A stretch of DNA of 43,019 bases. It comes from Paracoccaceae bacterium. Its GTDB lineage: Bacteria; Pseudomonadota; Alphaproteobacteria; Rhodobacterales; Rhodobacteraceae. The DNA lies in the NCBI GenBank assembly GCA_014359745.1, contig JACIYW010000006.1, positions 1 to 43,019 of the forward strand. Direction: 5' to 3'. The number at the start of each line of letters is the position of its first letter. Position 1 is the first letter of the stretch. The notes beneath the pieces were generated by a model, which made no database searches, had not been told where the DNA came from, and saw only the letters and a program-made list of their open reading frames with translations. Below are positions 1-43,019 of this stretch, in pieces. Made by a program: the position numbers and the translations under genes.

Positions 1-65
1 AGTATGCCTATTTAAAAAGATGTTTAGAATGTGCTAATCTTTGGAATAAGCCACAGGAGGTGCTC

Positions 66-1043
66 ATGAGCCGAACCACTCAGATCAACCCCGATCGCCT
101 GATCGCGCTACTCGACCGCTGCCCGATAAGTCAAAAGGAACTGGCTGCGGATATCGGGATCGATGTTGGAACCCTGTCCCGCTGGAAAAGGCTCGACAAG
201 CCGCCCGGAAGGCTGCGAGGTGACAAGCTAGCCAAGCTTTGCGATGCCTTGGGAACGACCCCAACGGAGCTTTGTTCTGACGGCCCGCTACCTGAAGCCC
301 CGAAAGGCGACGACGCAACGCACAAGGGCCAAGTAACCATGGTACTCGACACCGCCTGCCGCAACTCACTGGCATTGGTTGCGCGCCGCTATGGCGTAAC
401 CCGGCAGCAGATTGTTGAAGTCGCGCCGCTTCTGTTTGCGGTCATGGCTGAGCAATCCATCGCCGAACGGCGAGAGCAGTTGCAAAAGTTTAGTGACGCA
501 CTTGGTAACATCGAAAATTCTGCCCCTCCACATCTGCGAAATAGCCTGCGTTCGCCATGGGATTCGGATGATCAGGAAATACTGGAGGCAGAAAAACGCT
601 CCATTGACGCGCGTGATTTGTTTGCCTCGCACGTCGGCACTTGGGATGCGAACCATTCCAAGGATAACCCATTTGCGCGCTTCTTGCGCAAAAAGCTGAT
701 CGAAACCGGATTGCCGAATGGAAAAACGGTGACTTGGGGGGGAGATGACTCACCACGCTACATGCTGGGAGCTGAAGAACTCGTTGAGTTCTTCGGACGA
801 GACACGGGCGCGTGGTTGCCGGTCCTTAACGGCGATGTGGCGCTTGCCGAAATGCCGCGCGAGATCCGCAAGGCCACACCAGAAAGACGGGCATCGTGGG
901 TGAAGGAAAAGTCGGCGTTGAACGCAAAGGAAATTGATGCTGCGGCAGAAGAGTTAAGGAATATGGACTTTAAATCCATCGATTGGCGCGAAGCCGTAAA
1001 GTTGGTGAATGGAGCCGACGAGCAAGCGAACTATGATTTTTGA
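66..1043 (+). CDS. XRE-family HTH DNA-binding protein, uncharacterised
   Basis: The first ~65 residues form a Cro/CI-type helix-turn-helix (SQKELAADIGIDVGTLSRWKR, then KLAKLCDALGTTPTEL), so DNA binding is likely. The remaining ~260 residues match no domain I can name. They begin with a segment around LDTACRNSLALVARRYGVT and include a charged, probably helical stretch (AEQSIAERREQLQKF). The ATG at 66 is preferred over the in-frame GTG at 60 because AGGAGG (55-60) sits 5 nt upstream of it; the GTG would overlap that ribosome site. The protein is 325 aa. The gene is less GC-rich than the flagellar genes that follow, with more A/T-ending codons, which suggests acquisition by transfer. A small DUF4258-like gene starts 13 nt after its stop, so the two probably form an operon, possibly a regulator/toxin-like pair. 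That function is inference only. Confidence 0.8.
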   Translation: MSRTTQINPDRLIALLDRCPISQKELAADIGIDVGTLSRWKRLDKPPGRLRGDKLAKLCDALGTTPTELCSDGPLPEAPKGDDATHKGQVTMVLDTACRNSLALVARRYGVTRQQIVEVAPLLFAVMAEQSIAERREQLQKFSDALGNIENSAPPHLRNSLRSPWDSDDQEILEAEKRSIDARDLFASHVGTWDANHSKDNPFARFLRKKLIETGLPNGKTVTWGGDDSPRYMLGAEELVEFFGRDTGAWLPVLNGDVALAEMPREIRKATPERRASWVKEKSALNAKEIDAAAEELRNMDFKSIDWREAVKLVNGADEQANYDF

Positions 1044-1056
1044 GATGGAGGACGCC

Positions 1057-1341
1057 ATGAAGATATCAAAACTTCAACCCACCTCGCATGCCGTGATGCG
1101 GCTCGCACAACGCGGTTTTCGCAAGGATGATGCGGAATGGATCATGACCCTCGGAACAGAGGTCGAAGGCGGGTATCTGGTGCTCAAGAAAGATGTTTTT
1201 GAGATAGAACGCCTGTGTAAACGCCTGCCGAACGAACTTCGGCGGCTGGTTGGAGCGAGGATCGTTGTCGACGGTGGAGTGCTTATCACTGCTTACCATG
1301 CCAAACCCAGAAAACAACGTAAACTGCTCAGCAATCAATAA
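1057..1341 (+). CDS. Small DUF4258-like protein, possible toxin-fold partner
   Basis: This is a 94-aa basic protein. It opens with an SHAVMRLAQRGF segment (His11, Arg15, Arg19, Gly20), continues with an acidic helix, and ends with a beta-rich part closing in VLITAYH and a run of lysine and arginine. The pattern resembles DUF4258, a small RNase-like/RelE-like fold often found in toxin-antitoxin-like pairs. I make the match from memory of the motif and could not run a profile. The start is ATG 1057, preceded by a GGAGG element (1047-1051). A GTG or ATG further upstream would run through the previous gene's stop region without a ribosome site. Being immediately downstream of an HTH gene fits an operon in which that protein could act as repressor or antitoxin. 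Confidence 0.7.
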   Translation: MKISKLQPTSHAVMRLAQRGFRKDDAEWIMTLGTEVEGGYLVLKKDVFEIERLCKRLPNELRRLVGARIVVDGGVLITAYHAKPRKQRKLLSNQ

Positions 1342-1452
1342 TCTACTACCTACCAAAAGCATGGAACAATATACGATGCCCCTTCCACCGGTGCGTCAGC
1401 AGCGTGGGAAGGGCGACAGCCATTGCAATGAGATAGCGTAAAGGAGACGGAA

Positions 1453-1611
1453 TTGGCAGATATCACAAAAGCCGCTGTGATTCTATCGGCGGCATTTTTG
1501 ATCGGGTTGGCCGCAAATTTGTATTTCAGCCCCTACTGGAGTTGTGTCCGAGCAGCAGATGGCGTCAAAATAGCCAAGTTTCAGTGCCAAATGGGATATC
1601 CTCATCCATAG
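1453..1611 (+). CDS. Small single-helix membrane protein (52 aa), unknown function
   Basis: This short gene starts at TTG 1453, with AAGGAG (1441-1446) placed 6 nt upstream. Its product has a short polar N-terminus, one hydrophobic helix (AAVILSAAFLIGLAANLYF, residues ~7-25) and a C-terminal tail with two cysteines (SCVRAAD and FQCQMGYP). The layout is that of a single-pass inner-membrane protein, or a secreted peptide with an uncleaved anchor; two cysteines outside the helix could pair. I do not recognise the family. It follows the DUF4258-like gene by about 110 nt in the same orientation and shares its lower GC content, so it probably belongs to the same accessory patch. The strong ribosome site and clean helix are the main reasons to call it. 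Confidence 0.6.
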   Translation: MADITKAAVILSAAFLIGLAANLYFSPYWSCVRAADGVKIAKFQCQMGYPHP

Positions 1612-1644
1612 TTGTGCGCAGGGGTAAGGTGTGGATCATCGCGT

Positions 1645-1668
1645 CTTACGCTTACGCTTACGCTTACG
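1645..1668. repeat. Hexanucleotide tandem repeat, (CTTACG)x4
   Basis: Four perfect copies of CTTACG lie head to tail, followed by CT, in the non-coding stretch between the small membrane protein and motB. Such short repeats can change copy number by slippage. It lies outside any reading frame I would call, so a phase-variation role is not indicated. Confidence 0.9.
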
Positions 1669-1742
1669 CTGAATTGAATGCAATCATGTACGCAATTTCT
1701 GGCACTGGATAAGGCGCCGCGAAAGATCGCTTCGTACATACC

Positions 1743-1766
1743 GTAATCCCCCCGGTAATCCCCCCG
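1743..1766. repeat. 12-bp tandem duplication
   Basis: Two perfect adjacent copies of GTAATCCCCCCG lie about 85 bp upstream of the motB start codon. No function can be assigned. Confidence 0.9.
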
Positions 1767-1790
1767 CCAAAACCCCGCGCATTTGAGAGG

Positions 1791-1805
1791 TTAAGGAAAT
1801 CTTCA
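1791..1805 (+). promoter_or_regulatory. CtrA-like box upstream of motB
   Basis: TTAA, 7 nt, TTCA matches the alphaproteobacterial CtrA consensus TTAA-N7-TTAA at 7 of 8 positions and lies about 45 nt before the motB start. CtrA is known to activate flagellar genes in Rhodobacterales. A single near-match is weak alone, but a second one precedes flgE. Confidence 0.4.
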
Positions 1806-1849
1806 CGGCCGCTGCCCTACCCTGGGCGCGGGTGAGTGAAAGGTGTGTG

Positions 1850-2683
1850 ATGGCGGGGTCCAATAGCGGCGCTCCGGTCATTATCAAACGTAAGAAGATC
1901 ATCGCGGGCGGCGGCCATCACGGGGGGGCGTGGAAGGTTGCCTATGCGGATTTCGTCACGGCGATGATGGCCTTCTTTCTGCTGATGTGGCTGCTGAACG
2001 CGACAACCGAAAATCAGCGCAAGGGGCTGGCGGATTATTTCAGCCCCTCGGTGCCGGTCAGCCGCGTGTCGGGCGGCGGCGACGGGGCCTTTGGCGGCGA
2101 CAGCGTGTTTGCCGACGATACACTGGCGCATAGCGGCCGCGGGGTTGCGGTGCCAGGTGCCGCGGACAAGGCGATTGCCGATCAGGGCGCAGGCGGCGGC
2201 GCCATGAGCGCCGAGGAAGCGGCGCTGCGCGAGGTCGAGGCGGCGTTGCTTGGCCGGTCCGGCGAAAGCATGACAACGCCGAATGTGCTGCGCCACATCC
2301 TGACGCGGGTCACGGACGAGGGGCTGATCATAGAGCTGTTCGATCTTGATAACGCCCCGCTTTTTGTCGGGGACAGCGCCGAACCGACCCAGGTTGTTAC
2401 CGATCTGACGGCGCTTCTGGCCGAGGTGTTCGTGCTGGTGCGCAATGAGGTTGCGGTGAACGGCCATGTGCGGGGCTATCCTGTGGTGCTGCGCGACAAT
2501 CCGACCTGGGATCTGTCGACGGCGCGCGCCCAGCAGGTGCGCCTGCTGCTTGAGGCGGCGGGCCTGCCCCCGCGGCGGGTGCAGCGGGTGACGGGCTATG
2601 CCGACCGCAAGCCTGCCGTCGCGACCGCCGCAGCCGCGCGCAACAACCGGCTGGAGGTGATTTTGCTGCGTCACAGGAAATAG
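1850..2683 (+). CDS. motB: Flagellar motor stator protein MotB
   Basis: MotB pairs with MotA to form the proton-conducting stator that turns the flagellum. The 277-aa product has the MotB layout: a basic cytoplasmic N-terminus (IIKRKK), one membrane helix (about residues 32-50) with the proton-carrying aspartate in AYADFVTAMMAFF (Asp34), a plug-like segment after LLNATTENQRKGL, and a C-terminal OmpA-like peptidoglycan-binding domain (about 145-277, with LSTARAQQVRLLL and NNRLEVILL). ATG 1850 is chosen because AAAGG (1839-1843) stands 6 nt before it; an in-frame GTG at 1832 lacks a good ribosome site. No motA gene lies in this window. motB heads the co-oriented run flgE, flgK, flgL, flgI, separated from flgE by 89 nt that contain another CtrA-like box. 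Confidence 0.93.
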   Translation: MAGSNSGAPVIIKRKKIIAGGGHHGGAWKVAYADFVTAMMAFFLLMWLLNATTENQRKGLADYFSPSVPVSRVSGGGDGAFGGDSVFADDTLAHSGRGVAVPGAADKAIADQGAGGGAMSAEEAALREVEAALLGRSGESMTTPNVLRHILTRVTDEGLIIELFDLDNAPLFVGDSAEPTQVVTDLTALLAEVFVLVRNEVAVNGHVRGYPVVLRDNPTWDLSTARAQQVRLLLEAAGLPPRRVQRVTGYADRKPAVATAAAARNNRLEVILLRHRK

Positions 2684-2702
2684 GGCGAAAATCGGGCGCC
2701 TG

Positions 2703-2717
2703 TTAGGGGGATGTTAA
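2703..2717 (+). promoter_or_regulatory. CtrA-like box upstream of flgE
   Basis: TTAG, 7 nt, TTAA matches TTAA-N7-TTAA at 7 of 8 positions and lies 55 nt before the flgE start in the motB-flgE gap. It may mark a separate CtrA-controlled promoter for flgEKLI. Confidence 0.4.
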
Positions 2718-2772
2718 AGACCCATGGGCAAGTTTGCGGTGACAATGGATCGAAGCTGCAGAAAGGCGCACC

Positions 2773-4077
2773 ATGACAATTTCTTCTTCGTTGAATGCCG
2801 GGGTGGCCGGGCTGAATGCCAATGCCTCTCGGCTGGCCAGCATTTCCGACAATATCGCCAATTCGGCGACGCTGGGATATAAGCGCGTCGAAACCGATTT
2901 TCATTCCATGGTGGTCGGGTCCGGTTCGGACGCTGTGTTCACGGCGGGCGGGGTGCGCAGCACCAGCACCCGGCTGATCGACGAACGCGGTTCCCTGGTG
3001 CCCAGTTCCAATGCCACCGACCTTTCGGTCAACGGCCGTGGGATGATGCCGGTCACCACCAGTGCTGCGGTGAATGTCGGGAATGGCACCTTGCCGTTGA
3101 TGCTTATGACCACCGGATCGTTCCGCCCCGATGCCGAAGGGTTGCTGCGCACCGATACGGGCATGGTGCTTATGGGTTGGCCCGCCGATGCCGATGGCAC
3201 CATCCCGAATTTCCCGCGCAACACCATTGGCGGGTTGGAACCGGTTCGCATCGGCACCAATCAGTTCGCGACCGACCCAACCACAAAGATGCAGCTCAGC
3301 GTCAATCTGCCCGCCACCGGCACCATGGCCGGGGCAACAGGCGTGCCGCATGAACTGGCGGTTGAATATTTCGACAATCTGGGCATTGCCGAAAACCTGA
3401 ACATCACCTTCACGCCCGATGTTCCGGCAACGGGTGCGTCGAACACCTGGACGATAACAATCCGCGATTCGGCAAGCGGCGATGCGGTGGTGGGCGAATA
3501 TACCCTGACATTCGATTCGTCGCCAACGCTGGGCGGAACCCTGCAATCGGTCACCGCACTGTCTGGCGGCGCCTATGATCCGGCGACCGGAACCGTCGAT
3601 CTTACCCTGGCGGGCGGGCCCCTCGCGCTGGGGCTTGGTCAGCCGGGACAGCCCGGCGGGATGACACAGGTGGCCGACCAGTTCGCGCCGGGCCAGATCA
3701 CCAAGAACGGATCCCCGGTGGGGGCGCTCACCTCGGTCGAGGTGGATGAAAACGGGATGATGCAGGCGATCTTTGACACGGGTATCACCCGCACGATTTA
3801 TCAGATCCCCGTGGTGGATGTGCCCAACCTCAATGGGCTCAAATCGCTTGCCGGGCAGGTCTATCAGGTGGCCCCCGAAAGCGGGGCATTCTTTCTTTGG
3901 GATGCAAGCGACGGGCCGACAGGCAGCATCGCCGGCTTCTCGCGCGAGGAATCCGCGACCGATGTCGCCCGCGAACTGACCGACCTGATCCAGACCCAGC
4001 GCGCCTATTCCTCTAACGCCAAGGTCATCCAGACCGTGGATGAGATGTTGCAGGAAACGACCAACATCAAACGCTGA
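2773..4077 (+). CDS. flgE: Flagellar hook protein FlgE
   Basis: FlgE is the structural subunit of the flagellar hook, exported through the flagellar type III system and polymerised outside the cell. The 434-aa product starts with the rod/hook N-terminal motif (SSSLNAGVAGLNANASRLA followed by ISDNIANSATLGYKR) and ends with the matching C-terminal helix (ELTDLIQTQRAYSSNAKVIQ, then TVDEMLQETTNIKR). These two ends form the coiled D0 domain, and the centre is the variable surface region. The start has AAAGG (2762-2766) 6 nt upstream. It is followed after 15 nt by flgK. The length is normal for Rhodobacterales hook proteins. Confidence 0.95.
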   Translation: MTISSSLNAGVAGLNANASRLASISDNIANSATLGYKRVETDFHSMVVGSGSDAVFTAGGVRSTSTRLIDERGSLVPSSNATDLSVNGRGMMPVTTSAAVNVGNGTLPLMLMTTGSFRPDAEGLLRTDTGMVLMGWPADADGTIPNFPRNTIGGLEPVRIGTNQFATDPTTKMQLSVNLPATGTMAGATGVPHELAVEYFDNLGIAENLNITFTPDVPATGASNTWTITIRDSASGDAVVGEYTLTFDSSPTLGGTLQSVTALSGGAYDPATGTVDLTLAGGPLALGLGQPGQPGGMTQVADQFAPGQITKNGSPVGALTSVEVDENGMMQAIFDTGITRTIYQIPVVDVPNLNGLKSLAGQVYQVAPESGAFFLWDASDGPTGSIAGFSREESATDVARELTDLIQTQRAYSSNAKVIQTVDEMLQETTNIKR

Positions 4078-4092
4078 TAGGGGATATGAACC

Positions 4093-5541
4093 ATGAGCCT
4101 GACCGCAACGCTTTCCAATGCCCTGTCCGGGCTGACCGCCGCGTCGCGGCGCGCCGAGGTGGTGTCATCCAACGTCGCCAATGCCGCCACCCCCGGTTAT
4201 GGCCGCCAGGTTGCTGAACTGACGGGCAACGTCATTGGCGGGCAGGGGGCGGGGGTGGTGGTTGCCACGGTCCGTCGCGATGTCGATCAGATCCTGATCG
4301 GCGACCGGCGGCTGTCCGAAGCATCGTTAGGCGCGGCCGAGACCACGGCGGCGGGCCTTGCCCGGATCGAGGCGGCCATCGGGGCCCCCGATGAACCCGG
4401 ATCGCTTGGCGACCGCATCGCCAGGCTCGAATCCAGTCTGATCTCTGCGGCCAGCCTGCCCGAAAGTGAATCGCGTCAGGCCAGCGTTCTGGATGCCGCC
4501 GCGGGGTGGGCGCGGGGGCTGGCCATGATATCGGACGAAGTGCAAACCGTGCGGATGCAGGCCGATGCCGCCATTGCGCGCGATGTTGACCTTGTGAACA
4601 CGGCCCTGTCGCGGGTTCAACAACTCAACACCCAGATCCGGCGGCTTGAGGCGACGGCGGGGGGGGCGAATGCGCTGAAAGATCAGCGCCAGCAGGTGAT
4701 CGATTCCATCGCGCCGATCCTGCCGCTGCGCGAGGTGGATCGTGGCCATGGCCAGATCGCGCTCTTTACCCCCGGCGGCGCGATCGTTCTGGACGGGCCC
4801 GCCGCGACCTTCAGCTTTACGCCTTCGGCCCTGATCGTTCCGGGGATGGTGGTGGGGGCGCCTTTGTCGGGTGTGCGGATCAACGGCGTCGATATCGCCA
4901 TGGGCGGCACCGGCGGGGCACTTGCCGGGGGGCGCCTGGCTGCGAATTTCGCGCTGCGCGATGCGGTGGCGCCGGGCATGCAGGCGGGGCTTGATGGGCT
5001 GGCCGCCGATCTTCTGACCCGGTTCGAGGCGGCGGATACGACGCGCCCGCCTGGCGCGGCGGGGCTATTTACCGATGCGGGCGCGGCTTTCGACCCGGCG
5101 GCAGAAACCGGCCTTGCGGGGCGGGTTTCGGTCAATGCGCTGGTGGATCCGGCGCGGGGGGGCACCGTGACCAGGCTGCGTGACGGGTTGGGGGCGGTGG
5201 TGCCCGGACCAACCGGGTTTTCGGGCGGGCTTCAGGCCATGGTGAATGGTCTGGCGGCCGCGCTGGCGCCTGCGTCAGCGGCGTTTTCGGCAACGCCCAG
5301 GACCGCGTCGGCCCTGGCGGCCGATTTCCTGTCCGGTGTATCGGGCAAACGGGTTTCCGCCGAGGCCGATCAGGGCTTTGCGTCGGCCCGGCATGGAACG
5401 CTGAAAGCGCAGGAACTGGCGGGCGGTGTGGATATCGATGCCGAAATGGCTGATCTCTTGCACATCGAACAGGCCTATTCGGCCAATGCCCGTGTGCTGC
5501 AAACCGTCGATCAACTGTTGCAATCGCTTTTGAGGATCTGA
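4093..5541 (+). CDS. flgK: Flagellar hook-associated protein FlgK (HAP1)
   Basis: FlgK forms the first junction layer between hook and filament. The 482-aa protein has the flagellar rod-type N-terminus (LSNALSGLTAASRRAEVVSS, then NVANAATPGYGRQ), a central alanine-rich helical region (about residues 90-200), and the conserved C-terminal helix (DIDAEMADLLHIEQAYSANA, then RVLQTVDQLLQSLLRI). FlgK and FlgE share these ends by family relationship, but the order in the operon and the HAP1-type N-terminus separate them. AGGGGA precedes the start by 8 nt. It is shorter than enteric FlgK, as is usual in this order of bacteria. flgL starts 4 nt after its stop, so the two are likely translationally linked. 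Confidence 0.93.
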   Translation: MSLTATLSNALSGLTAASRRAEVVSSNVANAATPGYGRQVAELTGNVIGGQGAGVVVATVRRDVDQILIGDRRLSEASLGAAETTAAGLARIEAAIGAPDEPGSLGDRIARLESSLISAASLPESESRQASVLDAAAGWARGLAMISDEVQTVRMQADAAIARDVDLVNTALSRVQQLNTQIRRLEATAGGANALKDQRQQVIDSIAPILPLREVDRGHGQIALFTPGGAIVLDGPAATFSFTPSALIVPGMVVGAPLSGVRINGVDIAMGGTGGALAGGRLAANFALRDAVAPGMQAGLDGLAADLLTRFEAADTTRPPGAAGLFTDAGAAFDPAAETGLAGRVSVNALVDPARGGTVTRLRDGLGAVVPGPTGFSGGLQAMVNGLAAALAPASAAFSATPRTASALAADFLSGVSGKRVSAEADQGFASARHGTLKAQELAGGVDIDAEMADLLHIEQAYSANARVLQTVDQLLQSLLRI

Positions 5542-5545
5542 TCCC

Positions 5546-6550
5546 ATGTTGACCACCTTCGGAGATCTGGCGCAGAGCTTTCAATCGCAACGCCAGAATG
5601 CCACGCTCAAATCCACCTCCGCGCGTCTTGCGACCGAGTTGACGACGGGGCGCAGCGCCGATGTCGGCAAACATCTGGCGGGCGATTTCGGCGCGCTTGC
5701 GGGGGTCAGCCGAAGATTGAGCGTGTTGGACGCCTTCGCCACCGCGAATGCCGAGGCAGGGCGCTTTGCCGCAACCGTTCAGACCGCCGTTGACAGGATC
5801 AGGTCGCTGGGCGGCGATGCGGCGCCAAACCTGCTTCAGGCAGGATCAAGTGGTGCGGCGAGCTTTGTCGATACGGCGGGGGTTGCCGCGCGCGATGCGC
5901 TGGATGCGGCGCTTTCGGCGCTCAACACCCGCGACGGGGGGCGATCGGTGTTTGCCGGTGTGGCCACGTCAACCCCGGCCGTGGCCGATGCGGCGACCAT
6001 TCTGGCGGCACTTGCCCCGGCGGTGGCGGCAGAAACCTCGGCGGCAGGGGTCATCAGGGCGGTGGATGATTTCTTTGCGGCTCCGACGGGCGGTTATGGT
6101 GATATCGGCTATCTTGGCGCGGCCGTGCCGCTTGACCCGTTCCGCGTGGCCCAAGATGATGCGGTTCCCCTGGGCGTCACCGCGAATGATCCGGCGCTGC
6201 GCGACATGCTCAAGGCGCTGGTGACCGGGGCGTTGCTGGCGGAAGGGGCGCTTGTCGGCGATCCGCGGGCGCGGGCCGATCTTGCCAGAACCGCGGGCGA
6301 ACGGCTGCTGACGGCTGACAGCAAGGTCGCGGGGTTGCAAGGCAGGATCGGCATCGCCGAGGCGCGCATCGATGCGGCCACCACCCGCAACGCGGCTGAA
6401 CGCGCGGGTCTGGAAACCACGCGCGCCGATATCGTGGGTGTCGACGGCTATGAGGCGGCGACGGCGTTGCAACAGACCCAGTCACAGTTGGAGGTTCTGT
6501 TCGCCGTCACCGCGCGGCTGTCCACTCTCAAATTGTCGGATTTCCTGTGA
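5546..6550 (+). CDS. flgL: Flagellar hook-associated protein FlgL (HAP3)
   Basis: FlgL is the second hook-filament junction protein and belongs to the flagellin superfamily. The 334-aa product has a flagellin-like N-terminal helix (residues ~10-60, ATLKSTSARLATELTTGRS) and a C-terminal helix rich in Ala, Thr and Gln (DGYEAATALQQTQSQLEVLF). The middle is a divergent Ala-rich region. Sequence conservation is weaker than for its neighbours, so the name rests partly on position between flgK and flgI. The start codon has GAGGA 9 nt upstream. Its stop overlaps the flgI start by one base, indicating coupled translation. Confidence 0.88.
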   Translation: MLTTFGDLAQSFQSQRQNATLKSTSARLATELTTGRSADVGKHLAGDFGALAGVSRRLSVLDAFATANAEAGRFAATVQTAVDRIRSLGGDAAPNLLQAGSSGAASFVDTAGVAARDALDAALSALNTRDGGRSVFAGVATSTPAVADAATILAALAPAVAAETSAAGVIRAVDDFFAAPTGGYGDIGYLGAAVPLDPFRVAQDDAVPLGVTANDPALRDMLKALVTGALLAEGALVGDPRARADLARTAGERLLTADSKVAGLQGRIGIAEARIDAATTRNAAERAGLETTRADIVGVDGYEAATALQQTQSQLEVLFAVTARLSTLKLSDFL

Positions 6551-7656
6551 TGCTGCGCTGGATCGTAGCGGCGCTGATGGGGGGGCTTATGGCCCTTGGT
6601 CCGCTTGCGGCGGCGCCGATCCGGCTCAAGGATCTGGTGGAATTCGACGGGGTGCGCGGCAACGACCTGTTGGGATATGGCCTGGTGGTGGGGTTGAACG
6701 GCACGGGCGACGGGCTGCGCAATTCACCCTTCACCGAAGAGATTCTGTCGAACATGCTGGAGCGGCTGGGCGTCAACGTCACCGGCGAACAGTTCCGGCC
6801 CCGCAATGTGGCGGCGGTGTTCGTCACGGCGGTATTGCCGACCTTCTCACGCGCGGGCGGACGCATAGATGTGACCATTTCCGCCATTGGCGATGCCAAG
6901 AGCCTGCTGGGCGGCACCCTGGTGATGACGCCGCTCAACGGCGCGGACGGGCAGATTTATGCCGTGGCGCAGGGCACCGTCATTTCGGGGGGCGTGTCGG
7001 CCGAAGGTGAGGCGGGCAGGGTTGTGCAGGGCGTCCCGACGGCCGGCACCATCCCCCTTGGCGCGCGGGTCGAGCGCGAAGTATCCATGGATTTCAGCGG
7101 GTTGCAACAGATTCGCCTGGCGCTGCGCGAACCGGATTTCACCACGGCAGGTCGGATAGAACAGGTGATAAATCGGGATTTCGGGCGCAAGGTGGCGGTC
7201 ATGCTGGATTCAGGAACCGTGGTTCTTGACATTGAAGCCACGCGCATGCCCTCGCCCGCGCATGCGCTTGGCCGGGTGGAAAACCTGCTGGTGGAACCCG
7301 AGACCCGCGCGCGGGTTGTGGTGGATCAGCGGTCAGGCACCATCGTGATGGGGGCGGATGTGCGGATTTCGCGGGTGGCGGTTGCCCAGGGCAACCTGAC
7401 CCTGCGCATCGAAGAGGCGCCGCTGGTGATCCAGCCAAACCCGTTTGCGGGAGGGGAGACGATCGTGGTGCCGCGCACGCGGACAGGCATCGAGGAAGCC
7501 CCCGGTACAGGGTTGGCCGAGATAACCGACTCGACCAATCTTTCCGAGGTGGTTTCCGGGCTTAACGCGCTTGGTGTCTCGCCGCGCGACATGATCGACA
7601 TCCTCAAGAGTATCGCCGCCGCCGGGGCGCTGCATGCGGAGTTTCTGGTTCGATAG
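6550..7656 (+). CDS. flgI: Flagellar P-ring protein FlgI
   Basis: FlgI builds the periplasmic P-ring that acts as bushing for the rod in the peptidoglycan layer. The 368-aa product begins with a Sec signal peptide (MLRWIVAALMGGLMALG, cleavage likely after LAAA) and continues with the family hallmark IRLKDLVEFDGVRGNDLLGY and GLVVGLNGTGDGL. Later conserved stretches include RNVAAVFVTAVLPTF, GTLVMTPLNGADGQIYAVAQ and VVDQRSGTIVMGADVRIS. The end DMIDILKSIAAAGALHAEFL is also typical. ATG 6550 shares one base with the flgL stop; an in-frame GTG at 6547 is an alternative that adds one residue. This is the last flagellar gene here, and the sequence beyond it is an insertion scar. Confidence 0.96.
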   Translation: MLRWIVAALMGGLMALGPLAAAPIRLKDLVEFDGVRGNDLLGYGLVVGLNGTGDGLRNSPFTEEILSNMLERLGVNVTGEQFRPRNVAAVFVTAVLPTFSRAGGRIDVTISAIGDAKSLLGGTLVMTPLNGADGQIYAVAQGTVISGGVSAEGEAGRVVQGVPTAGTIPLGARVEREVSMDFSGLQQIRLALREPDFTTAGRIEQVINRDFGRKVAVMLDSGTVVLDIEATRMPSPAHALGRVENLLVEPETRARVVVDQRSGTIVMGADVRISRVAVAQGNLTLRIEEAPLVIQPNPFAGGETIVVPRTRTGIEEAPGTGLAEITDSTNLSEVVSGLNALGVSPRDMIDILKSIAAAGALHAEFLVR

Positions 7657-7740
7657 GCGCGGGGGGCGGCAAATCTCCCGGCGGTTGAGGCTGCGCGTTC
7701 AGGCGGGTGCCGCGCCCGACATCTGCGCGCCCGGATATCT

Positions 7741-7766
7741 TGGCGCGCAATCCTGGCGCGCAATCC
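7741..7766. repeat. 13-bp tandem duplication after flgI
   Basis: Two perfect copies of TGGCGCGCAATCC are followed by a partial third copy (TGGCGC). It lies about 85 bp after the flgI stop and outside any called gene. Confidence 0.9.
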
Positions 7767-7838
7767 TGGCGCAGGGCCAAATGACGGGGGAGATCGCTGA
7801 AAACCTCTGTGCCGCCCTTTCATTTGCTCTCTCTGCCT

Positions 7839-8051
7839 TCATACCTCAGGAGTGCGCTCTTCGAGATTGCGGTAATAAGGTCCCGTCGGTTCGTAAACGA
7901 CGCGGGCGATCCGCAGCGTCCGAAGCCACCGTTCAAACGCATGAAAACCGCGGGCGGTAATGTCGAAATGCCGCGCTTGCTGGTGCTCGTTGTTAAAAGC
8001 ATCCAGATGGGATTTCGAAATATTAACGCCGATGGTATGCGGCGGTTTCAA
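7839..8051 (-). pseudogene. IS110-family transposase, N-terminal remnant
   Basis: The 70-residue frame, read from TTG 8051, carries the start of an IS110-type (DEDD) transposase: TIGVNISKSHLDAF near the N-terminus and VVYEPTGPYYRNLE at residues ~51-64. After that point the reading departs from the family and stops, so only about one fifth of the normal ~320-400 aa remains. In intact members the first motif reads GxDxSK with a catalytic aspartate; here that residue is asparagine (GVNISK), so even the fragment appears dead. The likely break is near 7860. I see no clear inverted ends, which is normal because IS110 elements usually lack them. Confidence 0.75.
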
Positions 8052-8137
8052 GCATCAAGTGCAACGGTTGATGCTGACATGATTTCGGCTGCGATCATGT
8101 AATGAGGGGCAAGTGCCACCGATTTGAACGCAGCCCA

Positions 8138-8164
8138 GAATGCGGCTGGCCCGAATGCGGCTGG
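8138..8164. repeat. 12-bp direct repeat
   Basis: Two copies of GAATGCGGCTGG are separated by three bases (CCC) in the non-coding scar downstream of the hemerythrin gene. Confidence 0.85.
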
Positions 8165-8391
8165 ATGGTTCCCTTCATTGGTGATGTTCACAGCAACCAA
8201 TATGGCACATTGCGATGCCGAAAAGCGGGCGCCATCCATTCATGGTCCGAGAGACAATGGCGAACGATCGTCCCGGTGCCGCGCGATCACAAGAGCCGCG
8301 ATAAAAACAAGGCTATCAAGAGCGGCAACGATAGATTTGCCAGGACTCAATGCGCAACCCGCGTCATCCCGCCCGGTGCCGCGCGACAGGA

Positions 8392-8961
8392 TCAGCCTGC
8401 ATCCGGCGCCTTGGCAACCGGGGGCAGCCCGCGCCGCGATCGCATGTGGCGCGACAGCAGCCCGATATCGGCGCGGGTCAGGCGGGCGCGGGCAATGGGC
8501 AGCACGATCGCGTTTTCCACCACCAGGTGGCGGCGCACATGGGCGGCCAACCGGATCAGCATCGCGCGGTCGTCCTCTGGCAGATCGCAACCGGTATCAA
8601 GACAGCGCGCCAGGCTTGCGCGCACCGGGGGCAGCAGGCGCAGGGCCGCATCCTGTTCGATCCTGATCCGGGCGATGGTGCGGTCAATGGCGTCTTCGGC
8701 CGTGCAGCGCCGCACCAGCAGGGGGAACAGATCCTCGGCCTCGTCGCGCAGATGCACGTTCAACTCTTCGTTGAGAAAGCGCAGCACGCCCAGCGCGGTT
8801 TGCCGGTCAACCGGCCCGGCGACGGCAAGCGCATCGATCACCGCGCAGATCTGGCGTTCGCGCAGGTGGTCTTCGCTGATGAAATCCAGCGGCGCGGCAA
8901 GCAGGCGCGGGTCCGTCGGTGACAGGCCGCTGCCGCGCCGCGCGGGCCCGGACTGCTTCAT
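8392..8961 (-). CDS. Hemerythrin-like (HHE) metal-binding protein
   Basis: Hemerythrin-like domains bind a di-iron centre in a four-helix bundle and serve in O2 or NO sensing or iron-sulfur repair. The 189-aa product shows the expected ligands in order: EDHLRERQ (His32), NVHLRDEAEDLFP (His70 and nearby acids) and AAHVRRHLVVENAIVLP (His141, His145, Glu149). ATG 8961 is chosen because AAAGGG lies 6 nt before it and the frame upstream reads through the neighbour without homology. It is the last gene of the nar operon, starting 20 nt after the parvulin stop. A role in protecting or sensing for nitrate respiration is inferred from location; no direct evidence is visible. Confidence 0.85.
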   Translation of the reverse strand: MKQSGPARRGSGLSPTDPRLLAAPLDFISEDHLRERQICAVIDALAVAGPVDRQTALGVLRFLNEELNVHLRDEAEDLFPLLVRRCTAEDAIDRTIARIRIEQDAALRLLPPVRASLARCLDTGCDLPEDDRAMLIRLAAHVRRHLVVENAIVLPIARARLTRADIGLLSRHMRSRRGLPPVAKAPDAG

Positions 8962-8981
8962 GGCACGCCCTTTCCCCGCTG

Positions 8982-9785
8982 TCAGATCGGTGCAAGGCTT
9001 GCACCCGTTATCCGCGCGCCCGCGGCCAGCGTTTCGACGAAATCGCGCGACGCGCGCGCCCATGCCGCCTTTTCCAGCGCCCGCGCGATCTTGGGGCGCA
9101 CCGCGGCATAGGGCAGAACCTGCCCCGGTGCCGTCGCGTTCAGGCGGATGATGTGCCAGCCATGCCGCGACAGCACCGGCGCCGGGGTCATGCCGCCGTC
9201 AAGCAAGGTGCGCAGCGCCGCCTCGAATTCCGGCACGGTGTCATTGGGACCAAGCTGGCCCAGATGCCCGCCCGCCGCCTTCGATCCGCAATCGCTTTCG
9301 CGGGCGGCGGCGGCAAAGCCCTTGGCGTCGCCATCCAGCCTTGCCAGCAGGGCGGTTGCGCGCGCCTCTGCAATCGCGCGCGCCTTGTCATCGCGCGGAT
9401 CGCAGGCGCACAGGATATGCGACACATCCCACAGCGGCGCCGAACGAAAGCGGTCGGGATCGCGCGCCCATTCGGCGCGCACCGCGTCCTCGGTGACGGG
9501 CGCGATGGTCAGCGCCGCGTCCAGAAGCGCGCGGATCAGCGCCTCCTCCCCGGTCTCGAACCGCCCCGGCGCCAGTTCTATCGGGTCGGCCACCAGCCCG
9601 CGCCGCCGGGCCTCTTGCAACAAAAGCGCCCGGATCGCCAGCGCCTGCGCGGCCTTGCGCCAGGCGATGCCGGGCTTGTCGCGGGGGGCGCTGTGGTTCT
9701 GCGCCTCGGCTGCGATGGCCGCTTGCGGGATGGATTCACCATTCACGGTGACTTCGGGGAACAGGGCCATGTTCATCGCGCTCAC
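8982..9785 (-). CDS. Parvulin-type peptidyl-prolyl isomerase of the nar operon
   Basis: The C-terminal half (about residues 115-215) is a PpiC/rotamase domain, recognisable by WDVSHILCAC, GGHLGQLGPNDTVPEFEAAL and LSRHGWHIIRL. The N-terminal ~110 residues are helical and SurA/NifM-like. There is no signal peptide, so it should act in the cytoplasm as a folding helper, plausibly for the nitrate reductase subunits. GTG 9785 overlaps the narI stop (GTGA), which favours coupled translation. An ATG at 9776, with GGAG 8 nt upstream, is an equally reasonable start and would shorten the protein by three residues. Similar genes follow narI in Paracoccus. Confidence 0.85.
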   Translation of the reverse strand: MSAMNMALFPEVTVNGESIPQAAIAAEAQNHSAPRDKPGIAWRKAAQALAIRALLLQEARRRGLVADPIELAPGRFETGEEALIRALLDAALTIAPVTEDAVRAEWARDPDRFRSAPLWDVSHILCACDPRDDKARAIAEARATALLARLDGDAKGFAAAARESDCGSKAAGGHLGQLGPNDTVPEFEAALRTLLDGGMTPAPVLSRHGWHIIRLNATAPGQVLPYAAVRPKIARALEKAAWARASRDFVETLAAGARITGASLAPI

Positions 9786-10549
9786 TCCGCGGGGGTGGTG
9801 GCGGCGGGTCCGCGCCTCGCCTGCCGCGCGTCAAAGGCGCGGCGGCGTTCCTCGAGCGGGCGGCGGCGGCGCGAGCGGACCAGTTGATATCCCGCCCGCA
9901 AGAACAGGTACCGCAGCGGGGCGAAGAAGCCCGAGATGATATGGACCAGCCTGGTGAACGGGAAAACCAGAAAGATCGTCAGCCCCAGGAACAGGTGCAG
10001 TTTGAAGATGAGGGCCGCATCCGCGATATGTGCCGCGGCACCAGCCTGAAAGGTGACTATTCCCTGCGCCCAGGCCATGAATTTCGTCATCTCGTAACCG
10101 TCGAGATGCTGGATAGACACGAACACCGTCCCCACGCCCAGCACAAGCTGTGCCAGAAGCAGCGCGAGGATCGCGATGTCGGCGAAGCTGGATGTCTTGC
10201 GGATGCGCGGATCGGTCCAGCGACGATGCATCAGCATCCCGCCGCCCACCAGCGCCACCACACCCGCGATGCCGCCCGCGACCACGGCCAGAAGCTGCTT
10301 GGCCCCGTGGCTGATGCCCATGGCGTCGAAAATCCAGATCGGGGTCAGCAGCCCGAACAGATGCCCGAAGAAGATCACGAGCACACCGACATGGAACAGG
10401 ATCGAACCGATGATAAGTTGCTTGCGGCGCAACATCTGGCTCGACGAGGTTTTCCAGGTGAACGGGTCGCGTTCGTATCGCACAACAGATCCGATCAGAA
10501 GAACGGACAGGGCGATGTAAGGATATATCCCGAAAAGAAAATTATGCAT
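9782..10549 (-). CDS. narI: Respiratory nitrate reductase gamma subunit (cytochrome b) NarI
   Basis: NarI is the membrane cytochrome b that takes electrons from ubiquinol and passes them through two hemes b to NarH. The protein has five hydrophobic helices. The four expected heme histidines are present: His53 and His63 (LFHVGVLVIFFGH) and His185 and His203 (FKLHLF and RLVHIISGFF). I use ATG 10549 (MHNFLFGIYPY) because it gives the usual family N-terminus and has GGAG 4 nt upstream. ATG 10564 overlaps the narJ stop (ATGA) and would add five residues. The C-terminus is longer and more basic than in enteric NarI (RSRRRRPLEERRR). It lies between narJ and the parvulin gene in one operon. Confidence 0.95.
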   Translation of the reverse strand: MHNFLFGIYPYIALSVLLIGSVVRYERDPFTWKTSSSQMLRRKQLIIGSILFHVGVLVIFFGHLFGLLTPIWIFDAMGISHGAKQLLAVVAGGIAGVVALVGGGMLMHRRWTDPRIRKTSSFADIAILALLLAQLVLGVGTVFVSIQHLDGYEMTKFMAWAQGIVTFQAGAAAHIADAALIFKLHLFLGLTIFLVFPFTRLVHIISGFFAPLRYLFLRAGYQLVRSRRRRPLEERRRAFDARQARRGPAATTPAE

Positions 10550-10560
10550 GTGTGTCTCCA

Positions 10561-11274
10561 TCATTCGGCTGCGGGCCGCGAATGCGTTGCACTATGGCGC
10601 GGGCCGTCCATGGTCGCCAGCATGTCGCGAACCTGCGGACAGCCGGCGTTGGGATCGGGGCCGAAGGTGACCTCGGTTTCCTCCCAGACCGCATCCAGCG
10701 CGGCCAGATCGGTCGGGTCGTCATCGGGCAGGGCCAGCATTTCGGCCACCGCATCGGCATCGGCGCGCCCCCCGGCAAGCTGCACAAGGGCGGCAAGGGC
10801 GCAGGCATAGCCGCTTTCGCGCCGCGCCAGCCGGGCGGCAAGCGCATCCAGGATATGCGCCGCATCCGCCAGGATCTCCCGCGCCTCGGCGAAGGGGCGC
10901 GAGGCAAGGAATTCCAGCAGCACCGGCAGGTGATCTGGCAGTTCCGTGGTGTCGGGTTCAAACCCGCCCGCGCGATAGGTCTCGATCAGGCTGACCATCG
11001 CACCGCCCCTCTCGCGGCTTTCACCGTGGATATGTTCAAAAAGGTTCAGCGACAGCGTGCGCGACCGATCAAACAGCATCACATAGCTTTCCTGAAGATC
11101 GTACAGATCCCCGTGCCCCAACCCGTCGGTCAGCCGCCGCAATTGCGCGCGGGTGCCCGGCGCGATGCGTGGGTCGGCGGCCAGCACCGCGCCAACCTCA
11201 CCCATCGCGCCTTGCAACGCCCGCGACGGATAGCTGAGCACCAGCGACAGCGCCTTCAATGTCCTGTCCATCAT
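10561..11274 (-). CDS. narJ: Nitrate reductase assembly chaperone NarJ
   Basis: NarJ binds the NarG apoprotein and is needed for molybdenum cofactor insertion before the NarGH complex attaches to NarI; it is not part of the final enzyme. The 237-aa product belongs to the TorD/DmsD/NarJ helical family, with LSLVLSYPS at the start, LYDLQESYVMLFDRSRTLSL and LNLFEHIHGESRERG at residues ~57-90, and LPDHLPVLLEFLA at ~110. The start overlaps the narH stop (TGATG), and its own stop lies within the narI start region, so translation of the set is coupled. The C-terminal ~60 residues are acidic and poorly conserved, as usual. Confidence 0.94.
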   Translation of the reverse strand: MMDRTLKALSLVLSYPSRALQGAMGEVGAVLAADPRIAPGTRAQLRRLTDGLGHGDLYDLQESYVMLFDRSRTLSLNLFEHIHGESRERGGAMVSLIETYRAGGFEPDTTELPDHLPVLLEFLASRPFAEAREILADAAHILDALAARLARRESGYACALAALVQLAGGRADADAVAEMLALPDDDPTDLAALDAVWEETEVTFGPDPNAGCPQVRDMLATMDGPRHSATHSRPAAE

Positions 11275-12800
11275 CAGAATGTCTCCTGCGGCAGGGCAAA
11301 GCTTTTCTTCTTGCCGCCGAACAGGCTGGTCTTGCCCGTCTCGCCAGAAGAACAGCCGTTGCCATCGGTGAACCCGCAGCCGCCGCGTAGATCGGCGCCC
11401 GCCTCGTTCTGTTCGCGATGTGCGGTGGGGATCGCGAAACGATCCTCATAGTCGGCGATGGCCATGATCTTGTACATGTCCTCGATCATCCGGCCCGACA
11501 TGCCGACGCGGGCCGCGATGCCTTCATCGCGCACGCCGTCCACGGTCAGCGCGCGCATGTAAAGCCGCATCGCCGACATGCGTTCCAGCGCGTGAACGAT
11601 CGGTTCCTCATCGCCCGCCGTCAGCATGTTGGCCAGATATTTCACCGGAATGCGCAGACTGCGCACATCGGGCATCTGGTCGCTCATCGCGATCTGCCCC
11701 GCCTCTGCCGCGTTCTGAATGGGCGAGAGCGGCGGGATATACCAGACCATCGGCAAGGTCCGGTATTCGGGATGCAGCGGGAAGGCGACCTTCCAGTCCA
11801 TCGCCATTTTCCACACCGGGCTGATCTTGGCGGCCTCGATCCAGTCCTCGGGGATACCGTCGCGCCGCGCGGCCTTGATCACCTCGGGGTCATTGGGGTC
11901 TAGGAACACGTCAAGCTGCGCGCCATAAAGATCGGTCTCGCGCTCGGCACTCGCCGCCGCCTCGATCTTGTCGGCATCATAAAGGATCACGCCCAGATAG
12001 CGGATGCGCCCGACGCAGGTTTCCGAACAGACCGTCGGCTGGCCGGATTCAATGCGCGGATAGCAGAAGGTGCATTTTTCCGATTTGCCGCTTTCCCAGT
12101 TGTAATAGACCTTCTTGTAGGGGCAGCCGGAAACGCACATCCGCCAGCCCCGGCATTTCTCCTGATCGATCAGGACGATCCCGTCTTCTTCGCGCTTGTA
12201 GATCGCGCCGGATGGGCACGACGCCGAACAGGTCGGGTTCAGGCAATGCTCACAAAGCCGCGGCAGATACATCATGAAGGTGTTTTCATACTCTCCATAA
12301 ATCTCTTTCTGCACATTCTCGAAATTGTAATCTTTCGACCGTTTGGCGAATTCCCCGCCCAGAATCTCCTCCCAGTTCGGACCTTTTTCGATCTTTTCCA
12401 TCCGCTCGCCGGTGATCTTGGAATAGGGCCGCGCGGTGGGGAAATGTTCCATGTCGGGGGCGGATTTCAGGTGGTCATGGTCGAAATCGAACGGCTCATA
12501 GTAATCGTCGATCTCGGGCATCGAGGGGTTGGCGAATATGTTTGCCAGAATGCGCCACTTGGCCCCCTGTTTGGGATGCAGCTTTCCGCTGGCCGACCGC
12601 ACCCAACCGCCGTTCCAGCGTTTCTGATTTTCCCAATCGGTGGGATAGCCGGTGCCGGGTTTGGTTTCGACATTGTTGAACCACGCGTATTCAACCCCTT
12701 CGCGGGTGGTCCAGACGTTCTTGCAGGTGACCGAACAGGTGTGGCACCCGATGCATTTATCAAGGTTCAGCACCTTGCCGATTTGCGCACGCACTCTCAT
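11274..12800 (-). CDS. narH: Respiratory nitrate reductase beta subunit NarH
   Basis: NarH carries four iron-sulfur clusters that relay electrons from NarI to NarG on the cytoplasmic face of the membrane. In the 508-aa product the first cysteine group is CIGCHTCSVTC (Cys16, 19, 22, 26). Later groups are CEHCLNPTCSASCPSGAIY, then CRGWRMCVSGCPYKK and CTFCYPRI. The Trp in CRGWRMC replaces a cysteine and marks the 3Fe-4S cluster, as in E. coli NarH. The start overlaps the narG stop (ATGA), so the subunits are made together. Length and motifs are normal, and nothing appears damaged. Confidence 0.97.
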   Translation of the reverse strand: MRVRAQIGKVLNLDKCIGCHTCSVTCKNVWTTREGVEYAWFNNVETKPGTGYPTDWENQKRWNGGWVRSASGKLHPKQGAKWRILANIFANPSMPEIDDYYEPFDFDHDHLKSAPDMEHFPTARPYSKITGERMEKIEKGPNWEEILGGEFAKRSKDYNFENVQKEIYGEYENTFMMYLPRLCEHCLNPTCSASCPSGAIYKREEDGIVLIDQEKCRGWRMCVSGCPYKKVYYNWESGKSEKCTFCYPRIESGQPTVCSETCVGRIRYLGVILYDADKIEAAASAERETDLYGAQLDVFLDPNDPEVIKAARRDGIPEDWIEAAKISPVWKMAMDWKVAFPLHPEYRTLPMVWYIPPLSPIQNAAEAGQIAMSDQMPDVRSLRIPVKYLANMLTAGDEEPIVHALERMSAMRLYMRALTVDGVRDEGIAARVGMSGRMIEDMYKIMAIADYEDRFAIPTAHREQNEAGADLRGGCGFTDGNGCSSGETGKTSLFGGKKKSFALPQETF

Positions 12801-15800
12801 TCCGCTGCCTCCACTTTTCCGGTTGCGGGCCCGGACGCAGGGGTGTCCAGCCAGTCGATCTTTTTCATCTTGCGCACGATCACGAATTCGTCGCGGTTGC
12901 TGCCGACGGTGCCGTAATAGTTGAACCCATAGGAAAGCTGCGCATAGCCGCCGATCATATGGGTGGGTTTCAGCGTGGTGCGCGTGACCGAATTGTGGAT
13001 GCCGCCGCGCAGGCCGGTCTTTTCCGATCCGGGCGTGTTCACGATCTTTTCCTGCGCGTGATACATGAACAACGTGCCCTGCTTGATCCGCTGGGACACC
13101 ACCACCCGCGCGGTCAGCGCGCCGTTGATGTTATAGGCTTCAACCCAGTCGTTATCGACAAGGCCCGCCTTTTGCGCGTCCACCTCTGACATCCACACAA
13201 CCGGCCCGCCCCGGTTCAGCGTCAGCATCAGCAGGTTGTCGGTATAGGTGCTGTGGATGCCCCATTTCTGGTGGGGGGTGATGAAGTTCAGCACAACATG
13301 CGGGCTGCCCTCGGCCGCGTCAGTGTTCACCGCCGCTGTGATGGTTTTCAGGTCAACGGGCGGGCGATAGCTGACGAACCCCTCGCCAAAGGCCCGCATC
13401 CACAAATGATCCTGATACAACTGCTGGCGCCCGGTCAGCGTCCGCCACGGGATCAGTTCATGCACATTGGTGTAGCCCGCGTTATAGCAAACATCTTCGC
13501 TTTCAATCCCCGACCATGTGGGCGACGAGATGATCTTGCGCGGTTGCGCCGCGATATCGCGAAAGCGGATTTTCGTGTGATGCGCCCCTTCGGCCAGATG
13601 CGCATGGTGCCGCCCGGTGGGTTTTTCCAGTTCCTGCCAGGCTTTCACCGCCACTTCGCCATTGGTTTCGGGCGCGAGCATCAGGATCATTTCAGCGGCG
13701 TCTATGGCGGTTTCCAGCTTTGCGTGGCCTTTCGACACACCATCATCCTGCACAACCCCGTTCAGGTCGCGCAGATGCCCCACCTCTGCCGATGTGTCCC
13801 AGGTGATGCCCTTGCCACCATTGCCGAGCTTCTCCAGCAGCGGCCCGACAGAAGTGAACTTCTTGTAAAGGTTTGGATAATCCCGTTCCACCGCGATATA
13901 ATTGGGCGCGGTCTTGCCGGGGATCAGATCGCATTCGCCCTTTTTCCAGTCCTTCACATGCGCCTGCGCCAATTCGCCCGGCGTGTCGTGCAGCAATGGC
14001 AATTGCACGATATCGGTTTCCACCCCCAGCACCTCGGGCGCGACTTCGGAAAACTTGCGCGCGATGGATTTGAATATCTCCCAGTCCGATTTGCTCTCAT
14101 AAGCCGGGTCCACCGCCGCTTGCAGCGGGTGGATGAACGGGTGCATGTCGGATGTGTTCAGATCATCCTTTTCATACCAGCTTGCGGTGGGCAGCACGAT
14201 GTCGGAATAAACGCAGGTCGTGGACATCCGAAAATCAATGGTCACCAGCAGGTCCAGCTTTCCCTTGGGCGCCTGATCGTGCCAGATCGCTTCCTTCGGC
14301 ATCACCCCGCCTTCCTCGCCCAGGTCTTTGCCCATCACGCCGTGATCGGTGCCCAAGAGGTGCTTGAGGAAATATTCGTGCCCCTTGCCGCTGGACCCCA
14401 GCAGGTTCGACCGCCACACAAACAGGTTGCGCGGCCAGTTTTCCGGCGCGTCCGGGTCTTCGCAAGACATTTGCAGCGCGCCCGATTTCAACTGTTCGGC
14501 CACATAGGCGGGAATATCCTTGCCCGCCGCCTTGGCGGCTTTTGACACCTCCAGCGGGTTGGTTTTCAACTGCGGGGCAGAGGGCAGCCAGCCCATGCGT
14601 TCGGCCCGTATGTTGTAATCGATGAGGGAGATATCCCAATCGCCCTCGGGCGCGGTGGGTGACAATATCTCACCCGCGCGCAGCGTCTCGTACCGCCATT
14701 GATCGGTATGGGCATACCAGCACGACGTCGAATTCATGTGCCGCGGCGGGCGCGACCAGTCCAGCGCGAAGGCCAGCGGCTGCCAGCCCGTCTGCGGGCG
14801 CAGCTTTTCCTGCCCCACATAATGCGACCAGCCGCCGCCCTCCTGCCCGATACAGCCGCACATCACCAGCATGTTGATGATGCCGCGATAATTCATATCC
14901 ATGTGGTACCAGTGGTTGAGACCGGCCCCGAGGATCACCATCGACTTGCCACGGGTCTTTTCGGCATTGCCCGCGAATTCGCGCGCGACCGCGATGATCT
15001 TTTCCGCCGCCACCCCGGTGATCTTTTCGGCCCATGCGGGGGTATAGGGGCTGTCGTCGCTGAAATCCTTGGATACCCAATCGCCGCCCAGCCCCCGATC
15101 CAAGCCATAATTGGCACAAAAAAGATCAAACACCGTGGCAACCAGCACCTCTTCGCCCCCTGCCAGCGTCACGCGCCGGGCGGGGATGTTCCGGGTCAAC
15201 ACCTCGGGGTGGTCGCATTTCACGAAAGCGCCCGTGGCGACCCCGCCGAAATAGGGGAAATCGACGCCCACCACCTCGTCGTGATGCTCTTTCAGTATCT
15301 GGCTCAGCCGCAGGTTCGCCTCGACCCCCTTGGCGCGCTGTTCAAGGTTCCACTTGCCTTCCTCGCCCCAGCGAAACCCGATCGAGCCATTGGGCGCCAC
15401 AACCTGCCCCGATGCCTCGTCATAGGCGACGGTCTTCCAGTCGGGGTTGTTGGCCTCGCCCAGCTTGTCGTCGAAGTCGTCCGCGCGCAGCATCCGGCCC
15501 GGCACAAGGCGGCCGTCGCGCGCATCCAGCCGCACCAGCATCGGCATGTCGGTGTATTTGCGGGCGTATTCCTCGAAATAGGCGGCCTGCCGGTCAAGGT
15601 GATATTCGCGCAAGATCACATGGCCCATCGCCATCGCCAGCGCCGCATCGGTGCCCGCCTGCGGGTTCAGCCAGATATCGCCGAACTTGGCGGCTTCGGA
15701 ATAGTCGGGGCTGACCACGGCGGATTTGGTGCCGCGATACCGCACCTCGGTATAGAAATGCGCGTCCGGCGTCCGGGTCTGCGGCACGTTCGATCCCCAG

Positions 15801-16555
15801 AGCATCAGGAACCCGGCGTTGTACCAGTCGGCCGATTCCGGCACGTCGGTCTGCTCGCCCCAGGTCTGGGGTGACGCGGGCGGCAGGTCGCAATACCAGT
15901 CATAAAATGACATGCAGGTGCCGCCCAGAAGCGACAGGTACCGCGATCCGGCGGCATAGCTGACCATCGACATGGCCGGAATCGGCGAAAACCCGAACAC
16001 CCGGTCGGGGCCATATGTCTTCGCGGTATAGGCGTTGGCGGCGGCCACGATCTCGGTCGCCTCGTCCCAGGTGGCGCGCACAAACCCGCCCTTGCCGCGC
16101 GTGGTGACATAGCTGGCGCGCAGGGCTGGATCGTTCTGGATCGCCGCCCAGGCCGCCACCGGCGTCATGGTTTCGCGCATCTTGCGCCAGGCCCGCATCA
16201 GCGCGCCGCGGATAAGCGGGTTCTTCACCCGGTTGGCGCTGTAAAGATACCAGCTATAAGAGGCGCCGCGCGCACAGCCGCGCGGCTCGTGGTTGGGCAG
16301 GCCCGCGCGGGTGCGCGGATAATCGGTCTGCTGCGTCTCCCAGGTCACGATGCCCGACTTGACGTAGATCTTCCAACTGCACGACCCGGTGCAGTTCACC
16401 CCATGGGTGGAACGCACGATCTTGTCGTGCCGCCAGCGGTTGCGATAGGTGTCTTCCCAGTCGCGGTTCTCGGCCGTGGTCTGGCCCCAACCGTCCGAGA
16501 ATTGTTCCAGCTCCTTGCTTTGGAAAAAGTTCAGTCTGTCAAGCAGGTGGCTCAT
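12797..16555 (-). CDS. narG: Respiratory nitrate reductase alpha subunit NarG
   Basis: NarG is the catalytic subunit that reduces nitrate to nitrite at a molybdenum bis-MGD centre. The 1252-aa length matches E. coli NarG (~1247). The N-terminal FS0 cluster ligands are His51, Cys55, Cys59 and Cys94, in the expected spacing H-x3-C-x3-C-x34-C. The strongly conserved segment SFYDWYCDLPPASPQTWGEQ followed by TDVPESADWY holds the region of the molybdenum-ligand aspartate. There is no twin-arginine signal, so the protein is cytoplasmic (Nar rather than Nap type). ATG 16555 is chosen because AAAGGAAG precedes it and MSHLLDRLNFFQ is the family start; the open frame further upstream is non-homologous. 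The gap to narK is 64 nt, allowing one transcript. Confidence 0.98.
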   Translation of the reverse strand: MSHLLDRLNFFQSKELEQFSDGWGQTTAENRDWEDTYRNRWRHDKIVRSTHGVNCTGSCSWKIYVKSGIVTWETQQTDYPRTRAGLPNHEPRGCARGASYSWYLYSANRVKNPLIRGALMRAWRKMRETMTPVAAWAAIQNDPALRASYVTTRGKGGFVRATWDEATEIVAAANAYTAKTYGPDRVFGFSPIPAMSMVSYAAGSRYLSLLGGTCMSFYDWYCDLPPASPQTWGEQTDVPESADWYNAGFLMLWGSNVPQTRTPDAHFYTEVRYRGTKSAVVSPDYSEAAKFGDIWLNPQAGTDAALAMAMGHVILREYHLDRQAAYFEEYARKYTDMPMLVRLDARDGRLVPGRMLRADDFDDKLGEANNPDWKTVAYDEASGQVVAPNGSIGFRWGEEGKWNLEQRAKGVEANLRLSQILKEHHDEVVGVDFPYFGGVATGAFVKCDHPEVLTRNIPARRVTLAGGEEVLVATVFDLFCANYGLDRGLGGDWVSKDFSDDSPYTPAWAEKITGVAAEKIIAVAREFAGNAEKTRGKSMVILGAGLNHWYHMDMNYRGIINMLVMCGCIGQEGGGWSHYVGQEKLRPQTGWQPLAFALDWSRPPRHMNSTSCWYAHTDQWRYETLRAGEILSPTAPEGDWDISLIDYNIRAERMGWLPSAPQLKTNPLEVSKAAKAAGKDIPAYVAEQLKSGALQMSCEDPDAPENWPRNLFVWRSNLLGSSGKGHEYFLKHLLGTDHGVMGKDLGEEGGVMPKEAIWHDQAPKGKLDLLVTIDFRMSTTCVYSDIVLPTASWYEKDDLNTSDMHPFIHPLQAAVDPAYESKSDWEIFKSIARKFSEVAPEVLGVETDIVQLPLLHDTPGELAQAHVKDWKKGECDLIPGKTAPNYIAVERDYPNLYKKFTSVGPLLEKLGNGGKGITWDTSAEVGHLRDLNGVVQDDGVSKGHAKLETAIDAAEMILMLAPETNGEVAVKAWQELEKPTGRHHAHLAEGAHHTKIRFRDIAAQPRKIISSPTWSGIESEDVCYNAGYTNVHELIPWRTLTGRQQLYQDHLWMRAFGEGFVSYRPPVDLKTITAAVNTDAAEGSPHVVLNFITPHQKWGIHSTYTDNLLMLTLNRGGPVVWMSEVDAQKAGLVDNDWVEAYNINGALTARVVVSQRIKQGTLFMYHAQEKIVNTPGSEKTGLRGGIHNSVTRTTLKPTHMIGGYAQLSYGFNYYGTVGSNRDEFVIVRKMKKIDWLDTPASGPATGKVEAAE

Positions 16556-16619
16556 CTTGGCTTCCTTTCGGGTGTCTGGGGCCGGGCGGCGCATCCCGCC
16601 GCCCGGAAACGCGGTCCGG

Positions 16620-19343
16620 TCACGCGGCCGGTTGGGCGGGGGTGGCGACAGGGCCGCCGCCATTCTCGATGTCATGCAGCAGGCCACCCTTGCGGGTATA
16701 GACGGCCCAGGTGATCGCCACGCAGATCGCATAGAAGATCAGGAATCCCCAAAGCGCGCCCACCGCCGATCCGGTCAGGGCGATGGATGTGCCGTAAGCC
16801 TTGGGAATGAAGAAGGCGCCGTAAGCCGCGATGGCCGATGTGAAGGCCACGATCGCCCCCGATTCCATGGCGATCTGCCGCTTGCGCTCTTCCACGCCCA
16901 GATGCGGCATCAGGCGCGGCACTTCGCGGCCCATGATCACCGGGATCATCTGAAAGGTTGACGCATTGCCAACCCCGGTCAGGAAAAACAGCGCCATGAA
17001 GCAGGCAAAGAAGCCGATGAACGATCCAAGCCCCAGAAAGGTGATCACCCCGAATGTGGCGACGATCATCGCCGCAAACGTCCAGAACGTGACCCGCCCG
17101 CCGCCGAAACGGTCGCTGATCCAGCCGGTTCCCGCGCGGCTCAGCGCGCCCACCAGCGGCCCAAGGAACACATAGTTGAGCGCGTTCACCTCGGGAAAGG
17201 CCAGCTTGGTCAGCAGGGGAAACCCGGCCGAATAGCCGATGAAACTGCCGAAGGTGCCGGTATAAAGGATGCACATCAGCCAGTTGTGCATGCGCCCGAA
17301 AATCACCGCCTGATCGGCGAAACTGGCGCGCGCATCGGCAATGTCGTTCATGCCCAGCCAGGCGGCAATGGTGGCCGCAAGGATGAACGGCACCCAGACA
17401 AAGCCCGCGTTCTGCATCCACAACTGCCCGCCGTCCGACATGGTCACCGGCTGGCCGCCAAGCGCGCCGAACACGCCCGCCGTGATCACGATGGGCACCA
17501 GGAACTGCATCACCGACACGCCCAGATTGCCCAGCCCCGCGTTCAGCGCCAGCGCATTGCCCTTTTCGGCCTTGGGAAAGAAATAGCCGATATTGGCCAT
17601 CGAGGAGGCAAAGTTGCCGCCACCAAACCCGCACAAAAGCGCAAGAACCAAGAAGATCAGGTAAGGCGTATCGGGGTTTTGCACCGCGTATCCGATGCCC
17701 ATCGCGGGCAACAGCAGCGAGGCGGTGGAAAGCGTCGTCCACAGCCGCCCGCCAAAGATCGGCACCATGAAGCTGTAGAATATGCGCAGCGTCGCCCCCG
17801 ACAGGCCCGGCAGCGCCGCCAGCCAGAACAACTGCCCCGGCGCGAAATCGAACCCGATGGCAGGCAGACGCGCCACAACCACCGACCACACCATCCACAC
17901 CGAAAACGCCAGCAGCAGCGCCGGGATGGATATCCACAGGTTGCGCCGGGCTATGGCGCGGCCCTTTTCGGCCCAGAAAGTCGGGTCTTCAGGCCGCCAA
18001 TCCTCCAGCACGCGCGGCATTGCCGTGTGTTCGGGGGTGTGAATGTCCTGCATCTCGGGAAATTCCGGCAACCGGTCAAGCGCCTCGCCATGCGCCGCGC
18101 GCTCCATCCCGCGCACCGACAGATGCATCCAGGCCAGCGCCACGGCGACCAGAACGAACAGCAGCGCAAAGCACGAGGTGTAGATGCCGGTCAGATCCAG
18201 CAGCGCCCCAAAGCCGATCGGCAGAACAAAGCCACCAAGCCCGCCGATCATGCCCACCAGGCCGCCAACCGCGCCCACATGGTTGGGATAATAAACCGGA
18301 ATGTGCTTGTAGACCGCAGCCTTGCCGAGGCTCATGAAAAAACCCAGCGCGAAAAGCGTGATGATAAAAGGCCACAGGCCCATCTGGGTTGAGAAGGCAA
18401 TCGGGCCTTCCTTGCCCTGAATGATGTAATCGGTCGGCGGGTAGGACAGCATGAACAGGAAGACAAGGCTGAAGCCAAACGTCCAGTACATCACCGACCG
18501 CGCGCCGAACTTGTCCGACAGATGCCCGCCATAAGCCCGGAACAAGGATGCCGACAGGCCAAACGATGCCGCCGCCATCCCCGCGAATCGCACGTCAATG
18601 CCGTAGACATCGATCAGGTAATGCGGCGTCCACAGCGCCAACGCCACGAAGGCGCCGAAGACGAAGAAATAGTAAAGCGAGAACCGCCACACCTGCAGGT
18701 TCTTGAGCGGCGCGAATTGCTGCGCAAGCGAAGGGGCCTTGGCCCCGGTCCGGCGACGTTCCACCAGCGCCGGGTCGTCCTTGGCCAGAATGAAGAACAG
18801 AACACCGATGATGGCCAGGCCGACCGACCAGAGGTAGGCCACGCCATGCCAGCCATAAGCAACCATGACGAAGGGCGCAACGAACGTGGTGACCGCCGCC
18901 CCCACGTTCCCCGCGCCAAAGATCCCCAGCGCCGTGCCCTGACGCCCCGCGTCATACCAGCGGCTGACATAGGCCACGCCGATGATGAATGACCCGCCCG
19001 CCAAACCGATGCCAAGCGCGGCGATCAGATACATGATATAGCTGTGGGCAAATGTAAGCGCCCATGTGGCCAGCGCCGTAAGCAGCATCTGGACGGTAAA
19101 CACCAGCCGACCGCCGTATTTTTCGGTCCAGACACCCAATATCAGGCGCGTGACGGAACCGGTCAGGATCGGCGTGGCTACCAGCAGGCCGAATTGCGTG
19201 TCATTGAGGCCCAGCTCGGCCTTGATGGCGACACCGATGATGGAAAAGATCGTCCAGACCGCGAAACAGGCGGCGAAGGCGATTGTGCTCAGGCTCAGGG
19301 CGCGCGTCTGATCGGCGCGCGGCGCTGTGGATACGGTCTGCAT
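16620..19343 (-). CDS. narK: Fused nitrate/nitrite transporter NarK1-NarK2
   Basis: At 907 aa this is about twice the length of a single NarK. Residues ~1-430 form one 12-helix major facilitator unit (NarK1 type, with GAGNVGAAVTTFVAPF). Residues ~465-900 form a second (NarK2 type) with the nitrate signature GFGGGNFASSMANIGYFFPK and LNAGLGNLGVSVMQF. The hydrophilic linker at ~430-465 includes LPEFPEMQDIHTPEH. In Paracoccus the same fusion is known: NarK1 acts as a nitrate-proton symporter and NarK2 as a nitrate/nitrite exchanger. ATG 19343 has GGAGG 7 nt upstream. It is the first gene of narKGHJI and is transcribed away from narR, with FNR-type boxes between them. Confidence 0.96.
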   Translation of the reverse strand: MQTVSTAPRADQTRALSLSTIAFAACFAVWTIFSIIGVAIKAELGLNDTQFGLLVATPILTGSVTRLILGVWTEKYGGRLVFTVQMLLTALATWALTFAHSYIMYLIAALGIGLAGGSFIIGVAYVSRWYDAGRQGTALGIFGAGNVGAAVTTFVAPFVMVAYGWHGVAYLWSVGLAIIGVLFFILAKDDPALVERRRTGAKAPSLAQQFAPLKNLQVWRFSLYYFFVFGAFVALALWTPHYLIDVYGIDVRFAGMAAASFGLSASLFRAYGGHLSDKFGARSVMYWTFGFSLVFLFMLSYPPTDYIIQGKEGPIAFSTQMGLWPFIITLFALGFFMSLGKAAVYKHIPVYYPNHVGAVGGLVGMIGGLGGFVLPIGFGALLDLTGIYTSCFALLFVLVAVALAWMHLSVRGMERAAHGEALDRLPEFPEMQDIHTPEHTAMPRVLEDWRPEDPTFWAEKGRAIARRNLWISIPALLLAFSVWMVWSVVVARLPAIGFDFAPGQLFWLAALPGLSGATLRIFYSFMVPIFGGRLWTTLSTASLLLPAMGIGYAVQNPDTPYLIFLVLALLCGFGGGNFASSMANIGYFFPKAEKGNALALNAGLGNLGVSVMQFLVPIVITAGVFGALGGQPVTMSDGGQLWMQNAGFVWVPFILAATIAAWLGMNDIADARASFADQAVIFGRMHNWLMCILYTGTFGSFIGYSAGFPLLTKLAFPEVNALNYVFLGPLVGALSRAGTGWISDRFGGGRVTFWTFAAMIVATFGVITFLGLGSFIGFFACFMALFFLTGVGNASTFQMIPVIMGREVPRLMPHLGVEERKRQIAMESGAIVAFTSAIAAYGAFFIPKAYGTSIALTGSAVGALWGFLIFYAICVAITWAVYTRKGGLLHDIENGGGPVATPAQPAA

Positions 19344-19424
19344 GGCAGGGCCTCCGGCAAGAGTGGCGTTTTAACCCCGTTGGGGGAATGGTGCCACAAA
19401 TGCGGGCGAAATTGCAGGGCAGAC

Positions 19425-19438
19425 TTGATCCAGATCAC
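19425..19438 (-). promoter_or_regulatory. FNR/NarR-type box before narK
   Basis: TTGAT, CCAG, ATCAC matches the FNR-family consensus TTGAT-N4-ATCAA at nine of ten positions. Its centre lies 88 nt upstream of the narK start codon, which would place a transcription start near 19390 if the site is at -41.5. I see only a weak -10 there. It is the best candidate for anaerobic or nitrate activation of narKGHJI. Confidence 0.6.
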
Positions 19439-19538
19439 GAAACGCGGACAATCGGGGCGAAATAAATGAGCACCGGAAACAGATCATTTGCGGACGCGCG
19501 CTGTATCAAGGCCAATTCCGCGCGGATCAATCGAAGTC

Positions 19539-19552
19539 TTGATATTTATCAA
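19539..19552 (+). promoter_or_regulatory. Perfect FNR-type box before narR
   Basis: TTGAT, ATTT, ATCAA is a perfect FNR-family site, centred 50 nt upstream of the narR start codon. That is close for simple activation of narR, so it may serve autoregulation or act from a distance on narK (about 203 nt from its start). Confidence 0.65.
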
Positions 19553-19595
19553 TTTATATGGTGGGAGTTGGCAGCTCCATGCGGGGAAACAGGAC

Positions 19596-20294
19596 ATGCC
19601 CGAGTCGGAATACCGCGATATTCGAAACCTCGATCTGTTCGCGCAGATGAAGGATGAACATTTCACCGCCTTGACGCGCGGGGCCTATGTGCAGAATTTC
19701 CCCGCCCAGATCGACCTGATCACCGAAGGCGAACCAAGCGATTTCCTGCATGTCGTGCTGTCCGGGGCGGTCGATCTTTTCGCGCGCTGGAACGGTCGCG
19801 AAACCAGCCTGGAAACCGTGCGCCCCATCTCGACCTTCATCCTTGCCGCGAGCATCCGCGATGCGCCCTACCTCATGTCGGCCCGGACCCTTGAAAAAAG
19901 CCGGATCGCGCTGCTTCCCAGTCAGGATGTGCGCGCCATCTTCGACCTTGACGGCGCATTCGCCCGCGCCATCGTGGCCGAGCTTGCGCAATGCTATCGC
20001 TCGGTCATCAAGGGGCAAAAAGACCTCAAGCTGCGCAGTTCTCTGGAACGGCTTGCCAACCACCTCTTGCGGCAGCAAAGGCGGGCGGGCGGTGCGGCCG
20101 CGTTCGAGCTTGATTTCGAAAAGCGCCGCCTTGCGTCGGTTCTGGGCATGACGCCGGAAAACCTCAGCCGCGCCTTCAAGGGGCTTCGGCCCTATGGAGT
20201 CACCGTAAACGGCACCCGCGTCACCATCGCGCACCAGGATGACCTTGAACGCTTCGCCAAGCCCAACCCGCTGATCGACGACGTTTCAAGCTGA
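19596..20294 (+). CDS. narR: CRP/FNR-family regulator, NarR type
   Basis: The 232-aa product has the CRP/FNR layout: a cyclic-nucleotide-type beta-roll (about residues 10-120), a dimer helix (~120-150) and a C-terminal winged helix-turn-helix (KRRLASVLGMTPENLSRAFK, ~178-197). It has only one cysteine (in AQCYRS), so it cannot hold the 4Fe-4S cluster of FNR and should not sense oxygen that way. In Paracoccus, NarR is a cluster-free FNR relative needed for narKGHJI expression in response to nitrate or nitrite, and the divergent position beside narK fits that role. ATG 19596 starts MPESEYRDIRNLDLF. AGGA lies just before it and GGGGAAA about 6 nt upstream. Upstream extension would read through the FNR box. 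Confidence 0.87.
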   Translation: MPESEYRDIRNLDLFAQMKDEHFTALTRGAYVQNFPAQIDLITEGEPSDFLHVVLSGAVDLFARWNGRETSLETVRPISTFILAASIRDAPYLMSARTLEKSRIALLPSQDVRAIFDLDGAFARAIVAELAQCYRSVIKGQKDLKLRSSLERLANHLLRQQRRAGGAAAFELDFEKRRLASVLGMTPENLSRAFKGLRPYGVTVNGTRVTIAHQDDLERFAKPNPLIDDVSS

Positions 20295-20446
20295 TCCTGC
20301 GGGGCCGCATGAACACCGCCGGGACGCTTCGCCTTGACCGGCGCGCGCGCGGAGGGCGTGGAAGATGCGTATTTGGGCCAAGATGAAATGAGCGAGGGTT
20401 TTCCTTGTGCGCTCAACGGGCGGGCCTGATTGAGGGCGACACGCGG

Positions 20447-21757
20447 CTACCGTTTCGGGCGGTTGTCGATCACCCGCAAAGCCTTGCCTTCCGAGCGGGC
20501 GATGTGATCGGGGTCGTGCACATCGATCCGGGCTGAAAGGCCGATCACGCTTTTGATGTGATGCGACAGTTCCGCCGCGACCGCCTTGCGGGCGTCGGGC
20601 GCGGTGGCATCGGGGGTGCATTCGACATGCACCGTCATGCTGTCCATCGGGCCCGACCGGGTCAGTTCGATCTGGAAATGCGGCGCAAGGGCGCGGCATT
20701 TCAGGATCTGTTCCTCGATCTGCGTCGGAAACACGTTGACGCCGCGCAGGATCATCATGTCATCCGACCGCCCGGCGATCTTTTCCATCCGCCGCATGCT
20801 GCGCGCGGTGCCGGGCAGCAGGCGGGTCAGGTCGCGGGTGCGATAGCGCACCATCGGCATGCCTTCCTTGGTCAGCGTGGTGAACACCAACTCTCCCATC
20901 TCGCCTTCGGGCAGCACCTCTCCCGTTTCGGGGTTGATGACTTCGGGGTAGAAATGATCTTCCCAGATATGCATCCCGTCCTTGGTTTCCACGCATTCAT
21001 TGGCGACGCCGGGGCCCATGATTTCCGACATGCCGTAGATATCGACGGCGTGCATGTCGAACGCGCCCTCGATCTCGGCGCGCATGGCGTTGGTCCAGGG
21101 TTCGGCGCCAAAGATGCCGACGGCCAGCGACGAGTCGCGCGGATCGATCCTCTGACGGCGGAATTCATCCAGGATCGACAGCATGTAGGAGGGCGTGACC
21201 ATGATCACACGCGGCTTGAAATCGGCAATGAGCGTGACCTGCCGTTCGGTCATCCCGCCCGACATCGGCACCACGGTGCAGCCCAGCCGTTCGGCCCCGT
21301 AATGCGCGCCCAGCCCGCCGGTGAACAGCCCGTACCCATAGGCCACATGCACGATGTCGCCCGTGCGCCCGCCCGAGGCGCGGATGGATCGCGCCACCAG
21401 ATCGGCCCAGGTGCTGATGTCCTGCGCGGTATAGCCCACCACGATGGGCTTGCCGGTGGTGCCCGATGATCCGTGCACCCGCACCAGTTTTTCGCGCGGC
21501 ACCGCGCACATCCCGAATGGGTAATTGTCGCGCAGATCCGCCTTGGTGGTGAAGGGGAACCTGGCCAGATCGGCCAGAGATTTCAGGTCATCGGGATGTA
21601 CCCCCGCATCATCGAACCGTTTGCGATAGAAGGGGGCGTTTTCATAGCAGTGGCGCAGCGACCATTTCAGGCGGCTCAGTTGCAGCGCGGCGATCTCATC
21701 GCGCGAGGCGGTTTCGATCGGCTCCAGGTCGCCCGGTCGTGGCGCAAGATCTTCCAT
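20447..21757 (-). CDS. paaK: Phenylacetate-CoA ligase PaaK
   Basis: PaaK activates phenylacetate with ATP and CoA to phenylacetyl-CoA, the entry step of the aerobic hybrid phenylacetate pathway. The 436-aa enzyme belongs to the ANL adenylating family: the phosphate-binding loop is HGSSGTTGKPIVVGY (from ~residue 95), followed by VDIYGMSEIMGPGVANEC (~240-260) and the hinge region GRSDDMMILRGVNVFPTQIE. The length equals that of characterised PaaK proteins. GGGGAGG lies about 6 nt before ATG 21757. It is the last gene of the operon with paaI and the damaged paaG. The ring epoxidase genes paaABCDE are not in this window, so whether the pathway is complete cannot be judged here. Confidence 0.95.
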   Translation of the reverse strand: MEDLAPRPGDLEPIETASRDEIAALQLSRLKWSLRHCYENAPFYRKRFDDAGVHPDDLKSLADLARFPFTTKADLRDNYPFGMCAVPREKLVRVHGSSGTTGKPIVVGYTAQDISTWADLVARSIRASGGRTGDIVHVAYGYGLFTGGLGAHYGAERLGCTVVPMSGGMTERQVTLIADFKPRVIMVTPSYMLSILDEFRRQRIDPRDSSLAVGIFGAEPWTNAMRAEIEGAFDMHAVDIYGMSEIMGPGVANECVETKDGMHIWEDHFYPEVINPETGEVLPEGEMGELVFTTLTKEGMPMVRYRTRDLTRLLPGTARSMRRMEKIAGRSDDMMILRGVNVFPTQIEEQILKCRALAPHFQIELTRSGPMDSMTVHVECTPDATAPDARKAVAAELSHHIKSVIGLSARIDVHDPDHIARSEGKALRVIDNRPKR

Positions 21758-21780
21758 GGTGTTCCTCCCCTAAGGTGGCG

Positions 21781-22230
21781 TCAGGCGGTTTCGGGCAGAT
21801 GCGTGCCCTTGATGGTGCGGGAATGGCCGCGAAATTCGGCAATCTGTTCGCCCGCCTGATTGGTGACGCGGATGTCATAGATGCCGCCCCGGCCCCGGCG
21901 CGACACCTCGCGGGCGGTGGCGGTCAGGCGGTCGCCTTCAAACGCCGGGGCCAGAAAGGTGATGCTGGCCATCTGCGCCACGACGCGCTGGTTGTAGGAG
22001 TTGCAGGCAAAGGCGAAGGCGCTGTCGGCCAGCGTAAAGATATAGCCACCATGCGCCATGCCGTGGCCATTGGTCATCACCTGCGACAGGGTCATCGACA
22101 AGGTGGCGGTGCCGGGGCCGATATGATCGCGGCAGATGCCCAGATGCTGCGTTGCATGGTCATCGGCCCACATCGCATCGGCACAGGCCTGCGCCAGCGC
22201 ATCGGCGGAAAGGGGGGGATTCACGGTCAT
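21781..22230 (-). CDS. paaI: Hydroxyphenylacetyl-CoA thioesterase PaaI
   Basis: PaaI is a hot-dog fold thioesterase that removes CoA from dead-end intermediates of phenylacetate breakdown. The 149-aa product has the family motif NGHGMAHGGYIFTLADSAFA, with the HGG turn at residues 60-62 and the catalytic-type aspartate at 69. The fold ends with EGDRLTATAREVSRRGRGGI and a final strand. The start ATG overlaps the stop of the truncated paaG (ATGA), and paaK follows after 23 nt, so it is the middle gene of a three-gene operon. No feature looks unusual. Confidence 0.93.
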   Translation of the reverse strand: MTVNPPLSADALAQACADAMWADDHATQHLGICRDHIGPGTATLSMTLSQVMTNGHGMAHGGYIFTLADSAFAFACNSYNQRVVAQMASITFLAPAFEGDRLTATAREVSRRGRGGIYDIRVTNQAGEQIAEFRGHSRTIKGTHLPETA

Positions 22231-22586
22231 TTTCCTTTGAACACGGGCGCGCGTTTTTCAAGCAAGGCGGTGACGCCTTCGGCGTAATCGGCGGTGCGCC
22301 CCGTTTTGCGCTGGCTGTCGCGTTCCAGGTCAAGCTGCGCGTCAAGGCTGTTGGTGGCCGCCGCCTGAATGCAGCGTCTGGTCAGGCCAAGGCTGCGGGT
22401 GGGACCGACCGCGAATTTGGCGGCCAGCGCGCGGGCCTCATCCATCAGCGCCGCGTCTTCGACGGCTTTCCAGATCAGGCCCCAATGCGCGGCGGTGTCG
22501 GCATCCAGCCGGTCGGGCCGCTCAAGCACCAGTTCCAGCACACCGCCCGCAAGCGTGGCCTGCACGGTTTCCGCATCCTGTGCCAT
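22227..22586 (-). pseudogene. paaG: paaG-type enoyl-CoA hydratase with internal deletion
   Basis: The open frame encodes only 119 aa against about 262 for PaaG (1,2-epoxyphenylacetyl-CoA isomerase). Residues 1-27 match the start of a crotonase (VQATLAGGVLELVLERPDRL), and from residue ~28 the sequence jumps to the C-terminal third (DADTAAHWGLIWKAVEDAAL and GRTADYAEGVTALLEKRAP). The lost ~140 residues hold the oxyanion-hole loops and the acidic catalytic residues, so activity is not expected. The join falls at PDRLDA. In related proteins RPDxLN occurs near the start and GDxLDAETA near the middle, which would allow recombination between two similar short stretches. The frame is preserved and the stop still overlaps paaI, so downstream translation survives. 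ATG 22586 is used; its ribosome site is a run of eight G. Confidence 0.8.
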
Positions 22587-22612
22587 CCAGCCCCCCCCAA
22601 TTCGCCTGGGTG

Positions 22613-22642
22613 GATATATTCGCAAACCGATCGGTCAGTCAA
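22613..22642 (-). promoter_or_regulatory. Sigma-70-type promoter of the paa operon
   Basis: On the minus strand TTGACT (22642-22637) is followed after 18 nt by TATATC (22618-22613), giving a good -35 and a fair -10 about 27 nt before the paaG start. A perfect 10-bp palindrome, ACCGATCGGT (22626-22635), fills the spacer, where a bound repressor would block RNA polymerase. Confidence 0.6.
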
Positions 22643-22659
22643 TTCAAATCGGTTTGCGA
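22620..22659. promoter_or_regulatory. Inverted-repeat operator, probably for a TetR-type repressor
   Basis: Two perfect 12-bp arms, TCGCAAACCGAT (22620-22631) and ATCGGTTTGCGA (22648-22659), face each other over 16 nt and bracket the -35 element. The inner ACCGATCGGT overlaps the left arm. ACCG/CGGT palindromes are typical of TetR-family regulators of acyl-CoA pathways such as PaaR. No regulator gene is present nearby, so the binding protein is inferred. Confidence 0.55.
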
Positions 22660-22854
22660 CAAACCCCGCCACACCAGATGCCAATGTGGCGCAAAGCCTG
22701 CGGTGCGGCAATAGCCGTGGGTCACGGGGGTCTCGGTCACGGGTGTTGCGCGCGCTGGCCCTGCGTTCGCCAGACCAAGGCAATCTCGGGCATCGGGCGG
22801 ATATCGCCATCCATGGAACAGATCGACCTTAACGACACGCTCGGGTCGAACCGG

Positions 22855-23010
22855 GCGGCCAATCTGCCCCTTGTCCCGGACCCCGACGAGGTGTCGGAAA
22901 CCCGCTGGGTCGATCTGGATGCGCTGGTTGCCGAAACCCTCCGCTACCTCGGCCGTTTCCCGCCGTCGCTGCGGATCTATCTGGCCAAGCACCGCGATAT
23001 CATCTTTGGC
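22855..23010 (+). pseudogene. idi: Remnant of isopentenyl-diphosphate delta-isomerase (C-terminal ~50 aa)
   Basis: In one plus-strand frame the sequence reads ANLPLVPDPDEVSETRWVDL, then DALVAETLRYLG, then RFPPSLRIYLAKHRDIIFG. This closely follows the end of bacterial Nudix-type isopentenyl-diphosphate isomerase, where (N)PDEV, RW and LRIYL(A)xHRDxI(F) are standard. The catalytic Nudix box and all earlier parts are missing, and the frame continues past the natural end through a tandem repeat, so it is not a working gene. IDI would interconvert IPP and DMAPP for isoprenoid synthesis. The identification is from motif memory, and another Nudix family is possible. Confidence 0.6.
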
Positions 23011-23048
23011 CCGCCCCATCTTTGGCCCGCCCCATCTTTGGCCCGCCC
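23001..23048. repeat. 16-bp tandem repeat, three perfect copies
   Basis: CATCTTTGGCCCGCCC occurs three times with no spacer, beginning inside the last codons of the idi remnant. Perfect identity suggests recent slippage. There is no spacer variation, so it is not a CRISPR array. Confidence 0.95.
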
Positions 23049-23106
23049 AGTGTCCAGCCCAGCACCATCCCCCCACCCGGCCCGTCGCATCGCGGGGCTG
23101 AGCGCG

Positions 23107-23373
23107 CTATTTCGTGCCCGAACCCGCATCCGTCCGGTCGCTCCGGGCCAGCCGGGCGGCCCGCCCGCCGCGGCGCCTGGCAAGCTGTGGTGCGCGGTCG
23201 GGCAGGTCGGCGATGATCGCCGCGCGTTCCGCATCGCTTATCCGGCCCCAGGCGCTGATTTCCTCGATCGTGCGCAGGCATCCGGTGCACAGCCGCGCCT
23301 CGGGATGGATCACGCACAGCTTGACACAGGGCGATGCGATTTCCTGCCGCACCCAGATATCATCACTCATCAT
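23107..23373 (-). CDS. DUF1289 family protein
   Basis: This small (~88 aa) protein has the DUF1289 motif SPCVKLCVIHPEARLCTGC followed by LRTIEEISAWGRISDAERAA. The four cysteines probably bind a metal. The family's function is not established. Its basic tail (RRRGGRAARLARSDRTD) is variable. ATG 23373 and ATG 23370 are both possible; GAGG lies 4 nt before the first. The gene overlaps the end of yqgF by about 11 nt, so it is translated with it. It is the last gene of the run ccmI-yqgF-DUF1289. Confidence 0.85.
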   Translation of the reverse strand: MMSDDIWVRQEIASPCVKLCVIHPEARLCTGCLRTIEEISAWGRISDAERAAIIADLPDRAPQLARRRGGRAARLARSDRTDAGSGTK

Positions 23374-23857
23374 TCACCCTCGCCTGTCTGCGCAGATAGG
23401 TCAGCCGATCCAGCGCCCCCTGAAGGATAAAGCCCGCGGCGACATGGTCAATGACCTCGCCGCGGCGTTTGCGGGATGTATCCGCCTCGAGCAGCGCGCG
23501 TTCGGCGGCGACGGTTGACAGGCGTTCATCCCAGAACCCGATGGGCAGGGGGCATAGCCCGGCCAGATTGCGGGCAAAGGCGCGGGTCGACTGGCAGCGC
23601 GGCCCCTCGGACCCGTCCATGTTGCGCGGCAGGCCCAGAACGATACCCCCCAGCGCGCGGCCTGTGGCGATCTCGATGATACGCGCGGCATCAAGGGTGA
23701 ATTTGCGCCGCGCGATGGTTTCCAGCGGGGTCGCGATCGACCACATCCCATCCGAAACCGCCACCCCGATGGTCTTGGTGCCAAGGTCAAGGCCGATCAG
23801 CCCGCGCCCGGCAGGCAGGGCGGCGGCAAAGCCATCCCAGTCGTCGTGAACCGTCAC
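23363..23857 (-). CDS. yqgF: Holliday junction resolvase-like protein YqgF (RuvX)
   Basis: YqgF/RuvX is an RNase H-fold nuclease family protein linked to pre-16S rRNA 5'-end maturation and, by fold, to Holliday junction resolution. The 164-aa product shows the acidic active-site pattern: GLDLGTKTIGVAVSD (Asp24), GGIVLGLPRNMDGSEG, FWDERLSTV and the final IDHVAAGFILQ. The start is GTG 23857 and overlaps the ccmI stop (GTGA). It is slightly longer at the N-terminus than enteric YqgF. The gene is near-universal in bacteria and appears intact. Confidence 0.93.
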   Translation of the reverse strand: MTVHDDWDGFAAALPAGRGLIGLDLGTKTIGVAVSDGMWSIATPLETIARRKFTLDAARIIEIATGRALGGIVLGLPRNMDGSEGPRCQSTRAFARNLAGLCPLPIGFWDERLSTVAAERALLEADTSRKRRGEVIDHVAAGFILQGALDRLTYLRRQARVNDE

Positions 23858-25107
23858 GGGGCCACACCCGCAGCTTGTGCGGCTGCGCGGATGATATCAA
23901 TCGCGCCGGGATCGGAAAACGCCGCCTGCGCGCGCGCCCAGGCGTCGGCGGCCTTGTCGCCCTCTTGCAACACGCCGTAGGCGCGGATCAGTTGCGCCCA
24001 TTCGGCGGGGGTTCCGCCCTGATCGGAAAGGCGCGCGGCCAGCCCGCCAACCATGCCGCGGATCATCTCCATCCGGTCGCCCGTGCTCATCTGGCCCGCT
24101 GCGGCAACATCGGCGGCGGCGGGGCCGCGCAAGGGGGCTGCGCCCGCGCCGGGCGGCGTGTAACGCACCCCGGCCAGTTGTGCGAGTTCGCCGATCCGCT
24201 CGCGGATCGGGCCGACCCAGGGCGCGTCAGGCGGGCTTTCCTCCAGCAGCACCCGCCAGATGTTGAAGGCGCGATCCGGCCGCCCGGTCTGCGCGTCGAG
24301 CAGGCCAAGATAGAACCGCGCGGTGCCATTGCCGGGATCGGCCGCCAGAACATCTTTCAATGCCGCTTCGGCCTCGGGCGAAACATAGCCCCCCGCCGCT
24401 TCTATCAGCAACTCTGCCCGCCCGGCCAGATCGCGCGCGTCGGCAGCCTTGCCCTTGAGGGCGATCACCCGGTCCTGCGCGGCAAGTGCGGCCTTGTAAT
24501 TCCCCAAAATCGCCTCGTTGCGGGCCAGCAGCATATGCCCGCGCAGATCGTTCGGCCGACTGGCCACGGCGCCTCGCAACTGATCGATCATGGCCAGGAA
24601 CTGCGGATCGGCCTTGGCTTGCACACGCTTTGCCGCATCGCCAACCATCGCGGATGCCGCCGCCTCGGCCTCGGCCTGCGCCGGGCGCGTGTCGCGCAGC
24701 ACCTTTGCCTGGGCAAAGCGGGCGGAGAGCGGCGCGTCGCGATACCCCGGCGCGCCGATGCGCAGATAGACGCCAAAGGCCACCGCCACCACCCCGACCA
24801 CCATCGCCCCCGCCACGATGCGGCGGGTTCCCGCGCGGGCGGCCCCGCCCTTTACGCGCTGATTTCGGCCCGCGCGGTCGGCTTCCAGTATCCGGCGCTT
24901 GACCTCGGTGCGCAGCCGCCCGGCCTCGTCAGGATCAAGGATGCCGCGCCGGGTGTCTTGGTCGATCTCGGCCAGTTGATCGCGATAGACGGCGATGTCA
25001 TGGCTTTGGGCCGGGGCCGCGGCACCTGCCTGGCCCCGCAACAGGGCCATCAGCAAAAAACCGGCAACAAGGGTTGCAAGCGCGCCGCTGACGATCCAGA
25101 ATTCCAT
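23854..25107 (-). CDS. ccmI: c-type cytochrome biogenesis protein CcmI
   Basis: CcmI is the membrane chaperone that delivers apocytochrome c to the heme ligation machinery (System I). The 417-aa product has an N-terminal membrane helix (MEFWIVSGALATLVAGFLLM), a cytoplasmic segment with the family motif AVYRDQLAEIDQDTRRGILD, a second membrane helix (~residues 95-115, AGAMVVGVVAVAFGVYL) and a large periplasmic TPR-rich domain (from ~residue 175). ATG 25107 is favoured, with AAGGAGG four bases upstream; ATG 25110 would leave only one base. The next gene, yqgF, overlaps it. The other ccm genes are not in this window. It faces the soxBDAG operon divergently across 192 nt. Confidence 0.93.
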   Translation of the reverse strand: MEFWIVSGALATLVAGFLLMALLRGQAGAAAPAQSHDIAVYRDQLAEIDQDTRRGILDPDEAGRLRTEVKRRILEADRAGRNQRVKGGAARAGTRRIVAGAMVVGVVAVAFGVYLRIGAPGYRDAPLSARFAQAKVLRDTRPAQAEAEAAASAMVGDAAKRVQAKADPQFLAMIDQLRGAVASRPNDLRGHMLLARNEAILGNYKAALAAQDRVIALKGKAADARDLAGRAELLIEAAGGYVSPEAEAALKDVLAADPGNGTARFYLGLLDAQTGRPDRAFNIWRVLLEESPPDAPWVGPIRERIGELAQLAGVRYTPPGAGAAPLRGPAAADVAAAGQMSTGDRMEMIRGMVGGLAARLSDQGGTPAEWAQLIRAYGVLQEGDKAADAWARAQAAFSDPGAIDIIRAAAQAAGVAP

Positions 25108-25186
25108 CATGCCTCCTTGGTTGTGACCCATGTAAAGGCTCAAGGCCGGGATCGAAAGCCCCATGATGCCGCAACCCTGACCATGC

Positions 25187-25214
25187 GCTTTGGCCATGTC
25201 GCTTTGGCCATGTC
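25187..25214. repeat. 14-bp tandem duplication in the ccmI-soxB gap
   Basis: Two perfect copies of GCTTTGGCCATGTC are followed by a partial third (GCTTTCC) in the divergent intergenic region. No binding site known to me matches it. Confidence 0.9.
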
Positions 25215-25299
25215 GCTTTCCGCCCCGATATGCCGCAGCCGGTTGCGGTGCCGCCCCGCCACGCCGCTATACCGTTCCCAGAAAAGACCGCAGGGCCCG

Positions 25300-26544
25300 A
25301 TGAAACGCTATTCCGCCTTTTCCATCTTCCGCGAGGCGCTGCGAAACAACAGCGGCTGGCAGCGCGCCTGGGCCGCGCCCGAACCAAAGGCGCAATACGA
25401 TATCGTGATCGTGGGCGCGGGCGGGCACGGGCTGGCGACGGCGTATTACCTGGCAAGGAACCATGGCATCGCCAATGTGGCGGTGCTGGAAAAGGGCTGG
25501 CTGGGCGGCGGCAATACCGGGCGCAACACCACGGTGATCCGATCCAACTATCTGCAAGACCCGTCGGCGGCGATCTATGAAAAATCCCGCAGTCTTTATG
25601 AAACGCTCAGCCAGGATCTGAACATGAACATCATGTTCTCTCCGCGCGGCGTGATGATGCTTGCACAAACCGAACATGAGGTGCGCGGCTACAAACGCAC
25701 CGCGCAGGCCAATGCGCTGCAAGGGGTAGCGACCGAATTCATCCCGCCCGCCCGCGTCAGGGAACTGTGCCCGATCATCCGGATCGACGGCCCGCGTTAT
25801 CCGGTGCTGGGCGCGCTTTGGCAGCCGCGCGCGGGCACCGCGCGCCATGATGCGGTGGCCTGGGGCTATGCGCGGGCCTGTTCGGCCATGGGCATCGACA
25901 TTATCGAGCGGTGCGAGGTGACGGCGATCCGCAGCAACGCGGGGCAGGTGGCCGGTGTGGAAACCACGCGCGGCGCAATTTCCTGCGGCAAGCTTGCACT
26001 GGTCGTCGCGGGCCATTCGGGGCATCTGGCGGAAATGGCCGGTTTCCGCCTGCCGATCGAATCCGTGGCGCTTCAGGCGCTTGTGTCCGAACCGATCAAA
26101 CCCTGCCTTGACGTGGTGGTCATGGCCAACACCGTGCACGGCTATATGTCGCAATCCGACAAGGGAGAGATGGTGATCGGCGGCGGCGCGGATGGCTACA
26201 ACAACTACACCCAGCGCGGCAGCTTCCACCATGTCGAGGAAACCGTGCGCTCGCTCATCGAAACCTTTCCGATGCTCTCGCGGCTCAAGATGCTGCGCCA
26301 ATGGGGCGGCATTGTTGACATGACCGGCGATCGGTCGCCGATCCTGTCGAAAACCCCGCTGGGCGGCTGCTATGTCAACTGCGGCTGGGGCACCGGCGGG
26401 TTCAAGGCGATCCCCGGTTCGGGCTGGGCGATGGCCGAACTGCTGGCCAAGGGCCACAGCCCGCTTGCCGAAGCCTTCGGGCTGGACCGGTTCCGCGAGG
26501 GGCGTTTCATCGACGAATCCGTGGCGGCGGGGGTGGCGCATTGA
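25300..26544 (+). CDS. soxB: Sarcosine oxidase beta subunit SoxB
   Basis: SoxB is the flavin-carrying subunit of heterotetrameric sarcosine oxidase, which demethylates sarcosine to glycine with O2, giving H2O2 and a one-carbon unit. The 414-aa product opens with the dinucleotide-binding motif DIVIVGAGGHGLATAYYLAR (glycines from residue 39). RHDAVAWGYARA around His183 corresponds to the histidine that binds FMN covalently in this family. The C-terminus carries GGCYVNCGWGTGGFKAIPGS. Start ATG 25300 gives the usual N-terminus (MKRYSAFSIFREAL). The open frame extends far upstream antisense to ccmI without homology. soxD follows after 103 nt, a gap that contains a GC-rich hairpin. Confidence 0.96.
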   Translation: MKRYSAFSIFREALRNNSGWQRAWAAPEPKAQYDIVIVGAGGHGLATAYYLARNHGIANVAVLEKGWLGGGNTGRNTTVIRSNYLQDPSAAIYEKSRSLYETLSQDLNMNIMFSPRGVMMLAQTEHEVRGYKRTAQANALQGVATEFIPPARVRELCPIIRIDGPRYPVLGALWQPRAGTARHDAVAWGYARACSAMGIDIIERCEVTAIRSNAGQVAGVETTRGAISCGKLALVVAGHSGHLAEMAGFRLPIESVALQALVSEPIKPCLDVVVMANTVHGYMSQSDKGEMVIGGGADGYNNYTQRGSFHHVEETVRSLIETFPMLSRLKMLRQWGGIVDMTGDRSPILSKTPLGGCYVNCGWGTGGFKAIPGSGWAMAELLAKGHSPLAEAFGLDRFREGRFIDESVAAGVAH

Positions 26545-26598
26545 CCAAAATACACCCCCCCTTTTCCCATCCTCTCGACCGAAATACTCTCGGGGGGC

Positions 26599-26621
26599 GC
26601 GGGGGGCAGACAGCCCCCCGC
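26599..26621 (+). other. GC-rich hairpin between soxB and soxD
   Basis: GCGGGGGGC (26599-26607) and GCCCCCCGC (26613-26621) form a perfect 9-bp stem over a 5-nt loop (AGACA). There is no T run, so it is not a standard terminator. It may lower soxDAG levels or protect the soxB message. It looks like a dispersed intergenic hairpin of this bacterial group, but that is inference. Confidence 0.6.
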
Positions 26622-26647
26622 CCTTGCCTCCCGCGCAGGCCCCAACC

Positions 26648-26986
26648 ATGCTGATCCTGACCTGCCCCTGTTGCGGCATCAAGGCCGATGAAACCGAACT
26701 TGCGCCGGGCGGCGAGGCGCATATCAAACGCCATGGCCCCGGATCGTCGGATGCCGAGTTCGAGGCCTATCTGTTCACCCGCGCCAACCCGCGCGGCGTG
26801 CATTTCGAACGCTGGCGCCACGCTTATGGCTGCGGCAAATGGTTCCTGGCCGCCCGCGCCACCGACACGCTGGAGGTGTTCGGCACCTACCCCGCAACAT
26901 CCACCGCCGTGCCCGATGCCATCCTTTCCCGCATCCGCGCCCGCCGCCCCGACTGGATCAAACCCGACCGGATCAAACCGGCATGA
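26648..26986 (+). CDS. soxD: Sarcosine oxidase delta subunit SoxD
   Basis: SoxD is the small zinc-binding subunit of sarcosine oxidase. The 112-aa product starts with the metal motif TCPCCG (Cys6, Cys9) and continues with FERWRHAYGCGKWF (His58, Cys62), matching the family's zinc site of two cysteines plus later His/Cys ligands. The segment RANPRGVHFERWRH is a strong family signature. The start is ATG 26648. Its stop overlaps the soxA start (ATGA), so the two are translationally coupled. Length is typical (~100 aa). Confidence 0.94.
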   Translation: MLILTCPCCGIKADETELAPGGEAHIKRHGPGSSDAEFEAYLFTRANPRGVHFERWRHAYGCGKWFLAARATDTLEVFGTYPATSTAVPDAILSRIRARRPDWIKPDRIKPA

Positions 26987-29952
26987 GCCATCGTCTTCCC
27001 TCTGGCGGCCGCCTGATCGACCGCGCCACCACGCTTGGTTTCACCTTCAACGGGCGTCGGCTCAAGGGCTATGGCGGCGATACGCTGGCCTCGGCGCTGC
27101 TGGGCAATGACCGGATGCTGGTGGGCCGGTCGTTCAAATACCATCGCCCACGCGGCATCGTGGCCTCGGGCCCCGAAGAGCCGAACGCGCTGGTCGGCCT
27201 GGGGCAGGGCGCGCGGTTCGAGCCGAACCAACGCGCCACCACAACCGACCTTTTCGCCGATCTTGTCGCGCAAAGCCAGAACCACTGGCCCAGTCTTGAT
27301 TTTGACATCGGCGCGCTGAATGGCCTGATGTCGCGGTTTCTGTCGGCGGGGTTCTATTACAAGACCTTCATCCACCCCCGCGCCTTCTGGAAACACCTGT
27401 TCGAGCCGACGATCCGGCACTCGGCGGGGCTTGGCCGGCCGACAAGCGAACCCGACGCCGACCGTTACGAACACCTCTATGCCTTTGCCGACGTTCTGGT
27501 GATCGGCGGCGGTATCGCGGGGTTGCAGGCGGCGCGCACGGCGGCCGAAAGCGGCGCGCGGGTGATGATCTGGGAACAATCGGCGCATTGGGGCGGCCGC
27601 GCCCCCGTCGATGATCCCGATGTCGAAGGCATGCCCCCCGACGACTGGATCAGCGCCACGCTGCACTGGCTGCGGGCGCAGCCCAATGTCACGCTGCGCA
27701 GCCGCACCATGGGGGCGGGCGTCTATGATCACGGCTATGCGCTGGGCTATGAACGGGTGACCGATCACCTGCCCGGCCTTGATGCGCCCCGCCACCGCCT
27801 GTGGCGCGTGCGCGCCGGTCGGATCATCACCGCCACCGGCGCGATAGAGCGGCCGCTGTCCTTTGCGGGCAATGATGTGCCGGGGGTGATGCTGGCCGGG
27901 GCGGTGCGCGATTACGTCGTCAATTTCGGGGTGGCGCCGGGTCGGCGCACCGTGATCGTCACCAACAATGACGATGCCTACCGCACCGCCATCACCCTGC
28001 ACAGCGCCGGGTTGGAGGTGGCGGCGGTGATTGACGCGCGCGCCCGCGCCACCGGCGATCTGCCGCAGCGCGCCCGCAGCCTTGGCATCCGGGTAATGAC
28101 GGGGCGGGCGATTGCGCGGGTGCGGGGCGGGGGCCGGGTGACGGGGGTTGATATCTGTCAACACACTGGCACCGGCGCGGCCGGCGCGCTGATTGCCTGC
28201 GATGCGGTGGCGATGTCGGGCGGCTGGTCGCCGGTGGTGCACCTTTGGTCGCATTGCGGCGGCAAGCTGATCTGGGACGCGGGCGCGGCCCTTTTCCGCC
28301 CCGATCCGGCCCGCGCGCCCACCGGGGCCGATGGCGCGGCTTTCGTGGCGGCGGCGGGGGCGGCGAACGGGGTGATGCGGGGCGCGGCGCTTCTGGCCGA
28401 TGCCCGCGCGGCGGCGGCGGGCGGCGACGCACCCGCCCCGGAACCTGAGGCGATCACCCCCGTCTGGATCATGCCCGCCGCCGCCGGGCCCGGCCTGCGG
28501 GCGAAGATGTGGCTCGATTTTCAGAACGATGTCAAAGTGTCCGACGTGCAGCAGGCCGCGCGCGAGGGCTATGTCAGCGTTGAACACGCCAAACGCTATA
28601 CCACGCTGGGCATGGCCACCGATCAGGGCAAGCTGGGCAATATCAACGGCCTTGCGGTTCTGTCGGATGCGCAAGGCGCGCCGATCCCGGATGTCGGCAC
28701 CACCACCTTTCGCCCGCCCTACACGCCCATTTCGATGGGGGCCATCGCGGGCGAGGCGCGCGGCGATGTCTTTCAGCCGCTGCGCCGCACCCCGATGCAT
28801 GACTGGCACGCCGCCCATGGCGCCGATTGGGAACCGGCGGGCCAATGGCGGCGCCCCTATTGCTATCTTCGGCCGGGTGAGGCGCGCAATGATGCGGTCG
28901 CGCGCGAAATTCTGGCGGTGCGCGGGGGTGTCGGGCTGATCGATGCGTCAACCCTTGGCAAGATCATCGTCAAGGGGCCGGATGCGGGCCGGTTTCTGGA
29001 CATGCTTTACACCAACATGATGAGCAATCTTGCCCCCGGCAAATGCCGCTATGGGCTGATGTGTTCGGAAAACGGCTTTCTGATCGATGACGGGGTGGTG
29101 GCGCGGATCGACGAAGACACCTGGCTTTGCCACACCACCACCGGCGGCGCGGACCGCATTCACGCCCATATGGAAGACTGGCTGCAATGCGAATGGTTCG
29201 ATTGGCGCGTGTACACCGCCAATGTCACCGAACAGTTCGCGCAGATTGCCGTGGCCGGGCCGAAGGCGCGCGATCTTTTGCAGGCGCTGGGGGGCCTGGA
29301 CGTATCATCGGGCGCGCTGCCGTTCATGTCCTGGGCCGGGGGGCGGCTTGCCGGTATTCCTCTGCGCGCCTATCGGATTTCGTTCAGCGGCGAGCTGTCT
29401 TACGAACTGGCCACGCCCGCCGGGCACGGGCTGGCGCTGTGGCGGGCGCTGGTGGATGCCGGGCAGGATCTGGGCGTGATCGCCTATGGCACCGAGGCGA
29501 TGCATGTCATGCGCGCCGAAAAGGGGTTCATCATGATCGGCGATGAAACCGACGGCACGGTCATTCCGCAGGATCTGGGCCTTGGCTGGGCGATCTCACG
29601 GAAAAAGGCCGATTACATCGGCAAGCGCGCGCAGGAACGGGCGCATATGACCGACCCGGATCGCTGGAAACTGGTCGGGTTGCAAACCCTTGACGGATCG
29701 GTACTGCCCGAAGGGGCCTATGCGGTGACGGATGCGCGCAATGCCAACGGGCAGGTGGTGACAGAGGGACGCGTGACCTCGACCTGTCATTCCCCGACGT
29801 TTGACCGTGGCATCGCCATGGGGCTGGTGCGCCATGGCCCCGACCGGATGGGTGAGGTGCTGCGTTTCAACCGCGTCGATGGCACCACGGTTGAGGCGCG
29901 CATCGTCGATCCGTGTCTTTATGACCCGAAGGGAGGGCGGCAAGATGTCTGA
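26983..29952 (+). CDS. soxA: Sarcosine oxidase alpha subunit SoxA
   Basis: SoxA is the largest subunit of sarcosine oxidase. It binds NAD and transfers the one-carbon unit to tetrahydrofolate. The 989-aa product has three parts: an N-terminal ferredoxin-like region (FTFNGRRLKGYGGDTLASAL, then RSFKYHRPRGI), a Rossmann region (DVLVIGGGIAGLQAARTAAE, from ~residue 165), and a C-terminal glycine-cleavage T-protein-like domain (from ~residue 600, with GVGLIDASTLGKIIVKGPDA and FISFSGELSYEL-like sequence). ATG 26983 overlaps the soxD stop. The soxG start lies within its last codons (8-nt overlap). Length and motifs match the family; no damage is visible. Confidence 0.96.
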   Translation: MSHRLPSGGRLIDRATTLGFTFNGRRLKGYGGDTLASALLGNDRMLVGRSFKYHRPRGIVASGPEEPNALVGLGQGARFEPNQRATTTDLFADLVAQSQNHWPSLDFDIGALNGLMSRFLSAGFYYKTFIHPRAFWKHLFEPTIRHSAGLGRPTSEPDADRYEHLYAFADVLVIGGGIAGLQAARTAAESGARVMIWEQSAHWGGRAPVDDPDVEGMPPDDWISATLHWLRAQPNVTLRSRTMGAGVYDHGYALGYERVTDHLPGLDAPRHRLWRVRAGRIITATGAIERPLSFAGNDVPGVMLAGAVRDYVVNFGVAPGRRTVIVTNNDDAYRTAITLHSAGLEVAAVIDARARATGDLPQRARSLGIRVMTGRAIARVRGGGRVTGVDICQHTGTGAAGALIACDAVAMSGGWSPVVHLWSHCGGKLIWDAGAALFRPDPARAPTGADGAAFVAAAGAANGVMRGAALLADARAAAAGGDAPAPEPEAITPVWIMPAAAGPGLRAKMWLDFQNDVKVSDVQQAAREGYVSVEHAKRYTTLGMATDQGKLGNINGLAVLSDAQGAPIPDVGTTTFRPPYTPISMGAIAGEARGDVFQPLRRTPMHDWHAAHGADWEPAGQWRRPYCYLRPGEARNDAVAREILAVRGGVGLIDASTLGKIIVKGPDAGRFLDMLYTNMMSNLAPGKCRYGLMCSENGFLIDDGVVARIDEDTWLCHTTTGGADRIHAHMEDWLQCEWFDWRVYTANVTEQFAQIAVAGPKARDLLQALGGLDVSSGALPFMSWAGGRLAGIPLRAYRISFSGELSYELATPAGHGLALWRALVDAGQDLGVIAYGTEAMHVMRAEKGFIMIGDETDGTVIPQDLGLGWAISRKKADYIGKRAQERAHMTDPDRWKLVGLQTLDGSVLPEGAYAVTDARNANGQVVTEGRVTSTCHSPTFDRGIAMGLVRHGPDRMGEVLRFNRVDGTTVEARIVDPCLYDPKGGRQDV

Positions 29953-30532
29953 CCCCGTCAGCGCGCTGCCCGGCGCCCGCTACACGGGCTATGTGACGGT
30001 GGCCGAAGCCGGGGTGCAAGGCATGATCACCCTGCGCGGCGATCCATCCGCCGACGCGCTGCGCAGGGCGTTGCGCGCGGCCATCGGGGCGGACATGCCG
30101 GATCGACGGCGCATCGTGGCAGGCACCGCAGGCGCGGTGGCGTGGATGTCGCCCGACGAGGTGCTGATCCTGCTTCCCCACGGGGAAGCCGCGCGGGTGG
30201 TGGCGCAGATGCAGGCGGCCCTGGCGGGCGAACATGCGCTGGTGGTGGATGTGTCGGACGCGCGGGCGATGTTCACGCTGCGCGGCAAGGGCAGCGGCGC
30301 GGATGTGCGCGAGGTGCTGGCCAAGCTATGCCCGGTCGATCTGGCGCCCGCTGCCCTGCCCGCGGGCGAGGTGCGCCGTACCCGCGCCGCGCAGGCGGCG
30401 GTGGCCTTCTGGATCGACGCGGCGGGCGTGGCGCATCTGATCTGTTTTCGGTCGGTCGCGCAGTATGTCTTTGATTTGATCAGCCTTTCAGCCCGGCCCG
30501 GCGCCGAGGCGGGGCTGTTCCCGGACCCCTGA
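29945..30532 (+). CDS. soxG: Sarcosine oxidase gamma subunit SoxG
   Basis: SoxG completes the heterotetramer and helps shape the folate-binding part. The 195-aa product has the gamma-subunit features RRIVAGTAGAVAWMSPDEVL and DARAMFTLRGKG, then CPVDLAPAALPAGEVRRTRA. Start ATG 29945 lies inside the soxA gene, overlapping by 8 nt. It is the last gene of soxBDAG. Folate or formyl-tetrahydrofolate genes (folD, purU, glyA), often downstream in other bacteria, are absent here. The next gene is a superoxide dismutase, which may have its own promoter. Confidence 0.92.
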   Translation: MSDPVSALPGARYTGYVTVAEAGVQGMITLRGDPSADALRRALRAAIGADMPDRRRIVAGTAGAVAWMSPDEVLILLPHGEAARVVAQMQAALAGEHALVVDVSDARAMFTLRGKGSGADVREVLAKLCPVDLAPAALPAGEVRRTRAAQAAVAFWIDAAGVAHLICFRSVAQYVFDLISLSARPGAEAGLFPDP

Positions 30533-30567
30533 ATTCAGGTATTTCCCACAGACCTTTGGTGCGGCCC

Positions 30568-30601
30568 CTTGACCTTCGGGCGGGAAAGGCCCTTATCTGG
30601 G
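30568..30601 (+). promoter_or_regulatory. RpoH-like promoter before the superoxide dismutase gene
   Basis: CTTGACC (30568-30574) and CTTATCTGGG (30592-30601) resemble the alphaproteobacterial heat-shock sigma consensus CTTG and CYTATNTNNG; the second matches every fixed position. The spacing after CTTG is 20 nt, two longer than the usual 17-18. A plain sigma-70 reading is also possible but has a poor -10. Confidence 0.4.
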
Positions 30602-30644
30602 GGGCAACCGGATAATTCAATCAGACCCTGCGAAAGGATTTCAC

Positions 30645-31253
30645 ATGGCTTTCGAACTCCCCCCCCTTCCCTATGCCCATGACGCGCTGGCCGATCTTGG
30701 CATGTCCAAAGAAACGCTGGAATTTCACCATGACATTCACCACAAGGCCTATGTCGACAATGGCAACAAGCTGATTTCCGGCACCGAATGGGACGGCAAA
30801 TCAGTTGAGGAGATCATCAAGGGCACCTATCAGTCGGGCGCCGTGGCGCAATCGGGCATTTTCAACAATGCCTCTCAGCACTGGAACCACACACAGTTCT
30901 GGGAAATGATGGCGCCGGGTGAGAAAAAGATCCCCGGCGCGCTTGAGACGCGGCTCAAGGATGCGTTCGGCTCTGTCGACAAGTTCAAGGAAGAGTTCGC
31001 CGCCGCGGGCGCCGGGCAGTTCGGGTCGGGCTGGGCCTGGCTGGTCGTGGATGCGGAAGGCAACCTGCGCGTCACCAAGACCGAGAACGGCGTCAATCCG
31101 CTTTGTTTCGGGCAGACGGCACTTTTGGGATGCGATGTGTGGGAACACAGCTATTACATCGATTTTCGCAACAAGCGGCCGGCCTATCTGACCAACTTTC
31201 TTGAAAAGCTGGTCAATTGGGAAAACGTGGCCGAGCGGTTGTGGAATGCCTGA
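30645..31253 (+). CDS. sodB: Fe/Mn-type superoxide dismutase
   Basis: The enzyme converts superoxide to H2O2 and O2 in the cytoplasm. The 202-aa protein has the four metal ligands: His28 (FHHDIHHKAYV), His82 (HWNHTQFW), Asp164 and His168 (CDVWEHSYYIDF). The segment AGQFGSGWAWLVVD is nearer the iron-type form, though related alphaproteobacterial enzymes can use either metal. GAAAGG precedes the start. It is transcribed alone and ends at a strong hairpin terminator, convergent with thyX. Being next to sarcosine oxidase, an H2O2-producing enzyme, may be coincidence. Confidence 0.95.
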   Translation: MAFELPPLPYAHDALADLGMSKETLEFHHDIHHKAYVDNGNKLISGTEWDGKSVEEIIKGTYQSGAVAQSGIFNNASQHWNHTQFWEMMAPGEKKIPGALETRLKDAFGSVDKFKEEFAAAGAGQFGSGWAWLVVDAEGNLRVTKTENGVNPLCFGQTALLGCDVWEHSYYIDFRNKRPAYLTNFLEKLVNWENVAERLWNA

Positions 31254-31277
31254 AACGGGTCTTCGCTAACGTGATAT

Positions 31278-31312
31278 GGCCCCGCCGGGTAACCCTTGGG
31301 CGGGGCCTTTTT
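31278..31312 (+). terminator. Rho-independent terminator of the superoxide dismutase gene
   Basis: GGCCCCGCC (31278-31286) pairs with GGCGGGGCC (31299-31307) over a 12-nt loop and is followed at once by TTTTT. The position 24 nt after the stop codon and the stem plus T run make this a clear terminator. Confidence 0.9.
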
Positions 31313-31445
31313 CTTGCCGGAATGACCGAACGGGTGCCACCACCCGCGCGCAAAAGCTGCGCATTCATTGCGCACCGGTGCGGCGCCGGAAGCCTGGCGC
31401 TTCGGTGACGGCCAGCGTGGCCTGCGCCCGCGCTGCAAGGGCGGA

Positions 31446-32351
31446 TCAGCCGAATATATCGATGAATTCCCGCCATTCCCGCGCGCTCATGCCGCTGGTC
31501 TCTTGCGTCACCTTCTCCCCCGCCAGCATCCGGCGCAGGCAGGCAAGCGCCTTGGCTGACAATGTGGCGCCGCCCATGCGGTAATCCTCGAACGCGGCAT
31601 AGGCCAGCGGCACCCAATCGCGCACGCAGGCAGCGATCGCCTCGGCATAGACGCGGATCTCGTATTGCGCATGGGCATCGGCGCGCAGGCGCAGGAAGTG
31701 GAAGAGGTTGTGCAGGTCGGTCTTCCAGTACCATTGCGTGTAGATATTGGCGGGCAGGTTCATGCGCGCCAGTTCGCGGGCAAGACCCTGCTGGCCGTCT
31801 TGGCTAAGCATCGCCTCGTAATTGTCATAGGCGCGCATCGCGTCGGTTTTGAGGATGTCGAGCACGCGCGCGGCCTCGGACCCGTCCAGCACCGCGCCCC
31901 GGCCCTGGTTGTTCTGGGTGGATTGCGCGGCAAGCTGTTCGGGGGCGGGGATGTAGAATTCGCGGTCCATCACCGAATAGCGGGCGGAGTATTCGTTGAC
32001 GTTGGCCGTTCGGTGGCGGATCCATTGGCGGGCGACGAAGATTGGCAGTTTGACGTGCAGCTTGATCTCGCACATCTCGAAGGGGGTCGAATGCCAGTGG
32101 CGCATCAGATAGCGGATCAGCCCCTCGTCATTCTGCACATGTTTGGTGCCCGCGCCGTAAGACACGCGCGCGGCCTGCACGATGGCCGCATCATCGCCCA
32201 TGTAATCGATCACCCGCACAAAGCCGTGATCAAGCACCGGGTTGGCGTGGTAAAGATGCGCCTCCATCCCGTCGCTGACCGCGCGCAGGGTCGGGCGGGG
32301 GGTGGCGCGCTGTGCGGCAATCTCGGCCTGCTGGTCGGGGGAGAGGGGCAT
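31446..32351 (-). CDS. thyX: FAD-dependent thymidylate synthase ThyX
   Basis: ThyX methylates dUMP to dTMP using methylenetetrahydrofolate and FAD/NADPH, replacing ThyA. The 301-aa enzyme contains the ThyX motif in the form [15 protein letters not shown] (residues 112-126); the first conserved small residue, often Ser, is Asn here, while the final Ser is kept. Other family blocks are [20 protein letters not shown] and [24 protein letters not shown] 32351 is chosen because AAAGGA stands 8 nt upstream and the frame beyond it crosses the promoter. It converges on the superoxide dismutase gene. Confidence 0.96.
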
Positions 32352-32387
32352 GGCGGCGATCCTTTGGCGATGGGTGAGTCGGCGCCC

Positions 32388-32416
32388 ACTATATCTGGGG
32401 TGGTGGGCTGAGTGAA
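32388..32416 (-). promoter_or_regulatory. Sigma-70 promoter of thyX
   Basis: On the minus strand TTCACT (32416-32411), 17 nt, TATAGT (32393-32388) matches the consensus at 4 of 6 and 5 of 6 positions. It predicts a start near 32381 and a leader of about 30 nt. Confidence 0.55.
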
Positions 32417-32487
32417 CGTCTATATGAAGTTGAGAAGGGCGGGCTTGCGCGAAATGCCACGGTCGCTCGGAAACTGCCCGTGGGCGT

Positions 32488-32516
32488 TGACTTTTTCCGG
32501 GGATCAAGGGATTCTG
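32488..32516 (+). promoter_or_regulatory. Possible promoter of the lipoprotein/Slam operon
   Basis: TTGACT (32488-32493), 17 nt, GATTCT (32511-32516) gives a good -35 but only a 3-of-6 -10. It lies about 50 nt upstream of the lipoprotein start. Confidence 0.35.
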
Positions 32517-32565
32517 ATAACAGGCACGTCATCCACAGAAGATGATGAAACGGGCAGAGGGTTTC

Positions 32566-33471
32566 ATGGGCAGGATTTCATCGTTTCTGTTGGCTGTGGT
32601 TTTGGCCGGATGCGGCGGCAATTCGTTCGATAAGGTTGCGGTTGTCGATCCGGGGCCTGTTGAACCGGCCCCGCCCGTGGGCGAACTGGGCGATCCGGTG
32701 GATCCCAACGGGGTGACGGTGCCTGCGGTTCTGGCGCAGAATCTTGACGCGGCGGTGTTCGATCCCGTTGCCCAGACCTTGACGATTTCCCTGACCTCGC
32801 TGGATGGGTCGCCGGTCAGTGCCGCCTATAATCGCGACACATCGCTTGATGTGCCGGGGTTTCAGGCCTATTCGATTCAGGAAAATACCACACAGCGCAA
32901 ATTCGTGGCGCTGTTCCGGGAGTCCGCGTCGGGAAATTCCCAGGCGGGCGTGGTGGCTGACGGCGGGCAGTTCGTGAATACCTTTGGCGGTGGCACCTTC
33001 GCCAGGTTCAACAGCGCGACCGCAACGTTGCCGACAACCGGGTTGGCAAGCTATACGGGCGAATACGCGGGGGTGCTGAACACCGGCGATGCCTTGCCCG
33101 GTCCTGGCGCGCCGTTTGATCCTGTCCAATCCCACCGGGTCACGGGTGAGGTTTTGCTGAACGCCGATTTCAACGACATGACGGTGAACGGCGGCATCCG
33201 CAACCGTCAGGTGGTCGAGACTGGGCAGGTCTATGATGACGTGTTTCTGGCAGTGACCGGGATCAGTGCCGACGGGGCCTTTGCCGGGGTGGCAAAGCGG
33301 GATCCGGTTGCGACCATGGGCAATTATGGCGGTGTCTTTGCCGGGCCGAATGCATCCGAGGTGGCGGGCGTGATCGTCGTGAACCCGGTGGTGGGCGCGA
33401 CCGACCTGGTGGAACACGGTGCGTTCGTTATACCCGCCTGTGTCGGGGGCGATCCGTCGCCGTGTCCGTAA
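32566..33471 (+). CDS. Surface lipoprotein with TbpB-like beta-barrel (probable Slam substrate)
   Basis: The ~301-aa product begins with a lipoprotein signal (MGRISSFLLAVVLAGCGGN; lipid on Cys16), then a proline-rich flexible linker (VDPGPVEPAPPVGELGDPVD), then a beta-rich domain. Near its end, MGNYGGVFAGPNASEVAGVI matches the hallmark of TbpB-type barrels (GxFxGpnAxEvxG), which are surface lipoproteins delivered by Slam. A Slam-like gene starts within its last codons. The C-terminus has two cysteines (ACVGGDPSPC). ATG 32566 has AGAGGG just upstream; ATG 32542 or 32545 would add 8 or 7 residues. The ligand is unknown: heme, metal, host or algal factors are all possible, and I do not claim any. 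Confidence 0.75.
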   Translation: MGRISSFLLAVVLAGCGGNSFDKVAVVDPGPVEPAPPVGELGDPVDPNGVTVPAVLAQNLDAAVFDPVAQTLTISLTSLDGSPVSAAYNRDTSLDVPGFQAYSIQENTTQRKFVALFRESASGNSQAGVVADGGQFVNTFGGGTFARFNSATATLPTTGLASYTGEYAGVLNTGDALPGPGAPFDPVQSHRVTGEVLLNADFNDMTVNGGIRNRQVVETGQVYDDVFLAVTGISADGAFAGVAKRDPVATMGNYGGVFAGPNASEVAGVIVVNPVVGATDLVEHGAFVIPACVGGDPSPCP

Positions 33472-34871
33472 GGCGCGGTTTTGCACGGCGCGCCGGGCAG
33501 AATTCAGGGTTCGTACATTTTTTTGCGATGGTGTTGGTGGCATGGCTGGCCGTGCCAACCGGCGTGCAGGCGGGGCCGGATGATCTGACGATGGATCTGG
33601 CGACGGCGCGGGTGTTTGCGCGCGCGGCGATTGCCGAAGGGCAGGGCGAGCTTGCGCGGTCGGTGGCGTTGGGGCTTTTGCAGGCTGATCCCGATGATTT
33701 CTTTGCCTATGCGATCCTGTCGGCGGCGGAAAGCCTGCGCAACCGGCCCGATGCGGCGCGGGCGGCGGGGCAGCGGGCCTATCGGCTGGCCAGTACCGAT
33801 GCCGAACGCTACGAGGCATCGATCCTGACGGCGCGGGCGCTGGCAGACGATCAATCCTACACGCTGGCGCAGCTTTGGTTGCGCCGGGCGGTGCAGGACG
33901 CCCCTGATGAGGTTGCGCGCGCCGGGGCTGAACGGCAGTTCCTGCGGGTGCGCCGGGTCAATCCGCTGTCGGTCAGCCTGTCGTTCGGTATTACCCCCAC
34001 CTCGAACGTCAACAACGGGTCGAGCAAGGATCGGATAGAGGTTTTCGGCCTGCCGTTTCAACTGTCAGGCGCGTCGCAGGAACTGTCGGGGCTGGAAATA
34101 TCGGGGGGCGCATCATTGCGCTATCGGCTGGCGCAGACACAAGACAGCGCGACAGAGGCCGGGGCCCTGCTGTTCGGGCGCACCTTTCGCCTGTCGGACA
34201 GCGCCAGACGCAAGGCCCCCGATGCCAAGGGCAGCGATTTCGCCTTTCAGGCCGTGGAACTGTCGCTGACGCACCGGTTCCGGACCGGGGCGGATCGGCC
34301 GGTTTATTCGGTTGGCGGCACGCTGGGCCGCAACTGGTTCGGGGGGGACGCGCTGACCAATTACGCGCGCCTGTCGCTGGGGCGCACCGTGTCGCTGGCC
34401 CAAAGCACCGCGTTCGACCTTGACCTGACCGGCGAGGCACGCGACCGGCTGGACAATTCCGACCGGTCGTCAACCCGGTTCGAGATCCGCGCCGGGATCA
34501 CGCATGCCTTTGCGTCGGGCGATCGCGGCGGCGGGTATCTGGGGCTGCGCAGGGAAATATCAGACTCGGAAGATACGGATCATGCGGGGGTGCTGGCGGG
34601 GCTGCGGTATCTGCGGGGCAGCCCGGTTGCCGGGCTGCGGTTAAGCGCGCAGGCCGAGGTAGAGTGGCGCGAGTACGGGGTGACGGCGCTTGCCCCCGGC
34701 GGGCGCGAGGATTTTTCGGCCACGCTGGGCGTTACCGCCACCTTTGAGCGGGTTCAGTATTACGGCTTTTCCCCCAGTCTGGAACTGCGGGCGCGGCAGG
34801 TGACATCCGATGTCGCGCTGTTCGAAAGCCGCGAGATCGGGCTGCGGCTGGGCCTTGTTTCGGCGTTCTGA
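33462..34871 (+). CDS. Surface lipoprotein assembly modifier (Slam)-like outer membrane protein
   Basis: Slam proteins move lipoproteins across the outer membrane to the cell surface. The 469-aa product starts at GTG 33462, inside the lipoprotein gene (10-nt overlap). It has a signal peptide (FFAMVLVAWLAVPTGVQA), a helical TPR-like domain (~residues 40-165, with ARAAIAEGQGELARSVAL and QSYTLAQLWLRRAVQDAPDE) and then a C-terminal beta-barrel (~170-469) entered by the motif VNPLSVSLSFGITPTSNVNN, as in Slam/DUF560 proteins. The last residue is Phe, the usual outer-membrane barrel signal. Coupling to a TbpB-like lipoprotein strongly supports the role. The family assignment is from layout and motif; a distant non-Slam TPR-porin remains possible. 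Confidence 0.8.
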   Translation: MSVRRGFARRAGQNSGFVHFFAMVLVAWLAVPTGVQAGPDDLTMDLATARVFARAAIAEGQGELARSVALGLLQADPDDFFAYAILSAAESLRNRPDAARAAGQRAYRLASTDAERYEASILTARALADDQSYTLAQLWLRRAVQDAPDEVARAGAERQFLRVRRVNPLSVSLSFGITPTSNVNNGSSKDRIEVFGLPFQLSGASQELSGLEISGGASLRYRLAQTQDSATEAGALLFGRTFRLSDSARRKAPDAKGSDFAFQAVELSLTHRFRTGADRPVYSVGGTLGRNWFGGDALTNYARLSLGRTVSLAQSTAFDLDLTGEARDRLDNSDRSSTRFEIRAGITHAFASGDRGGGYLGLRREISDSEDTDHAGVLAGLRYLRGSPVAGLRLSAQAEVEWREYGVTALAPGGREDFSATLGVTATFERVQYYGFSPSLELRARQVTSDVALFESREIGLRLGLVSAF

Positions 34872-34931
34872 GGGCATTGGCGCGGCGCGGTTCTTGCCCT
34901 AGGTTGCAGGGGCAACGACAGGAGGCGCAAC

Positions 34932-35360
34932 ATGACCATTCGATATCTGCACACCATGGTCCGGGTGAAGAACCTGGAAGAGAGTATCGCCTTTTACGAG
35001 GCGCTGGGCCTGACGGAAACCCGCCGCATCGACAATGACGAGGGGCGGTTCACCCTGCTGTTCATGGCCCCGCCGGGACAAGAGGAATGCCCGGTCGAAC
35101 TGACCTATAACTGGGATGGTGATGACGGGCTGCCCTCGGACAGCCGCCATTTTGGTCATCTGGCCTATGAGGTGGATGATATCTATGAAACCTGCGCCGA
35201 TCTGCAATCGAAAGGTATCGTGATCAACCGTCCGCCGCGCGACGGGCGCATGGCCTTTGTGCGCTCGCCCGACAATATATCGGTGGAACTGTTGCAAAAG
35301 GGCGCGGCACAGGAGCCGAAGGAACCATGGGCAAGCATGGAAAATACCGGGCACTGGTAG
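34932..35360 (+). CDS. gloA: Lactoylglutathione lyase (glyoxalase I)
   Basis: GloA converts the methylglyoxal-glutathione adduct to S-lactoylglutathione. The 142-aa protein has the two beta-alpha-beta repeats of glyoxalase I with metal ligands His7 (YLHTMVRV), Glu56 (PVELTYNWD), His76 (HFGHLAYEVDD) and Glu119 (NISVELLQ), close to the E. coli positions. The Trp of TYNWD and the short length point to the bacterial Ni/Co form. AGGAGG lies about 8 nt before the ATG. It is followed by a glutathione transferase in the opposite direction; both use glutathione, but a functional link is not shown. Confidence 0.95.
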   Translation: MTIRYLHTMVRVKNLEESIAFYEALGLTETRRIDNDEGRFTLLFMAPPGQEECPVELTYNWDGDDGLPSDSRHFGHLAYEVDDIYETCADLQSKGIVINRPPRDGRMAFVRSPDNISVELLQKGAAQEPKEPWASMENTGHW

Positions 35361-35477
35361 GCGGCGCCCCGGCGCTGGATGTGTCGGGTGGCGGGGACAA
35401 CAATCACGGGTTTGGCCACGATCTGGCGATGCCCATTTGCCGTTGGGCGGCGTTACGGTGAAGGGGCTGGTGGTCGG

Positions 35478-35506
35478 GCCCGCGCCGCCGTCGGTCGGGC
35501 GCGGGC
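35478..35506. terminator. Possible bidirectional hairpin between gloA and the GST gene
   Basis: GCCCGCGCC (35478-35486) and GGCGCGGGC (35498-35506) form a 9-bp stem over an 11-nt loop in the gap where two genes converge. There is no T run on either side, so termination is uncertain. Confidence 0.35.
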
Positions 35507-35513
35507 GGGCCGT

Positions 35514-36101
35514 TCACTTGGCCATGGCGCGCTGATAGGCCGGGCGGGCGCGCATCCGGTCGAGATAGGCGGAATAGCCAGGCTGCGAGATGGGAAATTT
35601 TGCCCCGATCGCCCAGAATCCGCAATGGGTGCAGATGATGTCGGGCACCGTCATCACATCACCCATCAGGAAGGGGCCCGCACCCATGCGATCGACCAGC
35701 ACCTTCTGGCTGCGCTCGAATTCCCATTTCAGGCTGTCCTTGATGGCGGGATGGCGCAGCTCTTCGGGCAGGATGAAGCTGTGGCGCGCGGCCATCCACA
35801 GCACAGCGTCGAATTCATCCAGCAGGAATTGCGTCAGGCTGTCTTGTCGGGCGCGATCCAGTGTTCCGGCGGGATAGGTCAGCGCGCCGTGTTTGTCGGC
35901 CAGATACTGGATGATCGCGGTTGAATCGGTGATGGGGGTGCCATCATCGACCAGCACCGGGATCTTGCCGACCGGGTTGAACGCGGTCACATCTTCCGAA
36001 CGCGGCAAGGCGCGGGTGTGTTCATAGGGTTGTCCAAGTTCTTCCAGCATCCACAATACGCGGGCGGCGCGGCTTTTTGTGGTTCCGATGACGGTGTACA
36101 T
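35514..36101 (-). CDS. Glutathione S-transferase family protein
   Basis: The 195-aa product has the thioredoxin-like N-terminal domain of GSTs (MYTVIGTTKSRAARVLWMLE; NPVGKIPVLVDDG, with the cis-proline; ITDSTAIIQYLADKHG) and an all-helical C-terminal domain (about residues 88-195, containing FLMGDVMTVPDIICTHC). The Thr/Ser after the first strand would activate glutathione. The subclass and substrate cannot be told. ATG 36101 has AGGAGA upstream and gives the normal N-terminus; further upstream the frame runs through holA. It starts 8 nt after the holA stop, so it is likely co-transcribed with leuS-lptE-holA. Confidence 0.93.
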   Translation of the reverse strand: MYTVIGTTKSRAARVLWMLEELGQPYEHTRALPRSEDVTAFNPVGKIPVLVDDGTPITDSTAIIQYLADKHGALTYPAGTLDRARQDSLTQFLLDEFDAVLWMAARHSFILPEELRHPAIKDSLKWEFERSQKVLVDRMGAGPFLMGDVMTVPDIICTHCGFWAIGAKFPISQPGYSAYLDRMRARPAYQRAMAK

Positions 36102-36109
36102 ATGGTCTC

Positions 36110-37132
36110 CTAACGTGCTGCCATCATGGCGATGCGGATCAGTGTGCGTTCCATCAGTGCCATGGCCGGCGCGCGTTGGGAAGAGCGCAGGCGCAGGTCG
36201 GTTTCCACCAGATCGCCCAGCGCCCGTTCCAACCGGGCCGCGCCCCAGCGTTGGGCCTGGCGGGCCATCCGGTCGCGGCGCGGCCCCCAGACGGGGGGGC
36301 GGGCACGGGCAAGCCCCGAGGCCACGCCGCCCGGATCGCAGGCCGCCGCGTGCAGCGTGCGAAAATGCCGGGTGGCCTGAATGCACAGCGATACCGGCAA
36401 CACCCCCTGGCCCGACAGCCGGTTGATCAGCGGCCCGATGGCCTGCACCCCGGCCTCTGCCACGGCGTTGATGACGTCATCGACGGCGGCCTCGATCGTG
36501 GCGGGGGCGCAAAGCGCGATGTCTTGCGGGGTCAGCGGTGCCGGATCACCGCGTTTGTAAAGGCCGATCTTTTCAACCGTCTGCCGGAAATCGCCCGGAT
36601 CAAGGCTGCGCGACAGCGTGATCAGATCCGCCATGGCGGCGGGATCGATCTGGCGCAGGCCAGCGGCGGTCAGCAGGGCGTCAACCTCTTCGCGGGTGGG
36701 GGGATCATCGTAGATCGCGGCGGCGAATGCGTTTTTCAGGGTTTCGAACGTCTTGCGCAGCGGCGATTTCGCGCCAAGCCGACCGGCGGTGACGATCAGC
36801 ACCGCATCCCCCGCCTGCCATTCCTTCAGCGCGGCGATGACCGGGGCGGCGGTTGTGTCGGTCACATCCTCGATCAGGGCGGCGCGCGGGCCGGGGAAAA
36901 AGCCCTGCGCGCGCATTGCGTCCGATACCGCAGCAGGATCGCGGCGCAGATCGGCGGCGTTGATGCGGGTCAGGCGCATTTCCGCCTCGCCCTCGGGGCC
37001 GATCAGGGCGCGCACCACCTCTTGCCGTTTCAGGGCGACGCGCATCGCATCGTCGCCATGGATCAAAAGCCCCGCGTGTGCCGGATCGGGCCGGGCGAAA
37101 ATGCGGGTCGCATCGCGGCCCGAGAGCTTCAT
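36110..37132 (-). CDS. holA: DNA polymerase III delta subunit HolA
   Basis: HolA (delta) opens the beta sliding clamp within the clamp-loader complex. The 340-aa product shows delta features: LLIHGDDAMRVALKRQEVV at the start, FFPGPRAALIEDVTD (the clamp-binding element region), SRSLDPGDFRQTVEKIGLYK and the C-terminal RWGAARLERALGDLVETDL. Weak conservation is normal for this subunit. ATG 37132 overlaps the lptE stop (ATGA). leuS-lptE-holA in this order is common in alphaproteobacteria, so the label is strongly supported by context. Confidence 0.93.
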   Translation of the reverse strand: MKLSGRDATRIFARPDPAHAGLLIHGDDAMRVALKRQEVVRALIGPEGEAEMRLTRINAADLRRDPAAVSDAMRAQGFFPGPRAALIEDVTDTTAAPVIAALKEWQAGDAVLIVTAGRLGAKSPLRKTFETLKNAFAAAIYDDPPTREEVDALLTAAGLRQIDPAAMADLITLSRSLDPGDFRQTVEKIGLYKRGDPAPLTPQDIALCAPATIEAAVDDVINAVAEAGVQAIGPLINRLSGQGVLPVSLCIQATRHFRTLHAAACDPGGVASGLARARPPVWGPRRDRMARQAQRWGAARLERALGDLVETDLRLRSSQRAPAMALMERTLIRIAMMAAR

Positions 37133-37620
37133 GCGCCCCAGGCCCCTGGTGTGGCCAGCAGTTGCGTCACGATCTGATCCGCGAGGATGCGCATCAGGCG
37201 GCGGCTTGCGTCGATCTCGGCCGTGCGGGTGGCAAGGGTGGTGCCGGTGGTGGAATGGGCGGTGAAATTGCGCACCCGGCCCGAGGCCAGAACCTTGTCA
37301 TTTTGCAGGTTGGTGACCTTATAGGTCACCTCACCGGTCAGGTTGTAACGGGTGATGGCATTGGTGGGCGATACGCCGATAGCCACCTGATCGGTGGCGA
37401 TGCTGTAGCTGAGCGCGTAGGCCGCATCGGTCGGGCGGCCGATGCGTTCTTCCAGCCGCTCCACCAGATCGAAACCGCGCTTGTCGGTCGGCGCATCTAT
37501 CAGGAACCGGCCTTGCAGGTTTGACGCCGCGCCGCCCGGCCCATAGGCCGGGGTAAACCCGCAGCCTGCCAGAGCGGCACCCAGGCCCAACAAAAACGAT
37601 CTGCGATCAGAGAACCACAT
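37129..37620 (-). CDS. lptE: LPS-assembly lipoprotein LptE
   Basis: LptE plugs the LptD barrel that inserts lipopolysaccharide into the outer leaflet of the outer membrane. The 163-aa product has a lipoprotein signal ([20 protein letters not shown], lipid on Cys20), followed by [10 protein letters not shown] and an alpha/beta domain. The double arginine of SDRRSFLLG is Tat-like, but Sec export with a basic start is just as likely. The gene overlaps the end of leuS by 14 nt and the start of holA by 4 nt. Length and context are typical. Confidence 0.9.
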
Positions 37621-40153
37621 TGACGATACGCCCCGGAACCACGATCAGTTTTTTCGGGCTGGCCCCGGCAAGAAAGCGCACCACCTCGGGGTCGGCCAGC
37701 ACCAGTTTTTCAACGTCACCCGTTGGCAGGGCTTTGTCCACCTTGATTTCGCTGCGCCGTTTGCCGTTGATCTGGATCGGCAGGATTACGGTATCATCTG
37801 TCAGCAGCGCCGGATCGGGTTTGGGCCAGGGGGCGGCGGCAACCAGCCCCGCACCGCCAAGGATGTGCCAGGCCTCTTCGGCCAGATGCGGGACCATGGG
37901 CGCGGAAAGCTGGGCGAGCGTGCGCAGCGCCGTGCGCTTTGCCTCGGCGCCCGCGTCGGATTTCTGGACGGCATTGGTCAGGGCGTAAAGTGCGGCGACT
38001 GCCTTGTTGAAGGCGAACCCTTCGATCCCGCGCGTCACCTCGTCGATGGCGCGGTGCGTGGCGCGGGCGAGATCCGCGTCGGCGGGGTGGGGGCCGCTGG
38101 TATAGGCCGCTGCCTCATGCGCCATGCGGTGCACGCGGGTCAGGTGGCGGAACGCGGCCTCGGCCCCCGAGGATGTCCATTCGACATCGCGTTCTGGCGG
38201 GCTGTCGGACAGCACGAACCAGCGCGCGGTATCGGCGCCGAACTGCGAGATGATGTTGACCGGATCGACGACATTCTTCTTGGATTTCGACATCTTGGCC
38301 GAGGGGATGACCGTCACCGCCGCGCCGGTGGCCTTCAGTTTGCCGTCTTCGACGTCTTCGGGCAGGTGATAGACGGGGCGGCCCTGCGCGTCGCGGGTCA
38401 TGTAGATTTCATGCGTCACCATGCCCTGGGTGAAAAGCGCGTTGAACGGCTCTATCGCCTTGGCGGGCAGGTGGCCGGTGCGGTGCATGGCGCGGGCGAA
38501 GAAGCGCGAATAGAGAAGATGCAGGATCGCGTGTTCGATGCCGCCGATATACTGATCGACATTCATCCAGTATTCGGCCTCGACCGGGTCGGTCGGCGTT
38601 TCGGCGTGGGGCGCGGTGAAACGGGCGTAGTACCACGAGCTATCGACGAAGGTATCCATCGTGTCGGTTTCACGCCGGGCGGGTTTGCCGCAGGAAGGGC
38701 AGGCGCAGTGCCGCCATGTCGGGTGCCGATCCAGCGGGTTGCCGGGCTGATCGAACGTCACGTCATGGGGCAGGCGGATGGGCAGGTTTTCCTTGCGCTC
38801 TGGCACCACGCCGCAGGCATCGCAATGCACGACCGGAATCGGGCAGCCCCAGTAGCGTTGCCGCGACAGGCCCCAATCGCGCAGGCGGTATTGGGTGACG
38901 CCGTGGCCCACGCCCTTTTCCTCGCAGAATGAGATGGCGGCGGCGATGGCGTCGGTGCCGGTCTGTTCCTCGGGCCCGGCGAAGCCGCGGATATAGCGCA
39001 CGGGTTCGGTCTTGGGGGGCACGAATGCCTCATCCAGCGGGGCCTCGTCGGCGCCCCTGGCAACGAAAACCGGCGGGATCGGAAGGCCGTATTTCGTGGC
39101 GAATTCGAAATCGCGCTGATCATGGGCGGGCACGCCGAAAATCGCGCCGGTGCCATAGTCCATCAGGATGAAATTGGCGATATAGACCGGCAGTTCCAGC
39201 GCGGTATCGAACGGGTGGCGCACGCGGATGCCGGTGTCAAACCCGCGTTTTTCGGCCTTTTCCAGCGCCTCTTCGGATGTGCCGATGCGGCGGCATTCCG
39301 CGTTGAAGGCGGCGACCTTCGGGTCATGCCGTTCCAGGTTCCTGGCCAGCGGATGGTCGGGCGAGATGGCGGCAAAGCTCATCCCCATCAGCGTGTCGGG
39401 GCGGGTTGAATAGACCTCCAGCCGGTCAAACCCTTCGGGCGCGCCCACCGTCGAAAACGCCATCTGCAACCCGCGAGAGCGGCCGATCCAGTTGGCCTGC
39501 ATCAGACGCACCTTTTCGGGCCAGTCCTTGAGCCCGTCAAGCGCGGTCAGCAAATCCTCGGCATAGTCCGAGATGCGAAAGAACCATTGCGTCAGCTCGC
39601 GCCGTTCAACCTCGGCCCCCGAACGCCAGCCGCGCCCGTCGATCACCTGTTCATTGGCGAGCACGGTCATGTCGACCGGATCCCAGTTCACCACCGCGTT
39701 CTTGCGATAGACGATGCCCGCATCCAGCATATCAAGGAACATCGCCTGCTGCTGGCCGTAATATTCAGGATCGCAGGTGGCGAATTCGCGCGACCAGTCG
39801 ATCGACAGGCCCAGCGGTTTCATCTGCGCGCGCATCTGGTCGATATTGGCATAGGTCCAGTCGGCGGGGTGGCCGCCCTGTTCCATTGCGGCGTTTTCGG
39901 CGGGCATGCCGAAGGCGTCCCATCCCATCGGGTGCAGCACCGAATAGCCTTGTGCGGCCTTGGTGCGCGCCACCACATCGCCCATGGTGTAGTTGCGCAC
40001 ATGGCCCATGTGGATGCGCCCGGACGGGTAGGGGAACATTTCCAGCACGTAATATTTCGGGCGGGCGGGATCGTGGCGGGCGGTGAATATCCCGGCATTT
40101 TCCCATGCGGCCTGCCAGCGCGGCTCGGTCACGGCGGGGTCAAAGGATGACAT
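37607..40153 (-). CDS. leuS: Leucyl-tRNA synthetase
   Basis: LeuS attaches leucine to tRNA-Leu. The 848-aa class I enzyme has the HIGH motif as HMGH (residues 48-51, in [17 protein letters not shown]) and the KMSKS motif in [16 protein letters not shown] (~residue 620). The editing domain contains [21 protein letters not shown] cysteine pair in [11 protein letters not shown] lies in the zinc-like insert. ATG 40153 gives the usual start ([14 protein letters not shown]). Its last codons overlap lptE, indicating one transcript with lptE, holA and possibly the GST gene. Confidence 0.98.
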
Positions 40154-40207
40154 CGGATGTCCTTCACAGGCGGCGACCGCACCCCCGAAAAGGGCGCGAC
40201 TGCCGGA

Positions 40208-41095
40208 TCAGCGGTTGATTTCTGCGAGCCGGAATTGCCGCGCGCGGGTCAGGATCGCGTTTTCGACGGCGCGTGTGGTTTCCAGCGACACCGGCCCACC
40301 ACCCCGCGCCTCAAGCGCGACATGCAGCGATCGCGCATCAAGGGCGGGATCCTGCACATAGACGGTGGCGCGATAGGCGCGCCCGCCGCCGGGCGGGACG
40401 CCGAATCCCGTGGTGAACACGCCCGAGAACGGATCAACCGTTTCCAGCGGCAGGAAGCTGAGCACATCAAGCGCCGCCGTCCAGATGTAGCGATTGACGC
40501 GCAACGTTACCTCGGGGCTGACGTTGCGCCCGAATGTGCCGCCGACCACCCCGGCCGAAAGCCCGGCCTGGGCGTTGGCTGCGGCGCTGTCAGACTTGAA
40601 CAGGTCGCGGAAATAGCCGTTGAACAGCCCGCTCCGTTCGGGTTGGGCGGCCACGGTCTGGGTCGCCGGGGCCTGCCCGGCAATGGTGCGCGGCGCGCTG
40701 GCCGCCTCTACGGCAACGGCGGATGTTGGGGCCGGGTCACTTTTGTTCCTGGTAAAGATGCTGTTCAGCACCCCCCGGAACGAACCGCTGCCGGCCACGG
40801 CCTCGGTCTCGACGAGCGTGGCATCTTGCATTCCGGCCGGTTGGCTGGTGTTTGCACCACCCTGGGCCGGGGCGGGGGGCGGTGCGGCCACCTGTTGCGC
40901 GGTTGCGGCGGGGGCATTTTCGGATGCGGGGGCGGTTTCCTCGGCGGTGTGGGTGCCAAAAATGTTGCCTATGCCGCGCACCAATCCACGCACGGGGCCA
41001 TCGCCCGAAGGGTTTTGTGCGCCGCCGCCGCAGGCCGACACCATCAGGACGAGGGCGAGGGCCATCGCTGCCCGGTGTTTTCCCGTAGAAATCAT
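40208..41095 (-). CDS. DUF3576 domain lipoprotein
   Basis: The 295-aa product starts with a lipoprotein signal (ALALVLMVSACGGG, lipid on Cys22). The C-terminal ~125 residues (from about SAGVVGGTFGRNVSPEVTL, with YIWTAALDVLSFLPLETVDP and GRAYRATVYVQDPALDARSL) are a DUF3576 domain, an alphaproteobacterial family of unknown function. The middle ~140 residues are an Ala/Pro/Gln-rich linker that makes this member longer than the usual ~160-180 aa. It is probably an outer-membrane lipoprotein. ATG 41095 has GGGAG about 8 nt upstream. It sits 54 nt upstream of leuS in the same direction. Confidence 0.88.
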   Translation of the reverse strand: MISTGKHRAAMALALVLMVSACGGGAQNPSGDGPVRGLVRGIGNIFGTHTAEETAPASENAPAATAQQVAAPPPAPAQGGANTSQPAGMQDATLVETEAVAGSGSFRGVLNSIFTRNKSDPAPTSAVAVEAASAPRTIAGQAPATQTVAAQPERSGLFNGYFRDLFKSDSAAANAQAGLSAGVVGGTFGRNVSPEVTLRVNRYIWTAALDVLSFLPLETVDPFSGVFTTGFGVPPGGGRAYRATVYVQDPALDARSLHVALEARGGGPVSLETTRAVENAILTRARQFRLAEINR

Positions 41096-41264
41096 GAATG
41101 TTTCTCCCGCCGCACTGCTTTGCAGGTGTCTAACTGACGGGTTTTGGGCAAACAAGGCTTTTCGAGGTCTTGGCGGACGGGTTATGCAGGGGGTTGACGC
41201 TGTGTCGGGCGGGTGCGCAGAAAATGGCTTGTCCGGCCTGGCCTTTCAGGGGGCGGGTGACACG

Positions 41265-41918
41265 ATGGGTTTGGCCGGGATCAAGGCAGAGGTGGCGGCG
41301 GCCGAGGCCGCGGCGGGGCGCGCGCCGGGTTCCGTGCGGCTGATTGCCGTCTCGAAAGTGCAGCCGCTGGCGCGGGTTGAGGCGGTTTTGCAGGCCGGGC
41401 ACCGGGTGTTCGGTGAAAACCGCGTGCAAGAGGCGGCAGCCAAGTGGCCCGGCCTTCGCGACAGGTTCGGGCCGGTTGCGGTGCATCTGATCGGGCCCCT
41501 GCAAACCAACAAGGCGCGCCAGGCGGTAGAGCTGTTCGACGCAATTCATTCGCTGGACCGCCCCAGACTGGCGCGGGTTCTGGCCGATCTGGCCGGGGCG
41601 CGGGGCGAATCCCCTGATATTTTCGTGCAGGTGAATACCGGCAAGGAACCGCAAAAGGCCGGTGTCCTGCCCGAGGCGCTGGATGGGTTCGTGGCCGAGG
41701 TGCGCAAAATGGGCCTGCCGCTGGTGGGGTTGATGTGCATTCCACCGGTTGACGCCGACCCCGCGCCGCATTTTTCCCTGCTGGCCGACATGGCCGCGCG
41801 CAACGGGCTGGCGCGCCTGTCGATGGGGATGAGCGGTGATTTCGCCACGGCCATCGCCGCGGGTGCCACCGATGTGCGCATCGGTTCGGCGATTTTCGGG
41901 GATCGTGTGCCGGGCTGA
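41265..41918 (+). CDS. yggS: PLP-binding protein YggS (PLPBP family)
   Basis: YggS-type proteins bind pyridoxal phosphate and help keep vitamin B6 and amino/keto acid pools balanced; no catalytic activity is established. The 217-aa product shows VRLIAVSKVQP (PLP lysine Lys31), HRVFGENRVQEA, VHLIGPLQTNKARQAVELFD and LSMGMSGDFATAIAAGATDV, all family hallmarks. ATG 41265 gives the normal N-terminus (MGLAGIKAEVAAAEAA). Upstream in-frame starts such as 41183 add residues without homology. It is divergent from the DUF3576 gene across ~170 nt. Confidence 0.94.
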   Translation: MGLAGIKAEVAAAEAAAGRAPGSVRLIAVSKVQPLARVEAVLQAGHRVFGENRVQEAAAKWPGLRDRFGPVAVHLIGPLQTNKARQAVELFDAIHSLDRPRLARVLADLAGARGESPDIFVQVNTGKEPQKAGVLPEALDGFVAEVRKMGLPLVGLMCIPPVDADPAPHFSLLADMAARNGLARLSMGMSGDFATAIAAGATDVRIGSAIFGDRVPG

Positions 41919-41970
41919 CCGTCTTGCGGACTGACCGTCTTGTGGGCTGACGGGGCCGGGCTGACGGGGC
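41914..41970. repeat. Short direct repeats after yggS
   Basis: CTGACCGTCTTG occurs at 41914-41925 and 41931-41942, followed by GGGCTGACGGGGC at 41944-41956 and 41958-41970. All four copies share GCTGAC-like cores. They begin at the yggS stop codon. No function is apparent. Confidence 0.8.
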
Positions 41971-42021
41971 GCGCATCTTGGCACAGGTCCGGGGCAACGG
42001 GCCAGATTCCATAGGCCCTGG

Positions 42022-42519
42022 TCAATAGATATACCTGATCTGATCGGTCCAATAGCGTTCAAGCCGGTGCAGCGCGGTGTTGATGTCGGCCATGCCGGAA
42101 CGCCCGATCACCCCGCGGGTTTCCAGCCCTTCGGCGTGGCGGGCGAAAAGGTCGGCCACCACATCGCGCACCGCGCGCCCGCGCGCAGTCAGCCGCACCC
42201 GCACGGCGCGGCGATCCGCCTCGCAGCGCTGATGGTGCATATAGCCGGTTTCGACCAGTTTCTTGAGGTTGTAGCTGACGTTGGACCCCTGATAATAGCC
42301 GCGGGTTTTCAATTCGCCCGCCGTCACCTCATGTTCGCCGATGTTGAACAGAAGCAGCGCCTGCACCGCGTTCACATCCAGCAGGCCCAGCCGTTCGAAT
42401 TCATCCTTGATCACGTCGAGCAACAGGCGATGCAGCCGCTCAACCAACGCCAGGCTGTCGAGGTAGTCGCCCAGAATGCCGTTGGGCTGGGTTTCCAGGT
42501 CTTTGGCGTGAAGGGTCAT
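42022..42519 (-). CDS. ldtR: MarR-family winged-helix regulator, LdtR-like
   Basis: The 165-aa product is a MarR-type dimeric DNA-binding protein: helical N-terminus (GDYLDSLALVERLHRLLLDV), winged helix-turn-helix (DVNAVQALLLFNIGEHEVTA, then GELKTRGYYQGSNVSYNLKK), wing (RCEADRRAVRVRLTARG) and C-terminal dimer helices. RGYYQGSNVSYNLKKLVETG is very close to LdtR of alphaproteobacteria, which controls an L,D-transpeptidase gene and osmotic tolerance in Liberibacter. No transpeptidase gene is near it here. ATG 42519 is favoured over ATG 42522, as GGAG then stands 6 nt away. I name it from motif memory; PetP-like MarR proteins are related. Confidence 0.82.
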   Translation of the reverse strand: MTLHAKDLETQPNGILGDYLDSLALVERLHRLLLDVIKDEFERLGLLDVNAVQALLLFNIGEHEVTAGELKTRGYYQGSNVSYNLKKLVETGYMHHQRCEADRRAVRVRLTARGRAVRDVVADLFARHAEGLETRGVIGRSGMADINTALHRLERYWTDQIRYIY

Positions 42520-42566
42520 CATCCGCTCCGCAACAAGTTTGTGCGGGGCAGAATCAGCGCAAAACC

Positions 42567-42881
42567 CTACCTTTCGGTTAAACCGGGCGAAATATCCGGC
42601 GCGCCGGGCATCAGGCGCCCATGGGCGTGGCGGCTGATCTCGGCCATCAGGGGCGCAAGGCGGGCGGGGGCGGCATCCGGGGTGGTGACCCAGCGATAAA
42701 GGTCGTGATCGTTTTCTTCCAGCAGCACCTCGAAATCTTGCAGGGTGGCCGGGGCCATTTTGCCAAGCCGGTCATCGGCAAAGGGGCCAAGGATCAGGTC
42801 CATCTCGCGGATGCCGCGCCGCCAGGCCCGCATGCGCAGGCGTTTGAGTTCGGGGTCGGCAAAGGTCAGGTCTTTGGTCAT
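42567..42881 (-). CDS. sdhE: FAD assembly factor SdhE (succinate dehydrogenase assembly)
   Basis: SdhE helps attach FAD covalently to the succinate dehydrogenase flavoprotein. The 104-aa protein has the family core: RLRMRAWRRGIREMDLILGP, containing the RGxxEMD motif, followed by FADDRLGKMAPATLQDFEVL and LLEENDHDLYRWVTTP. The C-terminal ~30 residues are an extension with little conservation. The start overlaps the stop of the upstream gene (ATGA), so the two are translated together. The sdh genes themselves are not in this window. Confidence 0.93.
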   Translation of the reverse strand: MTKDLTFADPELKRLRMRAWRRGIREMDLILGPFADDRLGKMAPATLQDFEVLLEENDHDLYRWVTTPDAAPARLAPLMAEISRHAHGRLMPGAPDISPGLTER

Positions 42882-43019
42882 GTCACGGCCCCCAGGGCCC
42901 GGCGCAGGCGCTTTTCCAACAGGCCAAGGCGTTCGGCCGATGTGCCGATATCGGCGCGCAACTGCCGCATCTCGGCGAAAATCGCGCTCACGTCGGGGGT
43001 GATCTGGCCGCCCTCATCG
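42878..43019 (-). CDS. C-terminal end of an unknown protein (cut by the window edge)
   Basis: The last 46 residues of a minus-strand gene are visible. They end in AEMRQLRADIGTSAERLGLL and EKRLRRALGAVT and overlap the sdhE start by four bases. The stretch is charged and heptad-like, so a short coiled coil is likely. The start lies beyond 43019, and the family cannot be named from this part. Confidence 0.65.
   Translation of the reverse strand, partial: DEGGQITPDVSAIFAEMRQLRADIGTSAERLGLLEKRLRRALGAVT

Follow-up and report, generated by a model that had tools for sequence, protein, structure and literature searches.

A probable type XI secretion (Slam-type) surface-display operon at the thyX–glyoxalase site of Rhodobacteraceae

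The alphaproteobacterial locus type described here has already been published. Main-text passages of Grossman et al. 2025 (PMC12282271) present the gene order thyX–cargo–T11SS OMP–glyoxalase in Rhodobacteraceae as 'marine cluster 3', for which co-occurring cargo was counted as rare (TbpBBD in 8/145 loci). Three options were left there: exporters that seldom lie beside their cargo, cargo too divergent to be recognized, or cargo that has been lost. We have analysed a locus of this kind in a Paracoccaceae bacterium (GenBank assembly GCA_014359745.1, contig JACIYW010000006.1, positions 1 to 43,019); this whole stretch of 43,019 nucleotides is referred to as the window. The window locus shares with marine cluster 3, as characterized in those passages, thyX, a cargo lipoprotein with a C-terminal eight-strand barrel, a T11SS outer membrane protein (OMP) and a glyoxalase gene, and differs in having no adjoining DUF1194. 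The lipoprotein and OMP genes very probably form a type XI (Slam/T11SS) two-gene surface-display operon that is seemingly exchanged or lost as one unit and whose cargo likely binds a partner outside the cell.

The gene pair and its predicted products

Both genes were found at the coordinates in Table 1 and overlap by 10 nt, in agreement with the initial annotation, and the same arrangement recurs in relatives. The start of thyX was set by eye near the onset of the relatives' alignment (the longest ORF start is 32507). Identity among relatives possessing the respective gene is 73-84% for thyX and 72-79% for the glyoxalase gene, whose nearest named relatives are Rhodobacteraceae. Judged by GC content (cargo 62.5%, OMP 66.7%, window 64.1%), nothing points to a recent acquisition of the window pair.

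Table 1. Features of the locus in window coordinates
Feature	Position	Strand	Basis or remark
thyX, flavin-dependent thymidylate synthase	31446..32354	-	left border of site, divergent from pair; Pfam Thy1 E 1.4e-57
Probable promoter of pair	32487..32515	+	-35 TTGACT (32487-32492), 17-nt spacer, -10 GATTCT (32510-32515); comparison of 91 cargo genes
Cargo lipoprotein, class B, 301 aa	32566..33471	+	ATG start 32566, stop ends 33471
Lipobox LAGC, lipidated Cys16 (predicted)	32602..32613	+	Cys16 invariant in 56-row alignment, all rows chosen for having a lipobox
Low-confidence proline-rich linker, residues 17-52	32614..32721	+	block pLDDT 45-67 up to residue 50
N-terminal strand-rich (handle) domain, residues 53-159	32722..33042	+	seven strands, 60-147, in model
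C-terminal eight-strand barrel, residues 160-291	33043..33438	+	AlphaFold2 model; Pfam match 155-270
C-terminal tail with Cys292 and Cys300	33439..33465	+	Cys pair typical of class B
T11SS/Slam-type outer membrane translocator (OMP), 469 aa	33462..34871	+	GTG start 33462
Probable signal peptide, OMP residues 1-37	33462..33572	+	read by eye
TPR domain, OMP residues 46-166, seven helices, expected periplasmic	33597..33959	+	AlphaFold2; TPR structures Z 17-20
14-strand barrel, OMP residues 168-469, ends in Phe	33963..34868	+	long strands counted in model
Glyoxalase/VOC (lactoylglutathione-lyase-type) gene	34932..35360	+	right border; Pfam Glyoxalase E 1.8e-18

The signal peptide II lipobox of the cargo reads VVLAGC and is followed by a proline-rich stretch, both as annotated at the outset. 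The cargo narrowly passed Pfam TbpB_B_D (26.4 bits, E 1.1e-5; cut-off 26), and the motif GVFAGPNASEVAG, initially read as a TbpB-type signature, was located within its barrel. NCBIfam slam_lipo matched at 37.1 bits (E 3.5e-9) where 80 bits are required, so the cargo is a relative of the proteins in this curated model and falls outside it. Because of these two matches and the recurrence of the arrangement in relatives, the gene pair is more than a chance observation. The AlphaFold2 model (mean pLDDT 86.2) contains the anticipated barrel at high confidence. The closest solved fold is that of factor H binding protein (fHbp; Z 16.8 over 163 residues, rmsd 2.6, identity 16%), and a PDB sequence search with the cargo returned nothing of note. 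Conserved positions of class B, one of two cargo classes, include a GGQF motif at residues 133-136 of the handle domain. A cysteine pair occurs in the last 45 residues of 33/37 class B cargos vs 0/51 class A cargos, and Cys292 and Cys300 are predicted to form a disulphide.

One alternative is that the cargo is a haemophore or iron-piracy protein of the HphA, HpuA or TbpB type that uses a TonB receptor encoded elsewhere. The model does resemble haemophilins (Z 13.7-14.7) and HpuA (Z 11.8), and the single Plug-domain match found in the whole genome lies at the edge of another contig (C63). The locus itself, however, has no receptor: none was present among the nine neighbours scanned (26839-40153), as the initial annotation had stated for the adjacent genes. 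Moreover, no histidine position reaches 80% conservation across 33 class B cargos, the first 160 residues are His-free in 9/37 class B cargos, the handle domain of the window cargo is likewise without His, and the common promoter looks sigma-70-like (see below). Haem could still be ligated by other residues. Iron piracy is thus an unlikely role, and it is plausible that the cargo does something else. Most likely, it binds an extracellular partner or ligand that differs between lineages.

For the OMP gene, GTG 33462 is a plausible start, since by eye it provides an arginine-rich n-region and a hydrophobic core that are missing from the later ATG 33528. The AlphaFold2 model (mean pLDDT 93.6) has seven helices at residues 46-166, then 14 long strands and a terminal Phe, which bears out the earlier description of a TPR plus beta-barrel partner. 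Among barrels, CymA and OmpG came nearest to the model, with Z about 20-21 in the top rows, and neither structure search with the OMP brought up an entry named as a Slam within its 50 PDB rows. As a lone query, the window OMP had no DUF560/SlipAM Pfam match and found nothing in the PDB sequence search or in the related-locus search; the OMP profile yielded TPR-type matches among its PDB rows. At the family level, SlipAM (PF04575) matched 14/17 aligned OMP family members at E <= 0.1 (14/16 relatives, with the window unmatched; best 1.9e-10). When 70 OMP relatives were compared by hhalign with 20 SlipAM proteins from outside the family, the probability was 99.9 (E 4.6e-35, 410 columns), and with the barrel only it was 99.8% over 284 columns vs 0.7% for the reversed control. 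The Slam-like assignment of the partner therefore holds as homology of the family to SlipAM/DUF560, as opposed to an unrelated TPR-porin family. The 20 SlipAM loci came from a search of the phylum in which 49/299 genomes matched and the 14 control genomes did not. A direct SlipAM search of the window's own genome gave no match, from which absence is not concluded because its 14 control genomes gave none either.

The top Foldseek rows for the OMP were BcsC and PelBC, which would fit a BcsC/PelB-like protein, likewise built of TPRs and a barrel, that exports exopolysaccharide, with the lipoprotein as an unrelated periplasmic neighbour. We consider this very improbable given the SlipAM matches across the family, the barrel-only comparison (made with SlipAM proteins), the absence of polysaccharide genes among the nine neighbours scanned, and a TbpB-like lipoprotein that is almost always paired with the OMP.

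As a surface-display pair, the two proteins would act in sequence. The cargo would be exported by Sec and acylated at Cys16, and would probably cross the periplasm unfolded to be received by the TPR domain of the OMP. It would then pass through the 14-strand OMP barrel and be kept outside by its lipid anchor, so that the N-terminal handle domain and eight-strand barrel of the cargo would be exposed to the medium.

Pairing across loci and a common promoter

To survey the pairing, we used 101 OMP loci: the window, 20 found beyond it, and 80 hand-picked from the strongest listed matches, in which places near a contig start were avoided and a few others skipped. A cargo-profile match occurred on the same strand in 97/101 and directly upstream of the OMP in 96/101 (between -61 and +97 nt relative to where the OMP profile begins), with 18 of the cargos having served to build the profile. 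A stricter first pass gave 91/101, long stop-to-stop frames having tripped the filter. Most of these matches fall below the Pfam threshold, and a pattern search recognized a lipobox in 91 of these 97 cargos. OMPs without cargo do exist, for instance at L125 and L126 and, in Silicimonas algicola, at the thyX site of L175.

Comparison of the cargo genes also identified a shared upstream element. TTGAC is present within 200 nt upstream in 88/91, and in 77 of these it stands 57-83 nt before the start. A conserved TTGACTTT is followed by GAnnnT at 17-nt spacing. The hexamer TTGACT occurs within 150 nt upstream of 66/91 cargo genes vs 1.2 in shuffles, a control that covers the 150-nt TTGACT count. 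Judged by these motifs, the common promoter of the pair looks sigma-70-like. It was missed by a consensus promoter scan, whose single reported site lies towards thyX, against 0.7 expected from shuffles; the only hit of a terminator scan fell within the OMP gene, with 3.9 expected. The common upstream promoter, together with the usual joint gain and loss of the two genes described below, strengthens the initial view of a self-contained unit.

Occupied and empty sites between thyX and glyoxalase

Empty thyX–glyoxalase sites are new here. An OMP was counted as lacking at 48 glyoxalase loci. A divergent thyX is present at 30 of them, and at 29 of these the pair is absent and the two genes are 69-234 bp apart; the 30th, L191, in fact has an OMP that the filter had left out. 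Of 32 loci with an OMP, 25 have thyX, and in these the distance is 1606-3415 bp. Since thyX and glyoxalase adjoin even without the pair, their vicinity to it is a location effect, and co-occurrence statistics alone do not establish a functional link.

Such a link with thyX, glyoxalase or DUF1194 was suggested from co-occurrence in passages of PMC12282271, and would tie the pair to folate, aldehyde or nickel physiology, or make DUF1194 a cargo. Besides co-location, it can draw on the presence of DUF1194 in 66/101 OMP loci and on its higher frequency with an OMP (19/30) than without (13/40; p 0.015, uncorrected for relatedness). Adjusting for relatedness left 4 independent pairs on starred branches, of which 3.1 on average showed no difference, too few pairs to decide. 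DUF1194 as an obligate partner is not supported, too few pairs being left after this adjustment. The window locus has no DUF1194 beside it; its genome gave one match, located on a different contig (C197). With thyX and glyoxalase adjoining at empty sites as well, we regard a functional link as highly doubtful.

Cargo class follows the OMP tree and not the flank tree. On 65 loci, class labels change 3 times on the OMP tree vs 16 times on the ThyX+VOC tree; shuffles need about 20.7. The trees omit loci that lack a class (as do L077 and L118), a long OMP, thyX or VOC. A single clade of class B is rejected by the flank data (p-AU 0.0004). Resolution of the ThyX+VOC tree is weak, with 26/62 inner branches open and 9 starred, and starred branches force 4/16 of its changes and 2/3 of those on the OMP tree; class still clusters slightly on the ThyX+VOC tree, where 6 and 13 of 500 shuffles gave equally low counts. 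On a second flank tree, class needs 8 changes on 25 named A/B rows, and with the empty state added there are 18 changes on 54 rows vs a shuffled mean of 21.8. The named loci, 80 in all, have the top-ranking glyoxalase matches among at least 596, and five are also in the 101-locus set. Pairing of the classes has exceptions: the OMPs of L108 and L115 fall within the B side and are accompanied by cargo of class A, and two further class A loci, L041 and L113, branch at the base of that side. The window cargo is nearest to that of L103, and the window OMP to that of L077. That classes follow the OMP tree and not the flank tree suggests exchange of the pair as a unit, and comparison of the relatives suggests that both genes are replaced or deleted jointly at a constant place in the chromosome.

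Class varies even between sister species of Gemmobacter: G. caeni is class A, and G. aquaticus and G. serpentinus are class B. The thyX DNA of the three species is 82-86% identical, and no DNA match across the pair was found between G. caeni and the other two. Both cargo and OMP of G. serpentinus are nearer to those of L202 (Rhodobacter aestuarii) and L066 than to those of the other two Gemmobacter species, and its flanks are not. The nearest OMP to that of G. caeni is from L049, a locus equally close in thyX and closer still in VOC. Thus, the nearest outside cassettes do not always come from clearly more distant hosts, and a cassette nearer to another genus is firm for G. serpentinus only.

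Discordance with flanking genes could also be produced by differential loss of old tandem paralogues, and part of it is tree noise; the A and B cassettes might then be such paralogues, or have diverged very fast in place, with no exchange between lineages. None of 181 loci (101 + 80, five common to both) has two OMP matches of >250 residues, however, and this, the variation among Gemmobacter species and the placement of the G. serpentinus cassette make such a history rather unlikely. Between thyX and glyoxalase, related bacteria carry class A, class B (as in the window) or no cassette, and the pair seems to be exchanged and lost as a unit. Somewhat short of an even chance, in our estimate, is the further proposal that this is a three-state surface-identity locus, at which cassettes A and B are swapped or deleted by recombination via the conserved flanks, so that related Rhodobacteraceae would differ in surface lipoproteins, plausibly under pressure from phages or grazers.

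Comparison with described systems

The handle and eight-strand barrel of the cargo recall the haemophilin HphA (Z up to 14.7), a secreted haemophore, and the aligned class B cargos differ in having no conserved His. fHbp, the solved structure closest in fold to the cargo, is 16% identical to it, and its human complement ligand would make no sense here; the fold implies no function. Unlike the TbpA/TbpB iron-piracy locus, the window locus has no TonB-dependent receptor among the nine neighbours scanned.

Empty sites, cargo classes that follow the OMP tree, a common promoter and the class B C-terminal cysteine pair are new here; the main-text passages drawn on from PMC12282271 contain no empty sites, cassette exchange at the site, promoter or cysteine tail. 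Cargo was nearly always present in the surveyed loci, mostly under the Pfam threshold, which bears on the question left by that paper. If cognate pairs are exchanged as units, the natural A and B pairs at one site would provide a ready system for studying exporter-cargo recognition. Slam1 and Slam2 of Neisseria, with TbpB, fHbp or HpuA, are similar to the window pair in the accounts drawn on here (PMC5449769, PMC9090332): they have an N-terminal TPR domain and a predicted 14-strand DUF560 barrel, and the exporter gene adjoins that of a lipoprotein with an eight-strand barrel. The window pair differs from them in its Rhodobacteraceae host, its lack of a TonB receptor, and an OMP too distant for a direct Pfam match.

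The lipoprotein and its partner

The pair of genes lying between thyX and a glyoxalase (VOC) gene was correctly identified in the initial annotation as a lipoprotein with a Slam-like translocator. The features it had listed are all present in the window: a VVLAGC lipobox, a proline-rich stretch and a GVFAGPNASEVAG motif in the lipoprotein, and a final Phe in the partner outer membrane protein (OMP). The overlap of 10 nt between the two genes likewise holds, provided that the partner's GTG start is right, and no TonB receptor adjoins the pair, as had been stated.

Genes of the pair and its surroundings in the window
Feature	Position	Strand	Basis
Sarcosine oxidase alpha and gamma subunit genes, then Fe/Mn superoxide dismutase gene	26839-31253		
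thyX	left of pair	divergent from pair	Pfam scan of neighbours
Cargo lipoprotein gene, 301 aa	32566-33471	+	reading of window
Partner (OMP) gene, 469 aa	33462-34871	+	reading of window, GTG start assumed
Glyoxalase (VOC) gene	right of pair		Pfam scan of neighbours
GST, protein without Pfam match, LptE and LeuS genes	beyond glyoxalase gene	-	Pfam scan of neighbours

A probable promoter belongs to the pair itself. Of 91 cargo genes, 88 carry TTGAC in the 200 nt upstream, 77 of them at 57-83 nt, and the aligned sites give the consensus TTGACTTT, with a spacing of 17 nt and a second box of GAnnnT. TTGACT lies within 150 nt upstream in 66/91 cargo genes, compared to 1.2 in shuffles.

The TbpB-type barrel proposed for the lipoprotein was recovered by both profile and predicted structure. 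The protein matches the Pfam family TbpB_B_D at 26.4 bits (E 1.1e-5), narrowly above the 26-bit cut-off, and the NCBIfam model slam_lipo at E 3.5e-9, under that model's own cut-off. Its AlphaFold2 model (mean pLDDT 86.2; alignment of 56 cargos) comprises a linker of low confidence, a seven-strand handle and an eight-strand barrel at 160-291. Structural comparison, which included Foldseek, gave fHbp as the top solved fold (Z 16.8, 163 residues, rmsd 2.6), with haemophilins (Z up to 14.7), NHBA, HpuA, and TbpB or LbpB lobes also among the best. Haem is a possible ligand, but there is no conserved His across the aligned class B cargos, the group that includes the window's, no TonB receptor adjoins the pair, and the window's genome has one Plug-domain match.

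Taken alone, the partner gives only weak Pfam and NCBIfam matches, TPR among them. Its Slam/DUF560 membership is borne out at the family level: SlipAM (PF04575), the DUF560-type barrel family, is matched by 14/17 members of its alignment, the window protein not being one of the 14, and a profile of 70 relatives matched 20 SlipAM proteins of other families at 99.9% over 410 columns. Barrel-only profiles gave 99.8% over 284 columns vs 0.7% for a reversed-barrel control. The AlphaFold2 model (pLDDT 93.6) has the annotated TPR and beta-barrel architecture, its helical part consisting of seven TPR-type helices and its barrel of 14 long strands, as described for Slam in PMC5449769. The top Foldseek matches of this model are BcsC and PelBC, but family evidence makes them analogues. 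The closest OMP, from locus L077, is 41% identical.

Occurrence of the cargo

PMC12282271 describes this locus type in 11 Rhodobacteraceae/Roseobacteraceae strains, with a predicted cargo in 10, counts a TbpBBD domain in just 8/145 cluster 3 loci, and proposes three explanations. Besides that paper, our search of the available literature for Slam/T11SS/DUF560 surface lipoproteins in Rhodobacter, Roseobacter and Alphaproteobacteria found just a database paper. The family search gave OMP-profile matches, part of them weak, in 259/394 genomes. We surveyed 101 OMP loci (20 from the first search, 80 among strong family-search matches, plus the window). A cargo-profile match lies on the same strand in 97 loci, and in 96 it immediately precedes the OMP (91 in a stricter first pass), 18 of the matched cargos having been used to build the profile. 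Among 18 cargos, family models matched few at E <= 0.1 (TbpB_B_D 3, FHBP_C 5, slam_lipo 7). Because the cargo-profile match is near-constant and family-model matches are few, 'below-threshold similarity' fits the surveyed loci best among the three explanations of PMC12282271.

The misses comprise L039 and L040, with another lipoprotein upstream, L125 and L126, with none, and L038, whose match lies one gene further from the OMP. Silicimonas algicola (L175), with an OMP at the site and no cargo match, represents genuine loss. L038, L039 and L040 carry distant OMPs at other sites, each behind a different lipoprotein gene (apparently two in succession in L038). The strong OMP relatives in L125 and L126 lack a cargo gene immediately upstream, and neither thyX nor a glyoxalase gene was found in their vicinity; the genome of L126 (G186) has a second OMP elsewhere.

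In L031 (7301-8208) the signal peptide and body of the cargo gene lie in separate frames, because of a sequencing error, a phase change or decay to a pseudogene. Cargo-profile matches occupy two overlapping frames in L141 (3118-4568), so a frame shift may likewise affect the cargo of Limimaricola cinnabarinus. L203 (JAFKDC010000015.1), a typical thyX-site cassette identical in DNA to L034, is labelled Enemella evansiae, an actinomycete by taxonomy; its genome (G002) falls in the window's family, and the label or sample appears wrong.

States of the thyX-glyoxalase site

Among 80 named loci collected by the glyoxalase gene, 29 have an OMP with adjoining cargo upstream, three an OMP without it (L175; L151, at a contig end; L188, with a cargo ~400 nt away), and 48 were counted without an OMP. 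Divergent thyX is present in 30 of the 48, 69-234 bp from the glyoxalase gene in 29; the thirtieth, L191, does hold an OMP missed by the filter. Where an OMP is present, thyX and the glyoxalase gene are 1606-3415 bp apart (n = 25 of 32). These border genes thus adjoin each other whether or not the pair is present, and their co-occurrence with the exporter requires no functional link. OMP presence changes 13 times on the best ThyX+VOC tree (56 rows) vs ~19 in shuffles, four changes being forced by well-supported branches. DUF1194 is more frequent with an OMP (19/30 loci) than without (13/40; p 0.015), but once relatedness is allowed for just four independent comparisons are left, too few to establish an association. 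In Ascidiaceihabitans (L207, 5859-5936), a 17-bit OMP fragment directly upstream of the glyoxalase gene is possibly the relic of a decayed cassette.

Class switching and comparison with known systems

Of the 90 cargos with a lipobox, 51 belong to class A, 37 (window included) to class B and two (L077 and L118) to neither; a C-terminal cysteine pair occurs in 33/37 class B vs 0/51 class A cargos. Across 65 loci the class label changes three times on the OMP tree and 16 times on the ThyX+VOC tree, vs ~20.7 on average in shuffles; on the ThyX+VOC tree the class still clusters slightly (6 and 13 of 500 shuffles were as low). The flanking genes reject class B as a single clade (p-AU 0.0004); since the ThyX+VOC tree is weakly resolved, the forced minima are only 2 (OMP) and 4 (flank). 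Pairing exceptions are L108 and L115, with class A cargos and OMPs nested within the B side. L041 and L113 are further exceptions, at the base of that side, where the window OMP also sits on a long branch. Cargo and OMP mostly switch class together, consistent with exchange of the pair as a unit, possibly by recombination.

Named sister species differ in class, Gemmobacter caeni having A and G. aquaticus and G. serpentinus B. Their thyX DNA is 82-86% identical and alignment resumes at VOC; between these genes G. caeni has no DNA alignment to the other two at E 1e-5. In G. serpentinus the cargo shares 52% identity with the Rhodobacter aestuarii (L202) cargo vs 36% with that of G. aquaticus, and the OMP has its closest match in L066 (38% vs 27-32% inside the genus), whereas its thyX and VOC are closer to other Gemmobacter species (80-84%) than to L202 and L066 (75-77%). 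The outside-cassette signal is less clear in G. caeni, whose OMP is nearest L049, with flanks about as close as congeners', and in G. aquaticus, nearest Cypionkella (L200), with flanks just slightly further.

The window pair belongs to a type of locus that was described recently. To this we add the three-state site, the finding that the pair switches class, and a corrected interpretation of the co-occurrence. Computation supports the family assignments, predicted folds, pairing, promoter and alternative site states. The cargo would be exported by Sec, acylated and anchored at the cell surface; a disulphide and cargo-exporter specificity are also predicted. Before anchoring it may be held by Skp and passed through the OMP barrel, by analogy with Slam1/TbpB, for which translocation including both steps has been reconstituted, according to PMC9090332.
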